Source: Spirochaetales bacterium (GTDB lineage Bacteria > Spirochaetota > Spirochaetia > Treponematales > UBA12059). Taken from it: DNA of 64,000 bases. Made by a program: the position numbers and the translations under genes. Of this stretch, positions 1 to 64,000 are shown piece by piece. The stretch is taken from positions 1-64,000 of the forward strand of contig JAFGJV010000034.1 of NCBI GenBank assembly GCA_016928955.1. Reading direction: 5' to 3'. Each line of letters begins with the position of its first letter. The stretch's first letter is position 1. The notes under the pieces are model-generated. The model saw only the letters and a program-made list of their open reading frames with translations, had not been told where the DNA came from and ran no database searches.

Positions 1-31
1 AGCCGTTGGCTTCGAGTGAGAAATCAGCACC

Positions 32-79
32 GAAAAGCGGAAAGTTGAAATCGGTGAAAAGCGGAAAATCTAAATCGGT
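32..79. repeat. 24-bp tandem duplication
   Basis: Two adjacent 24-bp units (32-55 and 56-79) share their first 12 and last 8 bases and differ only in a 4-base centre. In one open frame they encode Lys/Ser-rich residues, so they may belong to the 3' end of a gene that begins before the window. They could also be plain intergenic repeats. Nothing else can be assigned in the first 93 bases. Confidence 0.5.
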
Positions 80-93
80 GTTGACACATACAG

Positions 94-843
94 GTGTCCT
101 TTCGAGATCAAATAATAGTGGCTTTACAAACCTCATCGCCAGATTTTGTTATGCCGAAAGGCCTGCGGGTTGGATATGCGAGGAGAAAGATAGTAAGTGA
201 ATTCGGCCGGCCCTATCGTACCGTTACCAGGGATGGATCAGATGTCCTGATTTACCAGGTGGAAAGCGACAGGGCTAATATATCACGATATCTTGCTGAA
301 TTTGAGATTGGCGCTCAGTCGCGGGTGTCTAGAATACGTCTCGTAGCGGAAGAGTCGGATGGCTGGTTGTCTTCCAGGGATTATGCGGTTAGCTACGACG
401 GTCGGCTACTTAGTCTAATGGATTTGTATGATCCTAGTGTCTGTGTGGGTATGAATAAGGCTGAGATATTGAATGATTTTGGGGGTGATGAGTTTTTTAA
501 TAAAGAACGCCATTCAAATGAGGGGCTGGAACTTGTGTACAATCAAGAAGGGCAGTTCCTCATGGAGATAAGCACAGAGCAGGGCGGAATACATACACCA
601 CGAGGTATTGAGGTTGGAAGTTCAGAAAAATCCGTATTTGACGCCTATGGTTGGTATGGGATAAGCCAAAAAAATCAGTACTATAATTATGGAAACGATA
701 CGGTAATAGTCTACCGATATTTTGAGACTGAATTCACGTATGGGGATTGGAATATGCCTGTAGAGTATGCCTTGAGCTTTTATATAAAAGACGCCTTGGT
801 ACAAAAAATCAATATTAAAATGATTTTGTTTGAAGAGTACTGA
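94..843 (+). CDS. hypothetical protein with repeated P-x-G-[IL]-x-VG motif
   Basis: I do not recognise this 249-aa protein. It contains three spaced copies of a short module: PKGLRVGYARRKIVSEFG near the N-terminus, VGMNKAEILNDFG in the middle and PRGIEVGSSEKSVFDAYG near residue 170. This resembles the helix-turn recurring in SmpA/OmlA-like proteins of the form VG-x(5)-V-x(3)-[FY]G. The gene is much more AT-rich than its right-hand neighbours, so transfer is plausible. The start is unsure: GTG at 94 is the first in frame after a stop, ATG at 151 sits just before the first module, and no signal peptide is visible. A truncated or frameshifted 5' part is possible. Function unknown. Confidence 0.6.
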   Translation: MSFRDQIIVALQTSSPDFVMPKGLRVGYARRKIVSEFGRPYRTVTRDGSDVLIYQVESDRANISRYLAEFEIGAQSRVSRIRLVAEESDGWLSSRDYAVSYDGRLLSLMDLYDPSVCVGMNKAEILNDFGGDEFFNKERHSNEGLELVYNQEGQFLMEISTEQGGIHTPRGIEVGSSEKSVFDAYGWYGISQKNQYYNYGNDTVIVYRYFETEFTYGDWNMPVEYALSFYIKDALVQKINIKMILFEEY

Positions 844-917
844 TAACCACACGCACCACCACCGAATCATGCTCTTACGTGTACGACCCGGAGGGCTCCT
901 ATGTGTAGGTGGCAAGC

Positions 918-946
918 TTGACCTTGCCTGCCCTACGTTCTACCAT
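918..946 (+). promoter_or_regulatory. candidate sigma-70 promoter for sbcDC
   Basis: TTGACC at 918-923 and TACCAT at 941-946 are separated by 17 bp, the optimal sigma-70 spacing. Transcription would start near 953, only a few bases before the sbcD ATG at 956. No Shine-Dalgarno sequence precedes that ATG, so the transcript may be leaderless or nearly so. Assigned from sequence alone. Confidence 0.4.
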
Positions 947-955
947 CCATCTAGC

Positions 956-2155
956 ATGAAGATTTTCCATTTGGCCGACCTCCATCTTGGAAAGGCCGTG
1001 TACGGTCGCGAACTGCTTGAGGATCAAGAGCTTATCCTGGACCAGGTGCTGGACTCGGCACGGCGCGACAAACCGGCGGCTCTGGTCGTTGCCGGGGACG
1101 TGTTCGACCGGGCCGTTCCATCGGCTGACGCTGTCAGGCTCTTTGGCCGGTTCATTGCGGGGCTCAAGGATCTGGATCCGGATATGGTCGTGGCCCTCAT
1201 ACCGGGCAACCACGACTCCGGGGCCCGCCTTGCGTACCTGTCAGCGGTGCTCGGCCGGACCGGGATCCATATCCGCTCCGACGCGGACGAGTGCGACACG
1301 CCAGTCGTCGTGCGGCGGGACGGACAGACGCTCAGGCTTTGGCTTGTTCCCTTCCTCACTCCCGGCGCCTTCCCGCCTTCGGAGCAGCCCAATGCCTCGG
1401 GCCTTGGCGAGCTGTTTGACGACGCGGCCCGGCCGGTCACGCTCCGGAGCCAGGCGGATCTCTTCTCCGAGGCCGTACGCCGGATACGCGCCGCGAAGGA
1501 CGGCTTGTCTTCGGCCGCGGACGTGCTGGTGTGCCATGTCTTTGCGGCCGGCGGTGGCGCTTCCGAATCCGAGCGGGCTTTTTTGGGAACGGCCGAGCTT
1601 GTGGACGCGTCCATGTTCGACGCGTTCGACTACGCAGCGCTCGGGCACCTGCACAGGCCCCAGGCCGCCGGTTCGCGCGGCCGTTATCCGGGGTCGCCCC
1701 TCCGCTATTCGTTCGCGGACGACGAGTCGGAGCGCGGATTCCTCAAGGTGGAGCTTCGCCCGGGCGGGGCGGACGCGGAGCTGGTGCCCTTAAAGCCCCT
1801 GCGCGCCATGCGGAGGATACAGGGGGCGTTCCGGGAACTTCTGGACGAGGTTCGTTGGTCAGGCTTCGAGGGCGACTATGTCGAAGCCGTGCTGTCTGAT
1901 GCCGAGCCGGTCCTGAATCCGGTGGACGCACTCAGGCGCCGCTTCCCTTGGCTGTTGTCCGTCCGGCAGGAAGCCTTTGAGCGGGAGCAGTCGGATGCGC
2001 CTGGCCTGCCCAGCGCGGGAGCTCAGGCGCGGGATATCGTCGACGAATTCCGTTCTTTCCACCGCGTTGTGCTCGGCCGCGATACGAGCGCGAACATGGA
2101 AGAGCTGTTCATCGAATTCCTGAAGGAGGCCCGGGATGCGGCCCGCCAGGCTTGA
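956..2155 (+). CDS. sbcD: exonuclease SbcCD, nuclease subunit SbcD
   Basis: This is the metal-dependent nuclease subunit of the SbcCD (Mre11-Rad50) complex, which cuts hairpins and protein-blocked DNA ends. From the ATG at 956 it is 399 aa, the usual SbcD length. The N-terminal calcineurin-like phosphoesterase motifs are clear: DLHLG at residues 8-12, GDVFDR, GNHDSG, a CHVFA block and GHLH near residue 230. An upstream extension of the same frame to 830 is not conserved in character and is rejected. The gene overlaps sbcC by 20 bp, indicating translational coupling in a two-gene operon. Confidence 0.95.
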   Translation: MKIFHLADLHLGKAVYGRELLEDQELILDQVLDSARRDKPAALVVAGDVFDRAVPSADAVRLFGRFIAGLKDLDPDMVVALIPGNHDSGARLAYLSAVLGRTGIHIRSDADECDTPVVVRRDGQTLRLWLVPFLTPGAFPPSEQPNASGLGELFDDAARPVTLRSQADLFSEAVRRIRAAKDGLSSAADVLVCHVFAAGGGASESERAFLGTAELVDASMFDAFDYAALGHLHRPQAAGSRGRYPGSPLRYSFADDESERGFLKVELRPGGADAELVPLKPLRAMRRIQGAFRELLDEVRWSGFEGDYVEAVLSDAEPVLNPVDALRRRFPWLLSVRQEAFEREQSDAPGLPSAGAQARDIVDEFRSFHRVVLGRDTSANMEELFIEFLKEARDAARQA

Positions 2156-5123
2156 GCTTAAGAACATCGGATCGTTTCCCGGCGCGGTGAGCGTGGATTT
2201 TTCCAGCCTGGGCGACGTGTTCCTGGTATGCGGGCCCACGGGTTCTGGCAAGACGACGCTGTTCGAGGCCATGGCCTATGCCCTGTACGGCCAGCTACCC
2301 GGCACGCGGGACGTGCGGGAAATCGCGTCGCACTATGCGTCTCCCGACGACGATGTGGGCGTGTCGTTCGAATTTTCCGTAGGCCGGGGAACCTGGAAGG
2401 TTGAGCGTTCGCCAGGTCGCCGGGTTCCCAAGAAAAAGGGCGAGGGTTTCACGGATCGGCCTGCCTTGGCGGCGCTCTGGCGCCGGGACGGCGGAACCTG
2501 GGTACCGGTATGCGACAAGGTGACGGACGTGGACGCGGCCGTGGCGGAACTTCTGGGCCTGTCGGCGGAGGAGTTCAGCAAGATTGTCCTTCTTCCGCAA
2601 GGCCAGTTCCAGCGCTTCCTGGAGATGGACCAGAAGGACCGCGCCGACATCCTGGAAAAGCTGTTCCCGGTGGAACTGCACGCGTCGGTAAGCGCGTTGG
2701 CCATGGACGCGCTCAAGGCGGCCAGGCAGAGCCTGCGCGCGCTGGACGACGAGCTGTCTGATTTGGATGCCCGACTGGGTGACGACGCCGGAGCACGGCT
2801 GGCCGATATGGACGAACGGGCGGCATCGGCCCGGCATGACGAAGGCCTGGCTCGGGCCGTCCTGGAAACGGCCGCCTTGGCTTCCGAGGCTGGCAGGCGC
2901 GACCTGGCCGCCTGGGACAGCGCCGACCGAGCCAAAGCCCTTCTGGCCCGCTTGCAGGAGCGCTCGGCAGCCATGCGCGATATGGCCAACGGACTGGAGC
3001 GCGCGGAGGCCGCTGCCGGCATCCGCGCCGAGCTTGACGCCCAGCGGCGCGCGGCTGGGGTGTTGCGGCACGAGTCAGCCGCCCTTGAAGCCGCGCATGC
3101 CCGGCTGGCCGAACTGGATGGCCGGCAGGAAGCCATGGCGGACACGGGCAGACGGCTGGACGGTCTGGCCGCGGAAGTTGCCGAGCTGGACAGGCGACTG
3201 GGTGAACTTGACGCCCGACGGGCGGCCTGGAACCGAGCGGCCGCCGCGCGGGCGTCGCTCAAGGCCAGCGAGGAAGAAGTCGCGCGGCTGTCGGATGCGC
3301 TGGCCCTGGACGAGGCCGCCGAAGCCGGGTTGTCGGAAGAGCTGGCCGGGCTCGAGCGTCGCGTAAAGGATCCTGTGACCCTGTCCAAGGAGCGGGAGGC
3401 CGCTGACGTGGCGGCGCGGAATGCGTCCGCCGCGCTTGCGGCGGAGCGGGAACGCGCCGCGCTGGGTGCCGAGCTCGCCGCCGCGTCCGGGCGCCTGGCT
3501 GTCCTTGATGGCGAACGTATCGACGCCCAGGGTGCCAGGGACTCGGCGCTGGCCGGCTTAACCGAGGCCAAGAACCTGGCCGCCCGCATGGCCGCCGTCC
3601 GTCTGGCCGCGGATCTGAAACCGGGCGCGCCTTGCCCTGTGTGCGGCTCGCTTGACCATCCGGCTCCGGCGCTTGGGGAAACCGAGTACGAAGGCATTGA
3701 CCGTGAGCGGCTGGAAGGCGAACTGTTGGCCGCTGAAAAAAAACTGGCCACCGCCTTGGAGCGCCGGGCGGCCGCCTCCACCGCGGTAGACGGGCTCATG
3801 GAGCGTCTATCCAAGCTGGCAGACGGCCCGGGGCTGGAAGCTGCCGAAAAAACGGACGCGGCCGCCCGGCAAACGCTTGATGCCTGCGTGGCGGCCGGGC
3901 GGGACAACTCGGCGCTCATGTCGGCCGCCACCGAGAAGCGGAACATGCTGGCCAGGCTGGCGGCGGCCGCCAAGGATGCGCGCGCGGCCTTGGCCAAAGC
4001 GGAACGTGACAAGGCGGCGGCCGGCGCTTCCCTGGCCGAGGCTGTGGCGTCCGCCGGGACCGAAGACCCCGGTCCGGAACTCGTAGCGCTCGGAGAGCGT
4101 AAACAGGATGAGGAGCGTGAACTGAAAGCTGCCCGCGCCGCGCTGGACGCGTGGGACCGCGAACGGGAAACGGCGCGCGGTCTGGCCCAGGATCTGGACG
4201 CGCGCGTCCGGCGCCTAGTCGACGAGCATTCCGCGTTCAAGGAGGCGGCGGACCGCGCGCTAGAGTCGTCCGGCTTTGCCGACGCGGCCGCGTGGGAGGC
4301 CGCCGTCTGGAACCAGGAGGACGCGGCGCGGGCCAAGAAGGAGCTCCGCGCCTACGAGACCGACCTGGCCGCGGCCCTGGCCGACGACAAGGCGGCTCGC
4401 GCCCAGGTTGAGGGCAGACAGAGGCCGGACATGGCCGCCCTGGACCAGGCCTATGCCGATGCGGAGGCCAAGCTCGCACAGGCGCGCCGAATTTGCGACG
4501 GCCTTGCCCTTGAGGCCAGCGCCCTGAGAGGCGACCTGGCCAGGCACGGAGATTTGGCTCGCAAGGCCGACGCCCTGCGTTCGCGCTCGGACACGCTGAA
4601 CGGGCTTGCTACTCTGCTTAACGGGGATACGCCCGGCAAGCATTTGTCCTTCCGGAACTACGCCCTGGGCCTGTGGTTTTCCCAGGTCATGGCCATGGCC
4701 TCCGCGCGCCTGCGCGACATGAGCGACGGCCGCTACGACCTCCGGATGGCAGAGGGCCGGGCCCGCGGACAGGGGCGCGTGGGCCTGGACATAGAGGTGG
4801 CTGACGCGTTCACCGGCAAGGCGCGCCCCGCGTCCAGCCTGTCAGGCGGGGAAAAATTCCTGTCGTCCATCTCTCTTGCCCTGGGCCTGTCCGACGTGAT
4901 CACCCAAGGATCGGGAGGAGTCGCCCTGGACTCCATTTTCATAGACGAGGGCTTTGGTTCCCTGGACGAGGACGCTCTGGACCGGGCCATGGCCGCCCTT
5001 GACCGCATACGAGGAGACCGGATGATAGGAATCGTGTCGCACGTGGCCGAGCTCCGGGACCGCGTGCCGTCCAGGATAGAGGTACACAAAGGCCGCTCGG
5101 GATCCACGCTTGAGGTGATCTAA
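2136..5123 (+). CDS. sbcC: exonuclease SbcCD, ATPase subunit SbcC
   Basis: This is the SMC/Rad50-like ATPase that partners SbcD in DNA end processing. The 995-aa protein has a Walker A motif (GPTGSGKT, residues 33-40), two long Ala/Glu/Arg-rich coiled coils, and a central zinc hook CPVC near residues 500-503 that dimerises the arms. An ABC signature (LSGGEKF) lies near residue 901 and a Walker B with D-loop (FIDEGFGSLDED) near 933. Length and order match the family. The start overlaps the sbcD stop. The next gene is convergent. Confidence 0.96.
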   Translation: MRPARLELKNIGSFPGAVSVDFSSLGDVFLVCGPTGSGKTTLFEAMAYALYGQLPGTRDVREIASHYASPDDDVGVSFEFSVGRGTWKVERSPGRRVPKKKGEGFTDRPALAALWRRDGGTWVPVCDKVTDVDAAVAELLGLSAEEFSKIVLLPQGQFQRFLEMDQKDRADILEKLFPVELHASVSALAMDALKAARQSLRALDDELSDLDARLGDDAGARLADMDERAASARHDEGLARAVLETAALASEAGRRDLAAWDSADRAKALLARLQERSAAMRDMANGLERAEAAAGIRAELDAQRRAAGVLRHESAALEAAHARLAELDGRQEAMADTGRRLDGLAAEVAELDRRLGELDARRAAWNRAAAARASLKASEEEVARLSDALALDEAAEAGLSEELAGLERRVKDPVTLSKEREAADVAARNASAALAAERERAALGAELAAASGRLAVLDGERIDAQGARDSALAGLTEAKNLAARMAAVRLAADLKPGAPCPVCGSLDHPAPALGETEYEGIDRERLEGELLAAEKKLATALERRAAASTAVDGLMERLSKLADGPGLEAAEKTDAAARQTLDACVAAGRDNSALMSAATEKRNMLARLAAAAKDARAALAKAERDKAAAGASLAEAVASAGTEDPGPELVALGERKQDEERELKAARAALDAWDRERETARGLAQDLDARVRRLVDEHSAFKEAADRALESSGFADAAAWEAAVWNQEDAARAKKELRAYETDLAAALADDKAARAQVEGRQRPDMAALDQAYADAEAKLAQARRICDGLALEASALRGDLARHGDLARKADALRSRSDTLNGLATLLNGDTPGKHLSFRNYALGLWFSQVMAMASARLRDMSDGRYDLRMAEGRARGQGRVGLDIEVADAFTGKARPASSLSGGEKFLSSISLALGLSDVITQGSGGVALDSIFIDEGFGSLDEDALDRAMAALDRIRGDRMIGIVSHVAELRDRVPSRIEVHKGRSGSTLEVI

Positions 5124-5166
5124 GAGTCTGTCAGGAGTGTCCGGATCCAAGGAAGCGTGGCGTTGG

Positions 5167-6333
5167 CTATACGCGTTCCGCGGCCGCCATGTCTCCCGCC
5201 CAGGCGGCGTGAAGCAGGGTCGTCAGTTCGTCATCGGTAAAGGCCCGGGGACTGCGCGGGCGCATGCGGTAGGTCCTGGCGTCGGCCGCTATAGCTTCCA
5301 GCTGGCCTTCGGCTATGCCGAGCGACGCCAGGCCGGACGGTACGCCAAGCTCGCGGTTCAGGGCTGCCACTGACGAGTGCAGGGGCCCAGGGCCAAAAAA
5401 AGCCTCCAGGTGGGCCATACGGTCGGCGGTAGCCGGCCGCAGGGCTGCCAGCACGTAGGGCAGGATGACGGCGTTGGCAAGGCCATGGGCCACTCCGTGA
5501 AGCGCTCCCACAGGGTGGGCAAAGCCGTGTACCATGCCCAGGCCCGTGTTGCTGAAGGCGGCTCCCGCCATCGCCGCCGCCAGGGCCATGCCCGAGCGGG
5601 CGTCCAGATCGGCGCCGTTCCTGCATGCTTTGGGCAGGTTCCCGGCTATCAGCCGGACGCAGGCCAGGTTGATAGCGTCGCTTGCGGGATTGGCTCCCAA
5701 GGACAGAAACGATTCCACCGCGTGCGTCAGGGCGTCCATGCCCGTGGCGGATGTTACCGCCGGCGGCATGCTGGCCTGCACCTCGGGGTCGACGATGGCC
5801 AGGCGGGGGAAGAAGCTTGGGTGCGAGTAGCCGAGTTTTTTTCCCGCCTGCCTGTCCGTGGTAACGGCCGCCGAACTCAGTTCCGACCCGGTGCCCGCCG
5901 TGGTGGGCACGGCCACTATCGGGAGCGCTGGCGTGCCCGGCGCCGCCTTGCCGTACAGGAAATCCAGGATGTCCTTGCCGTTGGCCGCGCACAGGGCAGC
6001 GCTCTTGGCGCAGTCCATGGGGCTGCCGCCGCCGTACGCCACCACCGCGTTGTGACCGCCTGAGGTCAGCAAACGCGCGCAGTCGCGCACCTGGGAAGCG
6101 TCGGGATCCGGCGTGACGGCCGCGTATGTATCTACGGCGATGCCGGCGTCGGACAGCGACGCGACCAGCGAGCGGTAGCCCTCCGACGCGCTCGTCGGCC
6201 CTGAGCCGCTCACGAGGAGCACAGAGCTCAGCCCCAGCTCGCGCGCCAGGCCGCCAGTCTTTTGCACAGCTCCCACGCCGAATTCAAGGCGCGTGGGGCA
6301 GAGGAAGCTGAACGCCCTGTAGTGCTCACTCAT
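5167..6333 (-). CDS. iron-containing alcohol dehydrogenase
   Basis: NAD(P)-dependent, Fe(II)-type group III alcohol dehydrogenase, cytoplasmic, interconverting an alcohol and its aldehyde; the physiological substrate cannot be told. Family motifs are present: GGGSPMDCAK for nucleotide binding, PTTAGTGSE, and metal ligands in DALTHAVE and GMVHGFAHPVGALHGVAHG. From ATG 6333 it is 388 aa. An upstream in-frame ATG at 6351 is disfavoured because its next bases (AAGGGGAA) form a Shine-Dalgarno well placed for 6333. The 6333 start overlaps the stop of the upstream sensor gene by 8 bp, so the two are probably translationally coupled. It may act with the aldehyde ferredoxin oxidoreductase at 21-24 kb (inference). 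Confidence 0.9.
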   Translation of the reverse strand: MSEHYRAFSFLCPTRLEFGVGAVQKTGGLARELGLSSVLLVSGSGPTSASEGYRSLVASLSDAGIAVDTYAAVTPDPDASQVRDCARLLTSGGHNAVVAYGGGSPMDCAKSAALCAANGKDILDFLYGKAAPGTPALPIVAVPTTAGTGSELSSAAVTTDRQAGKKLGYSHPSFFPRLAIVDPEVQASMPPAVTSATGMDALTHAVESFLSLGANPASDAINLACVRLIAGNLPKACRNGADLDARSGMALAAAMAGAAFSNTGLGMVHGFAHPVGALHGVAHGLANAVILPYVLAALRPATADRMAHLEAFFGPGPLHSSVAALNRELGVPSGLASLGIAEGQLEAIAADARTYRMRPRSPRAFTDDELTTLLHAAWAGDMAAAERV

Positions 6334-7591
6334 CGCTGTGTTCCCCTTCATGCTTGTAATGGTCGGCGCAGTGCGGGCACAGCCCGTGGGTGATCCTGAT
6401 GCCGTAGCGCTCGGTCAGCACCTGTTCCAACGGTTTCCATGAGCCGTCTTCCGTTACAGCCTTGCCGCAGGCGGAACAGACTGCCAGGGGACGTTCGGAC
6501 GGATGGTGCGGGGTTTTCATGACCGCGCTGATGATCGAGCTTGTTTCCTTGACCAGTTCGTAGCGCACGGCCACGTCATGCAGGCTGACGATCTGGCCTA
6601 TGGATTTTCCGGAGCGATTACGCAGGGGAGTGCAGGTCAGTTCGTAGGGATGTTTGCCTTCCTTGCTGTCCAGAAACACGTCTGTTTCCCAGGGGCTGTC
6701 GCGGTCCAGGGCTTTGGTCACTTGCTCGAGTTGTTTCCACATCCTGGCGCTGGTTCCCACGGGATCCTTGCCGTGTAAAAGCTCCCTGGCCTTGGCGTTG
6801 GCGTCCAGCACCATGCCGCGCTCGTTGAGCACGAAGACGGCCGTATTCAGGCTTTCGAACAGGGCCGAGCGGGCTATGGGCACCACGGTAAACAGGCCAA
6901 AGCGGTCGGACGCCACGGCGAACAGGGCGGCGGATATCGTGAATATGACGGACGTGTAGTCTTTGTGTATGTCCGGCAGCATGCCCGTCACGTAGATGAC
7001 GTTGTACGCTATGGGCAGAAGCACAGCCACCATCATGAGTCTGGCCTGGGATCTGAGCGCCGGCGCCAGGCCCCTGTACGCGTCCATAACGATGACTGAT
7101 CCCACCACGATCAGTCCGTAGGAGTAGGACGCGTGAACCCAGAACCACGAACCAAGGTCCGTTTCCAGGAAGGGCCGGCCCAGAACGCTGGAAAAACGGA
7201 AAGCTGTCCACAGAAGGTGGTGTGCTTCGTTTGAGTATGCGATCGCTATGGTCATAGCCGGAATGACGAGCACGGCGGCGAGCCGCAGTTTCGGCGAGCC
7301 CTGGCCTTTGCCGGCCAGCCGCAGGGAATATTCCAGCCAGGCCACGGGAAGGGTGCTGATGAACACGTAGGCCGTGGTCATCAGGACTATGGCGCCTTCC
7401 CTGGTCGGCCACAAGGCTTCTAGCCAGTTGGACAAGAGCCAGCCCAGGTCAATCAGGACCAGGGCCACAAAGGCCTTGTTCCGTTCGTCGTTGAGGTTGG
7501 GTATGACCCTGTGCACCAGGATGACGATGAAGACAGCGCTGACCGGCGCTATGACGATGTAGAGGAGTTGCTGAAACTCCAAAGAGCTCAT
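6326..7591 (-). CDS. 7TM-PAS sensor protein with C-terminal Cys motif, no kinase domain
   Basis: The 421-aa membrane protein begins with about seven hydrophobic helices (residues 1-225) like the N-terminal 7TM region of some bacterial histidine kinases. A PAS-like domain follows (about 230-340). The C-terminus carries CSACGK...W.PLE......THGLCPHC, a Cys-pair motif often found after PAS domains in signalling proteins that lack a kinase. No H-box or ATPase domain is present, so output must be indirect. It overlaps the alcohol dehydrogenase gene, suggesting that it senses redox state or metabolites for that gene (inference). Confidence 0.8.
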   Translation of the reverse strand: MSSLEFQQLLYIVIAPVSAVFIVILVHRVIPNLNDERNKAFVALVLIDLGWLLSNWLEALWPTREGAIVLMTTAYVFISTLPVAWLEYSLRLAGKGQGSPKLRLAAVLVIPAMTIAIAYSNEAHHLLWTAFRFSSVLGRPFLETDLGSWFWVHASYSYGLIVVGSVIVMDAYRGLAPALRSQARLMMVAVLLPIAYNVIYVTGMLPDIHKDYTSVIFTISAALFAVASDRFGLFTVVPIARSALFESLNTAVFVLNERGMVLDANAKARELLHGKDPVGTSARMWKQLEQVTKALDRDSPWETDVFLDSKEGKHPYELTCTPLRNRSGKSIGQIVSLHDVAVRYELVKETSSIISAVMKTPHHPSERPLAVCSACGKAVTEDGSWKPLEQVLTERYGIRITHGLCPHCADHYKHEGEHSDE

Positions 7592-7623
7592 GAGTTAGTA
7601 TTGGTTGATTTTCCGCCGCGCGT

Positions 7624-7663
7624 CAATAAAAGAGGCCGTTCCGGGCTACAAACCGGAACGGCC
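7624..7663 (-). terminator. Rho-independent terminator after FecR gene
   Basis: An 11-bp perfect stem, GGCCGTTCCGG (7634-7644) with CCGGAACGGCC (7653-7663), is followed on the minus strand by a T-rich tract. It lies about 10 bp beyond the stop of the FecR-domain gene. Confidence 0.85.
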
Positions 7664-7672
7664 ATCTGCCGG

Positions 7673-8800
7673 TCAGAAGTCCCAGTCTCCCTGGGAATCG
7701 AAGAAATCGTCGCCCGCGCCGGAGCCGGGCAGGCCTGCGCCGCCTTCGTTACGGAGCTGGTATAGCCGCTCGGCGTAGCGGAACAGGGCCACGCGGCGTT
7801 CCAGGGCGTCCGCCTCAGCCTTGACCTTGCGGAGAAAATCCACGGCCTTGAGGCCTTTCCGGATCTCGACCTGCTCCAGTTTGGTGCCCAGGATGACGCC
7901 TTCCAGCTGGTCGATGCGGTAGTAAATGCGCTCGAACACGAAAAGGACCTTGCGGATCTCCAGGATCAAAGGCCCTACGTCCTTTTTGTCGCGGAGCGTG
8001 GCGGCGTCAGTCGACGATGGAACCAGGCCGGCGGCGTCCTCGCGTATCCAGCGGGACAGGACATCGCTTTTCTGGAGCGGCTCGAAAGCCCGGGCAAAGC
8101 TCTGGAAAAGTTCGGCGTAGCGACGCTCGAAATCGGCCAGGGCCTTGGGAGCGTTCACCCTGAACGCCTCGATCTCGTCGGCCAGCCAGCGTTGCTCGAA
8201 CTGTTCCGGCGACGATATGGCGGCGGCCAGGCGGCGCAGGCGCTCGGCCGGCCGTTTCTCCACCGCGTTGCCCGCGGGTACGGCCACCGTTTCCTTGCCG
8301 TCGCTTGCGCTTACCTCGCCCTCCGAGCAGTATATCAGGATGGATCCGTTGACGGACGTGGCCACGCCGAATTCCGTACCGCGCACGCCGGCCACGGCGG
8401 ATTCCGTGGACACCTGGAAGCTTGGGCTACCGGCCAGCTTGCCCAGCTTGGACGCTATCTGTCCGGCCAGGAGGTCTATGCCGCTCTTGACGCCCGCCTG
8501 GTCCCGGGTAACCCGTAGGTAGGCGGCGGTCTTGGCCTTGATGGTCAAGTTGCCGCGCATGCCCGTGCTTTTGTCCAGGGCTATGACCACCAGGCCGTCC
8601 GTGGCCGTCTTGATCATGTCGTCCGGATACACAAGGTCGCCAATATTGGCGTCTCCAAGGTTCTGGCCGGACCGCGTGACCGTGGCCGTGCCTTCCACAT
8701 ACTCGATTTCGCCAAAAGGCGCCGCTTGGGCCCACGCGGCGCCCATGCTGGCCGCGGCGAGGCCCGCCGCAAGGATCAAAGTCAAGGAACGGTGCATCAT
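7673..8800 (-). CDS. FecR domain protein, exported
   Basis: The 375-aa protein has an N-terminal signal peptide ending near AAWAQA, followed by a FecR domain (about residues 30-150). The domain includes GDLVYPDDMIKT, an S-x-V-G-x-RGTEF-type segment (AVAGVRGTEFGV) and EGEVSAS. The C-terminal half is charged and helical, probably coiled coil. In spirochaetes such proteins are often stand-alone periplasmic or outer-membrane-associated proteins rather than partners of FecI sigma factors, and no sigma factor or TonB receptor is near. The gene is monocistronic with its own terminator. Precise role unknown. Confidence 0.85.
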   Translation of the reverse strand: MMHRSLTLILAAGLAAASMGAAWAQAAPFGEIEYVEGTATVTRSGQNLGDANIGDLVYPDDMIKTATDGLVVIALDKSTGMRGNLTIKAKTAAYLRVTRDQAGVKSGIDLLAGQIASKLGKLAGSPSFQVSTESAVAGVRGTEFGVATSVNGSILIYCSEGEVSASDGKETVAVPAGNAVEKRPAERLRRLAAAISSPEQFEQRWLADEIEAFRVNAPKALADFERRYAELFQSFARAFEPLQKSDVLSRWIREDAAGLVPSSTDAATLRDKKDVGPLILEIRKVLFVFERIYYRIDQLEGVILGTKLEQVEIRKGLKAVDFLRKVKAEADALERRVALFRYAERLYQLRNEGGAGLPGSGAGDDFFDSQGDWDF

Positions 8801-8922
8801 TGGCCAACTCCTCGAATGCTCGTAAAACCGTAATCAATATAGCGCGCGTGGCCGCTTTTTTCGAACCCCCGCGCGAAAAACCCTTCTCAGGGGCTTTTAT
8901 CCATGTACCGCGGCCCCCGAGC

Positions 8923-8950
8923 TTGACTTTGGCGCCATATATAATATGGT
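8923..8950 (+). promoter_or_regulatory. candidate promoter of the OmpA-like gene
   Basis: TTGACT at 8923-8928 is followed 16 bp later by TATGGT at 8945-8950; a TATAAT at 8940-8945 is spaced too closely to pair with this -35. The transcript would carry a leader of about 100 nt before the ATG at 9060. The rest of the 8801-9059 gap shows no gene. Confidence 0.4.
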
Positions 8951-9059
8951 AAAAGCCGATGTGCGGGGCTGCCGCAACCGAGCCCTATCTCCGGTAGAAC
9001 ATCCAGAACCCACGGATGTATCAAAGAAACTGCCCTTTTGGGCGCAGGAAGGATCGTCA

Positions 9060-9560
9060 ATGAAACGTTTTGCCCTTACTCTTCTGTCCATCGCCCTTCT
9101 AGCCGGCATGATGGCTTGCCAGACTCCCAAAACGAACGACACCATCGTTTCGGAGCTCGACGAGCAGATCAAAGCCCAGAACCTGAGCGGTGTGGAGGTC
9201 GAACAGACCGAGCTTGGGGTCAAGCTAACCGCCGGTGAGCTCAATTTCCCGCCCGATTCCAAGGATATCACCCCTGAAACCGCGGAAAAACTCGATAAAC
9301 TTGCCGAGCTCATCAAATCCTATGCCGGCCGCCAAATTATGGTCGTTGGACATACCGCGGACGTGGGCGACTACATGTCCCAGATGGAACTGTCCCTGTA
9401 CCGGGCTGAGGCCGTGGGCAACTATCTCATCGAAGTGGGAGCTATAAAGCCCGCTAACCTCCGTATAGACGGCCGCGGCGGCACCGAGCCGCGCGCCAGC
9501 AATGAGACCGAGGAAGGCCGCGCCATGAACCGGCGCGTTGAGATCATTCTTCTGAACTAG
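9060..9560 (+). CDS. OmpA-family lipoprotein (peptidoglycan-associated)
   Basis: From the ATG at 9060 (good Shine-Dalgarno AGGA 6-10 bp upstream) this is a 166-aa protein. It has a lipoprotein-type signal (LLAGMMAC, a loose spirochaetal lipobox) and a C-terminal OmpA/Pal domain of about 110 residues. Peptidoglycan-binding features are visible: VVGHTAD, a helix with LSLYRAEAVGNYL, IDGRGGTEP and NRRVEIILL. It probably ties the outer membrane or periplasm to the cell wall. The frame remains open upstream to 8946, but that extension lacks a signal and includes leader sequence. A strong terminator follows. Confidence 0.9.
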   Translation: MKRFALTLLSIALLAGMMACQTPKTNDTIVSELDEQIKAQNLSGVEVEQTELGVKLTAGELNFPPDSKDITPETAEKLDKLAELIKSYAGRQIMVVGHTADVGDYMSQMELSLYRAEAVGNYLIEVGAIKPANLRIDGRGGTEPRASNETEEGRAMNRRVEIILLN

Positions 9561-9580
9561 GCGGCCGTTAGATTAGGGAA

Positions 9581-9624
9581 GCCGGTTACGGGGGCGTTCA
9601 AGCCTCCGTAACCGGCTTTTTTTT
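9581..9624 (+). terminator. Rho-independent terminator after OmpA-like gene
   Basis: An 11-bp perfect stem GCCGGTTACGG / CCGTAACCGGC with a loop of about 14 nt is followed by eight T residues. It lies 20 bp after the stop codon. Confidence 0.93.
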
Positions 9625-9775
9625 GCTTTCCGGATACTCAGCACGCGTCTTTGGCCATGCGACGCTTGAGCCGTCGTTGGGTTGTCAGGCCCGGGCACGC
9701 CTGAACGCGCCTATGGTGTCCTGCAGGGTGCCCGTTGGGCATACCACGCACCACGCCCGGGGCTTGCGCCGGCTC

Positions 9776-10927
9776 CTACATCCGTACGCCGAGCACCAGT
9801 TTTGGCCAAACGTCCAGGTCCAGGAACGGCGTGCGGAGCTTGAATGCCGAGCCGCCCAGGAAACCTGTCCTGAGGCCAAGGGGGACCGTATCCGAGTCGG
9901 GAGCAGAGAAGTCCGCGCGTATGCCCACGCTCAGGGCCCCGCCGTTGCCGCCTATGGCCGCGCTCAGCTTGAGCGTGCCAAAAGCCCGGTCAAAGGGCAG
10001 GTTGTCATACCGGTGGTCGCCGATTTGGTCCCAGGAGGCGTACGCGTCCTCCGCGGGAAGTTCCATGCCCAGCTCGGCGTCCACGTCCACACAGCCAAGA
10101 CTGACGCGCTTGCCCAGGCCAAAACTGGCTGATAGGCCGTTGGGCGTGAACAGGTCCGCGCCTGACTGGCCAAGGCCAAGGGCCGTGTACAGGTTCCTGG
10201 TGCCCGAGCGCCAGACAAGGTGGTAGTAATCGGCCTCAGGCAACCATTCCAGGGCCAGGTCCGACACGCCGTCGCCAATCAGGTTGACAAGGCCTATGGC
10301 CGTTCCGTTCAGGCTGTCTGCCACGTTGACAAGGCCTATCATGACGCCGTTCACCCTGCTGGCCGCGTTGAACACGCCGGCCAGCATGACGCCGTTTACC
10401 TCGTCCGCCATGTTGAACACGCCGGCCAGCTGGCCGCCGTCCACGCGATCGGCCATGGAGAACACGCCCGCCAGCTGGACTCCGGACACCGTGTCGGCCA
10501 TGACGAACACGCCGGCTGCCTGGAAGGACGCCACCGAGTCGGCCATGCTGAAGACGCCTGACACCTGGGCGCCGTACACGTCGTCGGCCAGGGAAAAGAC
10601 GCCCGAGCCCTGGAAACCGTGCACGGTGCCGGCCAGGGAGCCTATCAGGCCCAGGGCAAGGGGTGTGTCGCAGTATTCCATGGGGAAAGAAAGTCCGGGG
10701 GTAAAGGACAGGACGAAGGGCGCCCAGGGTCTGCCCGAGTCGCCGTATTCCGTCTGCTCCGCGGGAGAACCTGCGTCCGACGCTCCAGGGTCGCCTGGAT
10801 ACTCCGACTGGAAATACCGATCGCGGGCCTCGTCCAGCACGCGGTCATCCGACGCGTCGCCCGCTTCCTGCGCGGCAACGCCCATGGCGGCCAGCAAAGC
10901 CGCCGCCAAAAACCACAAACGTTTCAT
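9776..10927 (-). CDS. exported LA_2272-like surface repeat protein
   Basis: The 383-aa protein has a cleavable signal peptide (MKRLWFLAAALLAAMGVAAQ). At residues 108-228 it has about eight consecutive 15-residue repeats with consensus AGVFxMADxVxGxQL, drifting to GLVN at the end. This pattern matches what is known of the LA_2272 family surface repeat proteins first named in Leptospira. The C-terminal 150 residues look like outer-membrane or beta-rich sequence. The start at 10927 is chosen because GGGAGTG precedes it and it begins the signal peptide; the open frame to 10981 does not fit. Role unknown, probably cell surface. Confidence 0.8.
   Translation of the reverse strand: MKRLWFLAAALLAAMGVAAQEAGDASDDRVLDEARDRYFQSEYPGDPGASDAGSPAEQTEYGDSGRPWAPFVLSFTPGLSFPMEYCDTPLALGLIGSLAGTVHGFQGSGVFSLADDVYGAQVSGVFSMADSVASFQAAGVFVMADTVSGVQLAGVFSMADRVDGGQLAGVFNMADEVNGVMLAGVFNAASRVNGVMIGLVNVADSLNGTAIGLVNLIGDGVSDLALEWLPEADYYHLVWRSGTRNLYTALGLGQSGADLFTPNGLSASFGLGKRVSLGCVDVDAELGMELPAEDAYASWDQIGDHRYDNLPFDRAFGTLKLSAAIGGNGGALSVGIRADFSAPDSDTVPLGLRTGFLGGSAFKLRTPFLDLDVWPKLVLGVRM
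10244..10606 (-). repeat. 45-bp intragenic repeats (8 units)
   Basis: The DNA encoding residues 108-228 of the surface protein consists of about eight imperfect 45-bp units, each encoding a [AS]GVFxMAD-type repeat. Such arrays can change copy number by recombination. Confidence 0.75.
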
Positions 10928-11061
10928 GGTCACTCCCGATGGCGAGTGTATGTCAGTGCCTCCAACGGAGCGCACGGACACAAGTATATCCCTTTTTGGG
11001 AAAAAAACAGGAGCGCATCCTCAGCTTGACGCCGGACTGGTACGCGGGCATAGTCGTAGTC

Positions 11062-12345
11062 ATGAAACGACCATCGGGCGAGCGCTTTGAGCGCGATCTT
11101 CAGTACTACAAATTCTGCGCGTACGGCTTCCTCAAGGACCTGCGCTTCTTTGATCCCTTCCTGGTCCTGTTGTTCCTGGACAAGGGGCTGTCCTACCTCC
11201 AGATAGGGTCCCTGTACGCCGTCCGGGAAATTGCCGTCAACATCATGGAGATTCCCTCCGGGGTCATGGCCGACGCGGTTGGCCGGCGGCGGGCCATGGT
11301 CATATCTTTTTTGGCCTATATAGCGTCCTTTGTGGCTTTTTTCCTGGCCTCGGGTTACGCGGCCTTTGTCCTGGCCATGGTGGTCTTTGCCTTCGGCGAC
11401 GCTTTCCGCACGGGCACCCACAAGGCCATGATCTTTGACTATCTCAAGCTCAAGGGCTGGGCCGACCAGAAGACGCACTATTACGGGCACACGCGCTCGT
11501 GGAGCCAGCGCGGGGCCGCCCTGTCCGCGCTGATAGCGGGCGTCCTGGTATTCTGGCGCGGCGACTACGCGGTGGTGTTTCCCTTCACCATTGTGCCCTA
11601 CGTGCTGGACCTGATACTCATGCTCACCTACCCCAAGGAGCTGGACGGCCCGCGCCACGCCAGCCGCGGGGCAGTCCGCGACGAGTTCAAGCACGTGATT
11701 TCATCCTTTATATCCAGCTTCAAAAACCTGTCCATATTCAGGGCTATTGGCAACCAGGCCCTGTACACAGGGTATTACAAGGCCACCAAGGACTACCTGC
11801 AGCCCCTGCTCAAGGCCTTTGCGCTCGGTTTGCCCCTCATGCTGAGCCAGCCGGAAAAGGAACGCTCGGCCGTGGTGGTGGGCATCGTGTACTTCATCCT
11901 GTATCTGGGCACGTCCTATGCGGCGCGCTCATCCGGTCGCTTCTCGGAGCGCTTTAGCGGCCTGGCCCGGCCGCTCAACGGTACCCTGCTTACCGGCATC
12001 CTCCTGGGCCTGGGCAGCGGCCTGGCGTATGGTCTGGGCGTGGAAGTATTGGCCGTAGTGCTGTATCTGGGCATCTACCTTATAGAGAATCTCAGAAAGC
12101 CCATGGGCATAGCCTATGTGACCGAGCGGATGAACCAGGACGCCCTGGCCACTGCCTTGTCGGCCGAATCCCAGGCTGAAACGCTCATGGCAGCCATCAT
12201 AGCCATGGTCCTGGGCTTTTTTGCCGACCTGTGGGGCCCGGGCCTGGGCATAGCCGCTACCTCTCTGTGCTGTCTTGCCGCCGCGCTGCTCCTGCGCCTG
12301 CCTCCCGAGAAGGCGCAGGGCACGGCTCAGGCGGCCGGCGCCTGA
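11062..12345 (+). CDS. major facilitator superfamily transporter
   Basis: A 427-aa integral membrane protein with about 12 hydrophobic segments. The MFS loop motif between TM2 and TM3 is recognisable (G-x-x-ADAVGRRRAM). It is related to MFS proteins of the GRRRxM type whose substrates are mostly unknown. The start ATG at 11062 follows a short divergent intergenic region; an upstream in-frame start at 10939 would overlap the neighbouring gene and adds no membrane segment. It is followed 2 bp later by the epimerase gene, so the two are probably co-transcribed. The link may be envelope sugar transport, but this is inference. Confidence 0.8.
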   Translation: MKRPSGERFERDLQYYKFCAYGFLKDLRFFDPFLVLLFLDKGLSYLQIGSLYAVREIAVNIMEIPSGVMADAVGRRRAMVISFLAYIASFVAFFLASGYAAFVLAMVVFAFGDAFRTGTHKAMIFDYLKLKGWADQKTHYYGHTRSWSQRGAALSALIAGVLVFWRGDYAVVFPFTIVPYVLDLILMLTYPKELDGPRHASRGAVRDEFKHVISSFISSFKNLSIFRAIGNQALYTGYYKATKDYLQPLLKAFALGLPLMLSQPEKERSAVVVGIVYFILYLGTSYAARSSGRFSERFSGLARPLNGTLLTGILLGLGSGLAYGLGVEVLAVVLYLGIYLIENLRKPMGIAYVTERMNQDALATALSAESQAETLMAAIIAMVLGFFADLWGPGLGIAATSLCCLAAALLLRLPPEKAQGTAQAAGA

Positions 12346-12347
12346 GC

Positions 12348-12893
12348 ATGCCCTTCCGGTTCACTCCCGGCCCGCTGGACGGTATCGTCGTTGTCAACGC
12401 CCTCTGCTTTGCCGACAGGCGCGGCAGCTTTACGGAAACGTACCGCCGGTCTGCCTTCCATGACGCCGGCATCATGGATGAATTTTCCCAGGACAATGTG
12501 TCCGTGAGCGCGCGGGGCGTGGTGCGGGGGCTGCATTTCCAGACAGGGGCCGGCGCCCAGCACAAGCTGGTGTCCGTGGTCAGGGGGACGGCCTGGGACG
12601 TGGCCGTGGACCTGCGGCCCCAGTCGCCCACGCGCCTCCGGTGGTTCGGCATGCGCATGGACGGCATGGACGGCGCCATGCTGTACATTCCCGCCGGGTT
12701 CGCGCACGGCTTCATGGCCCTGAGCCAGGAAGTGATCCTGTCCTACAAATGCGGGCCCGAATACGACGCGGCCCTGGACTCAGGCTACCGCTGGGACGAC
12801 CCGGATATCGGCATTGTGTGGCCTGACCCCGGCGTGCCCGTTGTGCTGTCCGAGCGCGACGCGGCCCTGCCTTTGGTGCGCGACCTGTTCTGA
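12348..12893 (+). CDS. rfbC: dTDP-4-dehydrorhamnose 3,5-epimerase
   Basis: This 181-aa cupin-fold enzyme epimerises dTDP-4-keto-6-deoxyglucose at C3 and C5 in the dTDP-L-rhamnose pathway. Typical motifs are DRRGSFTETYR, FSQDNVSVS, RGVVRGLHFQ with the catalytic His, AWDVAVDLR, and IPAGFAHGFMAL. Length matches the family. rfbA, rfbB and rfbD are not in the window, so the exact sugar is unproven. It begins 2 bp after the MFS gene stop. Confidence 0.88.
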   Translation: MPFRFTPGPLDGIVVVNALCFADRRGSFTETYRRSAFHDAGIMDEFSQDNVSVSARGVVRGLHFQTGAGAQHKLVSVVRGTAWDVAVDLRPQSPTRLRWFGMRMDGMDGAMLYIPAGFAHGFMALSQEVILSYKCGPEYDAALDSGYRWDDPDIGIVWPDPGVPVVLSERDAALPLVRDLF

Positions 12894-12957
12894 GCGCCCG
12901 GATACTCAGTCCGGTAGGGCCTCGGGGCTGAACGGGGGAACCCATGGCCTTTATAGA

Positions 12958-13095
12958 ATGCAGAAGCCTCCGCCCTGTCCGGCTACCCGGCGGCCTGCCA
13001 CGCGCCGGGCAGAAGCCGCAGAGGCCCGGGCGCTTTCAAACGAGCTAGAGGACCTGCGGGAAGGCATCGAGCGTCTCTACGAGCTCTGGGCCTAG
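12958..13095 (+). CDS. possible small coiled-coil protein
   Basis: A 45-aa open frame ends just before polB. Its second half (AEARALSNELEDLREGIERLYELW) is a plausible amphipathic helix, which is why it is kept. There is no good ribosome-binding site, and the GC-rich background makes chance frames common. An alternative short frame begins at 12943. Function unknown. Confidence 0.3.
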   Translation: MQKPPPCPATRRPATRRAEAAEARALSNELEDLREGIERLYELWA

Positions 13096-13155
13096 TTGAA
13101 GGCCATGACCGAAACGGCGGCTGTTCCCCAAGCCCCGCCGGTGCTAGGATGGGCC

Positions 13156-15564
13156 ATGGAACGCGTTGAAGGTTTCCTGGTCCATGCATGGACGGAATTC
13201 GGGAGCGGCCGGGTGCTGATGACCGGCCGAGCGCTGGACGGCCGCTCGTTTGCCGTGGTGGACGACACCTGGGCGCCGGCGCTCTACGTGCCCGCATCCG
13301 ACCTGGAGCGGGCCCGGGATACGGCAGCGGCCCAGGGTTATGACGCGACCGCCGGGAATCAACGCATGGTCCTCCCGGACGGCCGGCCCTGCGCTGAACT
13401 GCGGACGCCAGAGCGCGGCCGTAAGGCTCTGGCGTCCGCCCTGAGGTCGGCCCGTATCGATGTCTGGGGTGACGACGACAAGGCCGCCGACCAGTACCTG
13501 GCCGAGCTCGGCGTGAAAGCGGGCGTGGTCGTTGAAGGCGAGTCGAGGCCCGGCAGGAGGGTGGACCTGACCTTTCTGAAACCCGCCGTGAGCCCCGGCA
13601 AGGACGGGTGTTCCGCCCCGCTCCGCTGGCTGTCGTTGGACCTGGAGACCGCGCGGGACGGGCGTATCACCGCCTGCGCCCTGGCCATGGACGAGCGCCG
13701 CGCTTCCTTTATAGACGCCCCGGGGCCGGTGGCGGGCGCCATCACGATGAACGGCGAACAGGCCCTGCTGGCCGCCGTTCGGGACACCCTTGTGGCCTGG
13801 GACCCGGACGTGATCACCGGCTGGAACGTGGTGGACTTTGACTTGCGCGCGGTGGCCAGGCGTTGCGCGTTTCTTGGCCTGCCTTTTGACGCTGGCCGCA
13901 CGGACGCGCCCTTGCGAATACTGGAAAGCCCCGGCTTGCGGACGCTGGCCATACTGGAAGGCCGGCGCTGCGTGGACGCCATGAAGGTCATGCGCTCGGC
14001 CAAGGACCGTTACGGCGACCAGAGACTGGAAACCGTTGCGCGGGCTGTGCTTGGCCAGGGCAAGCTACTGGATTCCACCGGCGAGGAAAAGCTGGACGAG
14101 CTGGACGAGCTCCTAGCCCGGGATCCCGCGACATACGCGGCGTACTGCCAGCGCGACGCCGAGCTGCCGCTGGACATCCTCAGGGCCAGCGGCATGGGAG
14201 AACTGACGCGCCTTAGGTCCTCGCTTACGGGCCTGGACCTGGAGCGGGCATGGACCAGCGTGCCGGCCTTTGAGCGGGTGTACGGCCTGGCCCTGCGCCA
14301 GCGGGGTATCCTGCCTGCGCCTCCCCGCGGCGGTTCCGTGGGCGGAGCTCCCGGCGGTCTCATTCTCCCTCCGCGTCCGGGGCTTTTTGGCGTCGTTCTG
14401 GTCTTTGACTTCCGGTCGCTGTATCCGTCCATCATACGCACGTTCAACATAGACCCGGTGGCCATGTCCAGGGCGGGCCCCGACGCTATAGAGGCCCCGA
14501 ACGGCGCCCGGTTCTCGCGCGAGCGCGGTGTCCTGCCGGACGTCCTGGACGAGTGGGCCGAGCTGCGCCGCCAGGCCCTAGAGGACGGCGACGAGCCGCG
14601 GGCTTACGCGCTCAAGATACTCCAGAACTCGTTTTACGGCGTGCTGGGGTCGCCCGGCTGCGTATGGGCCGACGACAGGCTGTCCGGGGCAATAACCGGC
14701 TTTGGCCAGGAGCTGTTGAAGGCCACTCGGGACTGGTTTTCGGAAGCTGGATACGAGGTCCTGTACGGCGACACCGATTCCGTGTTCGTGCTGGCCGGAC
14801 CGGAGGCCGGCTCTGGCGCAGACGCGACCAGGACGCGAGCGTGCGGCTTGGCGGCCGGCGCCTGCGCCCATCTGGCAGAGCTCGTGCGCGGGCGCTGGGG
14901 CGTGGACAGCAAACTGGAACTGCGCTTTGACAAGCTGTATGCCAGATTCCTGATACCCAGGCTGCGCGGCGACAGGCTGCAACGCCTCAGGCTCGAGCTG
15001 GAGCGGGCGGGTGCCCGCGAGCTTGCCGACACGTTGCCCGAACCCAAGGGCCGGGCCAAAGGGTACGCTGGCCTCCTGGTCCATGAGGACGGCTTGACCA
15101 GCCTGGACATCAAAGGGCTTGAGGCGGCCCGGGGGGACTGGTCGCCCCTGGCGCGCCGTTTCCAGGAAGAATTGCTGGGCATCGCGTTTCAGCATGAGTC
15201 GGGCGACGCTTCAGGGCACGCGGCAAGGGATTACGCGCGCAGCCTGGCCTCAAGCCTGCGTTCGGGCAGCCTGGACGGAGAGCTTGCCTTCCGCCGCGTG
15301 CTCAAGAGGAACCTGGACCGCTACGCTGCCGACGCGCCCCACGTCAAGGCTGCGCGCTTGGCCGGAGCTACCGAGCGCGGAGATGTTGTGGAATACCTGC
15401 AGACCGCGGCCGGGCCCGAACCCGCGTCCAATCCGGGTTGCCGTCCGGATTACGCCTGGTACCTTGAGCGCCAGCTTGGCCCCATTTGGGAATCCGTGGC
15501 CGAGGCGGCCGGCTGGGAGCGCGACCTTATGCGGGTGGCCGGGGAGCAGGGCGAGCTGTTCTAA
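13156..15564 (+). CDS. polB: family B DNA polymerase (DNA polymerase II type)
   Basis: An 802-aa replicative-fold polymerase with 3'-5' proofreading, in bacteria used for repair and replication restart. Exonuclease motifs are LSLDLET, ITGWNVVDFDL and YCQRDAELP. Polymerase motif A is FDFRSLYPSII, motif B KILQNSFYGVLGSPG and motif C YGDTDSVFV. The catalytic acids are all present. Start choice: ATG 13156 has AGGA upstream and fits the family N-terminus; ATG 13105 would add 17 low-complexity residues. It resembles E. coli Pol II (783 aa) in length. The downstream gene is convergent. Confidence 0.93.
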   Translation: MERVEGFLVHAWTEFGSGRVLMTGRALDGRSFAVVDDTWAPALYVPASDLERARDTAAAQGYDATAGNQRMVLPDGRPCAELRTPERGRKALASALRSARIDVWGDDDKAADQYLAELGVKAGVVVEGESRPGRRVDLTFLKPAVSPGKDGCSAPLRWLSLDLETARDGRITACALAMDERRASFIDAPGPVAGAITMNGEQALLAAVRDTLVAWDPDVITGWNVVDFDLRAVARRCAFLGLPFDAGRTDAPLRILESPGLRTLAILEGRRCVDAMKVMRSAKDRYGDQRLETVARAVLGQGKLLDSTGEEKLDELDELLARDPATYAAYCQRDAELPLDILRASGMGELTRLRSSLTGLDLERAWTSVPAFERVYGLALRQRGILPAPPRGGSVGGAPGGLILPPRPGLFGVVLVFDFRSLYPSIIRTFNIDPVAMSRAGPDAIEAPNGARFSRERGVLPDVLDEWAELRRQALEDGDEPRAYALKILQNSFYGVLGSPGCVWADDRLSGAITGFGQELLKATRDWFSEAGYEVLYGDTDSVFVLAGPEAGSGADATRTRACGLAAGACAHLAELVRGRWGVDSKLELRFDKLYARFLIPRLRGDRLQRLRLELERAGARELADTLPEPKGRAKGYAGLLVHEDGLTSLDIKGLEAARGDWSPLARRFQEELLGIAFQHESGDASGHAARDYARSLASSLRSGSLDGELAFRRVLKRNLDRYAADAPHVKAARLAGATERGDVVEYLQTAAGPEPASNPGCRPDYAWYLERQLGPIWESVAEAAGWERDLMRVAGEQGELF

Positions 15565-15596
15565 AAGCCTCAGGCCGAGCGCCCGGCCCACGCGTA

Positions 15597-16337
15597 CTAG
15601 TCTGCCGCCGACTCGATGAGCTCGAGCATGTGGTCCACGACGATGCGCTGCTGCTCGGTGGCCGATATGGTCGCGGTACCGTCTCCGGGTTGCAAGCCGT
15701 ACCAGCCAAACTGCGCGTGGTTGCCTCCGGGAATTTCCACCCACGCGGCAGACGGCGGCAAGCGGTCCCTGGACGCGCGCATTCTCTCGACACCGCCGTC
15801 CTGGCTCCCGAAGATGGACAGCACTTCCAGGTCTAGAAGGCCGCTCAGGTCCGTGCCCTCAACGGAGTAGGCCGCCCAGAGGAAGAGGCCTTTCACCGCG
15901 CGGGGATGCGTGGCCACGAATTCCGCGGCCATGGCCCCGCCCAGGGAATGCCCGCCTATGATCCAGCTGGTGATGTCCGGGTTGGCCAGCATGATCTCCT
16001 GGGCCTCGTCCGGTTTCAGCACGGCCAGGCTGAGGGGCATCTGGGGAATGACGGCGAAATACCCTGAGCGGGCAAGGGTTCTGGCCAGGGGCGCGTAGGC
16101 CGAGGCTTCCACGTGGCCGCCCGGATAGATAATGACCCCCGTGACTGGCACGCCGGCGGCCGGCCTGAACTCGATCCACTCGCCGTAGCTAACGCGCACC
16201 TCGTCGTCGCCCTCAAGGGCCGCGATAGCCTCCGGCCCGGCTTTCAGGGGATGGGCGCCCCACCACACAAAGCCGATCACGGCCAGAACCAGAAGAATGG
16301 CCAACGCTGCCAGTATCCTGCCTATCCATCTTTTCAC
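15597..16337 (-). CDS. membrane-anchored alpha/beta hydrolase
   Basis: A 246-aa protein with an N-terminal signal anchor (residues about 5-28) followed by an alpha/beta-hydrolase_5-type domain. The nucleophile elbow is GGHSLGG, the acid is probably the Asp in SQDGG, and the catalytic His is in GGNHAQFG, so the triad is complete. Substrate unknown. The GTG at 16337, preceded by GGGGAGGGCGGAGC, is preferred over the longer frame to 16367. Its upstream region contains the left copy of the direct repeat that bounds the neighbouring island. Confidence 0.85.
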   Translation of the reverse strand: MKRWIGRILAALAILLVLAVIGFVWWGAHPLKAGPEAIAALEGDDEVRVSYGEWIEFRPAAGVPVTGVIIYPGGHVEASAYAPLARTLARSGYFAVIPQMPLSLAVLKPDEAQEIMLANPDITSWIIGGHSLGGAMAAEFVATHPRAVKGLFLWAAYSVEGTDLSGLLDLEVLSIFGSQDGGVERMRASRDRLPPSAAWVEIPGGNHAQFGWYGLQPGDGTATISATEQQRIVVDHMLELIESAAD

Positions 16338-16408
16338 GCTCCGCCCTCCCCGGTGGGCGGCACCCAAGAGACCGCCGCACGATTACCGTAATTATACATG
16401 GGGCTTGA

Positions 16409-16431
16409 CTGTGGCGCAAAAAAGGCGGCCT
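16409..16431. repeat. left direct repeat of the peptide island
   Basis: This 23-bp sequence reads CTGTGG-C-GC, six A, GGCGGCCT. It recurs at 21251-21274 with one base change and one extra A. The right copy continues into a full terminator hairpin; the left copy has only the half that would be the 3' arm and T-tract on the minus strand. The sequence between the copies is strikingly AT-rich relative to the genome. Confidence 0.7.
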
Positions 16432-16449
16432 AGTTAGGTCAGTCTAATT

Positions 16450-16593
16450 ATGGATAACGCTTTAAAAGCTAGTGAGAAGTTCTTTTTGAAAATTAGTGAG
16501 GGGCCTGAAGCGCTGGGCCCATCCGGTATTCTGAGGGTTTGGCGAGAACCCAGAGGAGGGCTTGTTGTTATGGTTAAAGCGGGTCTTTTCTAA
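16450..16593 (+). CDS. possible small peptide gene at island edge
   Basis: A 47-aa frame (MDNALKASEKFFLKISEG...VKAGLF) starts 19 bp inside the island. No signal peptide, no cysteines and no strong ribosome-binding site are seen. It could be a leader peptide, a remnant, or chance. Included because it lies in the 16338-16726 gap, which otherwise holds only promoter-like AT-rich sequence including a TATAAT at 16625-16630. Confidence 0.3.
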   Translation: MDNALKASEKFFLKISEGPEALGPSGILRVWREPRGGLVVMVKAGLF

Positions 16594-16726
16594 TTCATTT
16601 GAGGCGTGCTCTCAATATTCTAGTTATAATAATATATCTAAAAAATATTGATTATTTTTAAGGGGGGGTAAAATCATTTTGGTTTTCCTTGGCCGGGGTT
16701 ATCAAAATTGTATGAGGAGGAAGTTT

Positions 16727-16984
16727 ATGAAGAGGGTTTTAGTTTTGCTCATCATGTTGGCAGGGATCGCAGTTGCCCTGTATGCCTATCCAGACATGTG
16801 CGGTGATACTCCATGCTCAACTAGGATAGGGACAAGGACAATCGAGGATAAACTCTGCCATGGTTGCGGGGATGGCTGGCTTCCACACAAGTATGAAAAA
16901 TGGACTTGTGCACTTTATCTCTGTAATCAGGTTCGCTATACAAGACATCTGTCATACAGGGAAGGTTGTTGCTCCACCTGCTGA
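16727..16984 (+). CDS. secreted cysteine-rich small protein (putative exported peptide)
   Basis: An 85-aa protein with a clear signal peptide (MKRVLVLLIMLAGIAVALYA) and a predicted mature part of about 65 residues. The mature part contains nine cysteines in CGDTPC, CHGC, CALYLC and CCSTC groupings. A strong AGGAGG (16713-16718) fixes the ATG. Downstream lie a membrane-anchored tandem thioredoxin, a MacB/FtsX-type permease and an ABC ATPase gene, all co-oriented. This is the arrangement expected for a disulfide-rich peptide with dedicated folding and export, such as a bacteriocin-like toxin. I do not recognise a family; the function is inference. Confidence 0.75.
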   Translation: MKRVLVLLIMLAGIAVALYAYPDMCGDTPCSTRIGTRTIEDKLCHGCGDGWLPHKYEKWTCALYLCNQVRYTRHLSYREGCCSTC

Positions 16985-17080
16985 TACCTGAACGGAGAAC
17001 TACGTAGGCTGAGCTTCTCCGTGTTTCCAGAGGGTATCCGGGGAAGCTCTTTGAACAAATAAGGAATAGAGCTAGCCTTT

Positions 17081-17107
17081 CAATCAAAGAAAAAAAATCT
17101 TTGATTG
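17081..17107 (+). promoter_or_regulatory. AT-rich hairpin between peptide and thioredoxin genes
   Basis: A 10-bp perfect stem CAATCAAAGA / TCTTTGATTG encloses seven A residues. A second, weaker stem (ACGGAGAA 16992-16999 with TTCTCCGT 17015-17022) lies just after the peptide stop. Neither has a long T-tract, so they could be partial terminators or processing/stability elements that leave the peptide message more abundant than the downstream genes. Function not shown. Confidence 0.4.
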
Positions 17108-17178
17108 CTTGAACCAGCTTAAAAAAAATCACGGTTAAAACTAAGACACGTTATATGTTAAGTTGATTTGGGGGAAGT

Positions 17179-18288
17179 ATGAAGAAAAATTTTATAGCCT
17201 TGTCCGCGACAATAGTTCTAATTATGACTGTCGCCGTCGCCTTGTTATTGATTAACGACTACCGGAAAACCAACTCTCGCGACATGCCCCTGAGGGGTTT
17301 TGTGTGCGATAAAAAAACGACCCCTTCATTGCAGGGTCTGACGGTGCATGAGCTGGGGCGTTTGACAACGATGGACGGTGAAATCGTTGACAAGAACATT
17401 CTTCTTGGAAAGCCGGTTGTTCTGGTTTTTATGTTCAATGTTTGCGGCTTGGAATGCCCGGCATACGAACGCTGGCGCTTTTATGAAAAGCTGAATGAGG
17501 AACTGAACAATGGGCTTCAAATAATAGCCTGTGTGGTAGATGAAGCTCCTGAAGGGCTGGACAGCTATTTTGGGCCCGATGATGTGGTAATCAAGGGCAA
17601 GGGGTTGGCGGAATCCTTGGGGCTGCCGGGATCAACCGACTTGTTTTTCTCGTCCGGCGGGGTTTTCGTCCAATCAACGTATATAGATTGGTATTCCTGG
17701 CAAGAAGCGCGCGCGTTGGCGCGGTCGATTGTGGCTGATGGTGTCAGGACCGACGAGGAACCCTTGTTGAGTCAGAGAATATGGAACCGGAATGGAGCGG
17801 GAACGACTCTTGGCCAAGCCGTTGCCGACACCGGGGTATCGCTAGTATTCATGTCGGACAAGGACTGCGGCCCGTGCTCGGTGATATACGGAACTATGGA
17901 GTATATAGAAAAACGCTTTGGAGACCGCATTTCCATAGCTCTTTTGAGCCCATGCAGGGGGGATTCGTATCGAGAAGATGTTGAGGGGTATTACAGGTAT
18001 ATAGGCCTCCCTATCCATGCCTCTCACCTAGGTCGCCTACATGATGCACAAGACCTTCAAGGGGAAATTTCAGAACTGGCTGCCTATTTTGACATGAAAA
18101 CAAACGTTCCCGTGTTTTTCCATGAGATACAGCTCATGTGCGAGCTTGAAACAACGGAGGTTCCGGGTGTGGTGGTGTTTAAAGACGGTGCAATCTCGGA
18201 ACAACAGTTTTCATGCGGTTCCGGCCAGTCGGAGGATGGTTTTGAGCCACTGCTGCTAGAGATAGAACGCCTGCTGTCGTGCGAGTAA
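17179..18288 (+). CDS. membrane-anchored tandem thioredoxin-like protein
   Basis: A 369-aa protein with an N-terminal membrane anchor or signal (residues about 5-26) and two thioredoxin-like domains. Domain 1 (about 50-190) has VVLVFMFNVCGLEC with Cys89 and Cys93 in a CxxxC spacing. Domain 2 (about 205-365) has VSLVFMSDKDCGPC with a classic CGPC at 230-233 and a cis-Pro-type VPGVVVF near the C-terminus. It faces the periplasm by prediction. It probably makes, reshuffles or reduces disulfides of the cysteine-rich peptide encoded just upstream. The stop overlaps the GTG of the permease gene by 10 bp, indicating coupling. Composition is AT-rich like the rest of the island. Confidence 0.8.
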   Translation: MKKNFIALSATIVLIMTVAVALLLINDYRKTNSRDMPLRGFVCDKKTTPSLQGLTVHELGRLTTMDGEIVDKNILLGKPVVLVFMFNVCGLECPAYERWRFYEKLNEELNNGLQIIACVVDEAPEGLDSYFGPDDVVIKGKGLAESLGLPGSTDLFFSSGGVFVQSTYIDWYSWQEARALARSIVADGVRTDEEPLLSQRIWNRNGAGTTLGQAVADTGVSLVFMSDKDCGPCSVIYGTMEYIEKRFGDRISIALLSPCRGDSYREDVEGYYRYIGLPIHASHLGRLHDAQDLQGEISELAAYFDMKTNVPVFFHEIQLMCELETTEVPGVVVFKDGAISEQQFSCGSGQSEDGFEPLLLEIERLLSCE

Positions 18289-20447
18289 AAGCAAAAAGCA
18301 TCCTTGGGCTTCGGGCTCGGGATCTTATCCTGCTTCTGACAGCCGCCATGACCAGTGCGCTTCTTGGGCTTTGCCTAGAGGCCAGTTCGGAAGCGGAGAA
18401 GGATTCGGCCAGGCTGGAGGATGTGCTTGGCAAGCGGCTGGATTATTTCTATTTCAATGACCAGTATGCCTTGCCCGAGCCGGAAGATATGGAGGCTTTG
18501 CCGGGACTGACGTCGGTCGCGGCGACCTACGGTGTGCATACCTTCATGGGTGGTGCAACCAATTCCGTCTTGAATATCATACCGTGTGCACCAAATTATT
18601 TTGAACTCAAACGGATGACTATTTCTTCCGGTACGTATGACCTGTCGGAACAGAAGTGCGTGGTGGGACACGAGGTGGCCGCGCTGCATCCTCTGGGAAG
18701 CCGGATACATGTAGGATCTGGCTTGTTGGTGACGGTTGCCGGTGTCTTGGAACCCAGGCCAGCCTACCTATCAGACGCAATGAGCGATTATGCCATTTTT
18801 ATATCAAGGGAGTCAGCTAACTTGGCGGGAGGCTGGGCATCCGATGGTCCGGATATGCTGTTTTTGGAGCTGGCTGACCTTGATTTGTTTCTTTCGGCAG
18901 TGGAGAGCGGTTTCCCGAATCGTCAGGCTGTTCTTACCCCTGAGAAGCGACTCTATGATCACGATATAAGATTATCAGCGACCCTGGCCAACGTGGTCGC
19001 CCTTTTTACCCTGCTGGCATGGATCATCGCAGCGTCAATCCTGATATCTGTCCGTCTTATGGATTTTGAGAAGACTATGCGTGAGGCTGGCTTACGGCTG
19101 GCTGTCGGCGCAAGCAAGCTCATGCTTTGGCTTGAGTCAGCGTATCAGTCCTTCCTCTTTTCAGGCGCTGGCGCCCTTGGTGGCGTTTTTATAGCTGCTT
19201 TGATGGCAAAATTGAATGGGGGCAGCCTTTCTTTTGCCTCAGCATTCCTTGGGCTGGGTGTAGCCACGACTATGGGCGTCATTACCACGCTGTTTGGAGC
19301 GGGATTTTTATTGAGGGCAAACATTCAAGACGCGCTCAATGTTCGTTCAGTCAATAAAAAACATGTTCCTGTTGCCGGTTTTGTGGCGGTGTTTGGCGCT
19401 TTTCTGACCATGGTAGCCACGGGCTCCAGCTTTGGTATAGGCGTCGGGAAGCTTCAGCACCTCCTTAGCCAAATCAAAACGCAGGCGACCCTATTCGAAT
19501 TGCGCGCTTTCGATTTTTCTTCGGGCAGCCTCAAAAAGCCGCCTGAATGGAGCGGACGTGAGGTCGAGCTGATAAGGGCGTATCCGGGGGTCGTGGATGC
19601 CACAAGGACTTCCGGGTTTCGAACAAATGTTCTTCTGGATGATGGCAAAGACGCGTCGCTTATCAAGGTTGACCAGAATTACTTCAGCGTGATGGGTTTC
19701 CCCTTGAAGGGAGAGCTTCCGGGACCGGGTACGTGCGTATGCAACGGTTTTGCTGGTGTGGGTATCGGGGATGTATTGCGTCTTGGCGACTCGGGCGTTT
19801 ATACGGTGGCAGGTGTTTGCGATGATTTTGAAGCTGGCGGCTTTCCCTGCGTTTACCTGTCGCTGTCGCATGAAGAATCAATGGTGCCTTCAAAATTCGG
19901 CTCCATCTTCGTCAGAGCGTCCGGGGAGCCAGGAAAGACGGGGACTCTTGAAAAAGAGTTAAGCGAGCTCCTCCATTCTTGGTATCCTGAGTATGAAAAA
20001 CCAAAAGCCTTGAACCCAGTCAGGCAGATATACGAAAAAGTGATACCAACCACAAAAAAATGGACCGTCATTACTCTGTTTCTGGCTGTGTCCATCGGAT
20101 TGTTGGAGACCATGGCTATGATAGAGCTCCTGTCCTACGACGGAATTAGGCGTAAAAAGGAAGTCGGGTTGCGGAAGGCCTTAGGTGAGCCTGAAGCAAG
20201 CATTACTCGTGACATAGTAGCTGAGAGAATATTTTGGATAGGAAGCGGCGGCATCATTGGCTTTTTGTCCTTGTTGGCTTTCTCAGTGTTATACCGTTCG
20301 GGTGAAGGCATGGAAGCTAGAATTTATTGGCCTTGGGCCTTAGCCGTGGCAGCCGGCACTCTGGCTGCTTACATGGTGCTGGCTATACTCTTCTCAAGGC
20401 GCTTGATAAGGCCGGAGCCAGCAGATCTTTTAATTTCCGAAGAATAG
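18279..20447 (+). CDS. MacB/FtsX-type ABC transporter permease
   Basis: A 722-aa membrane protein with about eight transmembrane helices in a 1+3 then 1+3 arrangement. They lie near residues 13-33, 235-257, 280-345, 367-387, 597-617, 647-667 and 685-710, with two large extracytoplasmic domains between. This is the duplicated layout of FtsX-like permeases that move substrates from the periplasm or inner membrane in a MacB-like, mechanotransmission manner. The final segment (AYMVLAILFSRRLIRPEPADLL) resembles FtsX C-termini. The GTG start overlaps the thioredoxin gene; the ATPase gene begins 10 bp after the stop. Substrate is probably the small cysteine-rich protein (inference). Confidence 0.85.
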   Translation: MRVKAKSILGLRARDLILLLTAAMTSALLGLCLEASSEAEKDSARLEDVLGKRLDYFYFNDQYALPEPEDMEALPGLTSVAATYGVHTFMGGATNSVLNIIPCAPNYFELKRMTISSGTYDLSEQKCVVGHEVAALHPLGSRIHVGSGLLVTVAGVLEPRPAYLSDAMSDYAIFISRESANLAGGWASDGPDMLFLELADLDLFLSAVESGFPNRQAVLTPEKRLYDHDIRLSATLANVVALFTLLAWIIAASILISVRLMDFEKTMREAGLRLAVGASKLMLWLESAYQSFLFSGAGALGGVFIAALMAKLNGGSLSFASAFLGLGVATTMGVITTLFGAGFLLRANIQDALNVRSVNKKHVPVAGFVAVFGAFLTMVATGSSFGIGVGKLQHLLSQIKTQATLFELRAFDFSSGSLKKPPEWSGREVELIRAYPGVVDATRTSGFRTNVLLDDGKDASLIKVDQNYFSVMGFPLKGELPGPGTCVCNGFAGVGIGDVLRLGDSGVYTVAGVCDDFEAGGFPCVYLSLSHEESMVPSKFGSIFVRASGEPGKTGTLEKELSELLHSWYPEYEKPKALNPVRQIYEKVIPTTKKWTVITLFLAVSIGLLETMAMIELLSYDGIRRKKEVGLRKALGEPEASITRDIVAERIFWIGSGGIIGFLSLLAFSVLYRSGEGMEARIYWPWALAVAAGTLAAYMVLAILFSRRLIRPEPADLLISEE

Positions 20448-20456
20448 GAACAAGTC

Positions 20457-21130
20457 ATGTTTGAACTAGAGAATATCAGCGTTGTATACAATAAAGATAC
20501 GCCTGAAGAGGTCAAAGCCCTGGACTCGGTAAACTTTACGGTGGCCCCATCGGAATTTTTGGCCATTACCGGCCCTTCCGGTTCCGGAAAATCCCCGTGC
20601 TTTCGGTCATGGGGCTATTGAGAACTCCGCTGAAAGGCATTCTGAAAATAGATGGCCAGGACGTGACGAAACTTAACGATTCAAGGCGAGCTGAAATCAG
20701 AAACAGGAATTTCGGCTTCATATTTCAGCAGCTATACATGATAGAAGACCTCAACCTTGAAGAGAATGTGGCCTTGCCCATGAAGTATGCCCGAGTAGGC
20801 AGGTCTGAAAGATTAAGGCGTGCCAGGGACTTGCTGTCTCGTGTGGGACTCGAGAATAAATTCAAGGCTATGCCGAATACACTATCCGGTGGGGAGAGGC
20901 AACGGGGCGCCATTGCCCGGGCTCTTTCTATGCGGCCGCGCTTTAATCTGGCGGATGAGCCGACCGGTAGCCTTGATTCGGAAAACGGAGGGCTGGTCAT
21001 GCGCATGCTCAAGGAGTTAAATAGCAACGAAAGAGTGGGCGTTATCCTTGTAACCCATGACGAGAAAATAGCGGGCATGGCTCTCCGGCGCGCCATGATG
21101 AAAGACGGGAAATTCACGTATGCTGATTAA
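20457..21130 (+). pseudogene. ABC transporter ATPase, frameshifted in Walker A
   Basis: The frame from ATG 20457 encodes an N-terminal LolD/MacB-like ATPase up to GPSGSGKS (Walker A) and then runs into a stop at 20619-20621. The remainder continues in another frame from 20597: Q-loop FIFQQ, signature LSGGERQRG, Walker B-like NLADEPTGSLD and H-loop VTHDE. A one-base loss at about 20597-20598 explains the break: inserting one base restores GKSxLLSVMGLL. Either the gene is broken and the exporter inactive, or this is a sequencing error or a recoding site. The ATPase would pair with the upstream permease. Confidence 0.8.
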
Positions 21131-21250
21131 ACCCACCAGGTTATGTATCCTTGTGATATTCCATATGCTAGCATCATCAGTGTGTGCTGAATCGGAAGAT
21201 ACAATGGAAAACCAAGTAGCGACTGATGTCGTTCTTTTTGTAAGTCCAAC

Positions 21251-21274
21251 CTGTGGTGCAAAAAAAGGCGGCCT
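21251..21274. repeat. right direct repeat of the peptide island
   Basis: This 24-bp copy matches 16409-16431 except for T instead of C after CTGTGG and seven rather than six A residues. It spans the putative active-site codons of the truncated thioredoxin-like ORF and runs into the terminator of the aldehyde oxidoreductase operon. Confidence 0.7.
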
Positions 21275-21290
21275 TTGCGGCCGCCTTTTG
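21260..21290. terminator. bidirectional Rho-independent terminator
   Basis: Stem GGCGGCC (21267-21273) / GGCCGCC (21279-21285), extended by A:T pairs. There is a run of seven T on the minus strand and four on the plus strand. It would end both the minus-strand oxidoreductase operon and the plus-strand island transcript. Confidence 0.88.
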
Positions 21291-21374
21291 TCATCACCGG
21301 GTAAGCTTTTATAATACGCGCGTTTAAGAGTTCACTGCCATTTTTGGTTTATCCAATTTGATTTTTGGTTCCGC

Positions 21375-23540
21375 TTACGCCTTCCCCGCCATGCGCGCGT
21401 TGACCACTTCCAGAACCTCGGGCAGGTCCATGCCTATGGCCTTGAGGTGCTCCGGCGTGGGGCAGCCGTCAGGGGTCCAGCCCCGGCGCTTGAACACGGC
21501 GTCCAAGAGGGAGTCGTACTGCTTCAGGCGGTACTCGCGTGTGATCTTTACTTTCTCGGCGGTGCTTTTGCCTGCGGGGTCAACGCCGATCTTTTCCTTC
21601 ATCTGCTTGTCGTAGCGTTCCTCGCGGGCCAGGTACTCGTCCTCAAAGACCGGTCCCATGGCGCGGTACGGCGGCCAGTCCTCTACGCGGTGACCGTGGC
21701 CCTGGCGTATGTTGAACACGCGCTGGAAGTTGTATACGCGCTCCGACTGCCTGATGAGGCTGTCCCAGTCCAGGGGCTCGCCGGTGATCGCGGTGTATAG
21801 CTCATAGTAGTTCTGGACGTGCTCCGGCACCTTGTTGGGCTCGGCCCACTTGGAGTTGTCCGCCGGCTCGATGTCGTTCCAGGGCAGCTTGCACAGGCCT
21901 TGCAGGCCGAACCATGTGCGGAACATGGGGAAGTAGTGCAGGGCCTCCGCCTTGTTCTCAAAGGTGGGGATGCGGTTGTTCACCATGTCCATGAATATCA
22001 GCCAGGCCTCGTCGTGCTGGGGACCCTTGTTGGTCATGTAGTAGCCGCCCTGCTGGGCAAGGGACTCCTTGCTGATGTACTCGGACTGCTCAAGGCCCTT
22101 GCCGTGAAGGGCTATGTCCTTCATGACCTTGGGATCGGCGCCGTATTCCTTGACAAAGTAGTCGGCCAGGAATTTGACGCCCTTGCCTGCCAGCACGCCG
22201 AAGGGTTTGCCGTCGGCCATGTCGTGCAGTACCTGGCATGCGGCCTGCCAGTTGCCCCAGGTAAGCTCGATGCCGTCAGTGCGTTCCTTGTTCAGGATGC
22301 CGAGTTCCCAGCATTCCATCAGGAAGCTGCACATGGTGCCAAAGCTGATGGTATCTATGCCGTAGGTGTCGCAGTAGAAGTTGAGTTCCAGGATGCCTTG
22401 CGGGTCGTATACGTACAGGTTGGGGCCAACGCCGGCGGCGGTTTCGTATTCCGGCCCGTCCACGCACACCTTGGTGCCCTTGTACGGTCCGGTTTCCAGG
22501 AGGAAGTGGTCCACGGCGTGGGCGCAGGCCAGGGTGCAGCCATACCAGCAGCCGTCCGGCAGGTTCTGGCTGAACAGCTTTTCCCACACCCAGCTGGCCA
22601 CTTCCGGGCCCCTGGGATCCTGGCCGTACTTGTGGTTTTTGGTCGGCAGGAGGTCGTAGTCATTCATGACCTCCATGAGGTGCGCCGTGCCGGTGGAGCG
22701 CATCTTGCACTGCTTGTCGTCGTTGACGACGATCTCGCGATGGAGCTTGAGGCCAAGGCGCTGGACGGCAGCCGGGTCGGCGGCGTCATTCAGGTTCTGC
22801 TTGACGCCCGAGAAGCGGCAGACCACGGCGCGAATCTTCTTGTCCCTGAGCACGTGGCCTATGCCGCCGCGGCCGGCCTGCTTGACGCGGACTCCCTGGC
22901 GACGCTTGTCGTACAGGCTGAAGTTCAGCACGCTCATGGGCGCGTGGTCCGCCCCGCGGCCGGCGCTGACCACGGACACGGCTTGCAGGTCCTTGGCGTC
23001 CTTGGCAAAGACGTGGGTCAGCTCCTCTGCCAGGAGGTGCGTGTCCTGGTCCAGGCCGGCGGGCTCTTCGTAGAACTGAACCAAGCCCTCGTTGGAGTCG
23101 ATGAACACGATGGTCTCGCGCTCGGATTTGCCCTGTAGCTCGAGGGCGTCCCAGCCGCCGAATTTCAGGTAGGGGCCAAAGTAGCCGCCCACGTTGGAAT
23201 CTATGGGCACGTCTGTCATGGGCGACAGGCTGACAACCAGGCTTTTGCCCGAGCCGGGGTAATTGGTGTTGCCGGCTATGGGTCCCATGCCTATGACGAT
23301 CTCGTTCTCGGGGTCGTTCCAGCGGGTGCTCGGTTTGGTCGCGTCCCACAGGAGCCGCAGGCCAAAGCCTTTGCCGCCGGTGAAACGTTTTTTGGTGTCT
23401 TCGGATACGGGCTTTTCCTTGGCCACCTTGTCGCCAACGTTGACATAGAGGGTGCGCATGGCGTACCCGCGGTGGATGGGCTTGGGCTCGAACTTGAATT
23501 CGGCTACCAGCTTGAAGTCGGATTTGTTGAACGCCTTCAT
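21375..23540 (-). CDS. aldehyde ferredoxin oxidoreductase family, tungsten subunit (AorB-like)
   Basis: A 721-aa tungsto- or molybdo-bispyranopterin enzyme of the AOR family that oxidises aldehydes or reduces acids using low-potential electrons. N-terminal AOR_N features include LYVNVGD, FTGGKGFGLRLLW, GPIAGNTNYPGSGKS and GGYFGPYLKFGGWDALELQG. The Fe-S ligands lie in CWYGCTLAC, with a further Cys in the C-terminal LQGLCKLPW. Directly upstream, overlapping by ATGA, is a four-cluster ferredoxin-type subunit, as in AorAB of Aromatoleum and related BamBC proteins. The substrate cannot be assigned. Confidence 0.88.
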   Translation of the reverse strand: MKAFNKSDFKLVAEFKFEPKPIHRGYAMRTLYVNVGDKVAKEKPVSEDTKKRFTGGKGFGLRLLWDATKPSTRWNDPENEIVIGMGPIAGNTNYPGSGKSLVVSLSPMTDVPIDSNVGGYFGPYLKFGGWDALELQGKSERETIVFIDSNEGLVQFYEEPAGLDQDTHLLAEELTHVFAKDAKDLQAVSVVSAGRGADHAPMSVLNFSLYDKRRQGVRVKQAGRGGIGHVLRDKKIRAVVCRFSGVKQNLNDAADPAAVQRLGLKLHREIVVNDDKQCKMRSTGTAHLMEVMNDYDLLPTKNHKYGQDPRGPEVASWVWEKLFSQNLPDGCWYGCTLACAHAVDHFLLETGPYKGTKVCVDGPEYETAAGVGPNLYVYDPQGILELNFYCDTYGIDTISFGTMCSFLMECWELGILNKERTDGIELTWGNWQAACQVLHDMADGKPFGVLAGKGVKFLADYFVKEYGADPKVMKDIALHGKGLEQSEYISKESLAQQGGYYMTNKGPQHDEAWLIFMDMVNNRIPTFENKAEALHYFPMFRTWFGLQGLCKLPWNDIEPADNSKWAEPNKVPEHVQNYYELYTAITGEPLDWDSLIRQSERVYNFQRVFNIRQGHGHRVEDWPPYRAMGPVFEDEYLAREERYDKQMKEKIGVDPAGKSTAEKVKITREYRLKQYDSLLDAVFKRRGWTPDGCPTPEHLKAIGMDLPEVLEVVNARMAGKA

Positions 23541-23995
23541 TTGAGGGTCTCCTTGGCGGCGGCGGCGGCCGCCTCAAACGGAAGCCTGGACATGGGGCTG
23601 TCCTCTTTTTCCGCTATTTCCAGGGCGTTTGCCGGACAGGTTTTTACGCACTCCCCGCAGGCTATGCACTTGAATGGCACGGGTTCGCCCGGGTAATAGC
23701 GCATGGCGCCGGTGGGGCATACCGCTACGCAGGCCAGACAGCCCACGCAGAGGTTTTTGTTGATCATGACCACGCCCTGGGCCGTCACGGTAATGGCCTG
23801 GACCGGACACTCGGCCACGCATTTACGGCATTCCTGGTCGCAGGCCACCAGGTGGAATTTTCCGGATCCAGCGGGAAACACCTGGATGCGCGCGTGGGCC
23901 GGGTCTTCCTTCTTGAAATACGTACGCGAACAGGTGGCCACGCAGTTCCCGCAGCCTACACAGCGGTCCTCATGGAGCTTTAGGTATTTAATCAC
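23537..23995 (-). CDS. 4x[4Fe-4S] ferredoxin-type electron-transfer subunit (AorA-like)
   Basis: A 152-aa protein with four cysteine clusters: CVGCGNCVATC, CRKCVAECP (with CDQEC before it), CVGCLACVAVCP and CIACGECVKTCP. This fits four [4Fe-4S] centres in a HycB/AorA-like polyferredoxin that passes electrons to or from the tungsten subunit. The GTG at 23995 has an excellent AAGGAGGA. The stop overlaps the start of the oxidoreductase gene. No flavin NADH subunit (AorC-like) is adjacent, so ferredoxin is the likely partner (inference). Confidence 0.9.
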   Translation of the reverse strand: MIKYLKLHEDRCVGCGNCVATCSRTYFKKEDPAHARIQVFPAGSGKFHLVACDQECRKCVAECPVQAITVTAQGVVMINKNLCVGCLACVAVCPTGAMRYYPGEPVPFKCIACGECVKTCPANALEIAEKEDSPMSRLPFEAAAAAAKETLK

Positions 23996-24185
23996 GATCC
24001 GGATCCTCCTTGGAAAATTAGGGCTGTATATGTTGGCGAATTTGGCGCTTTCGTTTCAATAGTTGAATTGTGGTGACGCCCGCTGAAATGCCAGTATATG
24101 ACGATAATCGGTTTTCCGCAACGTGTCCAAACCCATGACGTATGGCTCGGTAGAACACTTGTTTGGCACAGCGACAGCGCGCACG

Positions 24186-24210
24186 AAAAAAAGGCCGCCC
24201 TGAGGCGGCC
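24186..24210 (-). terminator. Rho-independent terminator
   Basis: Stem GGCCGCC (24193-24199) / GGCGGCC (24204-24210) with seven T residues on the minus strand. It ends the transcript of the two secreted proteins to its right. The rest of 23996-24185 shows no gene and should hold the promoter of the oxidoreductase operon. Confidence 0.88.
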
Positions 24211-24278
24211 TTTGTTCGCTGGCGTGGCATGCCAACCCGCGTGTTTCACCAAGGCGGGCGGGCTGGATTGCCCCTCAG

Positions 24279-24848
24279 TTAGTCCTCTTCCGGTTCTATC
24301 AGCTTGGCCCTGGCCACGTTCACGTCCGGGCCAAAGGCGGCCTGCAGTTCCTCCACCACCAGGTCGAATTCGTCCAGGCGCTCGAAGGATTCCGGCGTGA
24401 AGAATTCGTCCGAGTAGCGGAAAATAAAAGTCCCCAGGTACACGTACTGCACGCCTTCGGGGACGTTGGCCTGGAGGCCGACATCAAATTTGAGGCTGGT
24501 GGCCGACATGTTTGCGACGCGAACAACCAAGTTGTGGAACTGATACTCATTTTTCTTGTCACGGCTGCACCGGACGTAATTAAAGGTATTGAGTTTGCCA
24601 TCACCGACGACTGGAACGGCTATGAAGTTGTTTATGGGCCAGAGGTTTATCTGGGTCACGGTCGGTGGTGGGGTCTTTCTGTAATCCGCGTAGTTGAGGT
24701 AGAACTCGGTGGGTATAGCGGGCAACACCTGGAGCTTATACACAAAGATTACGTCATTGGTCTTGGCTTTAGGGATGGCGGACTGCGCCATGGCGGGCAT
24801 GGCGCAGAAGAGCGCAAACAGTAAGCCTATGCATACTATTTTTTTCAT
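24279..24848 (-). CDS. exported protein of unknown function
   Basis: A 189-aa protein with a cleavable signal peptide (MKKIVCIGLLFALFCAMPAMAQ). The mature part is beta-rich with no motif that I recognise; it ends in an acidic tail (EPEED). Its start overlaps the stop of the upstream lipoprotein gene by ATGA. It therefore probably works in the envelope together with that lipoprotein and perhaps with the protease further upstream. Confidence 0.75.
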   Translation of the reverse strand: MKKIVCIGLLFALFCAMPAMAQSAIPKAKTNDVIFVYKLQVLPAIPTEFYLNYADYRKTPPPTVTQINLWPINNFIAVPVVGDGKLNTFNYVRCSRDKKNEYQFHNLVVRVANMSATSLKFDVGLQANVPEGVQYVYLGTFIFRYSDEFFTPESFERLDEFDLVVEELQAAFGPDVNVARAKLIEPEED

Positions 24849-25417
24849 GATTTGAGCTCCTTGAGGCGCTGGTCGATCACGGCCTCCCAGGCCGTTCCCT
24901 TGAATTGCGGCCGAATGGCTTCCAAGGCTTCCTCCTCGCCACCTACCAGTTCTCTCACCTGCATGGAATATTGGGTTGCCCCGGCGACGAGCATATGGGA
25001 GCCAATGTACAGGAGTCCGGGTTTCTCCGCCCTGAAATCATACGCGTCTTTGCCTACCATGCCCAGATAAAAATAGGTGATGGTATTCCCTGAGGTCATC
25101 TGGAAGTACAAGAGCTGCCACGACGAACCGACCGCCACGGGATCAAGGAAAAAGACGGGGTTTGAGACGCTGGAGGGCCGTATGGCATCAATAACGCGAG
25201 CCTCGCTGTCCGGATTGACCTGGTAGTATTTGCAGTACTGGAGAGCGGAAACGCCGAACATGGTCTGGTGGCCTAGATAGCCGAACACCAGGGTGCTTAC
25301 GCTGGGATCAGGAAGGTCTTTCTTGGTAATGGATGTTCTCTGCGTGCTTACGCACGACGACAGACTGGCGAGCAGGACAAGGAGCGCAACGGCTCCCGCG
25401 GCTCGTTTCCTTTTCAT
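24845..25417 (-). CDS. lipoprotein of unknown function
   Basis: A 190-aa protein with a lipoprotein signal ending in LASLSSC (lipobox LSSC), so it is membrane-anchored. Nothing in the mature part (GYLGHQTMFGVSALQY..., SSWQLLYFQM) is a motif I know. It is coupled by a 4-bp overlap to the secreted protein downstream. The 115-bp gap upstream contains a GC-rich hairpin (TCCCGCG / CGCGGGA near 25484-25511) without a T-tract. Confidence 0.75.
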   Translation of the reverse strand: MKRKRAAGAVALLVLLASLSSCVSTQRTSITKKDLPDPSVSTLVFGYLGHQTMFGVSALQYCKYYQVNPDSEARVIDAIRPSSVSNPVFFLDPVAVGSSWQLLYFQMTSGNTITYFYLGMVGKDAYDFRAEKPGLLYIGSHMLVAGATQYSMQVRELVGGEEEALEAIRPQFKGTAWEAVIDQRLKELKS

Positions 25418-25532
25418 ATATCCTCCTTACGACTCCAGGCAAGCTCCTTGGGACGCTCCCTGGGCATACGCCTTGTTTGAAGGTCCCGCGCCCCCCTAGG
25501 GGAACGCGGGATCATGCCGGTCGTTGACTGGT

Positions 25533-27287
25533 TCAGTTGACTGTGTACATCAGGGACACGGTAAGCACCTGATTGGTTGGTTTCTCGTCCGATGAGGACA
25601 GGGAATCCAGGCTCGCACGCGTGATATGGCCATACTCCACGCTCAGCCCGAAAGATTGATCCCAGAAGCAGACGGACAGGCCACCGCCGAGGGTCGAGTA
25701 GAAGCCCGCGTATTCTTCCCCGGTGAAACCGAAAGGCAGGAGCAGGCCGCCGCCCCCGCGCGCGAAGGGCGTCAGGGTAATGTTGCCGAAATTCACGGGC
25801 AACTGAAGCACGGCGCTGCCCTTGAAGATAATAAGCGTGGCCTTTTCTCCTGTCTCGGCGAGGGCGGAACCTCCTCCGAACGAGAACGACCAGGCCAGGA
25901 ATTCCCCGGCCAGGAGGCCCTGGAGACCTCCCTCAATCAGGAAAATCTCGCTCGGGCCCAGGTCCAGGCTGGCGCCGGCAACCAAGGCGTATTGGTAGGG
26001 ACTGGTCAGCTCCACGCCGGCTTCCGATGCCTTTGCCTTACTGGCGCTGGCGGCGGAGCTGGTTGATGACCCGTTGTCCAAGGGGAAGCTTTCCAGGCGC
26101 CAGTACCCATGTTCCAGGACCCACGTGGCCTGGATGGTGCTCCCGCCGAGCGTGTACTGCACAAGACCTTCATAATTTGACGACAGCTCGCTGGAGGACA
26201 AGGCCAGGGCATCTCCGGAGGTTCGGAGAATCTTGTTGGAAAGCGTCCAGGCGCTGGCCAATCTGAGGCCGTCTATGGGCGATACGCCGACAAAGGTCGC
26301 TATGATGTGGTCGCGGATGGCGGTAGGAGCGCGGTCCAGTACATTTTTCAGATCGGCTTCGCCGTTCTTGGCCACGTAGCCGTAGGATATCAGCTTGACC
26401 AGTTTTTTGTACGCGTCCTCGGGCGAATAGACGCTGGCAGGCAGGCTAGCCGCGCGGGCGCGCAGGTCTTCGGAAGCGTCCGTCTGCTCTCCGCTGAGGG
26501 TGAGGGCCAAAAAGTCGCTGATGTGTTTGGCGGGGATGGCAAAGTTGGTGTCTTGCCGTCCGCCGACCTTCCAGGTGTTGACGCCGACAACCTCATACCC
26601 GAGTTTGGACGACGCTTTTGCGACCAGGAGCGGGCCGCCGGAGCTACCGCCGTCTATGGGCGCAGAGTGCTGGATCAATTCGGCGATTGCTGGATCGGCC
26701 AATTCGGGGACACGGGCGCGGTTGTTCGTAATGCTGCCCTTGCCGAACTGCCACGACGGGCGGGAGAGAAGCCCAGGGTAGCCGGCGCTCCAGATATCCA
26801 CGCCATCTGCGGGAAGAACCTTGCTCAAGGGTATGCCAAAATCAAATGGTTTTTCCCCGTTGGGAAAGATTACCAGCGCCAGATCCAGGCTTTCCGAAAC
26901 GGCTATGACCGGGCAATCCTGGTACGTTACCAGCGAGCCGTCCTCTTTTTCGAATTCCAGGGTTACCGTTTCTGCCTGGGCAACCACGTGCCTGTTGGTA
27001 ACAATGAAATTATCGCCGTTGGCGGGATTCACGTATACAAAGCCGGAGCCAAAGCCGCCCTCCGCCCAGGCTTTGAGGTATTCCGCCGCGTCGGCGTATC
27101 CTTCTTCTCCCATTGACTGAGCCAGGTTCAAGATGAAGGTCTTGGTTTCATCATGGAGAACCGGTTTGACTATGGCCACATGGGAGCGAACCTGCGCGTT
27201 CGCTCCCATGGCGAACATCAGACCGAGTGCCAGGGATAGAGCCCTGACAAAGCCTTTGTGATGCATGTCCTTGTCCTTTCTTATCAA
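25533..27287 (-). CDS. trypsin-like serine protease with C-terminal barrel-like domain
   Basis: A 584-aa exported protein. After the signal peptide (ending near MGANAQ), residues about 60-270 form a trypsin/HtrA-type fold with catalytic His in VTNRHVV, Asp in SLDLALV and Ser in DGGSSGGPLL. There is no PDZ domain. A middle region follows, and the last 130-150 residues alternate in the way of an outer-membrane or porin-like beta barrel, ending LTVSLMYTVN with a terminal aromatic pattern. MIRKD at 27287 or MHHKG at 27266 may be the start. A MITE-like element lies immediately upstream. The likely role is envelope proteolysis; substrate unknown. Confidence 0.8.
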   Translation of the reverse strand: MIRKDKDMHHKGFVRALSLALGLMFAMGANAQVRSHVAIVKPVLHDETKTFILNLAQSMGEEGYADAAEYLKAWAEGGFGSGFVYVNPANGDNFIVTNRHVVAQAETVTLEFEKEDGSLVTYQDCPVIAVSESLDLALVIFPNGEKPFDFGIPLSKVLPADGVDIWSAGYPGLLSRPSWQFGKGSITNNRARVPELADPAIAELIQHSAPIDGGSSGGPLLVAKASSKLGYEVVGVNTWKVGGRQDTNFAIPAKHISDFLALTLSGEQTDASEDLRARAASLPASVYSPEDAYKKLVKLISYGYVAKNGEADLKNVLDRAPTAIRDHIIATFVGVSPIDGLRLASAWTLSNKILRTSGDALALSSSELSSNYEGLVQYTLGGSTIQATWVLEHGYWRLESFPLDNGSSTSSAASASKAKASEAGVELTSPYQYALVAGASLDLGPSEIFLIEGGLQGLLAGEFLAWSFSFGGGSALAETGEKATLIIFKGSAVLQLPVNFGNITLTPFARGGGGLLLPFGFTGEEYAGFYSTLGGGLSVCFWDQSFGLSVEYGHITRASLDSLSSSDEKPTNQVLTVSLMYTVN

Positions 27288-27293
27288 CGAATA

Positions 27294-27403
27294 ATGGGAA
27301 CCTCTAAAAACCCCATGGTTATTAGAGGTTCCCTGCGTTTTCGGCCGAAAACGCTAGGTTTTTAAGGTAACCCTCTAAAAACTGAAGTTTTTAGAGGCTC
27401 CCT
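27294..27403. repeat. MITE-like palindromic repeat, copy 1
   Basis: A 110-bp element bounded by 15-bp terminal inverted repeats (GGGAACCTCTAAAAA and the inverse of GGGAGCCTCTAAAAA, one mismatch). It contains three hairpins: a 12-bp stem GGGAACCTCTAA/TTAGAGGTTCCC, a perfect 20-bp palindrome around TTTCGGCCGAAA, and a 12-bp stem CCTCTAAAAACT/AGTTTTTAGAGG. A second copy is at 63263-63371. Here it lies just upstream of a minus-strand gene. No clean target duplication is visible at this copy (TAAT versus TATA). Confidence 0.85.
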
Positions 27404-27592
27404 ATAAGCTGTAATCGCCGTGCTAGTGGATGAACGGGCGGCCATCTGGTTTTACACATGGTTACTAATAATCAGCCTGGTCCAGCACAGTAATTTCAAG
27501 ATACGCTGGTCGTGTGACCGACATTCCGCATATCCGTCACCAGAACAGTGTAGCAAAAAACTACAATACATCAGGTGTGTTTGTATAGGTTC

Positions 27593-27625
27593 CGAAAAAA
27601 AACCGGGTTCCCAAGGGGAACCCGG
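27593..27625 (-). terminator. Rho-independent terminator after MCP gene
   Basis: A 10-bp perfect stem CCGGGTTCCC / GGGAACCCGG with a 3-nt loop is followed by eight T residues on the minus strand. The remaining sequence between the MITE-like element and this hairpin (27404-27592) contains no gene that I can support. Confidence 0.92.
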
Positions 27626-27672
27626 CTGTGCTTGAATCTGTACTTTCTGCCGGCTGTAAAACCGGCTCTGTC

Positions 27673-29847
27673 TCACACGGTAAAGCGGCCGATCGAGCCT
27701 TCCATTTCCTCGATGCTGTATCTGGCCTTCTGGGCAAGGTCGGCCACCTCCTGGGCGGCTTTGCTGATCTCCTGGGCGCCCGAGGACATCTCGTCCATGG
27801 AGCCGGCGATGGTTTGCGACAACTCGGTCAGGCGCTGCATGGATTCCAGCACCTGGGCGTTGCCCCCGGTCATCTCCCGGGCGCCCGAGCGTACCTGCCC
27901 CGTCACGCCGTTCATTTCCCTGAGGGCTTCCAGAATCTGCCGCGAACCTTCGCGTTGCTCGTGCATGGCCCGGTCTATCTCCCGAACCAGGTCCGCGGTG
28001 CCGTCTATGCCGGACGTCAGGCCGGCAAACGCCTCAGCTGAACTGACCGACGCTTCCACCACCTCTTCTATCGTTTCTCGGATTTTGGCCAGTTCCGCGC
28101 CTATGGTCTTGGACTGTTCGGCCGAGGTCTCGGCCAGCCTGCGTATCTCGTCGGCCACCACGGCAAATCCCTTGCCGGCCTCCCCGGCGTGCGCCGCCTC
28201 GATTGCGGCATTCATGGCCAGCAGGTTGGTCTGGCTGGCTATGGTGGATATGGCCGAGTTGGCTTCCATGAGGAGTTCCGACTGGCTGGCTATCTCCTTG
28301 ACTTTTGCCTCCACGGCGTCCTGCTTGGACTTGCCGTCTTCGGACGACGCCATGAGGTCCTTGAAGCTGTCCGCCATCTTTTCTATCGACGCGCTGACCG
28401 ACGATATGTTGCCCACCATCTGCTCGATCGACGCCGACGCCTGGGTGACGCTGGCCGCCTGCGTGGCTATGAGGCCGTCAAGCGACTCTATGTTCCTGGC
28501 CACTTCCTCCACGGCGCTGGACGCGTCGTCCACGCTATTCCTCTGGAGCCCGGTCTGCCTGCGGACGCCGTCTATGTTGGCAAGGATTTGACTGGTGGCG
28601 CTGGCAGACTCGTGGGAGCTGGCCGACAGGTTTTCTCCCACTGAGGCCAGCACGGACTGCGCGTGCTTGAGCTGGGATACCATGTCCCTGAGTTTGGCAA
28701 CAAAGCGGTTGAAATCCTTGACCAGGTCGCCCACTTCGTCGTCGCGGTCCAGGTCTATGGCGCGCGTCAGGTCCGCCTCGCCCTCGGCTATGGTGCGTAT
28801 GGCTCCCGCCGCGAGCCGCACTGGCCTCAGGGCCGAGCCAAGGGACAGCCAAATGGCCAGGCCGAGCACGATAAGGGCGCCGCCGGAAACGCCTATGACA
28901 AGGCCGGTCAGTTTCCGGACGGGTGCCAGGATGGTGTCCACGGGAATGGACACGCCCAGGCTCCAGTACGTATTGGTCGCGCCCAGACGTATGGGGATAA
29001 GGATGACAAAGGCGTTGGCCTCGTCCTCCCTCTGCAGGACGGGCGTGGAATACGACGAGCCCCGGGCTATGGCCAGGCCGGCCTCAGTATATTTGTCGGC
29101 GCCGATCATGTCGGCAATCTTGGTGCCTACCTTGTCCGCCTGGGGGTGGACCACGATGGAGCCGCTGCCGCTTACCAGGAAGGCCCGGCCGGTTTCAAAC
29201 GGACGTATGCCGTCGATGATTTGCTGGACGGAGCGCAGGGATATGTCCACGCCGGCCACGCCGAGCGCCTGGTTGCGGTACACGATGGGAACGGATACCG
29301 TGATCGAGCTGGTTCTGCCTTCCCCGTACTCCATGAGGCCGTAGTAGTTGACCTTGCTGGCCATGGGCAAAAGGTAGGCCTGGCTGTCCTCGAGCGCGGT
29401 GCTGTCCGTAAGGGCCATCTCGTCGCTTTCCCTGGACCAGTACGGGGCAAAGCGGCCGCTCTGGCCGTACCCTTTCTGGCCGCGGAAGTCCGCGTCGTTT
29501 CCGTCATAGGCCTGCGGGGCAAGGAGTACCCAGGACGCGGTCACGCCCGGATTGCTCTCAAGGAACATGACCGGCAGGTCTCTGGCCTGGTCCCTGGGCA
29601 TGCCCGCGTCGCGGACGGCTATCAGGGCCTTGCCCAGGTAGGCGGCCAGGTCGGCTGCCCCCGCTATGCGGCGCTCGATATTGGCGGCGTACCGGCTGGA
29701 AAGATACTCCGAAGATACGTAGGCCATGTCCGACAGGGCGCTGCCCGCGTTGAGGGACACGACCAGCATCAAAAGGGCAAGTCCGGCTATCTGTACGACG
29801 AGCAGGGTAACAAGTATTTTACCGCGTAGTCCCAGTCGCTTTTTCAA
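27673..29847 (-). CDS. methyl-accepting chemotaxis protein
   Basis: A 724-aa transmembrane chemoreceptor. TM1 lies at about 12-34, followed by a dCache-type periplasmic ligand domain (about 40-305) with GVAGVDISL and a PYWSRE region. TM2 lies at about 310-335, then HAMP, then the signalling coiled coil with the conserved hairpin tip ([16 protein letters not shown], residues near 555). It should signal through CheW/CheA. Ligand unknown. It is monocistronic with its own terminator. Confidence 0.93.
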
Positions 29848-29962
29848 GAGTCCTCCCTTGTTTTGGCGGGGTCGCGTGTTTGCGCGCGATGGTTAGCGTT
29901 TATTAAATATAGTGAAAAACGACGGTAGGCGCAAAACCCCCCGGGGCGCTACTATAGGCTCT

Positions 29963-30577
29963 ATGAGGATGAACGCGCGTATCAGGGAACAAGCCCGATC
30001 TTTGCTGTCGGCCCGGCGGGTCGGCCTGGCGGGTGCCGGGGGCCTTGGGTCCAATTGCGCGGCCGCCCTGGCCAGGGCCGGGGTGGGCCATCTGGTGCTG
30101 GCGGATTTTGACCGCGTGAGCCCGGACAACCTGGACAGGCAGTTTTTCTTCCTGGAACAGGTGGGACGCCTCAAGGTGGACGCCCTGGCAGAGAACCTCA
30201 GGCGCATAGACGCCGGCTTGGATCTTACGACCCTGCCTGAGCGCCTGGACGCACAACGAGCCGTGGCGGCGTTTGCCGACTGCGACGTGGTGGTTGAAGC
30301 CCTGGACGACGCGGACGCCAAGGCCATGCTGATAGAAGCCCTATTGGCCGACCGGCCGGGGCGGCCCGTGGTCGCCGCTTCCGGCATAGCCGGTTGGGGA
30401 GCGTCGGGCCAGCTTGCGGTGAGGAAATCGGGCTCCCTGGTCGTGATAGGCGACGAAAACCTGGGCGTGGACGGCAGCCATCCGCCCATGGCGCCACGGG
30501 TAGGGGCCGTGGCCTGCCTGCAGGCCAACGAGGTGCTGGAAATCCTTTTGGGACCCATGGAGGAAGCGGGAGCATGA
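29963..30577 (+). CDS. thiF: ThiS adenylyltransferase ThiF (family 2)
   Basis: An E1-like enzyme of about 204 aa that adenylates the C-terminal Gly of ThiS for thiazole formation in thiamine synthesis. It has the nucleotide-binding GAGGLGSN and DFDRVSPDNLDRQFF, the catalytic Asp region VVEALDDADAK, and no zinc-binding CxxC pair, as in short thiF-2 proteins. The downstream gene, coupled by ATGA, is thiS. The ATG at 29963 or 29969 could be used; the frame back to 29912 is not preferred. Confidence 0.88.
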   Translation: MRMNARIREQARSLLSARRVGLAGAGGLGSNCAAALARAGVGHLVLADFDRVSPDNLDRQFFFLEQVGRLKVDALAENLRRIDAGLDLTTLPERLDAQRAVAAFADCDVVVEALDDADAKAMLIEALLADRPGRPVVAASGIAGWGASGQLAVRKSGSLVVIGDENLGVDGSHPPMAPRVGAVACLQANEVLEILLGPMEEAGA

Positions 30578-30777
30578 CCATACTGCTGAACGGCGATACC
30601 ACCACGCTGGACGCCCGGGAGCTTACCGTCCGGGGCGTACTGGCGGCAAAGGGGTGGTCCTTCCCTCTGATCATCGTGCAGGTGAACGGAACGGTCATAC
30701 CCCGGGATAGCTGGGACACGGCGCCCGTGCGCGACGGCGACCGCATGGACGCCCTGCACCTGGTATCAGGGGGCTGA
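30574..30777 (+). CDS. thiS: sulfur carrier protein ThiS
   Basis: A 67-aa ubiquitin-fold sulfur carrier with the required C-terminal Gly-Gly (VSGG) that becomes a thiocarboxylate. Features include VNGTVIPRDSW and DRMDALHLVSGG. It overlaps thiF by four bases. Other thiamine genes are not in the window. Confidence 0.9.
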   Translation: MTILLNGDTTTLDARELTVRGVLAAKGWSFPLIIVQVNGTVIPRDSWDTAPVRDGDRMDALHLVSGG

Positions 30778-30785
30778 GAAGCGCG

Positions 30786-31190
30786 TCAAGCCCGGCGGTA
30801 GCTCGCGACGATGTTTACCCGGTCGCCCAAGGTCAGGCATACGGGGCAGGAGCGACCCGCGTCCTCTATGCGCTTGAAGTCGGCCTCGGAGCAGTCGCTG
30901 TCTATCTTGAAGTCCACCGTTATGCTTTTGATGCGCCGGGGCTCGGCGGCCATGTCCTTGACCAGTTCAAAGGATATACCGCGGACGGGTATGCCCTGTC
31001 CGTCGGCGAACATTCTCATGATCAGCGACGCGCATGCTCCCAGTGACACGGCACAGAGATCGGTGGGCGAGAAACTGGACCCGTCGCCCCCGTTGTCCTT
31101 GGGCGCCGTCACGGACACTCGGGCGCCGGATTCGTGCTCAAGCTCGATGGTCGTGGGTCCGGTGGTCCGGCCCTTCATGCGTACTGCCAT
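30786..31190 (-). CDS. OsmC-family peroxide reductase-like protein
   Basis: A 134-aa OsmC/Ohr-superfamily protein. The two redox cysteines expected of the family are present in LGACASLIMR and SCPVCLTLGDRV, and the PTDLCAVSLGAC segment is typical. Members reduce organic hydroperoxides or serve related redox roles in the cytoplasm. ATG 31190 has AGGAGGGATC upstream; the longer frame to 31262 lacks support. Convergent with thiS. Confidence 0.9.
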   Translation of the reverse strand: MAVRMKGRTTGPTTIELEHESGARVSVTAPKDNGGDGSSFSPTDLCAVSLGACASLIMRMFADGQGIPVRGISFELVKDMAAEPRRIKSITVDFKIDSDCSEADFKRIEDAGRSCPVCLTLGDRVNIVASYRRA

Positions 31191-31411
31191 GATCCCTCCT
31201 TTGAATGCGTGGTCCCCCGCACGCGCACGCTGGATACCGGTTTCCCGCCTGTCAGGGCGCAACGTCGCGCGCTTGGGTGGCCCGCTTCCAAGAATACCAT
31301 GCTATAGTGTCAAAAGGGAGACCCCAAAACGGAAGGATTTTTTGCGCGGGGTTTGGGGCCCAAGGCTAAGCCGGTTGGATTTGAGCCGCACCACCAACAC
31401 GGGAGTTACGG

Positions 31412-31759
31412 ATGAAGCGACTGACTGAAGACCAGTGCCGCGCGGCAATGGAAACGCGCGATTTTGGGCTTGATGTCCGAGGGGCCGGGGAGACCGTGGC
31501 CGTGGTGCTGACCCAGAGCTGGTGCCCCCAGTGGGTTGCCATGCGCTCCTGGCTGGATGCCGCGGAACGGGACAGCGGATCCGAGGTCTTTCTTCTGGAA
31601 TACGATCTGGAACCTTTTTTTGATGAGTTCATGGAATTCAAGGAGACCGTCTTCGGCAACCGGAGCGTCCCCTACGTCCGCTATTATAGGAACGGCGTTT
31701 TGATATCCGATTCCAACTACCTGTCCAAGGACGGTTTCCAGAAGAGGCTGCGGGGGTAG
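31412..31759 (+). CDS. thioredoxin-fold protein with single active-site Cys
   Basis: A 115-aa protein with a thioredoxin-like pattern (VAVVLTQSWCPQWVAM...LEYDLEP...VPYVRYYRNGVL). The CxxC second Cys is replaced by Trp (CPQW), leaving one cysteine, while the cis-Pro-type VPYVRY is kept. It is probably not a classical disulfide reductase; a monothiol or binding role is possible. A TATAGT at 31303-31308 could be a -10 element. Specific role unknown. Confidence 0.75.
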   Translation: MKRLTEDQCRAAMETRDFGLDVRGAGETVAVVLTQSWCPQWVAMRSWLDAAERDSGSEVFLLEYDLEPFFDEFMEFKETVFGNRSVPYVRYYRNGVLISDSNYLSKDGFQKRLRG

Positions 31760-31767
31760 GAATCTGC

Positions 31768-33423
31768 TCAGCTTCCCCGCGCCTTTTCCGTCAGCTCGGT
31801 CAACACGGGCACCAGCTGTTTTTTGCGTGACAGGATATCCTTGAGCTCGAACACGCGGTCCCGCACGCGCGGGTAGCGGAGCAGGGACAAAAGCTCGCGG
31901 TCGCCGTCCACGAACAGCACGCTGGACAACTCCGTGATGTCCGTGACCATCAGGGCGGAGAAGAAATGCCCGCCTGCCGCGCGCAGGATGGCTAGTTCGG
32001 CCAGGACCTCGTCCGCGCGCTCAAGGATTTCTCCCGGCGCGTTGACTTCCACCTGGCTGACGGAGAAGCGCGTTCCCGCCGCGTCGTATTCCTTCATGTC
32101 CAGGCGCACGATTTCCGGCACCGGTTTCTTGCCCACCAGGCTTGCCACGCTCATGATGTCGCGGCCGAATTCTTCCAGGTCCAGGTCTGTCAGGTTGGAC
32201 AGGTACTCGGCCTGCTCTGAGTCAGTGTCCGTGGCGGTGGATGACTTGAGTATCAGGGTGTCGGACAGGATGCCGGCCAGGAGGACGGCGGCCAGGGGCT
32301 TGGGTATGGGCACCTTGGCGTCCCTGAACATGCCGGCCACGATGGTGCTGGTCGATCCCACCACGCGGTTGATGAAGGTAATGGGGTAGCGGGTGCTGAA
32401 GGATCCCAAGCGGTGGTGGTCTATCACTTCCAGGATGCGGTAATTGTCCGCCCCGTCCACGGCCTGGGTCAGCTCGTTGTGGTCCACCAGGATGAGCGAC
32501 ACGTTGGGCTCGCGCATCAGGTCGCCCTCGGACAAGAGGCCAGCCACGCGGCCGTCGTCGTCCAGGACGGGCACCGAGCGGCTGGCGGACTCGGCTATGG
32601 CCTCGCGCGCGCGGCGCAGCGGCTCGTGCCGCTGGACTGCCCTGATGTCGGCGTCGCCCATGGTTTCCACCGGCGTGGAATAGATGACCAGCAGGCTGGT
32701 GCTGGACGTGTCGTACGGGGACATCAGCACGGACACCTTGTTTTTCTCGGCCAATTCCTTGAGCTGCCTGTCCAGCAGGGATCCGTTGGACAGGATGAGG
32801 ACGCGGACCTTGGACTCTATGGCGTGGCGCTGGACGTCCACGCGGTCGCCCACAATGACGATGGCCGACTCGCAGGACTCGCTGTCCAGGTGGCGCTTGA
32901 AGCTCTCGGTTTCCAGGGCGGCCACCAGGATGCGGGCCCTGAACTGCTCGCTGGTGTCAAAGGCGCATACCGGTTGGGCTTTAATGGTGGACTGCAGGCG
33001 GGCAACGCTGGTGGGCACCACGGCTTTCTTGTGGGGATTGATTTTCTTGAGGATGTTCTGGGCAAAGGAGCTGTAATGGAGCATGGAGCGGTAGCGGCCG
33101 TCGCTGTCCACGATGGGCAGGGCTTTCTGCCCGCTCTGGTTCATGATGGCAAGGGCTTCCCACAGCGGCGTCCCCCTGTCCACGGTCAGGGGGCGCTGGG
33201 CCAGATAGTACTCTGCTTTGGGCACCAGGTCCGGCAGGAACACCGGGAAGGGCACGCCAAAGCGCTCGAACACGTATTCGGACTGGGGGTTCATCCTGCC
33301 TGCCCGGGCGGCCACGCAGTCTTCCATGCCCAGGGCCTGTTTGAGGTGGGCGTAGGCGGCCGCAGACGCCAGGGAGTCGGTGTCCGGGTTTTTGTGGCCT
33401 ATAACGTATACGGTCTGGTCCAT
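31768..33423 (-). CDS. ppaC: CBS-domain Mn-dependent inorganic pyrophosphatase (family II)
   Basis: A 551-aa DHH-family pyrophosphatase that hydrolyses PPi, with regulatory insert. The N-terminal catalytic part has GHKNPDTDS, then VDHNE and IDHHRLGSFST (DHH motif), then AGILSDT and a DHHA2 C-terminus. Between them lie CBS domain 1, a DRTGG domain and CBS domain 2 (about residues 65-305), known to bind adenine nucleotides and control activity. The ATG at 33423 directly precedes the conserved start; the frame to 33558 is not coding. Divergent from pth. Confidence 0.93.
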   Translation of the reverse strand: MDQTVYVIGHKNPDTDSLASAAAYAHLKQALGMEDCVAARAGRMNPQSEYVFERFGVPFPVFLPDLVPKAEYYLAQRPLTVDRGTPLWEALAIMNQSGQKALPIVDSDGRYRSMLHYSSFAQNILKKINPHKKAVVPTSVARLQSTIKAQPVCAFDTSEQFRARILVAALETESFKRHLDSESCESAIVIVGDRVDVQRHAIESKVRVLILSNGSLLDRQLKELAEKNKVSVLMSPYDTSSTSLLVIYSTPVETMGDADIRAVQRHEPLRRAREAIAESASRSVPVLDDDGRVAGLLSEGDLMREPNVSLILVDHNELTQAVDGADNYRILEVIDHHRLGSFSTRYPITFINRVVGSTSTIVAGMFRDAKVPIPKPLAAVLLAGILSDTLILKSSTATDTDSEQAEYLSNLTDLDLEEFGRDIMSVASLVGKKPVPEIVRLDMKEYDAAGTRFSVSQVEVNAPGEILERADEVLAELAILRAAGGHFFSALMVTDITELSSVLFVDGDRELLSLLRYPRVRDRVFELKDILSRKKQLVPVLTELTEKARGS

Positions 33424-33551
33424 GGTCCCTCCAAAGCGGGGAATTGCTCGACTATACGGAAACGGGGCCGCGCGCGTCGAGTACCCCGTGAGGGCGCTTG
33501 CCTGCGCGGCGCCTCGAGTTGTAGTATCGGGCGCCGGGGGACGGAAGGCAC

Positions 33552-34127
33552 ATGGCACGACTCTGCGTTTTTTTGGGCAACCACGGAAGGAAATACCGCG
33601 ACAACAGGCACAATGTGGCGTGGCAGTTCCTCGCGTCGCTCGAGGTCTATCCGTCCCTGTCCTGGCAGCGGGGCTTCAAGGGATCCTACGCCCAGTTGGA
33701 CCTGCCCTCCGGCAGGGTCTGGATCCTGACGCCGGAGACCTACATGAACCTGTCCGGGGAAAGCGCCGCCGAGCTGGCGCGTTTCCACAAGATAGAGCCT
33801 GCCGACATCCTGGTGGTCCACGACGAGCTTGAGCTTGGCTTTGGCTTTTTCGGCTTCAAGATGGGCGGCGGCCTTGGCGGGCACAACGGCCTCCGGTCCA
33901 TGAAGGAGCGGCTGGGCACGGCGGATTTTCCGCGGCTGCGCTTTGGCATAGGCAGGCCCGACCACGACGACGTTGCCGGGTACGTGCTGTCGGACTTTGG
34001 CGCCGACCAGCGGGAGCTTCTGGCCTGTTCGGTTTTCCCCCGCGCCCGCGCGGCTTTCCATGCCTACCTGGACGGCGGTTTTGCCGCCGTGGACCAGGAG
34101 TTCCGCAAGGTCAACGCCCTGGCCTGA
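33552..34127 (+). CDS. pth: peptidyl-tRNA hydrolase
   Basis: A 191-aa enzyme that releases peptides from peptidyl-tRNA. Conserved features are LGNHGRKYRDNRHNV with the catalytic His, TPETYMNLSGE, VVHDELELGFG with the active Asp, and GGGLGGHNGLRS. Length fits the family. The canonical first Asn motif LGNPG is LGNHG here, a mild variation. Ends 26 bp from the convergent era gene. Confidence 0.93.
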   Translation: MARLCVFLGNHGRKYRDNRHNVAWQFLASLEVYPSLSWQRGFKGSYAQLDLPSGRVWILTPETYMNLSGESAAELARFHKIEPADILVVHDELELGFGFFGFKMGGGLGGHNGLRSMKERLGTADFPRLRFGIGRPDHDDVAGYVLSDFGADQRELLACSVFPRARAAFHAYLDGGFAAVDQEFRKVNALA

Positions 34128-34152
34128 GGGTCCGCAGGGCCGCGACCCGGCC

Positions 34153-35040
34153 CTACTGAATCAGGCGCTTCAAAAGTTTGTCGTTTTTCTTCCAGCCCGG
34201 GTCTACCCGGACCTTCAGGGACAGGCGCACGGGGTAGGGAAAGATGTCGGCAAGGTCGTGCTCGGCCTCCTCGCGGATCTGCCGTATCATGGCCCCGCCC
34301 TTGCCTATCAGGATGCCTTTCTGCGTGTCCCGTTCGGCCACCAGCTCGCCTTCATATACCAGCGTGCCGTCGTCAAGCATGTGGTGGGCAACATAGTCCA
34401 CGTACACGGCGTGGGGTATCTCGTCCTTGGTGTGCAGGAAGACCTTTTCCCTGACCACCTCGGCGATGCGGAATACCGGCTCCTGGTCCGTGTAATACTC
34501 GTCGGGATAGTAGGCGGGGCCCGGCGGAGCGGATTGGACCAGGGCGGACAAGAGGGCTTCCAGGCCGTCTCCCTTCTGGGCGGATATGTCGAAGCGCTGG
34601 ACGCCGGGGAGCTTGTCGTCCAGAAAGGCGGAGGTGCGAGCCGGATCGGAAAGCTTGGCGTCGATTTTGTTCACGGCCGCCCTGATTTTTGGCACAAAGT
34701 TCTTGAGCAGGCCAGCTATGGCCTCCTCCTCAGGTCCTGGCGCCCTGGTGGAGTCAACCACGTACAGGATGAGGTCGGCGTCGGACAGGCTCCGAGTGGC
34801 CAGGTCGCGCAGGCGCTTGTTGATGGCCTTGTCGGAATCGTGGAGGCCGGGTGTGTCCATGAACACCAGCTGGCAGCCCGGCTTGGACAGGATGCCCCGC
34901 ACGGTGTTGCGCGTGGTCTGGGGCACGGGCGACACGATGGCCACCTTCTGCCCGCACAGGGCGTTCATCAGGGTGGACTTGCCCGCAGACGGCCTGCCTA
35001 TTACGGACACAAAGGCAGAACGGTGCTCGGTATCGGTCAT
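34153..35040 (-). CDS. era: GTPase Era
   Basis: A 295-aa ribosome assembly GTPase. G1 is GRPSAGKST, G2 contains PQTTRN, G3 is DTPGLHD, G4 is NKID and G5 is ISAQKGDG. A C-terminal KH domain (GILIGKGGAMIRQI) binds 16S rRNA. The conserved N-terminus begins at the ATG at 35040; the open frame extending to 35625 is a shadow of aroDE. It follows aroDE by 38 bp, likely the same transcript. Confidence 0.95.
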   Translation of the reverse strand: MTDTEHRSAFVSVIGRPSAGKSTLMNALCGQKVAIVSPVPQTTRNTVRGILSKPGCQLVFMDTPGLHDSDKAINKRLRDLATRSLSDADLILYVVDSTRAPGPEEEAIAGLLKNFVPKIRAAVNKIDAKLSDPARTSAFLDDKLPGVQRFDISAQKGDGLEALLSALVQSAPPGPAYYPDEYYTDQEPVFRIAEVVREKVFLHTKDEIPHAVYVDYVAHHMLDDGTLVYEGELVAERDTQKGILIGKGGAMIRQIREEAEHDLADIFPYPVRLSLKVRVDPGWKKNDKLLKRLIQ

Positions 35041-35078
35041 GGAAGCTTCCTTTCGCAACGGGGCGGCAAACGCCCCCT

Positions 35079-36575
35079 CTACAGTTGTACTTGATCCGGA
35101 TAGTCCTGGCCCGTGAACAGGCGGAACTGGGCCGCTGCCTGGTCCAGGAGCATGGTATGGCCGTTGGTTACCCGGCAGCCCGAGTCCCTGGCCCGTTTGA
35201 GCAGTACCGTTTCCGCGGGGTTGTAGATGGTCTCGAACAGGGCCTCGCCGCCGGAGAACTGGTACCAGTCCAGGGGGTCGCCCGGCTGTCCGCCCTCCAT
35301 GCCCACGCTCGTGGTCTGGACAATCAGGTCGTTGTAGCTTTCTATCAGCTCGACGGCCCGCTCCGTCATGCCCGCCCACGGAAACCCGTACTCTTCGGCC
35401 AGGCGCTTGGCCTTGGGCAAGCTGCGGTTGATGACGCAGGCTTCCACGCCCAGGCCGTGCAGGGTATAGGCCACCGAGCGAGCGGCGCCGCCCGCTCCCA
35501 CGATGCAGGCCCGGAGCCCCTTGAGCTCTGTCCTGCCCAGGAAATGCAGAAGGGCGCTCCTGAAGCCCATGGCGTCCGTGTTGTACCCAGCCCAGCCGGC
35601 CTTGGATCTGACCATGGTGTTGCACGCTCCTATGGCAGCCACCTCCATGGCGCTCTCGCCGAGCAGGGACAGTACCCTCTCCTTGAACGGCACGGTAACC
35701 GATAGGCCTTTTATGTCCAGAAGCTCGGCCAGGCGCATGAAAGCGTCAAGGTCGTCAGCGGGAAAGGGCAGGTAGCGCGCGTCTATGCCGAGTTCGGCAA
35801 AGCCGGCGTTGTGGATATGGGGCGACAGGGAGCCGAGCACGGACGGGCTGCCCAGGATGCCGTACAGGTCCACAGACGCGTCGTCCGAGCCGAGGCGGTA
35901 CTGTTTCCTGAGCACGTCAGGATCCAGCTGGCCGGGAGCGCCGGGTTTGAGGCCGGCGCCGGTGGCACTGGCGTATACCAGCATGCTACCCAGGCGTTCA
36001 GGCAGGATGCGGGTGCAGAAACCGTAGTCGCCCATGCCCGTGACGATGCGCTCGCCGGTTTCCAGGGATCCGAAGAACCGGAACAGGCGCTCGGTATCCT
36101 CTATCCCGCGTGCGTGAGCGGCCAGCTTGGGAATTTCGAAGGGCGACGACGACAGCGACGACCACAGCTCCGGCAGGTTGGCCGGCACGCCGTCTCGGCA
36201 GTGTATGGAACGGATGACCTTGGTGCCGAATATGCGCGCGGCCTCCTGGATGGCGGGAATCTGGAGGTCGTGCTCTATGTCCACATACGCAAAGTTCTTG
36301 CGCTTGTCCTGGTCCGCGAACGCCAGGCCTTTGGCTATGATGACCAGGCGGACGCCCTCCCCCTGGTCAAAGCGGCCGCCGTCCTGCAGGCGCCTGACCG
36401 TCAGTATGGTGGGAAGGCCGGCCTTTTCCGGAAAGGAACGGATGCGGAACATTTCCTGGGGTTCCAGGAAATCCGCGCGCAGTTCCACCAGGTCCACCAC
36501 CTTGCGGTAGCGATCCAGGGCTTCCAGGTTTTTCTCAATGGTCGGGCCGGTCAGGCAGAGGCAGATCTTTGGCAT
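35079..36575 (-). CDS. aroDE: bifunctional 3-dehydroquinate dehydratase / shikimate dehydrogenase
   Basis: A 498-aa fusion catalysing steps 3 and 4 of the shikimate pathway. The first half (about 1-225) is a type I dehydroquinase (VELRADFL, ...TKVIRSIHC with the Schiff-base Lys region). The second half is AroE, with GSLSPHIHNAGF, the catalytic Lys in LSVTVPFKE, GAGGAARSVAY for NADP, and NGHTMLLDQAAAQF. Such fusions are known in plants, Chlamydia and some bacteria. AGGGAGGCGACGC precedes the ATG. Confidence 0.93.
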   Translation of the reverse strand: MPKICLCLTGPTIEKNLEALDRYRKVVDLVELRADFLEPQEMFRIRSFPEKAGLPTILTVRRLQDGGRFDQGEGVRLVIIAKGLAFADQDKRKNFAYVDIEHDLQIPAIQEAARIFGTKVIRSIHCRDGVPANLPELWSSLSSSPFEIPKLAAHARGIEDTERLFRFFGSLETGERIVTGMGDYGFCTRILPERLGSMLVYASATGAGLKPGAPGQLDPDVLRKQYRLGSDDASVDLYGILGSPSVLGSLSPHIHNAGFAELGIDARYLPFPADDLDAFMRLAELLDIKGLSVTVPFKERVLSLLGESAMEVAAIGACNTMVRSKAGWAGYNTDAMGFRSALLHFLGRTELKGLRACIVGAGGAARSVAYTLHGLGVEACVINRSLPKAKRLAEEYGFPWAGMTERAVELIESYNDLIVQTTSVGMEGGQPGDPLDWYQFSGGEALFETIYNPAETVLLKRARDSGCRVTNGHTMLLDQAAAQFRLFTGQDYPDQVQL

Positions 36576-36590
36576 GCGTCGCCTCCCTTG

Positions 36591-36639
36591 CCGGACGCCC
36601 GGCGTCCGGCGCCGTCAACAGGCTTTTTAAACAGCCTGT
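36591..36639 (-). promoter_or_regulatory. two adjacent hairpins between hypothetical gene and aroDE
   Basis: Stems CCGGACGCC/GGCGTCCGG (36591-36609) and ACAGGCT/AGCCTGT (36618-36639) lie in tandem. The second overlaps the stop of the upstream minus-strand gene. They may act as a weak terminator or as a barrier between the two genes. No clear T-tract follows. Confidence 0.4.
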
Positions 36640-37094
36640 CAAAAATCGGCGCGGTAAATATAGAGATCGGTGCGTCCGTCCTGCCCCGTGGCGATACGGA
36701 GACGCACCGGCCAGCCCTGCCCGGGCAGGTCCCACTCGGTGTAATCCTCGCCTGACGATGCTGGAAGCCCCAGGGCCGCCTGTACGCGCTCCAGGTCCGA
36801 GCCGGGCATGAAGCCGAGCACGGGCAGGGGATAGTCGACCGATACCCTAACTTGCCACACCTTGTCCCCGAACAGGAACAGGGAGAACACGCCGTAGTCG
36901 AACACCACGTCGTCCTGCCAGGCTTCCTGACCGCGCACGGCGTATACCCTGGCGGGCGCCCCGTAGCGCTCGAGCGCCTGGGCCGGGGTCAAGCCCAGCA
37001 GTTCCGCAGGATCGTCAGGCAGGCTGGGCGTTTCCGGGCCCTGGGCCGCCGCGGCGGCGCACAGTAAAAAAAGGAGCAAGGCGGCGCGTTTCAT
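36639..37094 (-). CDS. exported hypothetical protein, SmpA/OmlA-like pattern
   Basis: A 151-aa secreted protein with signal peptide MKRAALLLFLLCAAAAAQ. The mature part has LLGLTPAQALERYGAPARVY and SDLERVQAALGLPASS, two LGxxxxxAxxxxGxP-type modules like those in BamE/SmpA-related proteins. Such small proteins are common in spirochaetes with unknown function. The ATG at 37094 starts the signal peptide. Confidence 0.7.
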   Translation of the reverse strand: MKRAALLLFLLCAAAAAQGPETPSLPDDPAELLGLTPAQALERYGAPARVYAVRGQEAWQDDVVFDYGVFSLFLFGDKVWQVRVSVDYPLPVLGFMPGSDLERVQAALGLPASSGEDYTEWDLPGQGWPVRLRIATGQDGRTDLYIYRADF

Positions 37095-37342
37095 CGTGTA
37101 TACTCTACCCGAGGTCGGATGGAGCTTCAAGCGCCAGCCTCACCGCTTGCGCAAAGGCCGTCTTTTTGCTTCACTGGGCGGCGCTTCAACGGGACGCGCA
37201 TGGCCGCCGGCCACCACGGCGGTTTCCCAACGGGGCGCCGACCGGCTCGGAGCCTGTCGGCGCACGGTAGGCGCGTGCCTGGAGCCTCGCACGGCGTCTG
37301 GGGCGGCGATACGGCCGACCCAATTTCAGCAAGGAGCCATTG

Positions 37343-38047
37343 ATGCCAACATCACGTGATTTGGACGACCACAGCAGGAGAATGATCAGTAAACGAATCG
37401 ACGACGCCCTGGCGTATGTGCATGACCTGGCGAACGTGGATACCCTTCATGCCTGCCGGAAACTTTTCCGCTCGCGCGTGCCCCTGCACCTGCGCGCGTA
37501 CGTGGCCGCCGCCCTGCTTCTGGACCAGGCGTCCGGCGGCCACGCGTCGCCCGTAAAAGGCGACAAAGGCAAGCGCCAGCCAGAACGACGCGAGCAGAAC
37601 GGCGGCGGAAAACAGGCCGTCCGGGGCGAGACACGGAACGCTGACCAACGCGGCCGGCAGGCCGACCAGCATAAAGCGCCCAGGGAACCGGCCCCGACGC
37701 GCGAGCGCCGCTACCGCGGGGAGGGCGTGACCCTGTTCGTGAGCGCGGGAAGGCGCCAGCGTTTCTATGCCCGCGTGGCCCTGGATACGCTCTTTGCCCT
37801 GCCCGGCGTCGCCGAGGAACACATAGGCGAAGTCCGCACCATGGACAATTACAGCTTTGTTACCGTTGATCCCGCCGCGGAGGAGCGGATCCTCTCGGGG
37901 CTGAACGGCCGGGATTTCAGGGGCAGGGCGCTCAGCGCCAACCGGGCTCGCAAGAAGGGTGCCCACGGCGAGGACGAGCCGCAGGCCGCCGAGCAGCATG
38001 GCGATGGCGTTGCCGGAACGGAAGAAAATCCTACAGAAGTGTCCTGA
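37343..38047 (+). CDS. DbpA-type RNA-binding domain protein
   Basis: A 234-aa protein. The C-terminal part (about residues 125-205: GVTLFVSAGRRQRFYAR...EEHIGEVRTMDNYSFVTVDP...GLNGRDFRGRALSANRARKK) matches the DbpA RNA-binding domain found at the end of DEAD-box helicases such as DbpA and CsdA. Here it is without the helicase. The N-terminal part is helical and charged, separated by a low-complexity Arg/Gln-rich linker. It is probably a stand-alone RNA chaperone or ribosome-associated protein (inference). AAGGAG supports ATG 37343. Its 3' end overlaps the convergent membrane gene by 17 bp. Confidence 0.75.
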   Translation: MPTSRDLDDHSRRMISKRIDDALAYVHDLANVDTLHACRKLFRSRVPLHLRAYVAAALLLDQASGGHASPVKGDKGKRQPERREQNGGGKQAVRGETRNADQRGRQADQHKAPREPAPTRERRYRGEGVTLFVSAGRRQRFYARVALDTLFALPGVAEEHIGEVRTMDNYSFVTVDPAAEERILSGLNGRDFRGRALSANRARKKGAHGEDEPQAAEQHGDGVAGTEENPTEVS

Positions 38048-38933
38048 GCAGGGCCGCGAACAGCCAGGCGTTGATGGCAAGGGCACCCAGCAGGGACATA
38101 AGGCTGCCGGCCGTTGCCCTGCCGGCGCGAGCGCTCCACAGCCTGGCGTCTTGAGCCCTCCTGAACAGGGACAAATCCCTCTTGGCGCGGCAGAAGCGGG
38201 CCCTGCGCCAGAAATGCCTGTACAGCAGAAAGCCAGCCAGGCCGGGCGGGGCAAACGGCAGTACGGGAGCCAGGGCTGCCGTTAGTATCAGCGCTGATAC
38301 CAGGGCCGGCGCGTCCGAACCGAGCGAAACGGACGCGAGCGCCGACGTCAGCACAAAGCCAAAGGCAAGGGCCGCCTGCCCCAGGGGATTCCAGTACTCG
38401 TTGCGGTGACGGCCGCCCCAGATGGACAGTTCGGCTATGTCCGATGGCTTGCCATCATACAGCACGACCACACCGTTGCAGCCGGCAGGATCCAGCCGGC
38501 TGCTGGCCGCGGACGCCAGCACAAGCCCGGAGGCCAGCACGGCCATTCCGGGCTGGATAGAGGCCACGGACGCCCAGCGCAGTCGCTCAACCGTAGCGCC
38601 GTAGGTTTTGTCGTCGCCGCGGGCGGCCTCGGGCTGGCTCAGCAGGAACAGGGAACCGGCGGCCATGTCCACTTCCAGGCTGCAGTTTTGGCAACGCACC
38701 CAGATGCCCGTCTGCCCGCCCAGGGCTTCCACCCGGCCTTCCACGCGCGCGGGAACGGGGGGCTCATCGGGCCTGGGCACGGACGCGGCGTCCATGAGCG
38801 GCAGGGCGGCGGCCTTGCCCACGGCCGACCTGAAGGACCGCCAGCGGGCCCTGGCCGTGAAGGCGCCGGCAACGGGGAGCAAGGCGTAGAACACGATGGC
38901 CGCGGCAATGGCGGCCCAGACGCTGGCGAGCAT
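38031..38933 (-). CDS. integral membrane protein of unknown function
   Basis: A 300-aa protein with hydrophobic segments at about 5-25, 130-150, 195-245 and 275-298. A hydrophilic segment (about 55-130) contains a single WVRCQNCSLEV Cys pair. I recognise no family. It is divergent from the MBL gene with only 50 bp between, so a shared promoter region is likely. Confidence 0.7.
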   Translation of the reverse strand: MLASVWAAIAAAIVFYALLPVAGAFTARARWRSFRSAVGKAAALPLMDAASVPRPDEPPVPARVEGRVEALGGQTGIWVRCQNCSLEVDMAAGSLFLLSQPEAARGDDKTYGATVERLRWASVASIQPGMAVLASGLVLASAASSRLDPAGCNGVVVLYDGKPSDIAELSIWGGRHRNEYWNPLGQAALAFGFVLTSALASVSLGSDAPALVSALILTAALAPVLPFAPPGLAGFLLYRHFWRRARFCRAKRDLSLFRRAQDARLWSARAGRATAGSLMSLLGALAINAWLFAALLRTLL

Positions 38934-38983
38934 GGTTGGCCTCCGCTTGTCATGACCCCGCGCGGCCGGTAGTATGGACGGGC

Positions 38984-39649
38984 ATGGTTAGGCAATTCAG
39001 TGTAGGACCGATAGGCGAGAACGTCTACGTAGTGGAACGCCCCGGAGAGCCTGTAGTGGTGGTGGATCCTGGCGCGGACGCGGACCGCATTCTGTCGGAA
39101 ACCCTTGAGGCGGCGGAACGAGTTAAAAACCGCGCGGTCCACGTGGTGTGCACGCACGGACACCTGGACCACGTGGCCGCCGCTCCGGGCCTGCTGGCGG
39201 GGCTTAAGGGAGCCGGGCTGGAGGCTCGGCTGTTTGCCCCGGCAGGGGACAGGCAGTACTTTGGTGATACGGCTGAGGCCGTCAATCGGCAGGTCTTCAA
39301 GGACATCCGGGCCAACGCTTTTTTTACGCGTTTCTGGACACCCATACCAGAGGCGGACGTGTACTACGACGACGGGTACGTCTTTCCGGGCACCGGGATT
39401 CGGGCCATGCATACGCCCGGGCACACCCCTGGTTCGTCCTGTCTCCTTGTTGAAGGCGGCTCCATACTGCTGGCCGGGGACACGCTCTTCCGCTATGGCC
39501 GTGGCCGCACGGACACTTTTGACGCCGACGAGGCGGCCATCGTGTCGTCCATCCGCACGCGCATCCTGGAACTCCCTGACACCGTGCGCGTCATGCCGGG
39601 CCACGGGCCGTCCAGCACCATCGGGCAGGAACGCCCGCTCTATCCCTGA
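38984..39649 (+). CDS. MBL-fold metallo-hydrolase (glyoxalase II-like)
   Basis: A 221-aa metallo-beta-lactamase-fold hydrolase with metal-binding HGHLDHVAA, HTPGHTPGS, LAGDTLF and PGHGP. Length and motifs match the small glyoxalase II-like family of thioester hydrolases (YcbL-like). The substrate is unknown. The ATG at 38984 begins the conserved N-terminus (VGPIGENVYV); the TTG at 38936 is less likely. Confidence 0.88.
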   Translation: MVRQFSVGPIGENVYVVERPGEPVVVVDPGADADRILSETLEAAERVKNRAVHVVCTHGHLDHVAAAPGLLAGLKGAGLEARLFAPAGDRQYFGDTAEAVNRQVFKDIRANAFFTRFWTPIPEADVYYDDGYVFPGTGIRAMHTPGHTPGSSCLLVEGGSILLAGDTLFRYGRGRTDTFDADEAAIVSSIRTRILELPDTVRVMPGHGPSSTIGQERPLYP

Positions 39650-39666
39650 TCCCAGACGGAGGATCC

Positions 39667-40767
39667 ATGAACATCCTGCGTATCTCGGCGTGCGCCTGCG
39701 CGCTGTTCTTGCTGTCCTGTTCCAGCGCCCCGTCCACCGCCGAGCGTACGGAACTGGCTCTCGGGACCGTGTGTTCCGTCCGTGTGCTAGACGGCGCGAG
39801 CGAAAAGGCTTTAGACGACGCATTTGCGCGGCTGGCGGCCATAGAGGCCGAGATGAGCGCCAACGACCCCGGTACGCTGGTGGACCAGGTCAACCAGGCG
39901 GCCGGCGGCCAGGCCGTGGCCGTGCCTGACGACCTGCGCTACGTAACCCGCAAGGCCCTTGAGTACGCCGCCCTGTCCGACGGGGCCTTTGACCCGACCA
40001 TAGGCCCCCTGGTCAAACTGTGGGGCATTGGCACGGAGGACGAGCGCGTGCCTTCAGCCGACGAGGTAAGCGCCGCCCTGGCCATGGTGGACAGGTGGCT
40101 TCTTGAGCTGGACGACCAGGCCGGCACCCTGCGCCTGGCCAAGCCAGGCATGCGCCTGGATCTTGGTGCCATAGCCAAAGGCTACGCCGCGGACGAAGCC
40201 GGACGAATACTGGCGGAGCAGGGAGTGACGGCGGCGGTCATAGACCTGGGCGGCAACGTCAAGGTGGTGGGCAGGAAACCCGACGGGTCGCCCTGGAAAA
40301 TAGGCGTTCAGAATCCGTTTGACGACCGCGGGGCGTACATAGGCATAGTCACGGTGACAGGCGATCGCACCGTGGTCACCAGCGGCGTGTACGAGCGCTA
40401 TTTCCTGGGCGACGACGGCACGCACTACCATCACATCCTGGACACGCGAACGGGCTACCCGGTGCGCAACGGCCTTGCGTCGGTGACCATCATCGCCAGC
40501 TCGAGCATAGACGCCGACGGCCTGTCCACCACGCTGTTCGCCCTGGGCCTGGACAAGGGGCTGGCCCTTGCCAACAGCCTGGACTGGATGGAGGCCGTCT
40601 TTATCGACGAGGACAAACGCGTATACCTAAGCGACGGAGCCCAGGCCATCTTTGAGCTGACGGACGACTCGTTCGTCCTGGCTCAGGCGGACCTACGCGA
40701 ACCGAGCTTGAGCGACACGAACACCCAGGGCGCTCCCAGCGAGGTCCAGACGCCTACCAGCCCGTAA
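39667..40767 (+). CDS. apbE: FAD:protein FMN transferase (ApbE lipoprotein)
   Basis: A 366-aa lipoprotein (LLSCSS lipobox) that transfers FMN onto Thr/Ser of target proteins in the periplasm, typically Rnf/Nqr subunits. Characteristic segments: ELALGTVCSV, SDGAFDPTIGPLVKLWG, LDLGAIAKGYAADEA, DLGGNVKVVG, SGVYERYF, YHHILDTRTGYP and the metal-binding DADGLSTTLFALG. Strong GGAGGATCC upstream of the ATG. Its 3' end overlaps the convergent PAP2 gene by 85 bp. Rnf or Nqr genes are not in the window but are implied. Confidence 0.93.
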   Translation: MNILRISACACALFLLSCSSAPSTAERTELALGTVCSVRVLDGASEKALDDAFARLAAIEAEMSANDPGTLVDQVNQAAGGQAVAVPDDLRYVTRKALEYAALSDGAFDPTIGPLVKLWGIGTEDERVPSADEVSAALAMVDRWLLELDDQAGTLRLAKPGMRLDLGAIAKGYAADEAGRILAEQGVTAAVIDLGGNVKVVGRKPDGSPWKIGVQNPFDDRGAYIGIVTVTGDRTVVTSGVYERYFLGDDGTHYHHILDTRTGYPVRNGLASVTIIASSSIDADGLSTTLFALGLDKGLALANSLDWMEAVFIDEDKRVYLSDGAQAIFELTDDSFVLAQADLREPSLSDTNTQGAPSEVQTPTSP

Positions 40768-41573
40768 CGGACGAACCTGGCCAGGGCGTACAGGCTCTGG
40801 CCCTCGTCCGGCGACACCAGCTTGCCGCCCACGTACACCACGGCCAATCCGGCCAGGCCCAGGCCCAGGCGCGCAAGTTTCTGCCACGGCGACCCAGCCC
40901 TGGCGTCAAAGCCCACCTTGTCGAACATGAACGCGGCGCCCACGGCGGTGCCGAAAAATACGCCGGACAGGTTGGTTTCCTCAGGCAGAAGGGCGTTCAT
41001 GCCCAGGGCGGCCACAGCCGCCAGGATAACCTTGACGCGGATATTAGCCTTGCCCAGGAAATTTTCCGCGCCGTGCCCAAAGAAGAACCACGCCAGCGCT
41101 ATACCCCAGCCCAGGAACCAGCCCAGGAAGAGATCCGTGGGAAAGTGGACGCCCAGGTAAATCCTGGTAAAGCCGATGACAATGGGCACCAGGATGGCCA
41201 ATAGAAGGCCCCAGGGTTTTCTGATTTTGGGCGCCAGAAGGCCCCAGAATACGGCTGTTCCCTGGGAATGTCCCGACGGAAGGCCGTAACTGCTCTCGTG
41301 GGACAGGGCTACCCCCGGATCCAGGTCAAAGGGACGGGGCTGGCGGAACACCACCTTGAGCCAGGAATTCAGGAAGGCCGACCCCAGCACGATCAGCCCG
41401 AAACGGACGCCAAAGCGCTCGTCAAAGCACCAGAAAATGACAGGCAGGGCAAGCAGGTAAAAGTACTCCGAACCGGCCAGGGTAAGCACTTTCATGATTT
41501 CGGTCAGTACGGGATTGGCGATGGTTTGTACGGCCTGGACCACGTCCAGGCCCCAGGCAAGCACGGGCTCCAT
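40683..41573 (-). CDS. PAP2-family membrane phosphatase
   Basis: A 296-aa polytopic membrane protein of the PAP2 (type 2 phosphatidic acid phosphatase) superfamily with the three active motifs: KVVFRQPRP, PSGH (with catalytic His) and TRIYLGVHFPTD. It probably dephosphorylates a lipid phosphate such as phosphatidate or undecaprenyl diphosphate on the outer face of the inner membrane. An additional C-terminal membrane half is present, larger than minimal PAP2 proteins. Confidence 0.88.
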   Translation of the reverse strand: MEPVLAWGLDVVQAVQTIANPVLTEIMKVLTLAGSEYFYLLALPVIFWCFDERFGVRFGLIVLGSAFLNSWLKVVFRQPRPFDLDPGVALSHESSYGLPSGHSQGTAVFWGLLAPKIRKPWGLLLAILVPIVIGFTRIYLGVHFPTDLFLGWFLGWGIALAWFFFGHGAENFLGKANIRVKVILAAVAALGMNALLPEETNLSGVFFGTAVGAAFMFDKVGFDARAGSPWQKLARLGLGLAGLAVVYVGGKLVSPDEGQSLYALARFVRYGLVGVWTSLGAPWVFVSLKLGSRRSA

Positions 41574-41633
41574 GTGTCGCTCCTACAGCGGGGTTACTAG
41601 CCGGCATCGGCTGTTGGACATTCAGGCTGCCGT

Positions 41634-44045
41634 CTACACGGCCAGCGGCTGGCCCGATTCCAGGAAAGCGCGGAATTCGTGCTCGGGGACCGGGGCGGAG
41701 AAGAGGTAGCCCTGGTACGCGTCGCAGAAAATCGTGTCCAGGAACAGCATCTGGTCCCGCCGCTCTATGCCCTCGGCCACCACGCTGAAGCTCAGAGTGT
41801 GGGCCATGTCCACTATGGCTGACGCGATTATCGTGGCCTTTCGGTCGTGCGGCAAGGGGTCGATGAAGGATTTGTCCAGCTTGACCGTGTCCACGGGGTA
41901 GTCCTTGAGCTTGGAAAAGGACGAGTAGCCGGTGCCGAAATCGTCTATCGATATGGCCGAGCCCAGATCCTTGAGTTTCAGCAGCTTGCGTATGCCCTCA
42001 CGCTCGTTCTCCATGATGCCTGTTTCCGTGATCTCGAATTCCAGCAGGCGGGGATCCAGGCCGGTGGAATCCAGGGCCCGCTTGATGTCGTCTATCAGGT
42101 CTTCCCGGCCGAACTGCCTGGGTGACAGGTTCACCGATATGGGTACCTTGGGCAGGCCCGCGGAGAACCAGGATGACGCCGTCTGGCAGGTCATACGCAG
42201 CATCAGGGAGCCGATGGAGTCTATGTTGCCGCTTTTCTCCGCCACGTCTATGAAGTAGGCGGGGCTCTTGAGCTCGCCGCTCGGATGACGCCAGCGCACC
42301 AGGGACTCCGCCCCGATAATGCAGCCGTTCCGGTCCACCTTGGGCTGGAAATACGGCAAGAGGCCGCCCCGCTCCAGGGCCACGTTCAGGTCGTTCTCTA
42401 TTTTCTGCCTCTTGATGATGTCGCCGTTGAGCCTGGCGTCAAAGAGTCGATAGCGGTCCCTGCCGGATTCCTTGGCCATGTACAGGGCGGTTTCCGCGTT
42501 CCGTATCAGGTCCTCGGCGTTGCGGCCGTCGTTGGGATAGAGCGCCACGCCAATGGAAGCGGACAGCTTGACGTCCTCGCCTATGTCCAGATGGACCGGC
42601 TGGCGGAAGGCCATGCGCGCCTTGCCGATGATTTCCTTTATGTGGTCCTGGGAGCGGATGTCCGGGAACAGGGCAAAGAATTTGTCGCCCCGGTAGCGGG
42701 ACACCACGTCGTCGTTCCTGAACGAAGCGCGGAGCCAGCCCGCGGCGGTTTTCAGCACCTGGTCGCCTATGTCCGTGCCGAACAGGTCGTTGACGCGCTT
42801 GAAGCGGTCCAGGCCCAGGGCCATGACGGCGAACACGCGGTTGCGGTTCCTGGCTATGGTGACCGTGCGCTCCACCGCCTGTATGAAGCTGTCCCGGTTA
42901 GGGAGGCTGGTCAGCGGGTCGTAGTGCTGGTAGAACTCCGCGCGGGCCTCGGCCGTTCGCTGCCTGGTCATGTCGCGGAGGGTCATCAACACGGCCTGGA
43001 TGTCCGGGTTATGGAGATAGTTGGACGCCATGGCCTCCACGGGAAGCTCGGTGCCGTCTTTTCTGGCGAGGGAAAAGAACGACGAGAAGGTAGGAGTCCC
43101 GGCCAGGAGGCTGGAGGCGAACATGGCGCGCTGATCCCTGGCCTGGTCGTCCGGCAGGAAGGAGAACAGTTCCCGGCCAGACAGTTCGTCCGGTGAGAAG
43201 CCGGTGAGCGACTGCACGGCCTGGCCGCATATCCTGATCCGGCCGTCTGCGTCCAGGAGCAGGACTATGTCCGCGCTGTGCTCAACCAGGCCCTGGAACA
43301 GGGCTTGGTGCCGTCGTATCTCGTTCCGCGACTGGCCAAGGGAGCGGCTGGCCGCATCCGTCTCAGCGCGTTCCTCGCGGAGGAGCGCCTCGAACGCGGC
43401 GGCCTCCTTCCTGGCTATCAGGGCCTCCTGCGCTGAGCGGGCAGTCTGCCTGCACAGAAAGCCCACGCCTATGAGGAACACGGCGTCCATGAACAGGAAC
43501 GGCCAGGCCAGGTTGACTGCCCCTGGCGAGAGGCCGGGGAAGGGCAGGGACGCCGACGCCGAACCGGCAGCCAGCGCGCCCAGCAGGGCCGTTGACGCCG
43601 ACAGCATCCAGAAACCGGGGCCTATGCCCAGAAAGAAACCGGCCAGCAAGGGCGCCCCGCACAGCAGGGCTATGCCCTCGGCCGTGTACGATCCCCCCAC
43701 CACAAAGGTCCCCGCTCCGGCCAGCCAGAACATAGCGGCCATGGTATAGAACAGCGTGGCTGGCCGTAAGCCGCGCTGGAAATACAGGATCAGGGCCACG
43801 ATGATGGAAGCTACGCGTATCATCAGGATGGGGCCGGGCCTGCCCTGGGCGGCTTCCACAACGGGTCCGGCCAAGGCGCAGGTAACGGCTATCAGGGTGA
43901 GAAGCAGGATGGCCCTGGCGGCGTTCTCTCGGCAGTAGGTTATATCATGCTCGCGGGCCGGCTTGGCCGGTCGCGTAGCCTCGGACAGGAACTCCTTGAG
44001 GCTGGTGAGAAAGGGGCCAGCTAGTCGATCCGGCCGTTCGCCCAT
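41634..44045 (-). CDS. membrane PAS-GGDEF(degenerate)-EAL protein, c-di-GMP phosphodiesterase
   Basis: An 803-aa protein with about six to seven N-terminal transmembrane helices (residues 50-215) and a coiled coil, then PAS (about 255-375). A GGDEF-fold domain (about 390-550) follows, with the signature changed to RGDKF. An EAL domain (about 555-800) has ESLVRW, VNLSP, EITET, DDFGTGYSS, KLDKSFI and VVAEGIE. The cyclase site is lost while the phosphodiesterase acids are kept. It should degrade c-di-GMP, perhaps with GTP as allosteric input on the GGDEF-like domain (known for some such proteins). The start at 44045 follows the real N-terminus; the frame extending through the tRNA is false. Confidence 0.9.
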   Translation of the reverse strand: MGERPDRLAGPFLTSLKEFLSEATRPAKPAREHDITYCRENAARAILLLTLIAVTCALAGPVVEAAQGRPGPILMIRVASIIVALILYFQRGLRPATLFYTMAAMFWLAGAGTFVVGGSYTAEGIALLCGAPLLAGFFLGIGPGFWMLSASTALLGALAAGSASASLPFPGLSPGAVNLAWPFLFMDAVFLIGVGFLCRQTARSAQEALIARKEAAAFEALLREERAETDAASRSLGQSRNEIRRHQALFQGLVEHSADIVLLLDADGRIRICGQAVQSLTGFSPDELSGRELFSFLPDDQARDQRAMFASSLLAGTPTFSSFFSLARKDGTELPVEAMASNYLHNPDIQAVLMTLRDMTRQRTAEARAEFYQHYDPLTSLPNRDSFIQAVERTVTIARNRNRVFAVMALGLDRFKRVNDLFGTDIGDQVLKTAAGWLRASFRNDDVVSRYRGDKFFALFPDIRSQDHIKEIIGKARMAFRQPVHLDIGEDVKLSASIGVALYPNDGRNAEDLIRNAETALYMAKESGRDRYRLFDARLNGDIIKRQKIENDLNVALERGGLLPYFQPKVDRNGCIIGAESLVRWRHPSGELKSPAYFIDVAEKSGNIDSIGSLMLRMTCQTASSWFSAGLPKVPISVNLSPRQFGREDLIDDIKRALDSTGLDPRLLEFEITETGIMENEREGIRKLLKLKDLGSAISIDDFGTGYSSFSKLKDYPVDTVKLDKSFIDPLPHDRKATIIASAIVDMAHTLSFSVVAEGIERRDQMLFLDTIFCDAYQGYLFSAPVPEHEFRAFLESGQPLAV

Positions 44046-44222
44046 GCCCACAGTGTAAGGGCGGGTCGTCGGCACCGCAAGGCTCGCAATCGATTTCGCT
44101 GGATTTCGCTCGTATTGACTGCGGGGCTGCGGACGTAGTACAAAAAACGCCAGCGGGCGCACGGTGTCAGGGCCCGCGAGTAGCCAAAACGTCCGAGCGC
44201 GGATATTCTGGCAAGCGTCAGG

Positions 44223-44305
44223 GCCGGCATGGTGGAATGGCAGACACGGCAGACTCAAAATCTGCTGTCCGCAAGGATGTGTGGGTTCAAGTCCCACTGC
44301 CGGCA
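44223..44305 (+). tRNA. tRNA-Leu (anticodon CAA)
   Basis: An 83-nt type II tRNA. Acceptor stem GCCGGCA (44223-44229) pairs with TGCCGGC (44298-44304), with A as discriminator at 44305. The anticodon stem GCAGA/TCTGC encloses CTCAAAA, giving anticodon CAA (reads UUG). A long variable arm and a TTCAAGT T-loop in GTGGG/CCCAC are present. CCA is not encoded. Confidence 0.95.
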
Positions 44306-44306
44306 A

Positions 44307-44549
44307 TTGGAATGCAGACCTGGTTGCGGGGCTTGCTGCGAGGCCCCGTCCATATCGTCGCCCCTTCCGGGGTACCCACACGGCAAGCCCGCGGGCGTGC
44401 CCTGTCCCGACCGGAGCTGCCTGCTGTACGGGCAAGCCCAGCGGCCGGCCGTATGCTCGTCGCTCAAGCCACATCCCGACATGTGCGGCTCGTGCAGGGC
44501 CGAGGCCATGGAGCGCCTTGAAGCCCTGGAGCTGGCAACCCGTCCCTGA
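44307..44549 (+). CDS. YkgJ-family cysteine cluster protein
   Basis: An 80-aa protein with the cysteine-rich signature of small YkgJ/zinc- or iron-chelating proteins: CRPGCGACC near the N-terminus, PSISSPLPG, GKPAGVPC, RPAVCSSLKP and MCGSCRAEAM. This layout (CxxxCxxCC...C...C...C) is well known in short proteobacterial proteins of unknown function. The first possible start in frame after the tRNA is TTG at 44307, two bases after the tRNA end, with no ribosome-binding site outside the tRNA. It must be read from the tRNA transcript or from a start hidden in it. Function unknown, probably metal binding. Confidence 0.75.
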   Translation: MECRPGCGACCEAPSISSPLPGYPHGKPAGVPCPDRSCLLYGQAQRPAVCSSLKPHPDMCGSCRAEAMERLEALELATRP

Positions 44550-44571
44550 CGCGGCCGCCGGCGGAATGCCG

Positions 44572-44599
44572 TTGACCGGAGCCGAGGCGGGGGTATACT
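44572..44599 (+). promoter_or_regulatory. promoter of the LUD gene
   Basis: TTGACC (44572-44577) and TATACT (44594-44599) with a 16-bp spacer, 34 bp upstream of the ATG; good match to sigma-70 consensus. Confidence 0.6.
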
Positions 44600-44632
44600 C
44601 ATGGAAGCGCGCTGGCGCGCGGGGGAGGAAGC

Positions 44633-45274
44633 ATGAATACCATAGACACGTGGCACGCGGAAACGCTTGGCCAGTCCGCGGTCAAATCCCTCATCAAGAA
44701 CGGTTTCAAGGCCGAGTATCTGCCCGACGCCGCGTCCGCGGCCGAGCGCATTGGCGAGTTTCTGGTCAAAGGGCAGAGCGTGGGCTTTGGCGGTTCCATG
44801 ACGGTCAAGGCCCTGGGCGTGCAGGAAAAGGCCGCGGCCGCGGGCTGCGAGATTCTGGACCACAACGCCCCCGGCCTGTCGCCGGAAGCCAAACTCGGCC
44901 TCTTAAGGCGCCAGCTCAGCTGCGACCTGTTCATATCCGGCAGCAACGCCCTGACGCTCGAGGGCGAGTTGGTCAATGTGGACGGCAACGGCAACCGCGT
45001 GGCCGCGCTCAGCTTTGGCCCGGCCAGGACCCTGGTGGTGGTGGGCGTGAACAAGATCGTCCTGGACCTGGACGAGGCCTTTGCCCGCATCGAGCTGGTT
45101 GCGTCGCCCAAGAACAACAAACGCCTGGACAAGCCCAATCCCTGCGTGAAGGTGGGCCGCTGTATGGACTGCGAAGGCGAGACGCGCATATGCCGCGTCT
45201 ACCAGGTACTGCGGCGCCGTCCGTCGCTGTCCGACTTTACCGTGCTGGTGGTCGGCGAGCCGCTGGGCTTCTGA
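44633..45274 (+). CDS. LUD domain protein (LutC/DUF162 family)
   Basis: A 213-aa cytoplasmic protein of the LUD superfamily, whose members include the LutC subunit of lactate oxidation complexes. Recognisable segments are FVKGQSVGFGGSMTV, DLFISGSNALTLEGELVNVDGNGNRVAA, GPARTLVVVGVNKIV, and a C-terminal KVGRCMDCEGETRICRVY cysteine cluster. LutA and LutB are absent nearby, so this is one of the stand-alone LUD proteins common in anaerobes. Exact role unknown. Confidence 0.88.
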   Translation: MNTIDTWHAETLGQSAVKSLIKNGFKAEYLPDAASAAERIGEFLVKGQSVGFGGSMTVKALGVQEKAAAAGCEILDHNAPGLSPEAKLGLLRRQLSCDLFISGSNALTLEGELVNVDGNGNRVAALSFGPARTLVVVGVNKIVLDLDEAFARIELVASPKNNKRLDKPNPCVKVGRCMDCEGETRICRVYQVLRRRPSLSDFTVLVVGEPLGF

Positions 45275-45284
45275 GCCCGGATAC

Positions 45285-47441
45285 TCAGTCCAGAACGCCC
45301 CGCGCGTCCTTGCCGGCCGCCAGCCGGCCGTCCCGGCCTATGTTCATGACCGGTATGTCGTCGTAACGGCCGGCGTTGTTCCAGAAGGTCAGCCCCTCGT
45401 TGCGCGAATCCCGCACCCCGTCCACCTGCAGGCTCACGTACCTGGGCGAGTAGTACTCGCGGTCGTACCGCACGTTCAGGAAAAAGGCCTGGACGTAGGG
45501 GCGGATGACCGCCTTCTTGCGCGATATGTACGAGTTCCGGAGTGTGCCCAGGCGGTAGATGCGGTAGGGACGCTGGTCGGCCGGCGGGTAGGCCAGGAAA
45601 TCCTGCTCAAAGTGGGACGGGTAGAACATGGGGCAGATGGCGTCCACGTACCTGGACAAAAGCTCCACGTCCTGGCCCGTGCGCACGCCGGAGCGGAACC
45701 AGCCGTTGGCCCCGTAGATGTCTATGCTGATAGGCGCGTCTATGTGCGAGCGGGCGTAGCTCAGGAAGGACATGAGGGCGCTCTCGCGGTCCATGCCCTT
45801 GTCCTGCCAGCGGAAACGGGCGTCGGCCAGGTTCGCTCCGTCCGTGGGAAAGCGTATGTAGTCGAACTGGACCTCGTCAAAGCCACGGGCGACGATTTCC
45901 CGCGCTATGGCCACGTTGTATTCCCATACTTTTTCCGAATACGGATCCACCCAGTACTCGCCGTAGTACTGGCGCTCGGTGACCTTGATGGTGGCCGGGG
46001 CCGCCGACGAGGGAGGAGCTCCCGGAGGCGTCGGCACGGGCTGGTCCTTGGTGACCAGTTCGTAGCCGCGCCAGGGTTTGTTTTCCTTGCCATCCCATAC
46101 GGCATAGGCGCCGCCGGCGGCCTCGTGCAGGCGCTGGTCCTTGAACACCACGATGCGGGCGACCAGATAGCGGCCCTTGGCCTTCATCTCGGCCACAAAG
46201 CCCTCAACGTCCAGCGGGTTCACGCTCTTGCCAAGGGTTTTGACCAGGGGATCGCGCGGCTCGAAGCGCAGGCGGCCATAGTCGTCCTTCAGATCAACCA
46301 CCACCATGTCCAGTTTGCGATCCGTCATCACCGCGTCGTATTTGGCGCGGCTGTCGGCGTTGACCATGAACCCGGTCTGCAGGTAGAAGCCGTGCCTGCC
46401 GTCGGCCGCCTGGCGCCAGGGCTTATCGCTCTTGAATTCGACCAGCCACAGCTCGGAAAGGGACGTTCCGTCCGACAGGTGGAGGGCTTCCAGCTGTCCG
46501 GGTACCAGGCTGGACGCGGCCCGCACTGCCGCCGTTTCCCGCTGGACGGGAACGGGATCCTGCCCGGGTACCGTCTGTCTGAGCACGGTACCGTCACCGA
46601 CCATGTACAGGCCGTCCTGCCTGACCTGCAGGGAATCCAGGGCCATGAAGTCGACGCTGCCCTTGTAGATGGGCTGGAAGGCGTTCGACGCCGCGTCGTA
46701 GCGGTAGGCGCGCGGCTGGAAAGTGTTGACGGCGTATATCGCGGCTGAGTCTCCGGACGCCGCGGCGACGATGTCGGCAATCTCGTCCGGGGCCGAGTCC
46801 GGGTCCACACGGGCCAGGTCGCCGCCGATTTCCTTCCAGGTTCCGCCGGACAGGGGCTTTACGAAGGGTCCCTTGATGGGATGCGACGCGAACAGAAGCG
46901 CGGTGGGTTTGCTGGTGACGGCCACGGCCTTGAGGCCCGGCTGGGGCGCCGGAGATGGCACCGTTGACCAGGATAGCCCGCCGTCGCGCGTGAGGTACAC
47001 GGCATCCTTGGTGCAGGCGACCAGGGTGGCCGGGTCAAAGGGGTCGACCTCAAGGTCCTTGATCTCCTGGACTTCAGTGACAAAGCCTTTGGCGCCAGCC
47101 TCCCAGGTCTTGAGCGTCTTGACGGGAAAGCCCGCGTTGCGCTCCTCGAAGCTGGCCAGGTCGCGGCTGAACAGCACGCCCCGGGACGAGAGGAAATACC
47201 ACGAATCGCCTGCGCGCAGGATTTTCTTGAATTCCGTGCCGGACACCAGTTTGGAAAGCGACGAGTCGTCGTTCACGCGGTACAGGCCGTCAGACGCCCC
47301 GAGCAGGGCGCCCTTGAGAACGGCCGACGCCTGCGCGCCCTGGGTGGCCGGTCGCTGGACAGAATACTGGGCGCTGGCCGCGACGACGGCCAGGACGGCC
47401 GCAACGACGAGGAATACTGCGCGCTGGTGGGGGAATCGCAT
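45285..47441 (-). CDS. putative glycoside hydrolase (DUF4015) with Asp-box repeats
   Basis: A 718-aa exported protein with an N-terminal signal or anchor (VFLVVAAVLAVVAASAQ). Residues about 40-340 resemble a beta-propeller with an Asp-box (LTRDGGLSW). Residues about 350-700 match the putative glycosyl hydrolase DUF4015 fold: GFMVNADSR, VVVDLKDDYG, YWVDPYSEKVWEYNVAIAREI, FDEVQFDYIRFPTDG, SIDIYG and ICPMFYPSHF. The catalytic acids are probably in the QFDYIRFP and DIYG strands. Substrate unknown, presumably a surface or extracellular polysaccharide. Convergent with the LUD gene. Confidence 0.82.
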   Translation of the reverse strand: MRFPHQRAVFLVVAAVLAVVAASAQYSVQRPATQGAQASAVLKGALLGASDGLYRVNDDSSLSKLVSGTEFKKILRAGDSWYFLSSRGVLFSRDLASFEERNAGFPVKTLKTWEAGAKGFVTEVQEIKDLEVDPFDPATLVACTKDAVYLTRDGGLSWSTVPSPAPQPGLKAVAVTSKPTALLFASHPIKGPFVKPLSGGTWKEIGGDLARVDPDSAPDEIADIVAAASGDSAAIYAVNTFQPRAYRYDAASNAFQPIYKGSVDFMALDSLQVRQDGLYMVGDGTVLRQTVPGQDPVPVQRETAAVRAASSLVPGQLEALHLSDGTSLSELWLVEFKSDKPWRQAADGRHGFYLQTGFMVNADSRAKYDAVMTDRKLDMVVVDLKDDYGRLRFEPRDPLVKTLGKSVNPLDVEGFVAEMKAKGRYLVARIVVFKDQRLHEAAGGAYAVWDGKENKPWRGYELVTKDQPVPTPPGAPPSSAAPATIKVTERQYYGEYWVDPYSEKVWEYNVAIAREIVARGFDEVQFDYIRFPTDGANLADARFRWQDKGMDRESALMSFLSYARSHIDAPISIDIYGANGWFRSGVRTGQDVELLSRYVDAICPMFYPSHFEQDFLAYPPADQRPYRIYRLGTLRNSYISRKKAVIRPYVQAFFLNVRYDREYYSPRYVSLQVDGVRDSRNEGLTFWNNAGRYDDIPVMNIGRDGRLAAGKDARGVLD

Positions 47442-47569
47442 GGCGTGCTCCGATGGTGCTGGCTACGGTATGGCCCGGGTGCGCCTGGGCCGTGGACCGA
47501 TTCTACAATGCCGGCCGGTTTTTGGCCATACTGCGCGGGTAGCGCAAAGGCGCCGCGCCGCCGGCCTGT

Positions 47570-48301
47570 CTACATGCCAAAGACCCGCCGCCTGTTGCCC
47601 TGGCCTATGCGCCGGAGGATAGAGCTGAGGCTTTCGCCGTCCGCGCGCCCTCGGGCCAGGTCGGTGGCAAAGGCGCCCATGGAGAAGTGCTTATACAGGT
47701 ACAGGGAACCGAAGAGATCGTGCCGGTCCCGGTACGCCGCGGTGAGGGCTTGCGTCCATGGGGCAAAAACCCCGCGCGGCCCGAGCTCTGACAAGCCCAT
47801 GACCCATACCGGAGCGTTCAGGGTTTCCTGGAGCTCGGGCACCAGGGCGGCCATCCAGCGCTGGCTTTCTTCAAGAACGGGACCCAGGTCGGGATGGTTC
47901 CTGAGGAGGAGCTTGAGCTGGGCTGTCTTGGGCGTGTGCACGGGCGTCTTGTTGACGATGACGGCTTCCGTGCGTATGTCCACGCCCAGCTCGCGCCGGA
48001 AAAAATTCTCGGTGGTCTTGCCGGACTGGCCTATCAGGTAACGCTGTTTGTCCGCTTCCTGCTCGCGCTTGCCGGGGTTGTCGGCCACGATGATCCACTT
48101 GACCGACGAATCGGGGCTGAGGTCGTCCAGCGCGCGGTTGTACACGATGGGCGTCTGGACGCTGTAGTCGTCCTCTCCAAGGGCTCTGGCCAGTTCGGCC
48201 TGGGCCTTGGCGAGTCCGGGGGCCCGGGCCAGCCAGGCGTCTACCTGGTTTCTGAAACCGTCGCGCGCCTTGGTGAAACGTTTCCATGCCGTTGGGTCCA
48301 T
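47570..48301 (-). CDS. uracil-DNA glycosylase-like protein
   Basis: A 243-aa protein. The core (WIIVADNPGKREQEADKQRYLIGQSGKTTENFFRR...AVIVNKTPVHTP) resembles the active-site arrangement of the UDG superfamily: a nucleotide-pocket NPG-type loop, then a hydrophobic strand with an Asn. A possible C-terminal His lies in YLYKHFSMG. Confidence in the family is limited because the catalytic motif is non-standard. It may be a divergent glycosylase or an inactive relative. Confidence 0.5.
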   Translation of the reverse strand: MDPTAWKRFTKARDGFRNQVDAWLARAPGLAKAQAELARALGEDDYSVQTPIVYNRALDDLSPDSSVKWIIVADNPGKREQEADKQRYLIGQSGKTTENFFRRELGVDIRTEAVIVNKTPVHTPKTAQLKLLLRNHPDLGPVLEESQRWMAALVPELQETLNAPVWVMGLSELGPRGVFAPWTQALTAAYRDRHDLFGSLYLYKHFSMGAFATDLARGRADGESLSSILRRIGQGNRRRVFGM

Positions 48302-48412
48302 ACGCGATCCATCCTGGGTGTTCGGGCTGGGGCAAGGATATCCGCCTGGCCCCGGCGGGGCAAGGCCGCCTCCCGACTTGCCATGGACGACGCGGGCGGA
48401 TACAGTGCCTTC

Positions 48413-49210
48413 ATGAACCGTTCGCTGCTATTCACCCTGGTTTGCATGGCCTGTTCCTCCTGCGCTCCCGCGCAGCAGGCGGAAGCGCCCGAGCCCGAGC
48501 CCGATTCCCGCGTGGTCAAGGCCCTGGAGGCTGCTTCTATACTGCCCGACCCGGTGGTTTTGGCCTTCCGGTCGGCGCTCATGGCCGATCCCGGCCGGTT
48601 TTTCCGCCTGCTCGACGAGGCAGAGCTGGAATCCGCCGCAGCCGGAGACCTTCTGCAGCTGGTGGATAAAAACCACGCCCTGCCCTCGTCGTATAAGCCC
48701 CTGGACCTGGTTTCCCTGAACGACTACAAGCTGGCCCGCACAAAAGACACCCTGAGCCTGCGCAGGGCCATCATGGACAGTGTGTTGGAGATGGACGCGG
48801 CAGCCCGGGCGGACGGCATCACGCTGACCTTTGCGTCCACGTTCCGCTCCTACGAGACCCAGCTGGGCTTGTTCGACTATTGGGTCCAGTCGCACGGCCT
48901 CAAGGAAGCGGAGCGTTTCTCGGCCCGCGCGGGGCAGTCCCAGCACCAGCTGGGCACCGTGGTAGACTTCCATCCGATTGAGGAAGAGATAGCTTCGTTG
49001 CCGCAGGGCCTGTGGCTGGAGCAAAACGCGTGGCGCTACGGCTTTTCCATGTCGTATCCGCCCGGACACGAGCATATTACCGGCTACCTGTGGGAGCCCT
49101 GGCACTTCCGGTACATAACCAAGGCGGGCGCGTCCATCGAGCGCGACTACTTTGGAGGCATCCAGCAGTATTTCCTGGAATTTCTCCGGGAATACAGGCT
49201 CGGAACCTGA
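48413..49210 (+). CDS. D-alanyl-D-alanine carboxypeptidase (VanY-like) lipoprotein
   Basis: A 265-aa lipoprotein (CMACSSCAP) with a LAS/VanY-type peptidase domain at about residues 85-260. Zinc and active-site motifs are visible: FASTFRSYETQ, SQHQLGTVVDF (SxHxxGxxxD) and EPWHFRY (ExxHxxY). It trims D-Ala from peptidoglycan stems in the periplasm. The ATG at 48413 starts the signal; the frame upstream belongs to antisense of the neighbouring gene. Confidence 0.9.
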   Translation: MNRSLLFTLVCMACSSCAPAQQAEAPEPEPDSRVVKALEAASILPDPVVLAFRSALMADPGRFFRLLDEAELESAAAGDLLQLVDKNHALPSSYKPLDLVSLNDYKLARTKDTLSLRRAIMDSVLEMDAAARADGITLTFASTFRSYETQLGLFDYWVQSHGLKEAERFSARAGQSQHQLGTVVDFHPIEEEIASLPQGLWLEQNAWRYGFSMSYPPGHEHITGYLWEPWHFRYITKAGASIERDYFGGIQQYFLEFLREYRLGT

Positions 49211-49362
49211 CGGCCGGGCCTGTACGAGCGGGCTTGTCCCGTGATATAAGGGCCATGCCGCCCGCTTGCACACATCCAAGGCCATGCGCGGATAGGGCGG
49301 TTCCGCTGTAGGCCCCCCGAGGGCCATCCAGGCCTCCATCCCCAAACGGTGGAGGTCCATCC

Positions 49363-50946
49363 ATGTCCCTTTCAGGTTTCGTGGTCCTGGCTTTTGTTGC
49401 GTCCGGGACGCTCTTTGCCCTCTCAAAGCGCAAACCAGCATCGGCCTCTTCCTACATGCTTGCCGACCGCTCCCTGTCCGGCGTCACGCTGTTTGCCACG
49501 CTTGCCGCGTCAAACCTGTCTGCCTTCACCGTCTTTGGCGTGTCCGGGGCGGCCTACCGATCGGGCTGGGCCTTTGTGCCGGTCATGGCTTTTGGCACGG
49601 GATTCATGGCCCTGTCTTTTGTGGTCTTTGGCCTGCCAATGCGGCGCCTGTCCAAAGAGCGCGGCTGGCTGACGCCCGGCGACTGTATCCGTGACCGCTT
49701 TCAGAGCCCCGCGCTTGGCAGGGTGTTTTCCGCCCTATCGCTTCTGTACACGGTGCCCTACCTGGCCATACAGGCGGGATCGGGAGGCGCGCTCATGGCG
49801 GAAGCCACAGGTCTGCCCCGGGCCGCGGCTTCGGGTATTCTGGTGGCCGTGGTGGCCTTCTACGTGTTCAGGGGAGGCATGAAGGCGGTGGCGCGCACCG
49901 ACGTGCTCCAGCTGGCCGTACTCGTTTCCCTGGGACTGGCCGCCGCGGCTATGGTAGCGGGCGCGGCGTCTGGTTCCGGGTCGCTCGCCGCGGTGGCTTC
50001 CGACAGCTCTGCCGCCCTCCGGGATGGAGCCGACGCATCCCTGCCCTGGACCGCCCTGTTGGGGTACTACGCCCTCTGGGCTCTGGCTGACCCCATGTTT
50101 CCTCAATTTATGCAGCGTTTCTTTGCCGCCAGGTCAGATAAGGCCCTCCTGTCCAGCATGGCGCTGTATCCGCTCATGGCGGCCGTGGTGTTTTTTGCCA
50201 TGGCGGCCATCGGGGTGATGGGTAGGAGCATTACTCCCGGCCTGGAGGGTAGCGCCACGGACGGTGTCTTCACGGTTCTGGCCCATGCCGTGGCCGGGCC
50301 GCTGTGGGGGCCCGTTTTTTCCGTGGCGGCGCTCGCTGCCCTGATGTCCACCATGGACAGCCAGCTTCTGTCGGCAGGTTCCATGCTGAGCGGGGACGTA
50401 ATCGGTTCCCGCAGGGCCGGCGCTCCGGCGGCCGTGGCCGCGCTCGCGGTCCTGGCCTGGCTCGTGTCGCTCAAACCTCCAGAGTCCATCTTGGCGTTTC
50501 TGAACAAGGCGGCCTTTCCCGGGTACGCGAGCCTGGCGCCGGTCGCCCTGGCTGCTCTGTACGCGCCGGCTGTCGGCACGGCCGCCGCGATGAGCGCCTT
50601 GGTGGGAGGAGCCGCCCTTGTAGGCCTGGAGGCCTTGGGTGTCCTGGTTCCGCCTATGCCTGCGGCCGTGTTCAACGCCCTTGTGCAGGTAGCCATACTG
50701 GGCGCCGGCTGGCTGACGGAGCGTGCGCGGAAATCGACCCATGCGCGTCTTCCGGAGCCGTTCCCGGTATCCGCAGGGTGGCTGGTCGTTTTCGGGACGA
50801 TGGTGATCCTGGCTACTGACGTCTGGAATTTCGGCAGGGCGCCGCGCGTGGTTGCCGGCTTGCCCTCATGGCTATGGTACCATCTTGGGCTGACGCTCGC
50901 CCTGGGCGCGATGTTTGCCGTCTTTGCGCGGAAACGACGATCCTGA
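49363..50946 (+). CDS. sodium:solute symporter (SSS family)
   Basis: A 527-aa membrane protein with about 13 hydrophobic helices and the SSS patterns SASSYMLADRSLSG, ASNLSAFTVFGVSGAAY, GFMALSF and YALWALADPMFPQFMQRFFAA. It imports an organic solute, such as a sugar, amino acid or carboxylate, with sodium. The substrate cannot be read. GGAGGT precedes the ATG at 49363. Confidence 0.88.
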   Translation: MSLSGFVVLAFVASGTLFALSKRKPASASSYMLADRSLSGVTLFATLAASNLSAFTVFGVSGAAYRSGWAFVPVMAFGTGFMALSFVVFGLPMRRLSKERGWLTPGDCIRDRFQSPALGRVFSALSLLYTVPYLAIQAGSGGALMAEATGLPRAAASGILVAVVAFYVFRGGMKAVARTDVLQLAVLVSLGLAAAAMVAGAASGSGSLAAVASDSSAALRDGADASLPWTALLGYYALWALADPMFPQFMQRFFAARSDKALLSSMALYPLMAAVVFFAMAAIGVMGRSITPGLEGSATDGVFTVLAHAVAGPLWGPVFSVAALAALMSTMDSQLLSAGSMLSGDVIGSRRAGAPAAVAALAVLAWLVSLKPPESILAFLNKAAFPGYASLAPVALAALYAPAVGTAAAMSALVGGAALVGLEALGVLVPPMPAAVFNALVQVAILGAGWLTERARKSTHARLPEPFPVSAGWLVVFGTMVILATDVWNFGRAPRVVAGLPSWLWYHLGLTLALGAMFAVFARKRRS

Positions 50947-51020
50947 TGCCCTAACAGGCTGCAGGCAAAGCCGCTAGCGTTGCTAGTAGCCCGAAAAGAA
51001 CAAACGATGCGCCTGGCGTG

Positions 51021-52547
51021 TTAGCGGTTCTTGCCCGCGCTCTCCCGCTGCTTGATGGTCTCCAGGCGGAAGCCCTCGCCGAACTGCTCCACGGTCTTGG
51101 CGAACTGCTTCTCGCTCAGGAAGCCAAAGTCCTGGAGCACGAGGCCGTCTATCTGGTCGTAGGTCATGCCGGCGATCTCGTACTCGCAGAACACGTTGGC
51201 AAGATAGACGGTAAAGGCCACGTCCTTGTGGTCGGTGGTCATCAGCGCCGGCTCGTGGTGGTAGCGGATGGCGGCTACGAGGCCTTCCGGGAAATTCCAT
51301 TTTTCCGCCACCCGGGCCCCTATCTCCGCGTGGTTCATGCCGCCGGCAAGGTCCTCAAAGGTGCGTTCGTCTATGCCCTTGGACGAGCAGAAGGCCTTGA
51401 TGTGGTCCAAAAGCTCGGGATGGATGGCGGAGAAGATGATCTTGCCCATGTCGTGGAGCATGCCGCCCACGTAGGCGTCGTCCTGGAGTGTGCGGTTGCT
51501 GGACTTGAAATTCTTGGCCAGGTTGTAGGCGTAGTACGCGCAGCGGTGGCTGTGTTCCCACAGCTGTTTCTGGTCCATGCCGCGCTCGGACGCCAGGATT
51601 TTCTGCGAGCCGTAGGAGAAGAGCAGGTTCTTGATGCCGCGGAGCCCGACCAGCTTGACCGCGTCCACGATATTGTCCACGCGGTGGGGCAGCATGTACT
51701 GCGCCGAGTTGACCAGCTTCAGGAGGTCGGCCGTCATGGCCGGGTCGGTGGATATGTGGCGGGCGATCTCTATCATCTCGCTCTTGGGGTCGCCAATCAG
51801 CCGCTGTATGGCCAGGATGTTTTCCGGGAACTGCGGCAGGCTGGTGATACGGCGGACGATCTCGTCCGTGAGCGAGGACAGGCTCTCGATCTTGGTGGCG
51901 TTGACCGGCACGCTGATGCGCGCCACCGTCTCGCCGCTTTCAACCCGGAGGTCAAAACATTCCTCCTCAAGGCCCATCTTCTTGAGCATGAGGACCAGGA
52001 TGACCAGGCCAAGGCCCGCGCCTTCGGTGGAGTCCAGGACCTGAGCCATGGCTTCCTCTAGGGACGTGTACTTGCGAGAACGGGCCAGCTTGTCCTGCAC
52101 GCGCAGGTATTCCGTGCGCGTCATCTGGGCGTTGTTGCGCACCTCCAGCACCACGGTGGACCCCCTGGCCTGGAAGATGATCTTTACGTAGTACTGTTTC
52201 TCTTTCTGCTTCTGGAGGTAGTACGATATGTTCTCCATGGTGTCGCTCTTGAACGACTTCATGCCGTCCTCGTACTCCACCGGGTTTTCCAGGTCGAGGC
52301 CCTTGGTCTCAAAGTACACGCGCTTGGTATTGGCCTTCTTGGCGTTCACCGCGAGTTCCCTGAGGCAGTACACCAGGTAGTCCTTGATTTTGGACTGCCC
52401 CAGCTCGTTGAGGAACACGTCTAGGACAGACTCCATGTACACTTCTATCTCGTGCGGGAGCGTGTATGTCGTGATTGTCAGCGGGATGGCGCTGTGCGCG
52501 GCCTTTTTGATCTTTGCCACGTCGACGACGAGTTCGTTTCCGGCCAT
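51021..52547 (-). CDS. HDOD signalling protein with N-terminal HATPase-like domain
   Basis: A 508-aa cytoplasmic protein. Residues about 1-220 resemble a GHKL ATPase with N-box ELAVNAKKAN and G-box STEGAGLGL. Residues about 225-440 are an HDOD domain (LPQFPENILAIQRLI...HISTDPAMTADLLKLVNSAQY..., plus MLHDMGKI and HHEPAL, HD-like motifs). Such combinations are signalling hubs with few characterised examples. AGAGGTG supports the start at 52547. Convergent with the symporter gene. Confidence 0.85.
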   Translation of the reverse strand: MAGNELVVDVAKIKKAAHSAIPLTITTYTLPHEIEVYMESVLDVFLNELGQSKIKDYLVYCLRELAVNAKKANTKRVYFETKGLDLENPVEYEDGMKSFKSDTMENISYYLQKQKEKQYYVKIIFQARGSTVVLEVRNNAQMTRTEYLRVQDKLARSRKYTSLEEAMAQVLDSTEGAGLGLVILVLMLKKMGLEEECFDLRVESGETVARISVPVNATKIESLSSLTDEIVRRITSLPQFPENILAIQRLIGDPKSEMIEIARHISTDPAMTADLLKLVNSAQYMLPHRVDNIVDAVKLVGLRGIKNLLFSYGSQKILASERGMDQKQLWEHSHRCAYYAYNLAKNFKSSNRTLQDDAYVGGMLHDMGKIIFSAIHPELLDHIKAFCSSKGIDERTFEDLAGGMNHAEIGARVAEKWNFPEGLVAAIRYHHEPALMTTDHKDVAFTVYLANVFCEYEIAGMTYDQIDGLVLQDFGFLSEKQFAKTVEQFGEGFRLETIKQRESAGKNR

Positions 52548-52791
52548 CGGTTCACACCTCTTAGTAACAACGGAATTGCATTTTGCGTATGCGGTGGCGG
52601 GGCGCTGTCGTGTGGCCCGTTCCATGGTGACTATACGGCCAGCCCCGTCAGACAAGATTACTCGAAGCCGGGCCAGCGCGCAACCCATACTCGGGGTGGT
52701 GTTCGGCAGGACCACTTACGCGCCCCGGAGTCCCGTCTCGGAAAAAAAAAGACTGTTGCGGCGCGTAGTATCATGATACAATCGGGTATCT

Positions 52792-53994
52792 ATGAAAACA
52801 TTACTTCTTGTTGATGCCGACCGGGCGGCCAGCGCAGTGGCCAGGGCCGTGCTCGCAGGGTCCTATTCGGTATATGAGCGCGCGGCCCTTGACGACGCCC
52901 TTGCGTTCCTGTCCACAGACCATGTTGACCTGGTGTTGCTGGACCTGGCGGAGCCCACCCTAAAGGGCCATGCCAACGCGGTGGCGTCCGTGCTTGCCTC
53001 GCCCTGCCGGCCCCGGGTGGTCGGAGCCGCGGACCAGCCCCGCCCGTCCCTGATCGTGGGCGCCGTCAAGGCTGGCGCACTGTCCTTTGTGGGCAAGCCG
53101 TACGTGGCTGAGGACCTGGTCAAAGCCGTGCGCGAGGCCGCCGTCGCATTGGTGGCCGGTGTGGGCGACGCTGGGCTTGCCGGTGAGAGCGCTCGGTACA
53201 GCGTCGCGCGGCCCGAGACCAAAAAAGACGCCAGCCGCCTGCTCGGGTCGTCCCCGATCATGAACTCCATACGAGGCTCCATACAGCGCTTTGCATCCTG
53301 CGACGAAGCGGTGCTGATTCTTGGCGAGACCGGTACGGGCAAGGAGCTTGCCGCCCAGGAAATCCACGCGCGCTCGAGCCGCAAAGACAAGCCTTTCATG
53401 CCCGTGGACTGCGCCGCCTTGCCTGAGAGCCTGGCGGAAAGCGAGCTCTTTGGCACCGTTAAGGGAGCCTTTACCGGTTCCGTGTCACGTATGGGCCTGT
53501 TCGAGGCAGCCAAGGGAGGGACCCTGTTCCTGGACGAGGTCGGGGAACTTCCCCTGCCGGTGCAGGCCAAGCTTTTGAGGACCCTGGAAAGCCGTTGTGG
53601 CTGCAGGGTTGGCTCTGTCGAGCAGATCCGCTATGACGTGCGGGTAGTGTCGGCCACCAACGCTCCCGTATACGAGGATCCGTCCCGGTTCAGGCCGGAA
53701 CTTCTCAACCGGCTCAATACCCTGGTCCTCAAGATGCCGCCCCTACGGGCCAGGCCGGAGGACATTGGGGAACTGGCCAGGCAATTCCTGGCCGGCTTGG
53801 ACGGGCGGAAGAGCCTGCATGACGACGCGATACGCAGCATGGAGGCATGGCACTGGCCGGGGAACGTCCGCGAACTCAGGAACGTCATTCACCGGGCGGC
53901 CATATTATCGCCGGAAAGCGCAACGATCAGGGCCGCGGACATAGAAACCCAGCTCGGTTCGTCATGGGGGTCCATGCAGCGGCGACTGTGCTAG
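52792..53994 (+). CDS. sigma-54 activator-like regulator (REC-AAA+) without DNA-binding domain
   Basis: A 400-aa NtrC-type protein. The receiver domain (1-125) keeps acidic residues LLVDAD, the phospho-Asp in LVLLDLAEP and Lys in FVGKPY. The AAA+ domain (about 150-385) has Walker A GETGTGKE, the sigma-54 loop as GAFTGS (usually GAFTGA), Walker B GGTLFLDEVGE, and R-finger region RFRPELLNRL. The protein stops 25 residues after the WPGNVRELRN segment, so no Fis-type helix-turn-helix is present. It may activate from solution or work as a partner. Its stop shares CTAG with the convergent gene. Confidence 0.88.
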   Translation: MKTLLLVDADRAASAVARAVLAGSYSVYERAALDDALAFLSTDHVDLVLLDLAEPTLKGHANAVASVLASPCRPRVVGAADQPRPSLIVGAVKAGALSFVGKPYVAEDLVKAVREAAVALVAGVGDAGLAGESARYSVARPETKKDASRLLGSSPIMNSIRGSIQRFASCDEAVLILGETGTGKELAAQEIHARSSRKDKPFMPVDCAALPESLAESELFGTVKGAFTGSVSRMGLFEAAKGGTLFLDEVGELPLPVQAKLLRTLESRCGCRVGSVEQIRYDVRVVSATNAPVYEDPSRFRPELLNRLNTLVLKMPPLRARPEDIGELARQFLAGLDGRKSLHDDAIRSMEAWHWPGNVRELRNVIHRAAILSPESATIRAADIETQLGSSWGSMQRRLC

Positions 53995-54452
53995 CGGAGC
54001 AGACGCAGGGATATGACGCGCAGGTAGATGGCCGGTTTTCCGTCCGGGCCCGCCTTGACCGTTGGCTTGTCGGCTACCACGATGGCGCGCGTGCCGGGGG
54101 TAATGCCGCCTAAGGCCTCGAATTCTGCGCCGGCAAGCTCAAGGTACACGCGGAACAGCTCTATCCTGGATGTGCCTATCCATTTGCCCTCTGAAAATTC
54201 TATCAGAGCCATATACGTGTCGCCCGGGGATTGAATCGGTTTGGCCATGCTGCCCGTCAGCAGGAAGGCTTTGCCCGCCGCCTGATGCTGCACCGCCGCC
54301 TGTCCTTGCGCGGCCCAGGTGGAGAGCTGTTCTATGGAAATTTCCAGTTCAAGCGTGCCCGTGTAGCGCTCGCTTCCGAGCGGCGCGTCCTGGGCAGCCA
54401 GGCCAGCGGCGGCCGTGAGCGCCAGTACTATGCGCACTATCCAACGTCCCAT
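53991..54452 (-). CDS. exported hypothetical protein
   Basis: A 153-aa protein with a signal peptide (MGRWIVRIVLALTAAAGLAAQ) and a beta-rich mature domain of unknown family (ERYTGTLELEISIEQLSTWAAQG...). AGGAGG upstream fixes the ATG at 54452. It ends in a 4-bp convergent overlap with the regulator gene. Confidence 0.7.
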   Translation of the reverse strand: MGRWIVRIVLALTAAAGLAAQDAPLGSERYTGTLELEISIEQLSTWAAQGQAAVQHQAAGKAFLLTGSMAKPIQSPGDTYMALIEFSEGKWIGTSRIELFRVYLELAGAEFEALGGITPGTRAIVVADKPTVKAGPDGKPAIYLRVISLRLLR

Positions 54453-54554
54453 GGAGACCTCCTGGCCGGATATCGTGAAGGCTGGAGGGCGGCCGCGATG
54501 CAACGCGGGTGCCACGGGCCCTCCGTGGAAGAGTAGTATTACCGTCCTGAGAGG

Positions 54555-55277
54555 TCAAGCTGAGCCACGGGAGAGCAGGGCGGACCGTTTGGCGAACAGG
54601 GCGGCCAACCTGTCCAGTTCATCGTGCGTGAGCGCCGCCCGGGCGGACAGGGTGGCCAGGAAGCGCTGGGTGTCGTCGCGGCCGGCTATCTTGAAAAAGC
54701 CCGAGGCGGCCAGCTCGTCGCATATACCCGAGGCGGTTCTGCCGTAGTCGTCCCGCGTCGCGGCGCCCTGGCCGCCCGCCACTGACGCGCCACCGGTCCG
54801 GGCAAGCGCATGGCGGCGCAGTTCCCAGAACGCGAGCTGGACGGCGTGGGACAGATTGAGCGAGGGGAAGGCGTCGGAGCTGGGTATCCAGACGGCCAGG
54901 TCGCACAGGGCCAGCTCGGCGCTGGACAGGCCGTCGCGCTCGTTCCCGAACACCAAGGCGACGCGGCCGGACCTGTCCATGATCGTCTTGGCCAGGTTTC
55001 CGAGTTCTAGGCCCGCCTTTCTTCTGCCGCCCCGCCGTCGGGTAAACCCCACGGCCAGGGAGCACCCGTCAAGGGCGCTTTCCAGGCTGGCATGCCGCTC
55101 GGCACGCTCGTATACATCCCAGGCGCCCAGAGCGCTGGTGCGTACCAGATCCGGATCGAATTCGGGACAGGCCGCCAGGGTAAGGTTATCGCACCCCATG
55201 GTCTTGATGGCCCTGCAGACGGCGCCTACGTTGGACGGTCCTTCGGCGCGGCAAAGGACGGCGGAAAAACGTTCCAT
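54555..55277 (-). CDS. SPOUT RNA methyltransferase, TrmJ-like
   Basis: A 240-aa tRNA/rRNA 2'-O-methyltransferase of the TrmH/SpoU superfamily, most like TrmJ. Family features: GPSNVGAVCRAIKTMG (first RNA-binding motif), RVALVFGNERDGLSSAEL (AdoMet-knot motif), PSSDAFPSLNLSHAVQL. The likely target is position 32 of tRNA anticodon loops, by family. The start is unclear: MERFS at 55277 fits the family; ATG at 55316 is possible. Confidence 0.85.
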   Translation of the reverse strand: MERFSAVLCRAEGPSNVGAVCRAIKTMGCDNLTLAACPEFDPDLVRTSALGAWDVYERAERHASLESALDGCSLAVGFTRRRGGRRKAGLELGNLAKTIMDRSGRVALVFGNERDGLSSAELALCDLAVWIPSSDAFPSLNLSHAVQLAFWELRRHALARTGGASVAGGQGAATRDDYGRTASGICDELAASGFFKIAGRDDTQRFLATLSARAALTHDELDRLAALFAKRSALLSRGSA

Positions 55278-55332
55278 TACGGCGTCTGCGGCATGGAGAG
55301 GTTTGCCGTTTGTCATGGGAAAGGGTATAGTC

Positions 55333-56100
55333 ATGATTGCTATGCAGGGCAAGAGCGACGCGGACGGCGTTCACGGAACAGCAGCTTTGGTGGTCGGAGG
55401 TTCGGGCGGCCTGGGCCTGGCCGTGGCCCGGAGACTGTGCGGGGCCGGGGCGCGCCTGACAATCCACGGCAAGGACCAGGAACGACTCGATGCGGCAGTC
55501 CGCGCCTGTTGCCACGGCGCTGCGCCAGAGACGCGGCCGGAAACCATCCGGGCGGACCTCGGCGGCGGCTCCGTTCCCGACGAACTTCTGGAAGCCGCAT
55601 CCGCCTGCGACATCCTGGTGCTTGCGTACGGGCCCTTCCTGCACGCGACCCTGGAACAAACAGGGGACGATGACTGGCAGCGGATGTGCTGGGCCAATTT
55701 GGCCCTGCCCGGCATGCTGGCCGGCCGAGCTGCCAGAGCCATGGCCGCTCGCGGATTCGGGCGCATACTATTCTTTGGCGGTACCAGGACGGATGCCATC
55801 CGGGGCTTCCGCATGAACGCCGCCTATGCAGCGGCCAAGACCGGCCTGGGCGTGTTGGCCAAGTCGCTGGCCGCCGAGTATTCCGGGCGGGGCGTGTCCT
55901 GCGCGCTTCTGTGCCCTGGGTTTGTGGATACCGAGTATCTGGACCAGGCATCCAGGGCTGAGCTTGCGGCAAAAGCGCCTAGGGGGCGCCTCATCAGGCC
56001 GGAGGCCATAGCGGAGCTTGCCGTGGCCCTGCTGTCAGGCGGCATGGACCTGGCCAACGGCTCTATTATCGTCGCCGACGAGGGCTTATACGCCCTGTAA
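55333..56100 (+). CDS. short-chain dehydrogenase/reductase
   Basis: A 255-aa NAD(P)-dependent oxidoreductase with Rossmann motif VVGGSGGLG, SDR residues LAYGPFL (NAG-like strand), active-site YAAAKTG and CPGFVDTEY. Related to oxidoreductases of sugar or fatty-acyl substrates; the specific substrate is unknown. AAAGGG upstream and ATG at 55333 begin the gene; MQGK at 55342 is an alternative. Divergent from the methyltransferase gene. Confidence 0.85.
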   Translation: MIAMQGKSDADGVHGTAALVVGGSGGLGLAVARRLCGAGARLTIHGKDQERLDAAVRACCHGAAPETRPETIRADLGGGSVPDELLEAASACDILVLAYGPFLHATLEQTGDDDWQRMCWANLALPGMLAGRAARAMAARGFGRILFFGGTRTDAIRGFRMNAAYAAAKTGLGVLAKSLAAEYSGRGVSCALLCPGFVDTEYLDQASRAELAAKAPRGRLIRPEAIAELAVALLSGGMDLANGSIIVADEGLYAL

Positions 56101-56328
56101 GCCGTGCCCGGCTCCAGGGCCGGTACGGACAGGCCCTGGCCGAAAAAGAGAAAAAAAACGCAGTAGTGCTGGAATTTTCGACCAGGCTCGCCGAAAATAA
56201 CGTCGAGGGTAACCTCGTGGCTCATGGAGCCGCCGGGTCCCTCATTTGACATCCCATTGACTGCGCCTTATTATGACTTTACAATCGTTCGGTGCACAGT
56301 CATCGGGGTGCGTTGGAAGAGGAGTACC

Positions 56329-56880
56329 ATGGCCAACAACGATATCGTTCCTGGCTTTGACGACGAGAAGGACGATAGCCTCAAAATCAGGCTCCAAAAA
56401 ATAGACAATGTAGAGAACTGCCTCGCGCTCTTCCTGACCGGCTACATTGACACCTACAACTCGAATTTTTTCCAGAAACGCGTCGGCAAAGCCATAGACG
56501 CCGGTTATTTCCGGCTGGTGTTCAACTGCGGCGGGCTCAACTACGTGTCGTCCACGGGTATCGGCTCTTTTACGGCCTTTCTCAAAGCCGTCAAACCCCG
56601 CTCGGGAGACATTGTCCTTCTGGAAATCCAGCCCAAGGTGTATGAGGTATTCCAGCTCCTCGGCTTCTCGCAATTCTTCAATATCAAGGACAACATCGAC
56701 GAGGCCATGAGTTTCTTCCAGCAAGGCTCGCAGATGACGTCCCAAAGCGTGTTCCCCAAGATTTTTTCCTGTCCTATATGCAATAAAAAGCTTCGTGCAG
56801 CCAGGCCCGGTCGTTTCCGGTGCTCTGAGTGCAAGACCATCCTGGCAATTGACAACTCGGGACAGGTGTTCCTGGGCTGA
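56329..56880 (+). CDS. STAS-domain anti-sigma antagonist with zinc ribbon
   Basis: A 183-aa protein. Residues about 15-135 form a STAS domain of the anti-sigma factor antagonist type (LFLTGYIDTYN...RLVFNCGGLNYVSSTGIGSF, with Ser in VSSTG at the usual phosphorylation site). The C-terminus is a zinc ribbon (CPICNKK...RCSECK). AGAGGAG precedes the ATG. It is the first gene of a four-gene plus-strand operon with ybjN-like, pspA and a regulator, which suggests a stress-responsive partner-switching circuit (inference). Confidence 0.88.
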   Translation: MANNDIVPGFDDEKDDSLKIRLQKIDNVENCLALFLTGYIDTYNSNFFQKRVGKAIDAGYFRLVFNCGGLNYVSSTGIGSFTAFLKAVKPRSGDIVLLEIQPKVYEVFQLLGFSQFFNIKDNIDEAMSFFQQGSQMTSQSVFPKIFSCPICNKKLRAARPGRFRCSECKTILAIDNSGQVFLG

Positions 56881-56941
56881 CCCGCCACCGGCGGACCGCA
56901 TTCGGCCGCGCCGTTCATTACCTGGCCGCTAGGAGGATGTG

Positions 56942-57325
56942 ATGGCCGGCTTGAGCAAAGTTGAGAATTACCTGATGGAACTGGGGCTTTCCTACCAGGA
57001 GGCCACACCCAACACTTTCTACGTCGAGGACGAGGCCCGGGGCTTGCCCGGGGTAGCCATTACCGTTGAGGAACCGGTCGTCTTTTTCCGGACCAAGGTG
57101 ATGGCCCTGCCCAAGACCAAAAACATTGCGCTGTATGAAACCTTGCTCACATTGAATGCTGAGGATATTCTGCACGGGGCATACGGAATCGACGGTCAAG
57201 ACGTCGTCCTTGTGGACACGCTGGAGTACGAGACCATGGACAGGAGCGAGTTCGAGGCAGCTCTGGATTCCATTGGCCTTGCCCTGTCGAAGCACTATGC
57301 CGTCCTGGGCGCGTACCGGGACTGA
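56942..57325 (+). CDS. YbjN-domain protein
   Basis: A 127-aa protein of the YbjN/type III-secretion-chaperone-like fold: N-terminal LSKVENYLMELGLSYQE, central VAITVEEPVVFFRTKVM, and LYETLLTLNAEDILHGAYGIDGQDVVLVDTLEYETMD. YbjN proteins are often encoded next to PspA, as here. AGGAGG lies 5 bp before the ATG. It probably works with the downstream PspA in envelope stress. Confidence 0.85.
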   Translation: MAGLSKVENYLMELGLSYQEATPNTFYVEDEARGLPGVAITVEEPVVFFRTKVMALPKTKNIALYETLLTLNAEDILHGAYGIDGQDVVLVDTLEYETMDRSEFEAALDSIGLALSKHYAVLGAYRD

Positions 57326-57342
57326 CCATCCAGGAGGATAAC

Positions 57343-58050
57343 GTGGGTATCTTTGACAGGCTCAAGACCGTTGTGTCGTCCAATATCAATGACCTCATCT
57401 CCAAGGCTGAGAACCCGGAGAAAATGCTCAATCAGCTGGTCATCGACATGAACCAGCAGATGATCGAGTCCAAGAAATCAGTGGCCATTGCCATTGCGGA
57501 CGAGAAAAAGATCGAGCGCGAGCTGGCCGAGCAGAAGCGCCAGGCCGAGGACTGGGAACGCAAGGCCGTGGTGGCGGTCAAGGCCGGGCGTGACGACCTG
57601 GCTAAAGAGGCCCTCCTGCGCAAGCAGGAAGCCGAGAACTACTACCTCCAGCTCAAGCCCCAGTGGGAAGCCCAAAAAGCCTCCGTTGAGAAGCTCAAGG
57701 ACACGCTCCGCCAGCTTCAGAACAAGATCGACGAGGCGTCCCGCAAGAAGAATATCCTGATAGCTCGGGCCAAGCGCGCCGAGGCCCAGCAGAAAATCCA
57801 GAAGACCCTGTCCAGCATATCCGGCAACACCAGCGCTTTTGACAGCTTTGACCGCATGGCCAAAAAGGTGGACGAGCTCGAGGCCAAGGCCGAAGCCCAC
57901 GCCGAGCTTGCAGACCTGTCCCAATCCACGTCGCTGGAGAAAGAGTTTGCCAAACTCGAGTCCTCCGACGCCGGCGCGGACGTTCTGCTTGAGGAGCTCA
58001 AGCGCAAGATGGTCACGGACGGCCAGGGTGGTCAGGCCGGCCAGCCCTAA
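57343..58050 (+). CDS. pspA: phage shock protein A (PspA/IM30)
   Basis: A 235-aa coiled-coil membrane-remodelling protein. The N-terminal amphipathic helix (MGIFDRLKTVVSSNINDLI) and the long helical core with AENPEKMLNQLVIDM and LRKQEAENYYLQLKPQWE match PspA. The GTG start has AGGAGGATAAC in front. It stabilises the inner membrane under stress. In this operon it lies between YbjN and a winged-helix protein, without pspBC. Confidence 0.92.
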   Translation: MGIFDRLKTVVSSNINDLISKAENPEKMLNQLVIDMNQQMIESKKSVAIAIADEKKIERELAEQKRQAEDWERKAVVAVKAGRDDLAKEALLRKQEAENYYLQLKPQWEAQKASVEKLKDTLRQLQNKIDEASRKKNILIARAKRAEAQQKIQKTLSSISGNTSAFDSFDRMAKKVDELEAKAEAHAELADLSQSTSLEKEFAKLESSDAGADVLLEELKRKMVTDGQGGQAGQP

Positions 58051-58053
58051 GAG

Positions 58054-58698
58054 ATGCGGCTCCTCTTCATCGGGGACGCCGACAGGTATCGCGTAGCCAC
58101 ATCAGGGAGCGGGCCGGAAGGGTCCAGCTCCCTTTTTTTATCGGCGACGCTTCCCGGCATCTCCGAGCCAAATGCCTGCGACGCCGTGATTGTCCCGGCG
58201 GAAGCCCTGGCTTCCATACCCTTTCCCCTGGCATGGCCGGTGTTCGCCAGCGGCCCCGCGCGGCTGATGGACGAGGCCTTCGCCTTCGGGTGTGCCGATT
58301 ACCTGCGGGAGCCATGGGATGCCGTGGAGTTGGAGGCCCGGGCTCGGGCCCGGCTTCCCCTTACCCTGAGGACAGCGGCCGGTCTGCTCCGGCTACGGGG
58401 CTCTATCCTGGAAGGCCCCCTGGGTACAAAGCGCCTTCGTCCGCGCTCGGCGGCCCTCCTTGCCATGCTGATGTGCAATGCCGGGCGGCCGGTACCCAAA
58501 ACTGCGCTTGCCCTGGTCCTTGGACCGCGGTCAACGGTTGGCCGCTCGGTCGACATGCGTGTGTCCAGGTTACGGGCTTGTCTATGGAAGGTAGGTGGTC
58601 CCGCTGTTGCACGGCAATTGAGGTCCGAACGGGGAGCATCCAACCGGGAAGGAGCGTACTGGCTTTCAGAAAGCTTGAACGATGAAGCCGATCTGTAA
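58054..58698 (+). CDS. pseudo-receiver with winged-helix DNA-binding domain
   Basis: A 214-aa protein. The N-terminal 110 residues look like a response-regulator receiver (LLFIGDAD, strand DAVIVPAEAL, final FGCADYLREPWDAVEL). The phosphorylatable Asp position is Pro or Ala and the conserved Lys is Arg, so it is probably phosphorylation-independent. The C-terminal 95 residues resemble an OmpR-type winged helix (LLRLRGSILEG...RLRPRSAALLAMLMCNAGRPV...VDMRVSRLRACL). It starts 3 bp after pspA and may control this operon. It also borders the origin-like region. Confidence 0.7.
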   Translation: MRLLFIGDADRYRVATSGSGPEGSSSLFLSATLPGISEPNACDAVIVPAEALASIPFPLAWPVFASGPARLMDEAFAFGCADYLREPWDAVELEARARARLPLTLRTAAGLLRLRGSILEGPLGTKRLRPRSAALLAMLMCNAGRPVPKTALALVLGPRSTVGRSVDMRVSRLRACLWKVGGPAVARQLRSERGASNREGAYWLSESLNDEADL

Positions 58699-58699
58699 T

Positions 58700-58950
58700 T
58701 GTGGATAAGTTGTTGATAGATTGTGCCCATCATGTAGCTTAAAAAAATCATCGTATTTGTTTGTATACAGGGGGTGTATACGATAGTATAAAGAAAAATG
58801 TTGAAATATAATTCAATGTTATAAAAGGAATTAATACTACATGATTCAAGGGTGGTTTCGTTCAGGCGAACGGAATCTCTAAAATTCCCCTCACTGTGTT
58901 TTTTTGACCCACATACAAGTTGTGGAAAACTTGTTTGTAACTGTGGGAAA
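58700..58950. other. candidate replication origin: DnaA-box cluster with AT-rich stretch
   Basis: A perfect DnaA box TGTGGATAA lies at 58700-58708, a weak one at 58711-58719 (two mismatches), then TGTGGAAAA at 58921-58929 and TGTGGGAAA at 58942-58950. All are in the same orientation. Between them lies an AT-rich block (about 58731-58900) with two GTATAC palindromes 13 bp apart (58763 and 58776). The surroundings are GC-rich. dnaA, dnaN and gyrB are not in the window. It could also be an ordinary promoter region. Confidence 0.45.
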
Positions 58951-58986
58951 AGCCGAAGCGCTCCAGCTTGTCAAGGGGGTAGCCCC

Positions 58987-59694
58987 ATGCTAGAGTTGTT
59001 TTATATGAGGAAAATTGCCTTCGTGGCGTTGCGGGTTATCATTGTTTTCCTTGCGGCGGAGGCGGTGTCCTTTGTCTATGGGGTAGCAACGGCCTATGTA
59101 ACTGGGCAGGGCACGCCCGTGGCCGCAGCGGGCGTGAGTTTTGCCGCCATGGCCATAGGCGTATGCGCAATGATTGGCGTCTTTTCGGCTTTTCCTCCCC
59201 TTAACCGCTTCTATAAGAGCCGGTTCGCCGGATACGCCATACTCGGAGTCTTGGCATCCACGGTGCTTATAGGCTCGTCCCTGTTCGGAAACGCCCTGTC
59301 TCTGTTCGGGGAACGCTCCGCTCTGGCCGCCTTGCCCGGAGGATTTGGTGCTCTGGCCGAATGGGTGGCAGCCGCTTCGGCCCTTCCGCCAATGCAGGCG
59401 GCCGTCCGCCTCGTGGCGGTGTCGGCTTACGCCGTTTCCTTTTGGGGTATATCCCGGATATCCGACAAACGGCCATTGGTCGGCGCTTTGCTGACGCCCT
59501 CAGCCTGTCTGGCGGCCATAGAGCTCTTTGGCCTGTATCTCAGGGGCCCGGCGCGGGACGTACTCGGTTTTCTGGGCCTAAAGCTGAATCCAACGGACGG
59601 AACGGCGGCTCTCTGCGCGGCCACCGCCCTCCTTTTGGTCATGTTCGACATCCTGATTTCAGCCAGGCCAAAGGCGGGAGGCCGACATGCCTAG
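58987..59694 (+). CDS. integral membrane protein of unknown function
   Basis: A 235-aa protein with about six to seven hydrophobic segments (near 8-30, 45-70, 85-110, 145-170, 180-205 and 215-230). No family recognised. AAGGGGG precedes the ATG at 58987. It overlaps the following membrane/TPR gene by 8 bp and is probably co-transcribed with it. Confidence 0.75.
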   Translation: MLELFYMRKIAFVALRVIIVFLAAEAVSFVYGVATAYVTGQGTPVAAAGVSFAAMAIGVCAMIGVFSAFPPLNRFYKSRFAGYAILGVLASTVLIGSSLFGNALSLFGERSALAALPGGFGALAEWVAAASALPPMQAAVRLVAVSAYAVSFWGISRISDKRPLVGALLTPSACLAAIELFGLYLRGPARDVLGFLGLKLNPTDGTAALCAATALLLVMFDILISARPKAGGRHA

Positions 59695-61357
59695 AAACAG
59701 AGCCGCCTTCCTGAAGTACATGGTTGGCCTGATGTTTCTGGCCATCGTGGTTTCCTTCCTGCTGGCGGTGCTGTCAGCGCGCTCGTCGGGCGTGCTCCCG
59801 TCCTTCCTGTTCAGGTGGGAGCTGGCCATGGCGGTGGGTACCTTTGCCGCCTGGGTGCCTGCGCTGCTCCTGGTGGCATCGGCGATGGCGGCTGAAAACG
59901 CCGACGGCAGCCCGGGTTTCCACAGCGTCATGCTCTCCGTCCTGACGCCGGCGTTGACCGTGGCCGTGCTCTTGTCCCTGTTTTACCTGCTCGTCTGCCC
60001 CCTCGCGGACGGCCGCCGGGCCTTTTACGAGCAGGCCAGCAGGGATTTCAGCGAATCCCTCGCGCTGGCAGAGGAAGCCCTGGGGAAAAACGACCTGGTC
60101 ACCGCCCAGGGGCACGCTCTCCGTTGCAGGGCGATAGACAGGCAGGAAGCGCGGTACGTGGACCTGAATGACAGGATCCAGGCCCGGCTGGTCGAGACGG
60201 CGAGCATAGAAGCCCCGGCGCAAGAGCCTGGGCTAGCCGCGCAAGAGCCAGCGCGGGAAACAGCCAACCGCTTCTACCTAGAAGCCCTTACAGCCATGAA
60301 GGAAGGCCGCTTTTTTGATGCCCATTACCTGGCAAAACGCTCCCTGGCCATGTATCCGAACCGGCAGGAGGTGATACAGCTGGTGAGCCAGAGCTGGGAC
60401 GCTATGCAGGAGCTCAAAGCGTCGCCTGAGAAGGCACTGGACGAGGAGTTCTACGCGCGCAAGGTCCAAGGCTACGAGTATCTGGAATCGGGCGACTATC
60501 TTGCCGCGTACAGGATGTACCTGGACTTGGCGGAGGAGCGCCCCTCGGACCAGGATACAAGAAAATATCTCCAGCTGAGCGCGGACGGCCTGTCGGCTAC
60601 GGCCTTTTTCCTGGGCGACCTGGAACGGGCCTTCCAGTCATACGGAGCCAGGCCCTTCCGCATGGTAATGGGCGTTGACGAGACCAGGATAGAGCTCTCG
60701 GCGGATTCAGCGTCGCTGTCGCCTGCCGGGGTGTATTTCAGGGGCTTTTCGTACAGGTCCGCGTCGCTCAGCGTCCATACCCCCTACGCCGCCCTGAGGT
60801 CCGGGCTTGTCCTGCTCAGGTGCGTGGATGACGAGAATCCAGCCAACGTGTACGCACCCGAGTGGCAACCGGCTCCGCCGGACAGGAACACGGCCAACGT
60901 GCTGGAGTCGGGCATGTCTGAGGACGACGTGAGGGAGTATTTCCTGCTTTCGTCGCCGCCAACGGAAATTCCCCTTTGGACCCTGCTTGCGCGTTCCAAT
61001 TCGGGCGCGCGCTTTGGCATAGATCCCAAGCCCTTGCTCAATGAACTGGCGTCCAGGCTGGCGTATCCCTTCCTTGTCCTGATACTGGTCGTGCTTGGCG
61101 TGGCCTTCGGGCTTCGTTTCCGGCCGCCCGAGAAACCGAGTCTGGGATCCACGGTGTTCTGGGCACCGGCCCTTAGCGCTGCCTTGAGTCCCGTGCTTGG
61201 CGTGGGGGCGGCGGGCGGGCGGGTGGCGCAGGCGGCCCTGCTCACAGCCCTGCCGGGAGCCGCGTTCCTGCCCGCGTGGCTGGGCTTTCTCAGCATCTGT
61301 ACCGTGTTGGCCGTGCTTTTGGCGTCACGGATAGCCCTTCACGCGCCACGGGCATGA
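59687..61357 (+). CDS. membrane protein with TPR-like periplasmic region
   Basis: A 556-aa protein with three N-terminal hydrophobic helices (residues 12-105), then a soluble section. Helical repeats look like TPRs, for example EALTAMKEGRFFDAHYLAKRSLAMYPNRQEV and YLESGDYLAAYRMYLDLAEERPSDQDT. A beta-rich region and three or four C-terminal helices (470-550) follow. I do not recognise the family. It overlaps neighbours on both sides (8 bp and 4 bp), forming a three-gene unit with the preceding membrane protein and the J-domain protein. Confidence 0.75.
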   Translation: MPRNRAAFLKYMVGLMFLAIVVSFLLAVLSARSSGVLPSFLFRWELAMAVGTFAAWVPALLLVASAMAAENADGSPGFHSVMLSVLTPALTVAVLLSLFYLLVCPLADGRRAFYEQASRDFSESLALAEEALGKNDLVTAQGHALRCRAIDRQEARYVDLNDRIQARLVETASIEAPAQEPGLAAQEPARETANRFYLEALTAMKEGRFFDAHYLAKRSLAMYPNRQEVIQLVSQSWDAMQELKASPEKALDEEFYARKVQGYEYLESGDYLAAYRMYLDLAEERPSDQDTRKYLQLSADGLSATAFFLGDLERAFQSYGARPFRMVMGVDETRIELSADSASLSPAGVYFRGFSYRSASLSVHTPYAALRSGLVLLRCVDDENPANVYAPEWQPAPPDRNTANVLESGMSEDDVREYFLLSSPPTEIPLWTLLARSNSGARFGIDPKPLLNELASRLAYPFLVLILVVLGVAFGLRFRPPEKPSLGSTVFWAPALSAALSPVLGVGAAGGRVAQAALLTALPGAAFLPAWLGFLSICTVLAVLLASRIALHAPRA

Positions 61358-61818
61358 CAAGGGCCAAAGCCCGGCTCCTGGGCCTGGTTTTCTGGGCACG
61401 CCCAAGGCGTTGGACGCTGGTTTGCGCGGCGGCCGGGTTCGCAAGCGGCGTTTGGGCGGGGCTCACGGCGGCCGTGTTCGCCGCCGCTCTTGGCGTGTTG
61501 CTCGGGGCCATGCTGGACGACATGGCAAGGCGACGAACAAAAGGCTCCCAGGCGCCCGTGCGGTCACCGGTAGATCTGGACGAGTCCTACCGGGTGCTTG
61601 GCTTGCACAACGACGCTGACGACGCGGACATACTGAGGGCGTACAAACGGCAGAGACGGGAGTCGCACCCGGACGCCGCGGGCGGCTCGTCCGAGCGCTT
61701 TTTGGCCGTTACCCGGGCCTTTGAGGACATACAGCGGGCGCGTGCCGAGGGCTCTCAGCCCTCTATTCGTTCGATGCGAGCTCCCAACAACGCCAACCGC
61801 TCGGATATCCGCTCGTAG
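61354..61818 (+). CDS. membrane-anchored J-domain protein
   Basis: A 154-aa protein with two hydrophobic helices (about 25-55) and a C-terminal J domain. In the J domain, helix II and the HPD loop are clear ([17 protein letters not shown]), so it can stimulate an Hsp70 ATPase. It belongs to the DjlA-like set of membrane co-chaperones. The ATG overlaps the stop of the upstream gene. Its 3' end overlaps murA (convergent) by 64 bp. Confidence 0.85.
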
Positions 61819-63035
61819 CCGCGCTCGATCTGGTACACGTTCTTGATGACGCTGGTACCCTCGGCGCACAGGGCCGCTATGACCATGGCCATGCCCGCGC
61901 GCACGTCGGGCGACACCAGATCCGAGCCGCGTAGCCGCGAAGGTCCGGACACCACGGCGCGGTGCGGGTCGCACAGCACGATGCGGGCGCCCATGCCTAT
62001 CAGCTTGTCCACAAAAAACATTCGGGACTCGAACATTTTCTCGTGGATCAGCACGGCGCCTTCTGTCTGCGTGGCCACCACGGTCATGATGGACGTGAGG
62101 TCGGGCGGAAAGCCCGGCCAGGGAGCGTCGTCGATCTTGGGTATCATGCCACCCAGGTCCGGCACCACCTTCATGGCCTGCCCGGCATGCACGGTCAGGC
62201 GCCTTCCCTCAATGCTCCAGCTGATGCCCAGGCGGCCAAAGGCCAGGCGCATCATCCTGAGATCGTCGGGCTCAATGCCTTCTATGGCAATCTCTCCGCG
62301 CGTGACCGCGGCCAGTCCGATGAAGGATCCCACCTCCATGAAGTCCGGGCCTATGGAGAACTCCGCGCCCGAAAGTTCCTTGACGCCGTGAACGGTAAGG
62401 ATGTTGGAGCCTATGCCCTGAATGTCTGCTCCCATGGCGTTGAGAAGGCGGCACAGGTCCTGGACATGGGGCTCGCTGGCCGCGTTGCGCAGGATGGTCG
62501 TGCCTTCGGCAAGGGCCGCGGCCATGAGGGCGTTCTCGGTGGCCGTTACGGAAGCTTCGTCAAGGAAGATATCCGAGCCCTTGAGCTTGTTTGCCGTAAA
62601 GCGGAACGCCCCGTCTATCTCAACGCGGGCGCCCAGCTGCTCGAACGCCAGGAGGTGCGTGTCCAGGCGTCTGCGGCCTATCACGTCTCCGCCGGGTGGA
62701 GGCAGGGATACCGACCCAAAGCGGGCAAGCAGGGGCCCGGCAAACAGGATGGACGCCCGTACCTTGGCTGACAGGGAGCCGGGCACGTCCGAACTGGACA
62801 TGCCCTTGGGGTCTATTTTCCAGGAGTTCTTGTCCAAGCGATCCACGCCCGCACCCAGGGCGCGGCAGATATCCAGCATGACAAGGACATCTTCGATCTC
62901 AGGGATATTCTTGAGCGTCACCGGGGCGGTAGCCATCAGCGAGGCGGGGATGCACGCCAGGGCGGCGTTTTTGTTGCCGCTCGCCGTCACCGTGCCGCGG
63001 ACCGGATGTCCGCCTTCTATTCGATACTGGTACAT
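61755..63035 (-). CDS. murA: UDP-N-acetylglucosamine 1-carboxyvinyltransferase MurA (Asp variant)
   Basis: A 426-aa enzyme that transfers enolpyruvate from PEP to UDP-GlcNAc, the first committed step of peptidoglycan synthesis. Motifs: [33 protein letters not shown] and PDLTSIMTV-type segments. The active-site loop has GGD (Asp117, GAC at 62685-62687) where E. coli has Cys115. Asp at this position is known to give natural fosfomycin resistance (Mycobacterium, Chlamydia, Borrelia). The start at ATG 63035 removes an 18-residue extension without a motif. Confidence 0.94.
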
Positions 63036-63262
63036 GGCCGCACTGTAGCCCGGCTTTGTCGATTGGTCAAGAAACGAGGCAGCGTTCACGACGATTGCGC
63101 GCGGTGGCTTTCAGTAAACGCCAGCAGGGTTATCTGGCCATACTCTGTGGCTCGGTGGCTAGCCGTATTTCCGGCTCATTCCGGGAGGTTTGACCGCGGC
63201 AGCGTACCTCGTTACCTTTATACGTTTGGGGCCTCTGTGCACCATTCGTAGACGGCCCCTTT
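63036..63262. other. intergenic, no gene seen
   Basis: The 227 bp between murA and the MITE-like element contain no open frame or hairpin that I can support. They probably contain the murA promoter and part of the fhs regulatory region. Confidence 0.4.
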
Positions 63263-63371
63263 ATGGGAACCTTTAAAACCCCAGGGTTATTAGATGTTCC
63301 CTGCGTTTTCGTCCGAAAACGCACAGTTTTTTAAGGTAACCCTCTAAAAACTGCAGTTTTAGAGGCTCCCT
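63263..63371. repeat. MITE-like palindromic repeat, copy 2
   Basis: A 109-bp relative of 27294-27403, with the central palindrome TTTTCGTCCGAAAA and the third hairpin nearly intact. The first hairpin has two mispaired positions. It is flanked on both sides by TTAT, a candidate 4-bp target duplication. It lies immediately upstream of the fhs ribosome-binding site, in the opposite orientation relative to its gene compared with copy 1. Confidence 0.85.
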
Positions 63372-63395
63372 TATGTTTGTTCACAGGAGGCCAGA

Positions 63396-64000
63396 ATGTC
63401 CGTAGAGCGCGTTAAGCCGGTACCCAGTGACATAGAAATTGCCCAGGCGGCAAAGATCAGGAAAATCGTGGAGGTGGCTGAGGACTACGGCATCTGCGAT
63501 GAATGCATCGACCACTTTGGCCGTTACAAAGCCAAGGTCCGGCTGGAATTCCTCAAGCAGAACGAAACCACCCCACGCAGGGCAAAATATATTGACGTGA
63601 CCGCCATCACCCCGACTCCCCTGGGCGAGGGCAAGACCACCACCACGGTGGGTCTGACCCAGGGCCTCGGGAGAATCGGCAAGAAGGCCATAGCCGCGAT
63701 ACGCCAGCCGTCCATGGGCCCGACCTTTGGCATCAAGGGCGGGGCTGCCGGCGGAGGGTACAGCCAGATCGTCCCCATGGAGGACTTCAACCTCCACCTG
63801 ACCGGGGACATCCACGCGGTGGCCGCCGCGCACAATCTCTGCGCCACCGCCCTTGACGCCAGGATGCATCACGAAAACCGCTGGTCTGACGCCTTCTTTG
63901 AGAAACAGGGACTTAAGAAGCTCAACATAGACCCCTACCAGGTGCTATGGCGAAGAGTGGTCGACATGAACGACAGGCCGCTCAGGGACATCGTGCTGGG
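63396..64000 (+). CDS. fhs: formate-tetrahydrofolate ligase (partial, runs off window)
   Basis: The first 201 residues of an ATP-dependent ligase that makes 10-formyl-THF from formate, a key enzyme in the Wood-Ljungdahl methyl branch and C1 metabolism. Evident are DIEIAQAAK at the start, ITPTPLGEGKTTTTVGL (P-loop), RQPSMGPTFGIKGGAAGGG and DFNLHLTGDIHA. AGGAGG at 63385-63390 sets the ATG at 63396. The 3' part is outside the window. Confidence 0.96.
   Translation, partial: MSVERVKPVPSDIEIAQAAKIRKIVEVAEDYGICDECIDHFGRYKAKVRLEFLKQNETTPRRAKYIDVTAITPTPLGEGKTTTTVGLTQGLGRIGKKAIAAIRQPSMGPTFGIKGGAAGGGYSQIVPMEDFNLHLTGDIHAVAAAHNLCATALDARMHHENRWSDAFFEKQGLKKLNIDPYQVLWRRVVDMNDRPLRDIVL

Follow-up and report, generated by a model that had tools for sequence, protein, structure and literature searches.

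Two copies of a short palindromic element lie in the window, that is, in the whole stretch of 64,000 nucleotides that was analyzed from the genome of a Spirochaetales bacterium (hereafter, the host). Both copies, which the initial annotation had placed at 27294-27403 and 63263-63371, were found, and we delimited them in a shared register running from an outer GGG to an outer CCC (Table 1). At 106–110 bp, the element is too short for a transposase gene to fit. Its layout consists of a 38-bp hairpin, a central palindrome of 20–22 bp, and a third hairpin, and it is bounded by terminal inverted repeats (GGGAACCTCTAAAAAC ... GTTTTTAGAGGCTCCC). Each terminal hairpin is a 16-bp end that faces its own inverted copy across 4–6 bp; in hairpin 1 of copy 1, accordingly, the inner arm is the inverted repeat of the outer arm. 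The end motif, allowing at most two mismatches, had six matches in the window (shuffles: mean 0.08, maximum 1), and the folding of the two copies as single-stranded DNA, when compared to that of shuffled sequences, gave z-scores of -8.6 (copy 1) and -4.9 (copy 2). The two copies had been described as having opposite orientations relative to their downstream genes, and a comparison of the gene strands agrees: both copies read on the + strand, and the gene downstream of copy 1 is on the minus strand, while copy 2 precedes a plus-strand gene that starts at 63396. The TTAT duplication noted earlier at one copy is exact and flanks copy 2; at copy 1, the flanking tetranucleotides in the family register differ (TAAT on the left, TATA on the right), so that an exact duplication is lacking there. 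Elsewhere in the window, a 45-nt tandem repeat is present six-fold at 10300-10614, and it is probably coding.

Table 1. Positions in the window of the two element copies, their component parts, and their flanking duplications.
Feature	Position	Strand	Remarks
Putative MITE copy 1, core GGG...CCC	27296-27402	+	107 bp
Copy 1, hairpin 1	27296-27333	+	
Copy 1, left terminal inverted repeat (hairpin 1 outer arm)	27296-27311	+	GGGAACCTCTAAAAAC
Copy 1, hairpin 2 (central palindrome)	27335-27354	+	GCGTTTTCGGCCGAAAACGC
Copy 1, hairpin 3	27372-27397	+	outer arm plus CTCCC (to 27402) is the right terminal inverted repeat
ATAA adjoining copy 1	27291-27294 and 27404-27407		shifted by one base relative to the family register
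Putative MITE copy 2, core GGG...CCC	63265-63370	+	106 bp
Copy 2, hairpin 1	63265-63301	+	imperfect
Copy 2, hairpin 2 (central palindrome)	63302-63323	+	TGCGTTTTCGTCCGAAAACGCA
Copy 2, hairpin 3	63341-63365	+	followed by right end CTCCC to 63370
Copy 2, target duplication TTAT, left	63261-63264		exact
Copy 2, target duplication TTAT, right	63371-63374		exact

The initial annotation had proposed a search of the complete genome for further copies. We searched the host assembly (2.87 Mb in 59 contigs, 99.5% complete) and found not just two copies but about 40, dispersed over many contigs: sequences of approximately 83–100% identity occupied 40 places (E < 1e-20), some of them cut at contig ends. 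The divergence among these copies thus reaches ~17%. At two or fewer mismatches, the end motif had 213 matches in this genome, compared to two for a reversed control. Six host contigs (C4, C27, C42, C53, C56, and C57) end inside the element; some copies, or any insertion sequence (IS) located at such breaks, may therefore be missing from the draft. A scan of 294 genomes from the order detected the end motif in 123, which represent 43 of 83 genera. In a collection of genome contigs, the named hosts among the palindrome matches listed were all Treponema or other spirochaetes, and the exact hairpin-1 sequence had no match in that collection. A second MITE-like family, also built of three hairpins and unrelated in sequence to the first, occupies ~26 places in the host genome (e.g., L015:1616-1754, ~139 bp, ends GAGGCTCTTTCAAAA / TTTTGAAATTGGCTC); its 4-bp duplications are TAAA, TATA, TGAA, TATG, TCAT, and TATC.

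The flanks of the dispersed copies bear the marks of insertion. The prediction that such copies would have 4-bp duplications was borne out: 20 of the 34 complete three-hairpin copies are flanked by an exact one, whereas 1.4 would be expected from the chance pairing of the same flanks (maximum of 8 in 10,000 permutations). Exact 4-bp duplications also border nine of 30 single palindromes (1.2 expected; see below), and the numbers drop sharply at duplication widths other than 4 bp. The target sites are AT-rich, with the first base mostly T and the last A or T. Precise empty sites are available as well: three insertions lie within another repeat family whose uninterrupted members keep one 4-bp site (three-hairpin copies in L003, TTCT, and L025, TTTT; a single palindrome in L072, AAAA). 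None of the 64 copies examined is inside a predicted gene, while the window is 85% coding according to the same simple gene caller. In another element-rich genome, G196, exact 4-bp duplications accompany 10 of 13 three-hairpin elements.

The 16-bp end, GGGNACCTCTAAAAAC, is common to the element and to autonomous IS5-family elements (~1.2 kb, with a DDE transposase), which occur in Treponema-like genomes of the host's order and in Aliarcobacter. One of them is a 1237-bp IS (locus L105, genome G081), which has ends GGGCACCTCTAAAAAC and GGCCACCTCTAAAAAC and a TAAT duplication; its 340-aa product scores 284 bits against the IS5 model NF033581 (cut-off 140) and also matches DDE_Tnp_1 and DUF772. 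Matching ends with a duplication were found for four further ISs (L145, ATAT; L169, TAAA; L170, AATA; L299, ATAT), and two more copies (L146 and L150) have matching ends and no exact duplication. The 294 genomes scanned include 25 with a homologue of the transposase, and in several of these both ends are present as well. In the host's own family, G001 and G012 encode the transposase, and fragments are present in G022 and G003; both ends of the G001 IS are GGGAACCTCTAAAAAC, identical to the left end of the element in the window. The end motif is found in 19 of the 25 genomes with the transposase vs. 104 of the 269 others (P = 0.0005), an association that is inflated because each IS adds its own two ends. 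What the element and the ISs share is limited to these 16 bp: their interiors are not alike. On plasmid pAFAEC of Aliarcobacter faecis, an IS5-family element with an ATAT duplication has ends that are almost identical to these, and the end is thus a property of an IS5 branch rather than of one spirochaete lineage.

A transposase with matching ends, which had been suggested as a means of confirming mobility, is therefore present in relatives but not in the host's own genome. A search for DDE_Tnp_1 transposases, positive in nine of 14 control genomes, found none there, and the IS5 transposase query proteins did not match anything in that genome; several element-rich genomes, such as G196, yielded no transposase match either. 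One pair of ends lying 1.3 kb apart on host contig C24 (L068) was considered as an autonomous IS and rejected, as it consists of two single palindromes flanking ordinary genes. An IS1168-like element (L300) was likewise discarded as a relative, being without this end. In genome G096, an IS1182-like fragment lies near one end motif (GGGCACCTCTAAAAAC) within a duplicated, 3.1-kb tandem-repeated stretch of its contig (L101, 2642-4226 and 5742-7326); the tandem stretch is possibly an assembly artefact.

Taken together, these observations make it very probable (roughly 93%) that the element is a non-autonomous one, i.e., a MITE, and that a DDE transposase of the IS5 family, recognizing the 16-bp end, mobilized it in trans. 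Such a transposase, encoded elsewhere, would recognize the end, cut at the outer GGG/CCC, and insert the element at an AT-rich site, making the 4-bp duplication; the two terminal hairpins, each composed of an end and its inverted copy, would surround the central palindrome. The IS5 transposases of related genomes presumably moved these copies, and the MITE may have arisen from an IS through loss of the interior. Because no IS5 transposase is detectable in the host, movement would have occurred in trans and is probably over there; the divergence of the copies also makes the family look inactive in this genome. We file the element as a putative IS5-derived MITE with a REPIN-like layout, because every MITE feature that we examined is present (short length, no transposase gene, multiple copies, terminal inverted repeats, a duplication of fixed length, and empty sites), because its ends and duplication length are those of IS5, and because no Y1 transposase accompanies it.

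Could the element instead be a structured RNA? An RNA with a cis-regulatory or leader role, or a family of terminators, that had been duplicated along with its genes would account for three stable hairpins with covariation, for the intergenic placement (both window copies are just upstream of genes), and for the terminator-like central hairpin on the + strand. The gene arrangement argues otherwise. The 64 copies comprise 14 in convergent, 14 in divergent, and 28 in tandem settings, with eight at contig or locus edges; 5'-5' and 3'-3' gaps are thus occupied alike, and in tandem settings the three-hairpin copies run with the gene direction in eight cases and against it in eight. A fixed orientation relative to the same gene families, which the initial annotation had named as evidence against a mobile element, was therefore not seen, orientation being random across settings. 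Because copies occupy every gene arrangement, the covariation gives no argument for a leader RNA. Moreover, target duplications and empty sites demonstrate insertion, Rfam matches were sub-threshold only (31 bits vs. a cut-off of 100), terminator-like matches did not exceed the shuffle level, and a promoter scan of both window copies found none. The gene arrangement and the insertion data are strong arguments that the main explanation is not a leader RNA, a reading that we regard as very unlikely, and the earlier preference for a mobile palindromic repeat over a leader RNA is upheld by the copies, their duplications, the empty sites, and the random orientation. The element may still have a secondary use at single sites.

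A different mode of movement deserves the same scrutiny. In REP/REPIN-type elements, which would be moved via single-stranded DNA by a Y1 (RAYT) transposase, two palindromes likewise surround a covarying spacer hairpin, and singles are common (PMC3116915). The 4-bp target duplications in the host and in G196 contradict this mechanism, the ends are those of IS5-family DDE elements, and the Y1 transposase (PF01797) is absent from the host genome; we judge it extremely improbable.

Within the interpretation as an IS5-derived MITE, the hairpins themselves call for comment. Between copies, 13 of 39 pairs, 10 of them in hairpin 1, changed on both sides, compared to 3.5 in shuffles, and in G196 the count was 8 of 41 vs. 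2.3, mostly in the central stem; the shuffles do not keep the relatedness of the copies, so all of these counts are indicative, although controls with slid partners were also well below them. The original statement that such changes are scarce may be true of the pair in the window, but it is wrong for the family. Since only the outer arm of hairpin 1 is an end, selection on the outer ends cannot explain the pairing of its arms; this pairing was kept either by template switching during replication or by selection on the hairpin. The second of these, with a hairpin or cruciform in the DNA being selected because mobility or host tolerance requires it, is a tentative candidate that we favor somewhat less than not. 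It is consistent with the excess of both-side changes, with the recurrence of the three-hairpin layout in the unrelated family of the host genome, and with the G196 element of another genus, which at 141–178 bp has the same layout around a different central sequence and stem. On the other side, template switching in replication can create and repair hairpin stems with no need for selection (PMC8794818), and our data do not separate the two. Five G196 copies (L129, L135, L136, L137, and L140) have extra short hairpin inserts (GGTGAGCTTTGCTCACC, ATCAGCTATGCTGAT, and TTCCGAAGGATGCGAA) at fixed places, as if smaller palindromes were nested inside the hairpins.

Many of the additional end-motif matches in the host genome are single palindromes of 36–38 bp (e.g., GGGAGCCTCTAAAAACTGCAGTTTTTAGAGGCTCCC); at least 30 are related to the element, and 30 were examined. 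A deletion between the direct repeats of hairpins 1 and 3 should give two products, and many of the singles match these: in one example, the body of hairpin 1 is joined to the GGCTCCC end of hairpin 3. The duplications at the singles fit remnants too, because deletion would leave them in place. Most singles may thus be what deletion has left of three-hairpin copies, an origin also proposed for REP singlets (PMC3116915), or they may be mobile by themselves. A bolder version, in which the 36–38-bp palindrome is the complete mobile unit, the three-hairpin form is a composite of two, the hairpin shape is selected, and the REPIN layout has been reached convergently with another transposase class, appears doubtful to us; if true, it would place these palindromes among the smallest DDE-mobilized elements.

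This putative IS5-derived MITE family spans a large part of an order that contains Treponema, and in the literature searched we found no earlier report of it and no description of the element in Treponema. It offers a natural test of why small mobile palindromes arrive at the same arrangement, a covarying stem between paired terminal hairpins, when the enzymes that serve them (RAYT and IS5-type DDE) are unrelated. On a practical level, the copies break assemblies and adjoin gene starts, and they should be masked before leader RNAs are sought in these genomes.

Among known systems, Correia/NEMIS and RUP are palindromic intergenic MITEs of ~100–150 bp that are present in many copies, and they have TA (2-bp) target duplications. 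They resemble the present MITE in size, palindromes, and copy abundance, and they differ from it in the duplication, the end sequences, and the IS families. REPINs, too, have two palindromes flanking a covarying spacer hairpin and singles that are likely remnants (PMC3116915), but they are linked to RAYT (Y1) transposases, whereas the present MITE has DDE-type IS5 ends, 4-bp duplications, and no Y1 gene in its genome. Also comparable are BrickBuilt and MITE239/464/700 of Porphyromonas gingivalis and the ATR elements of Neisseria (with ISNme1 ends), which, in the portions of the source consulted, are described as multicopy, non-autonomous elements whose ends match those of full-length IS5-family elements (PMC4596501). 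Their end sequences and hosts are different, and the same portions do not note the doubled-end, three-hairpin layout; P. gingivalis still has the full-length IS, while the host of the present MITE is without a detectable one. Further counterparts are the IS5-family elements of the NF033581 (IS5_4) type (L105 in G081; those in G054, G132, and G001; and that of pAFAEC), which have the same 16-bp end and 4-bp AT-rich duplication as the MITE: they are 1.2–1.3 kb long, with a transposase gene and single ends, whereas the MITE has no gene and carries its ends as hairpins.
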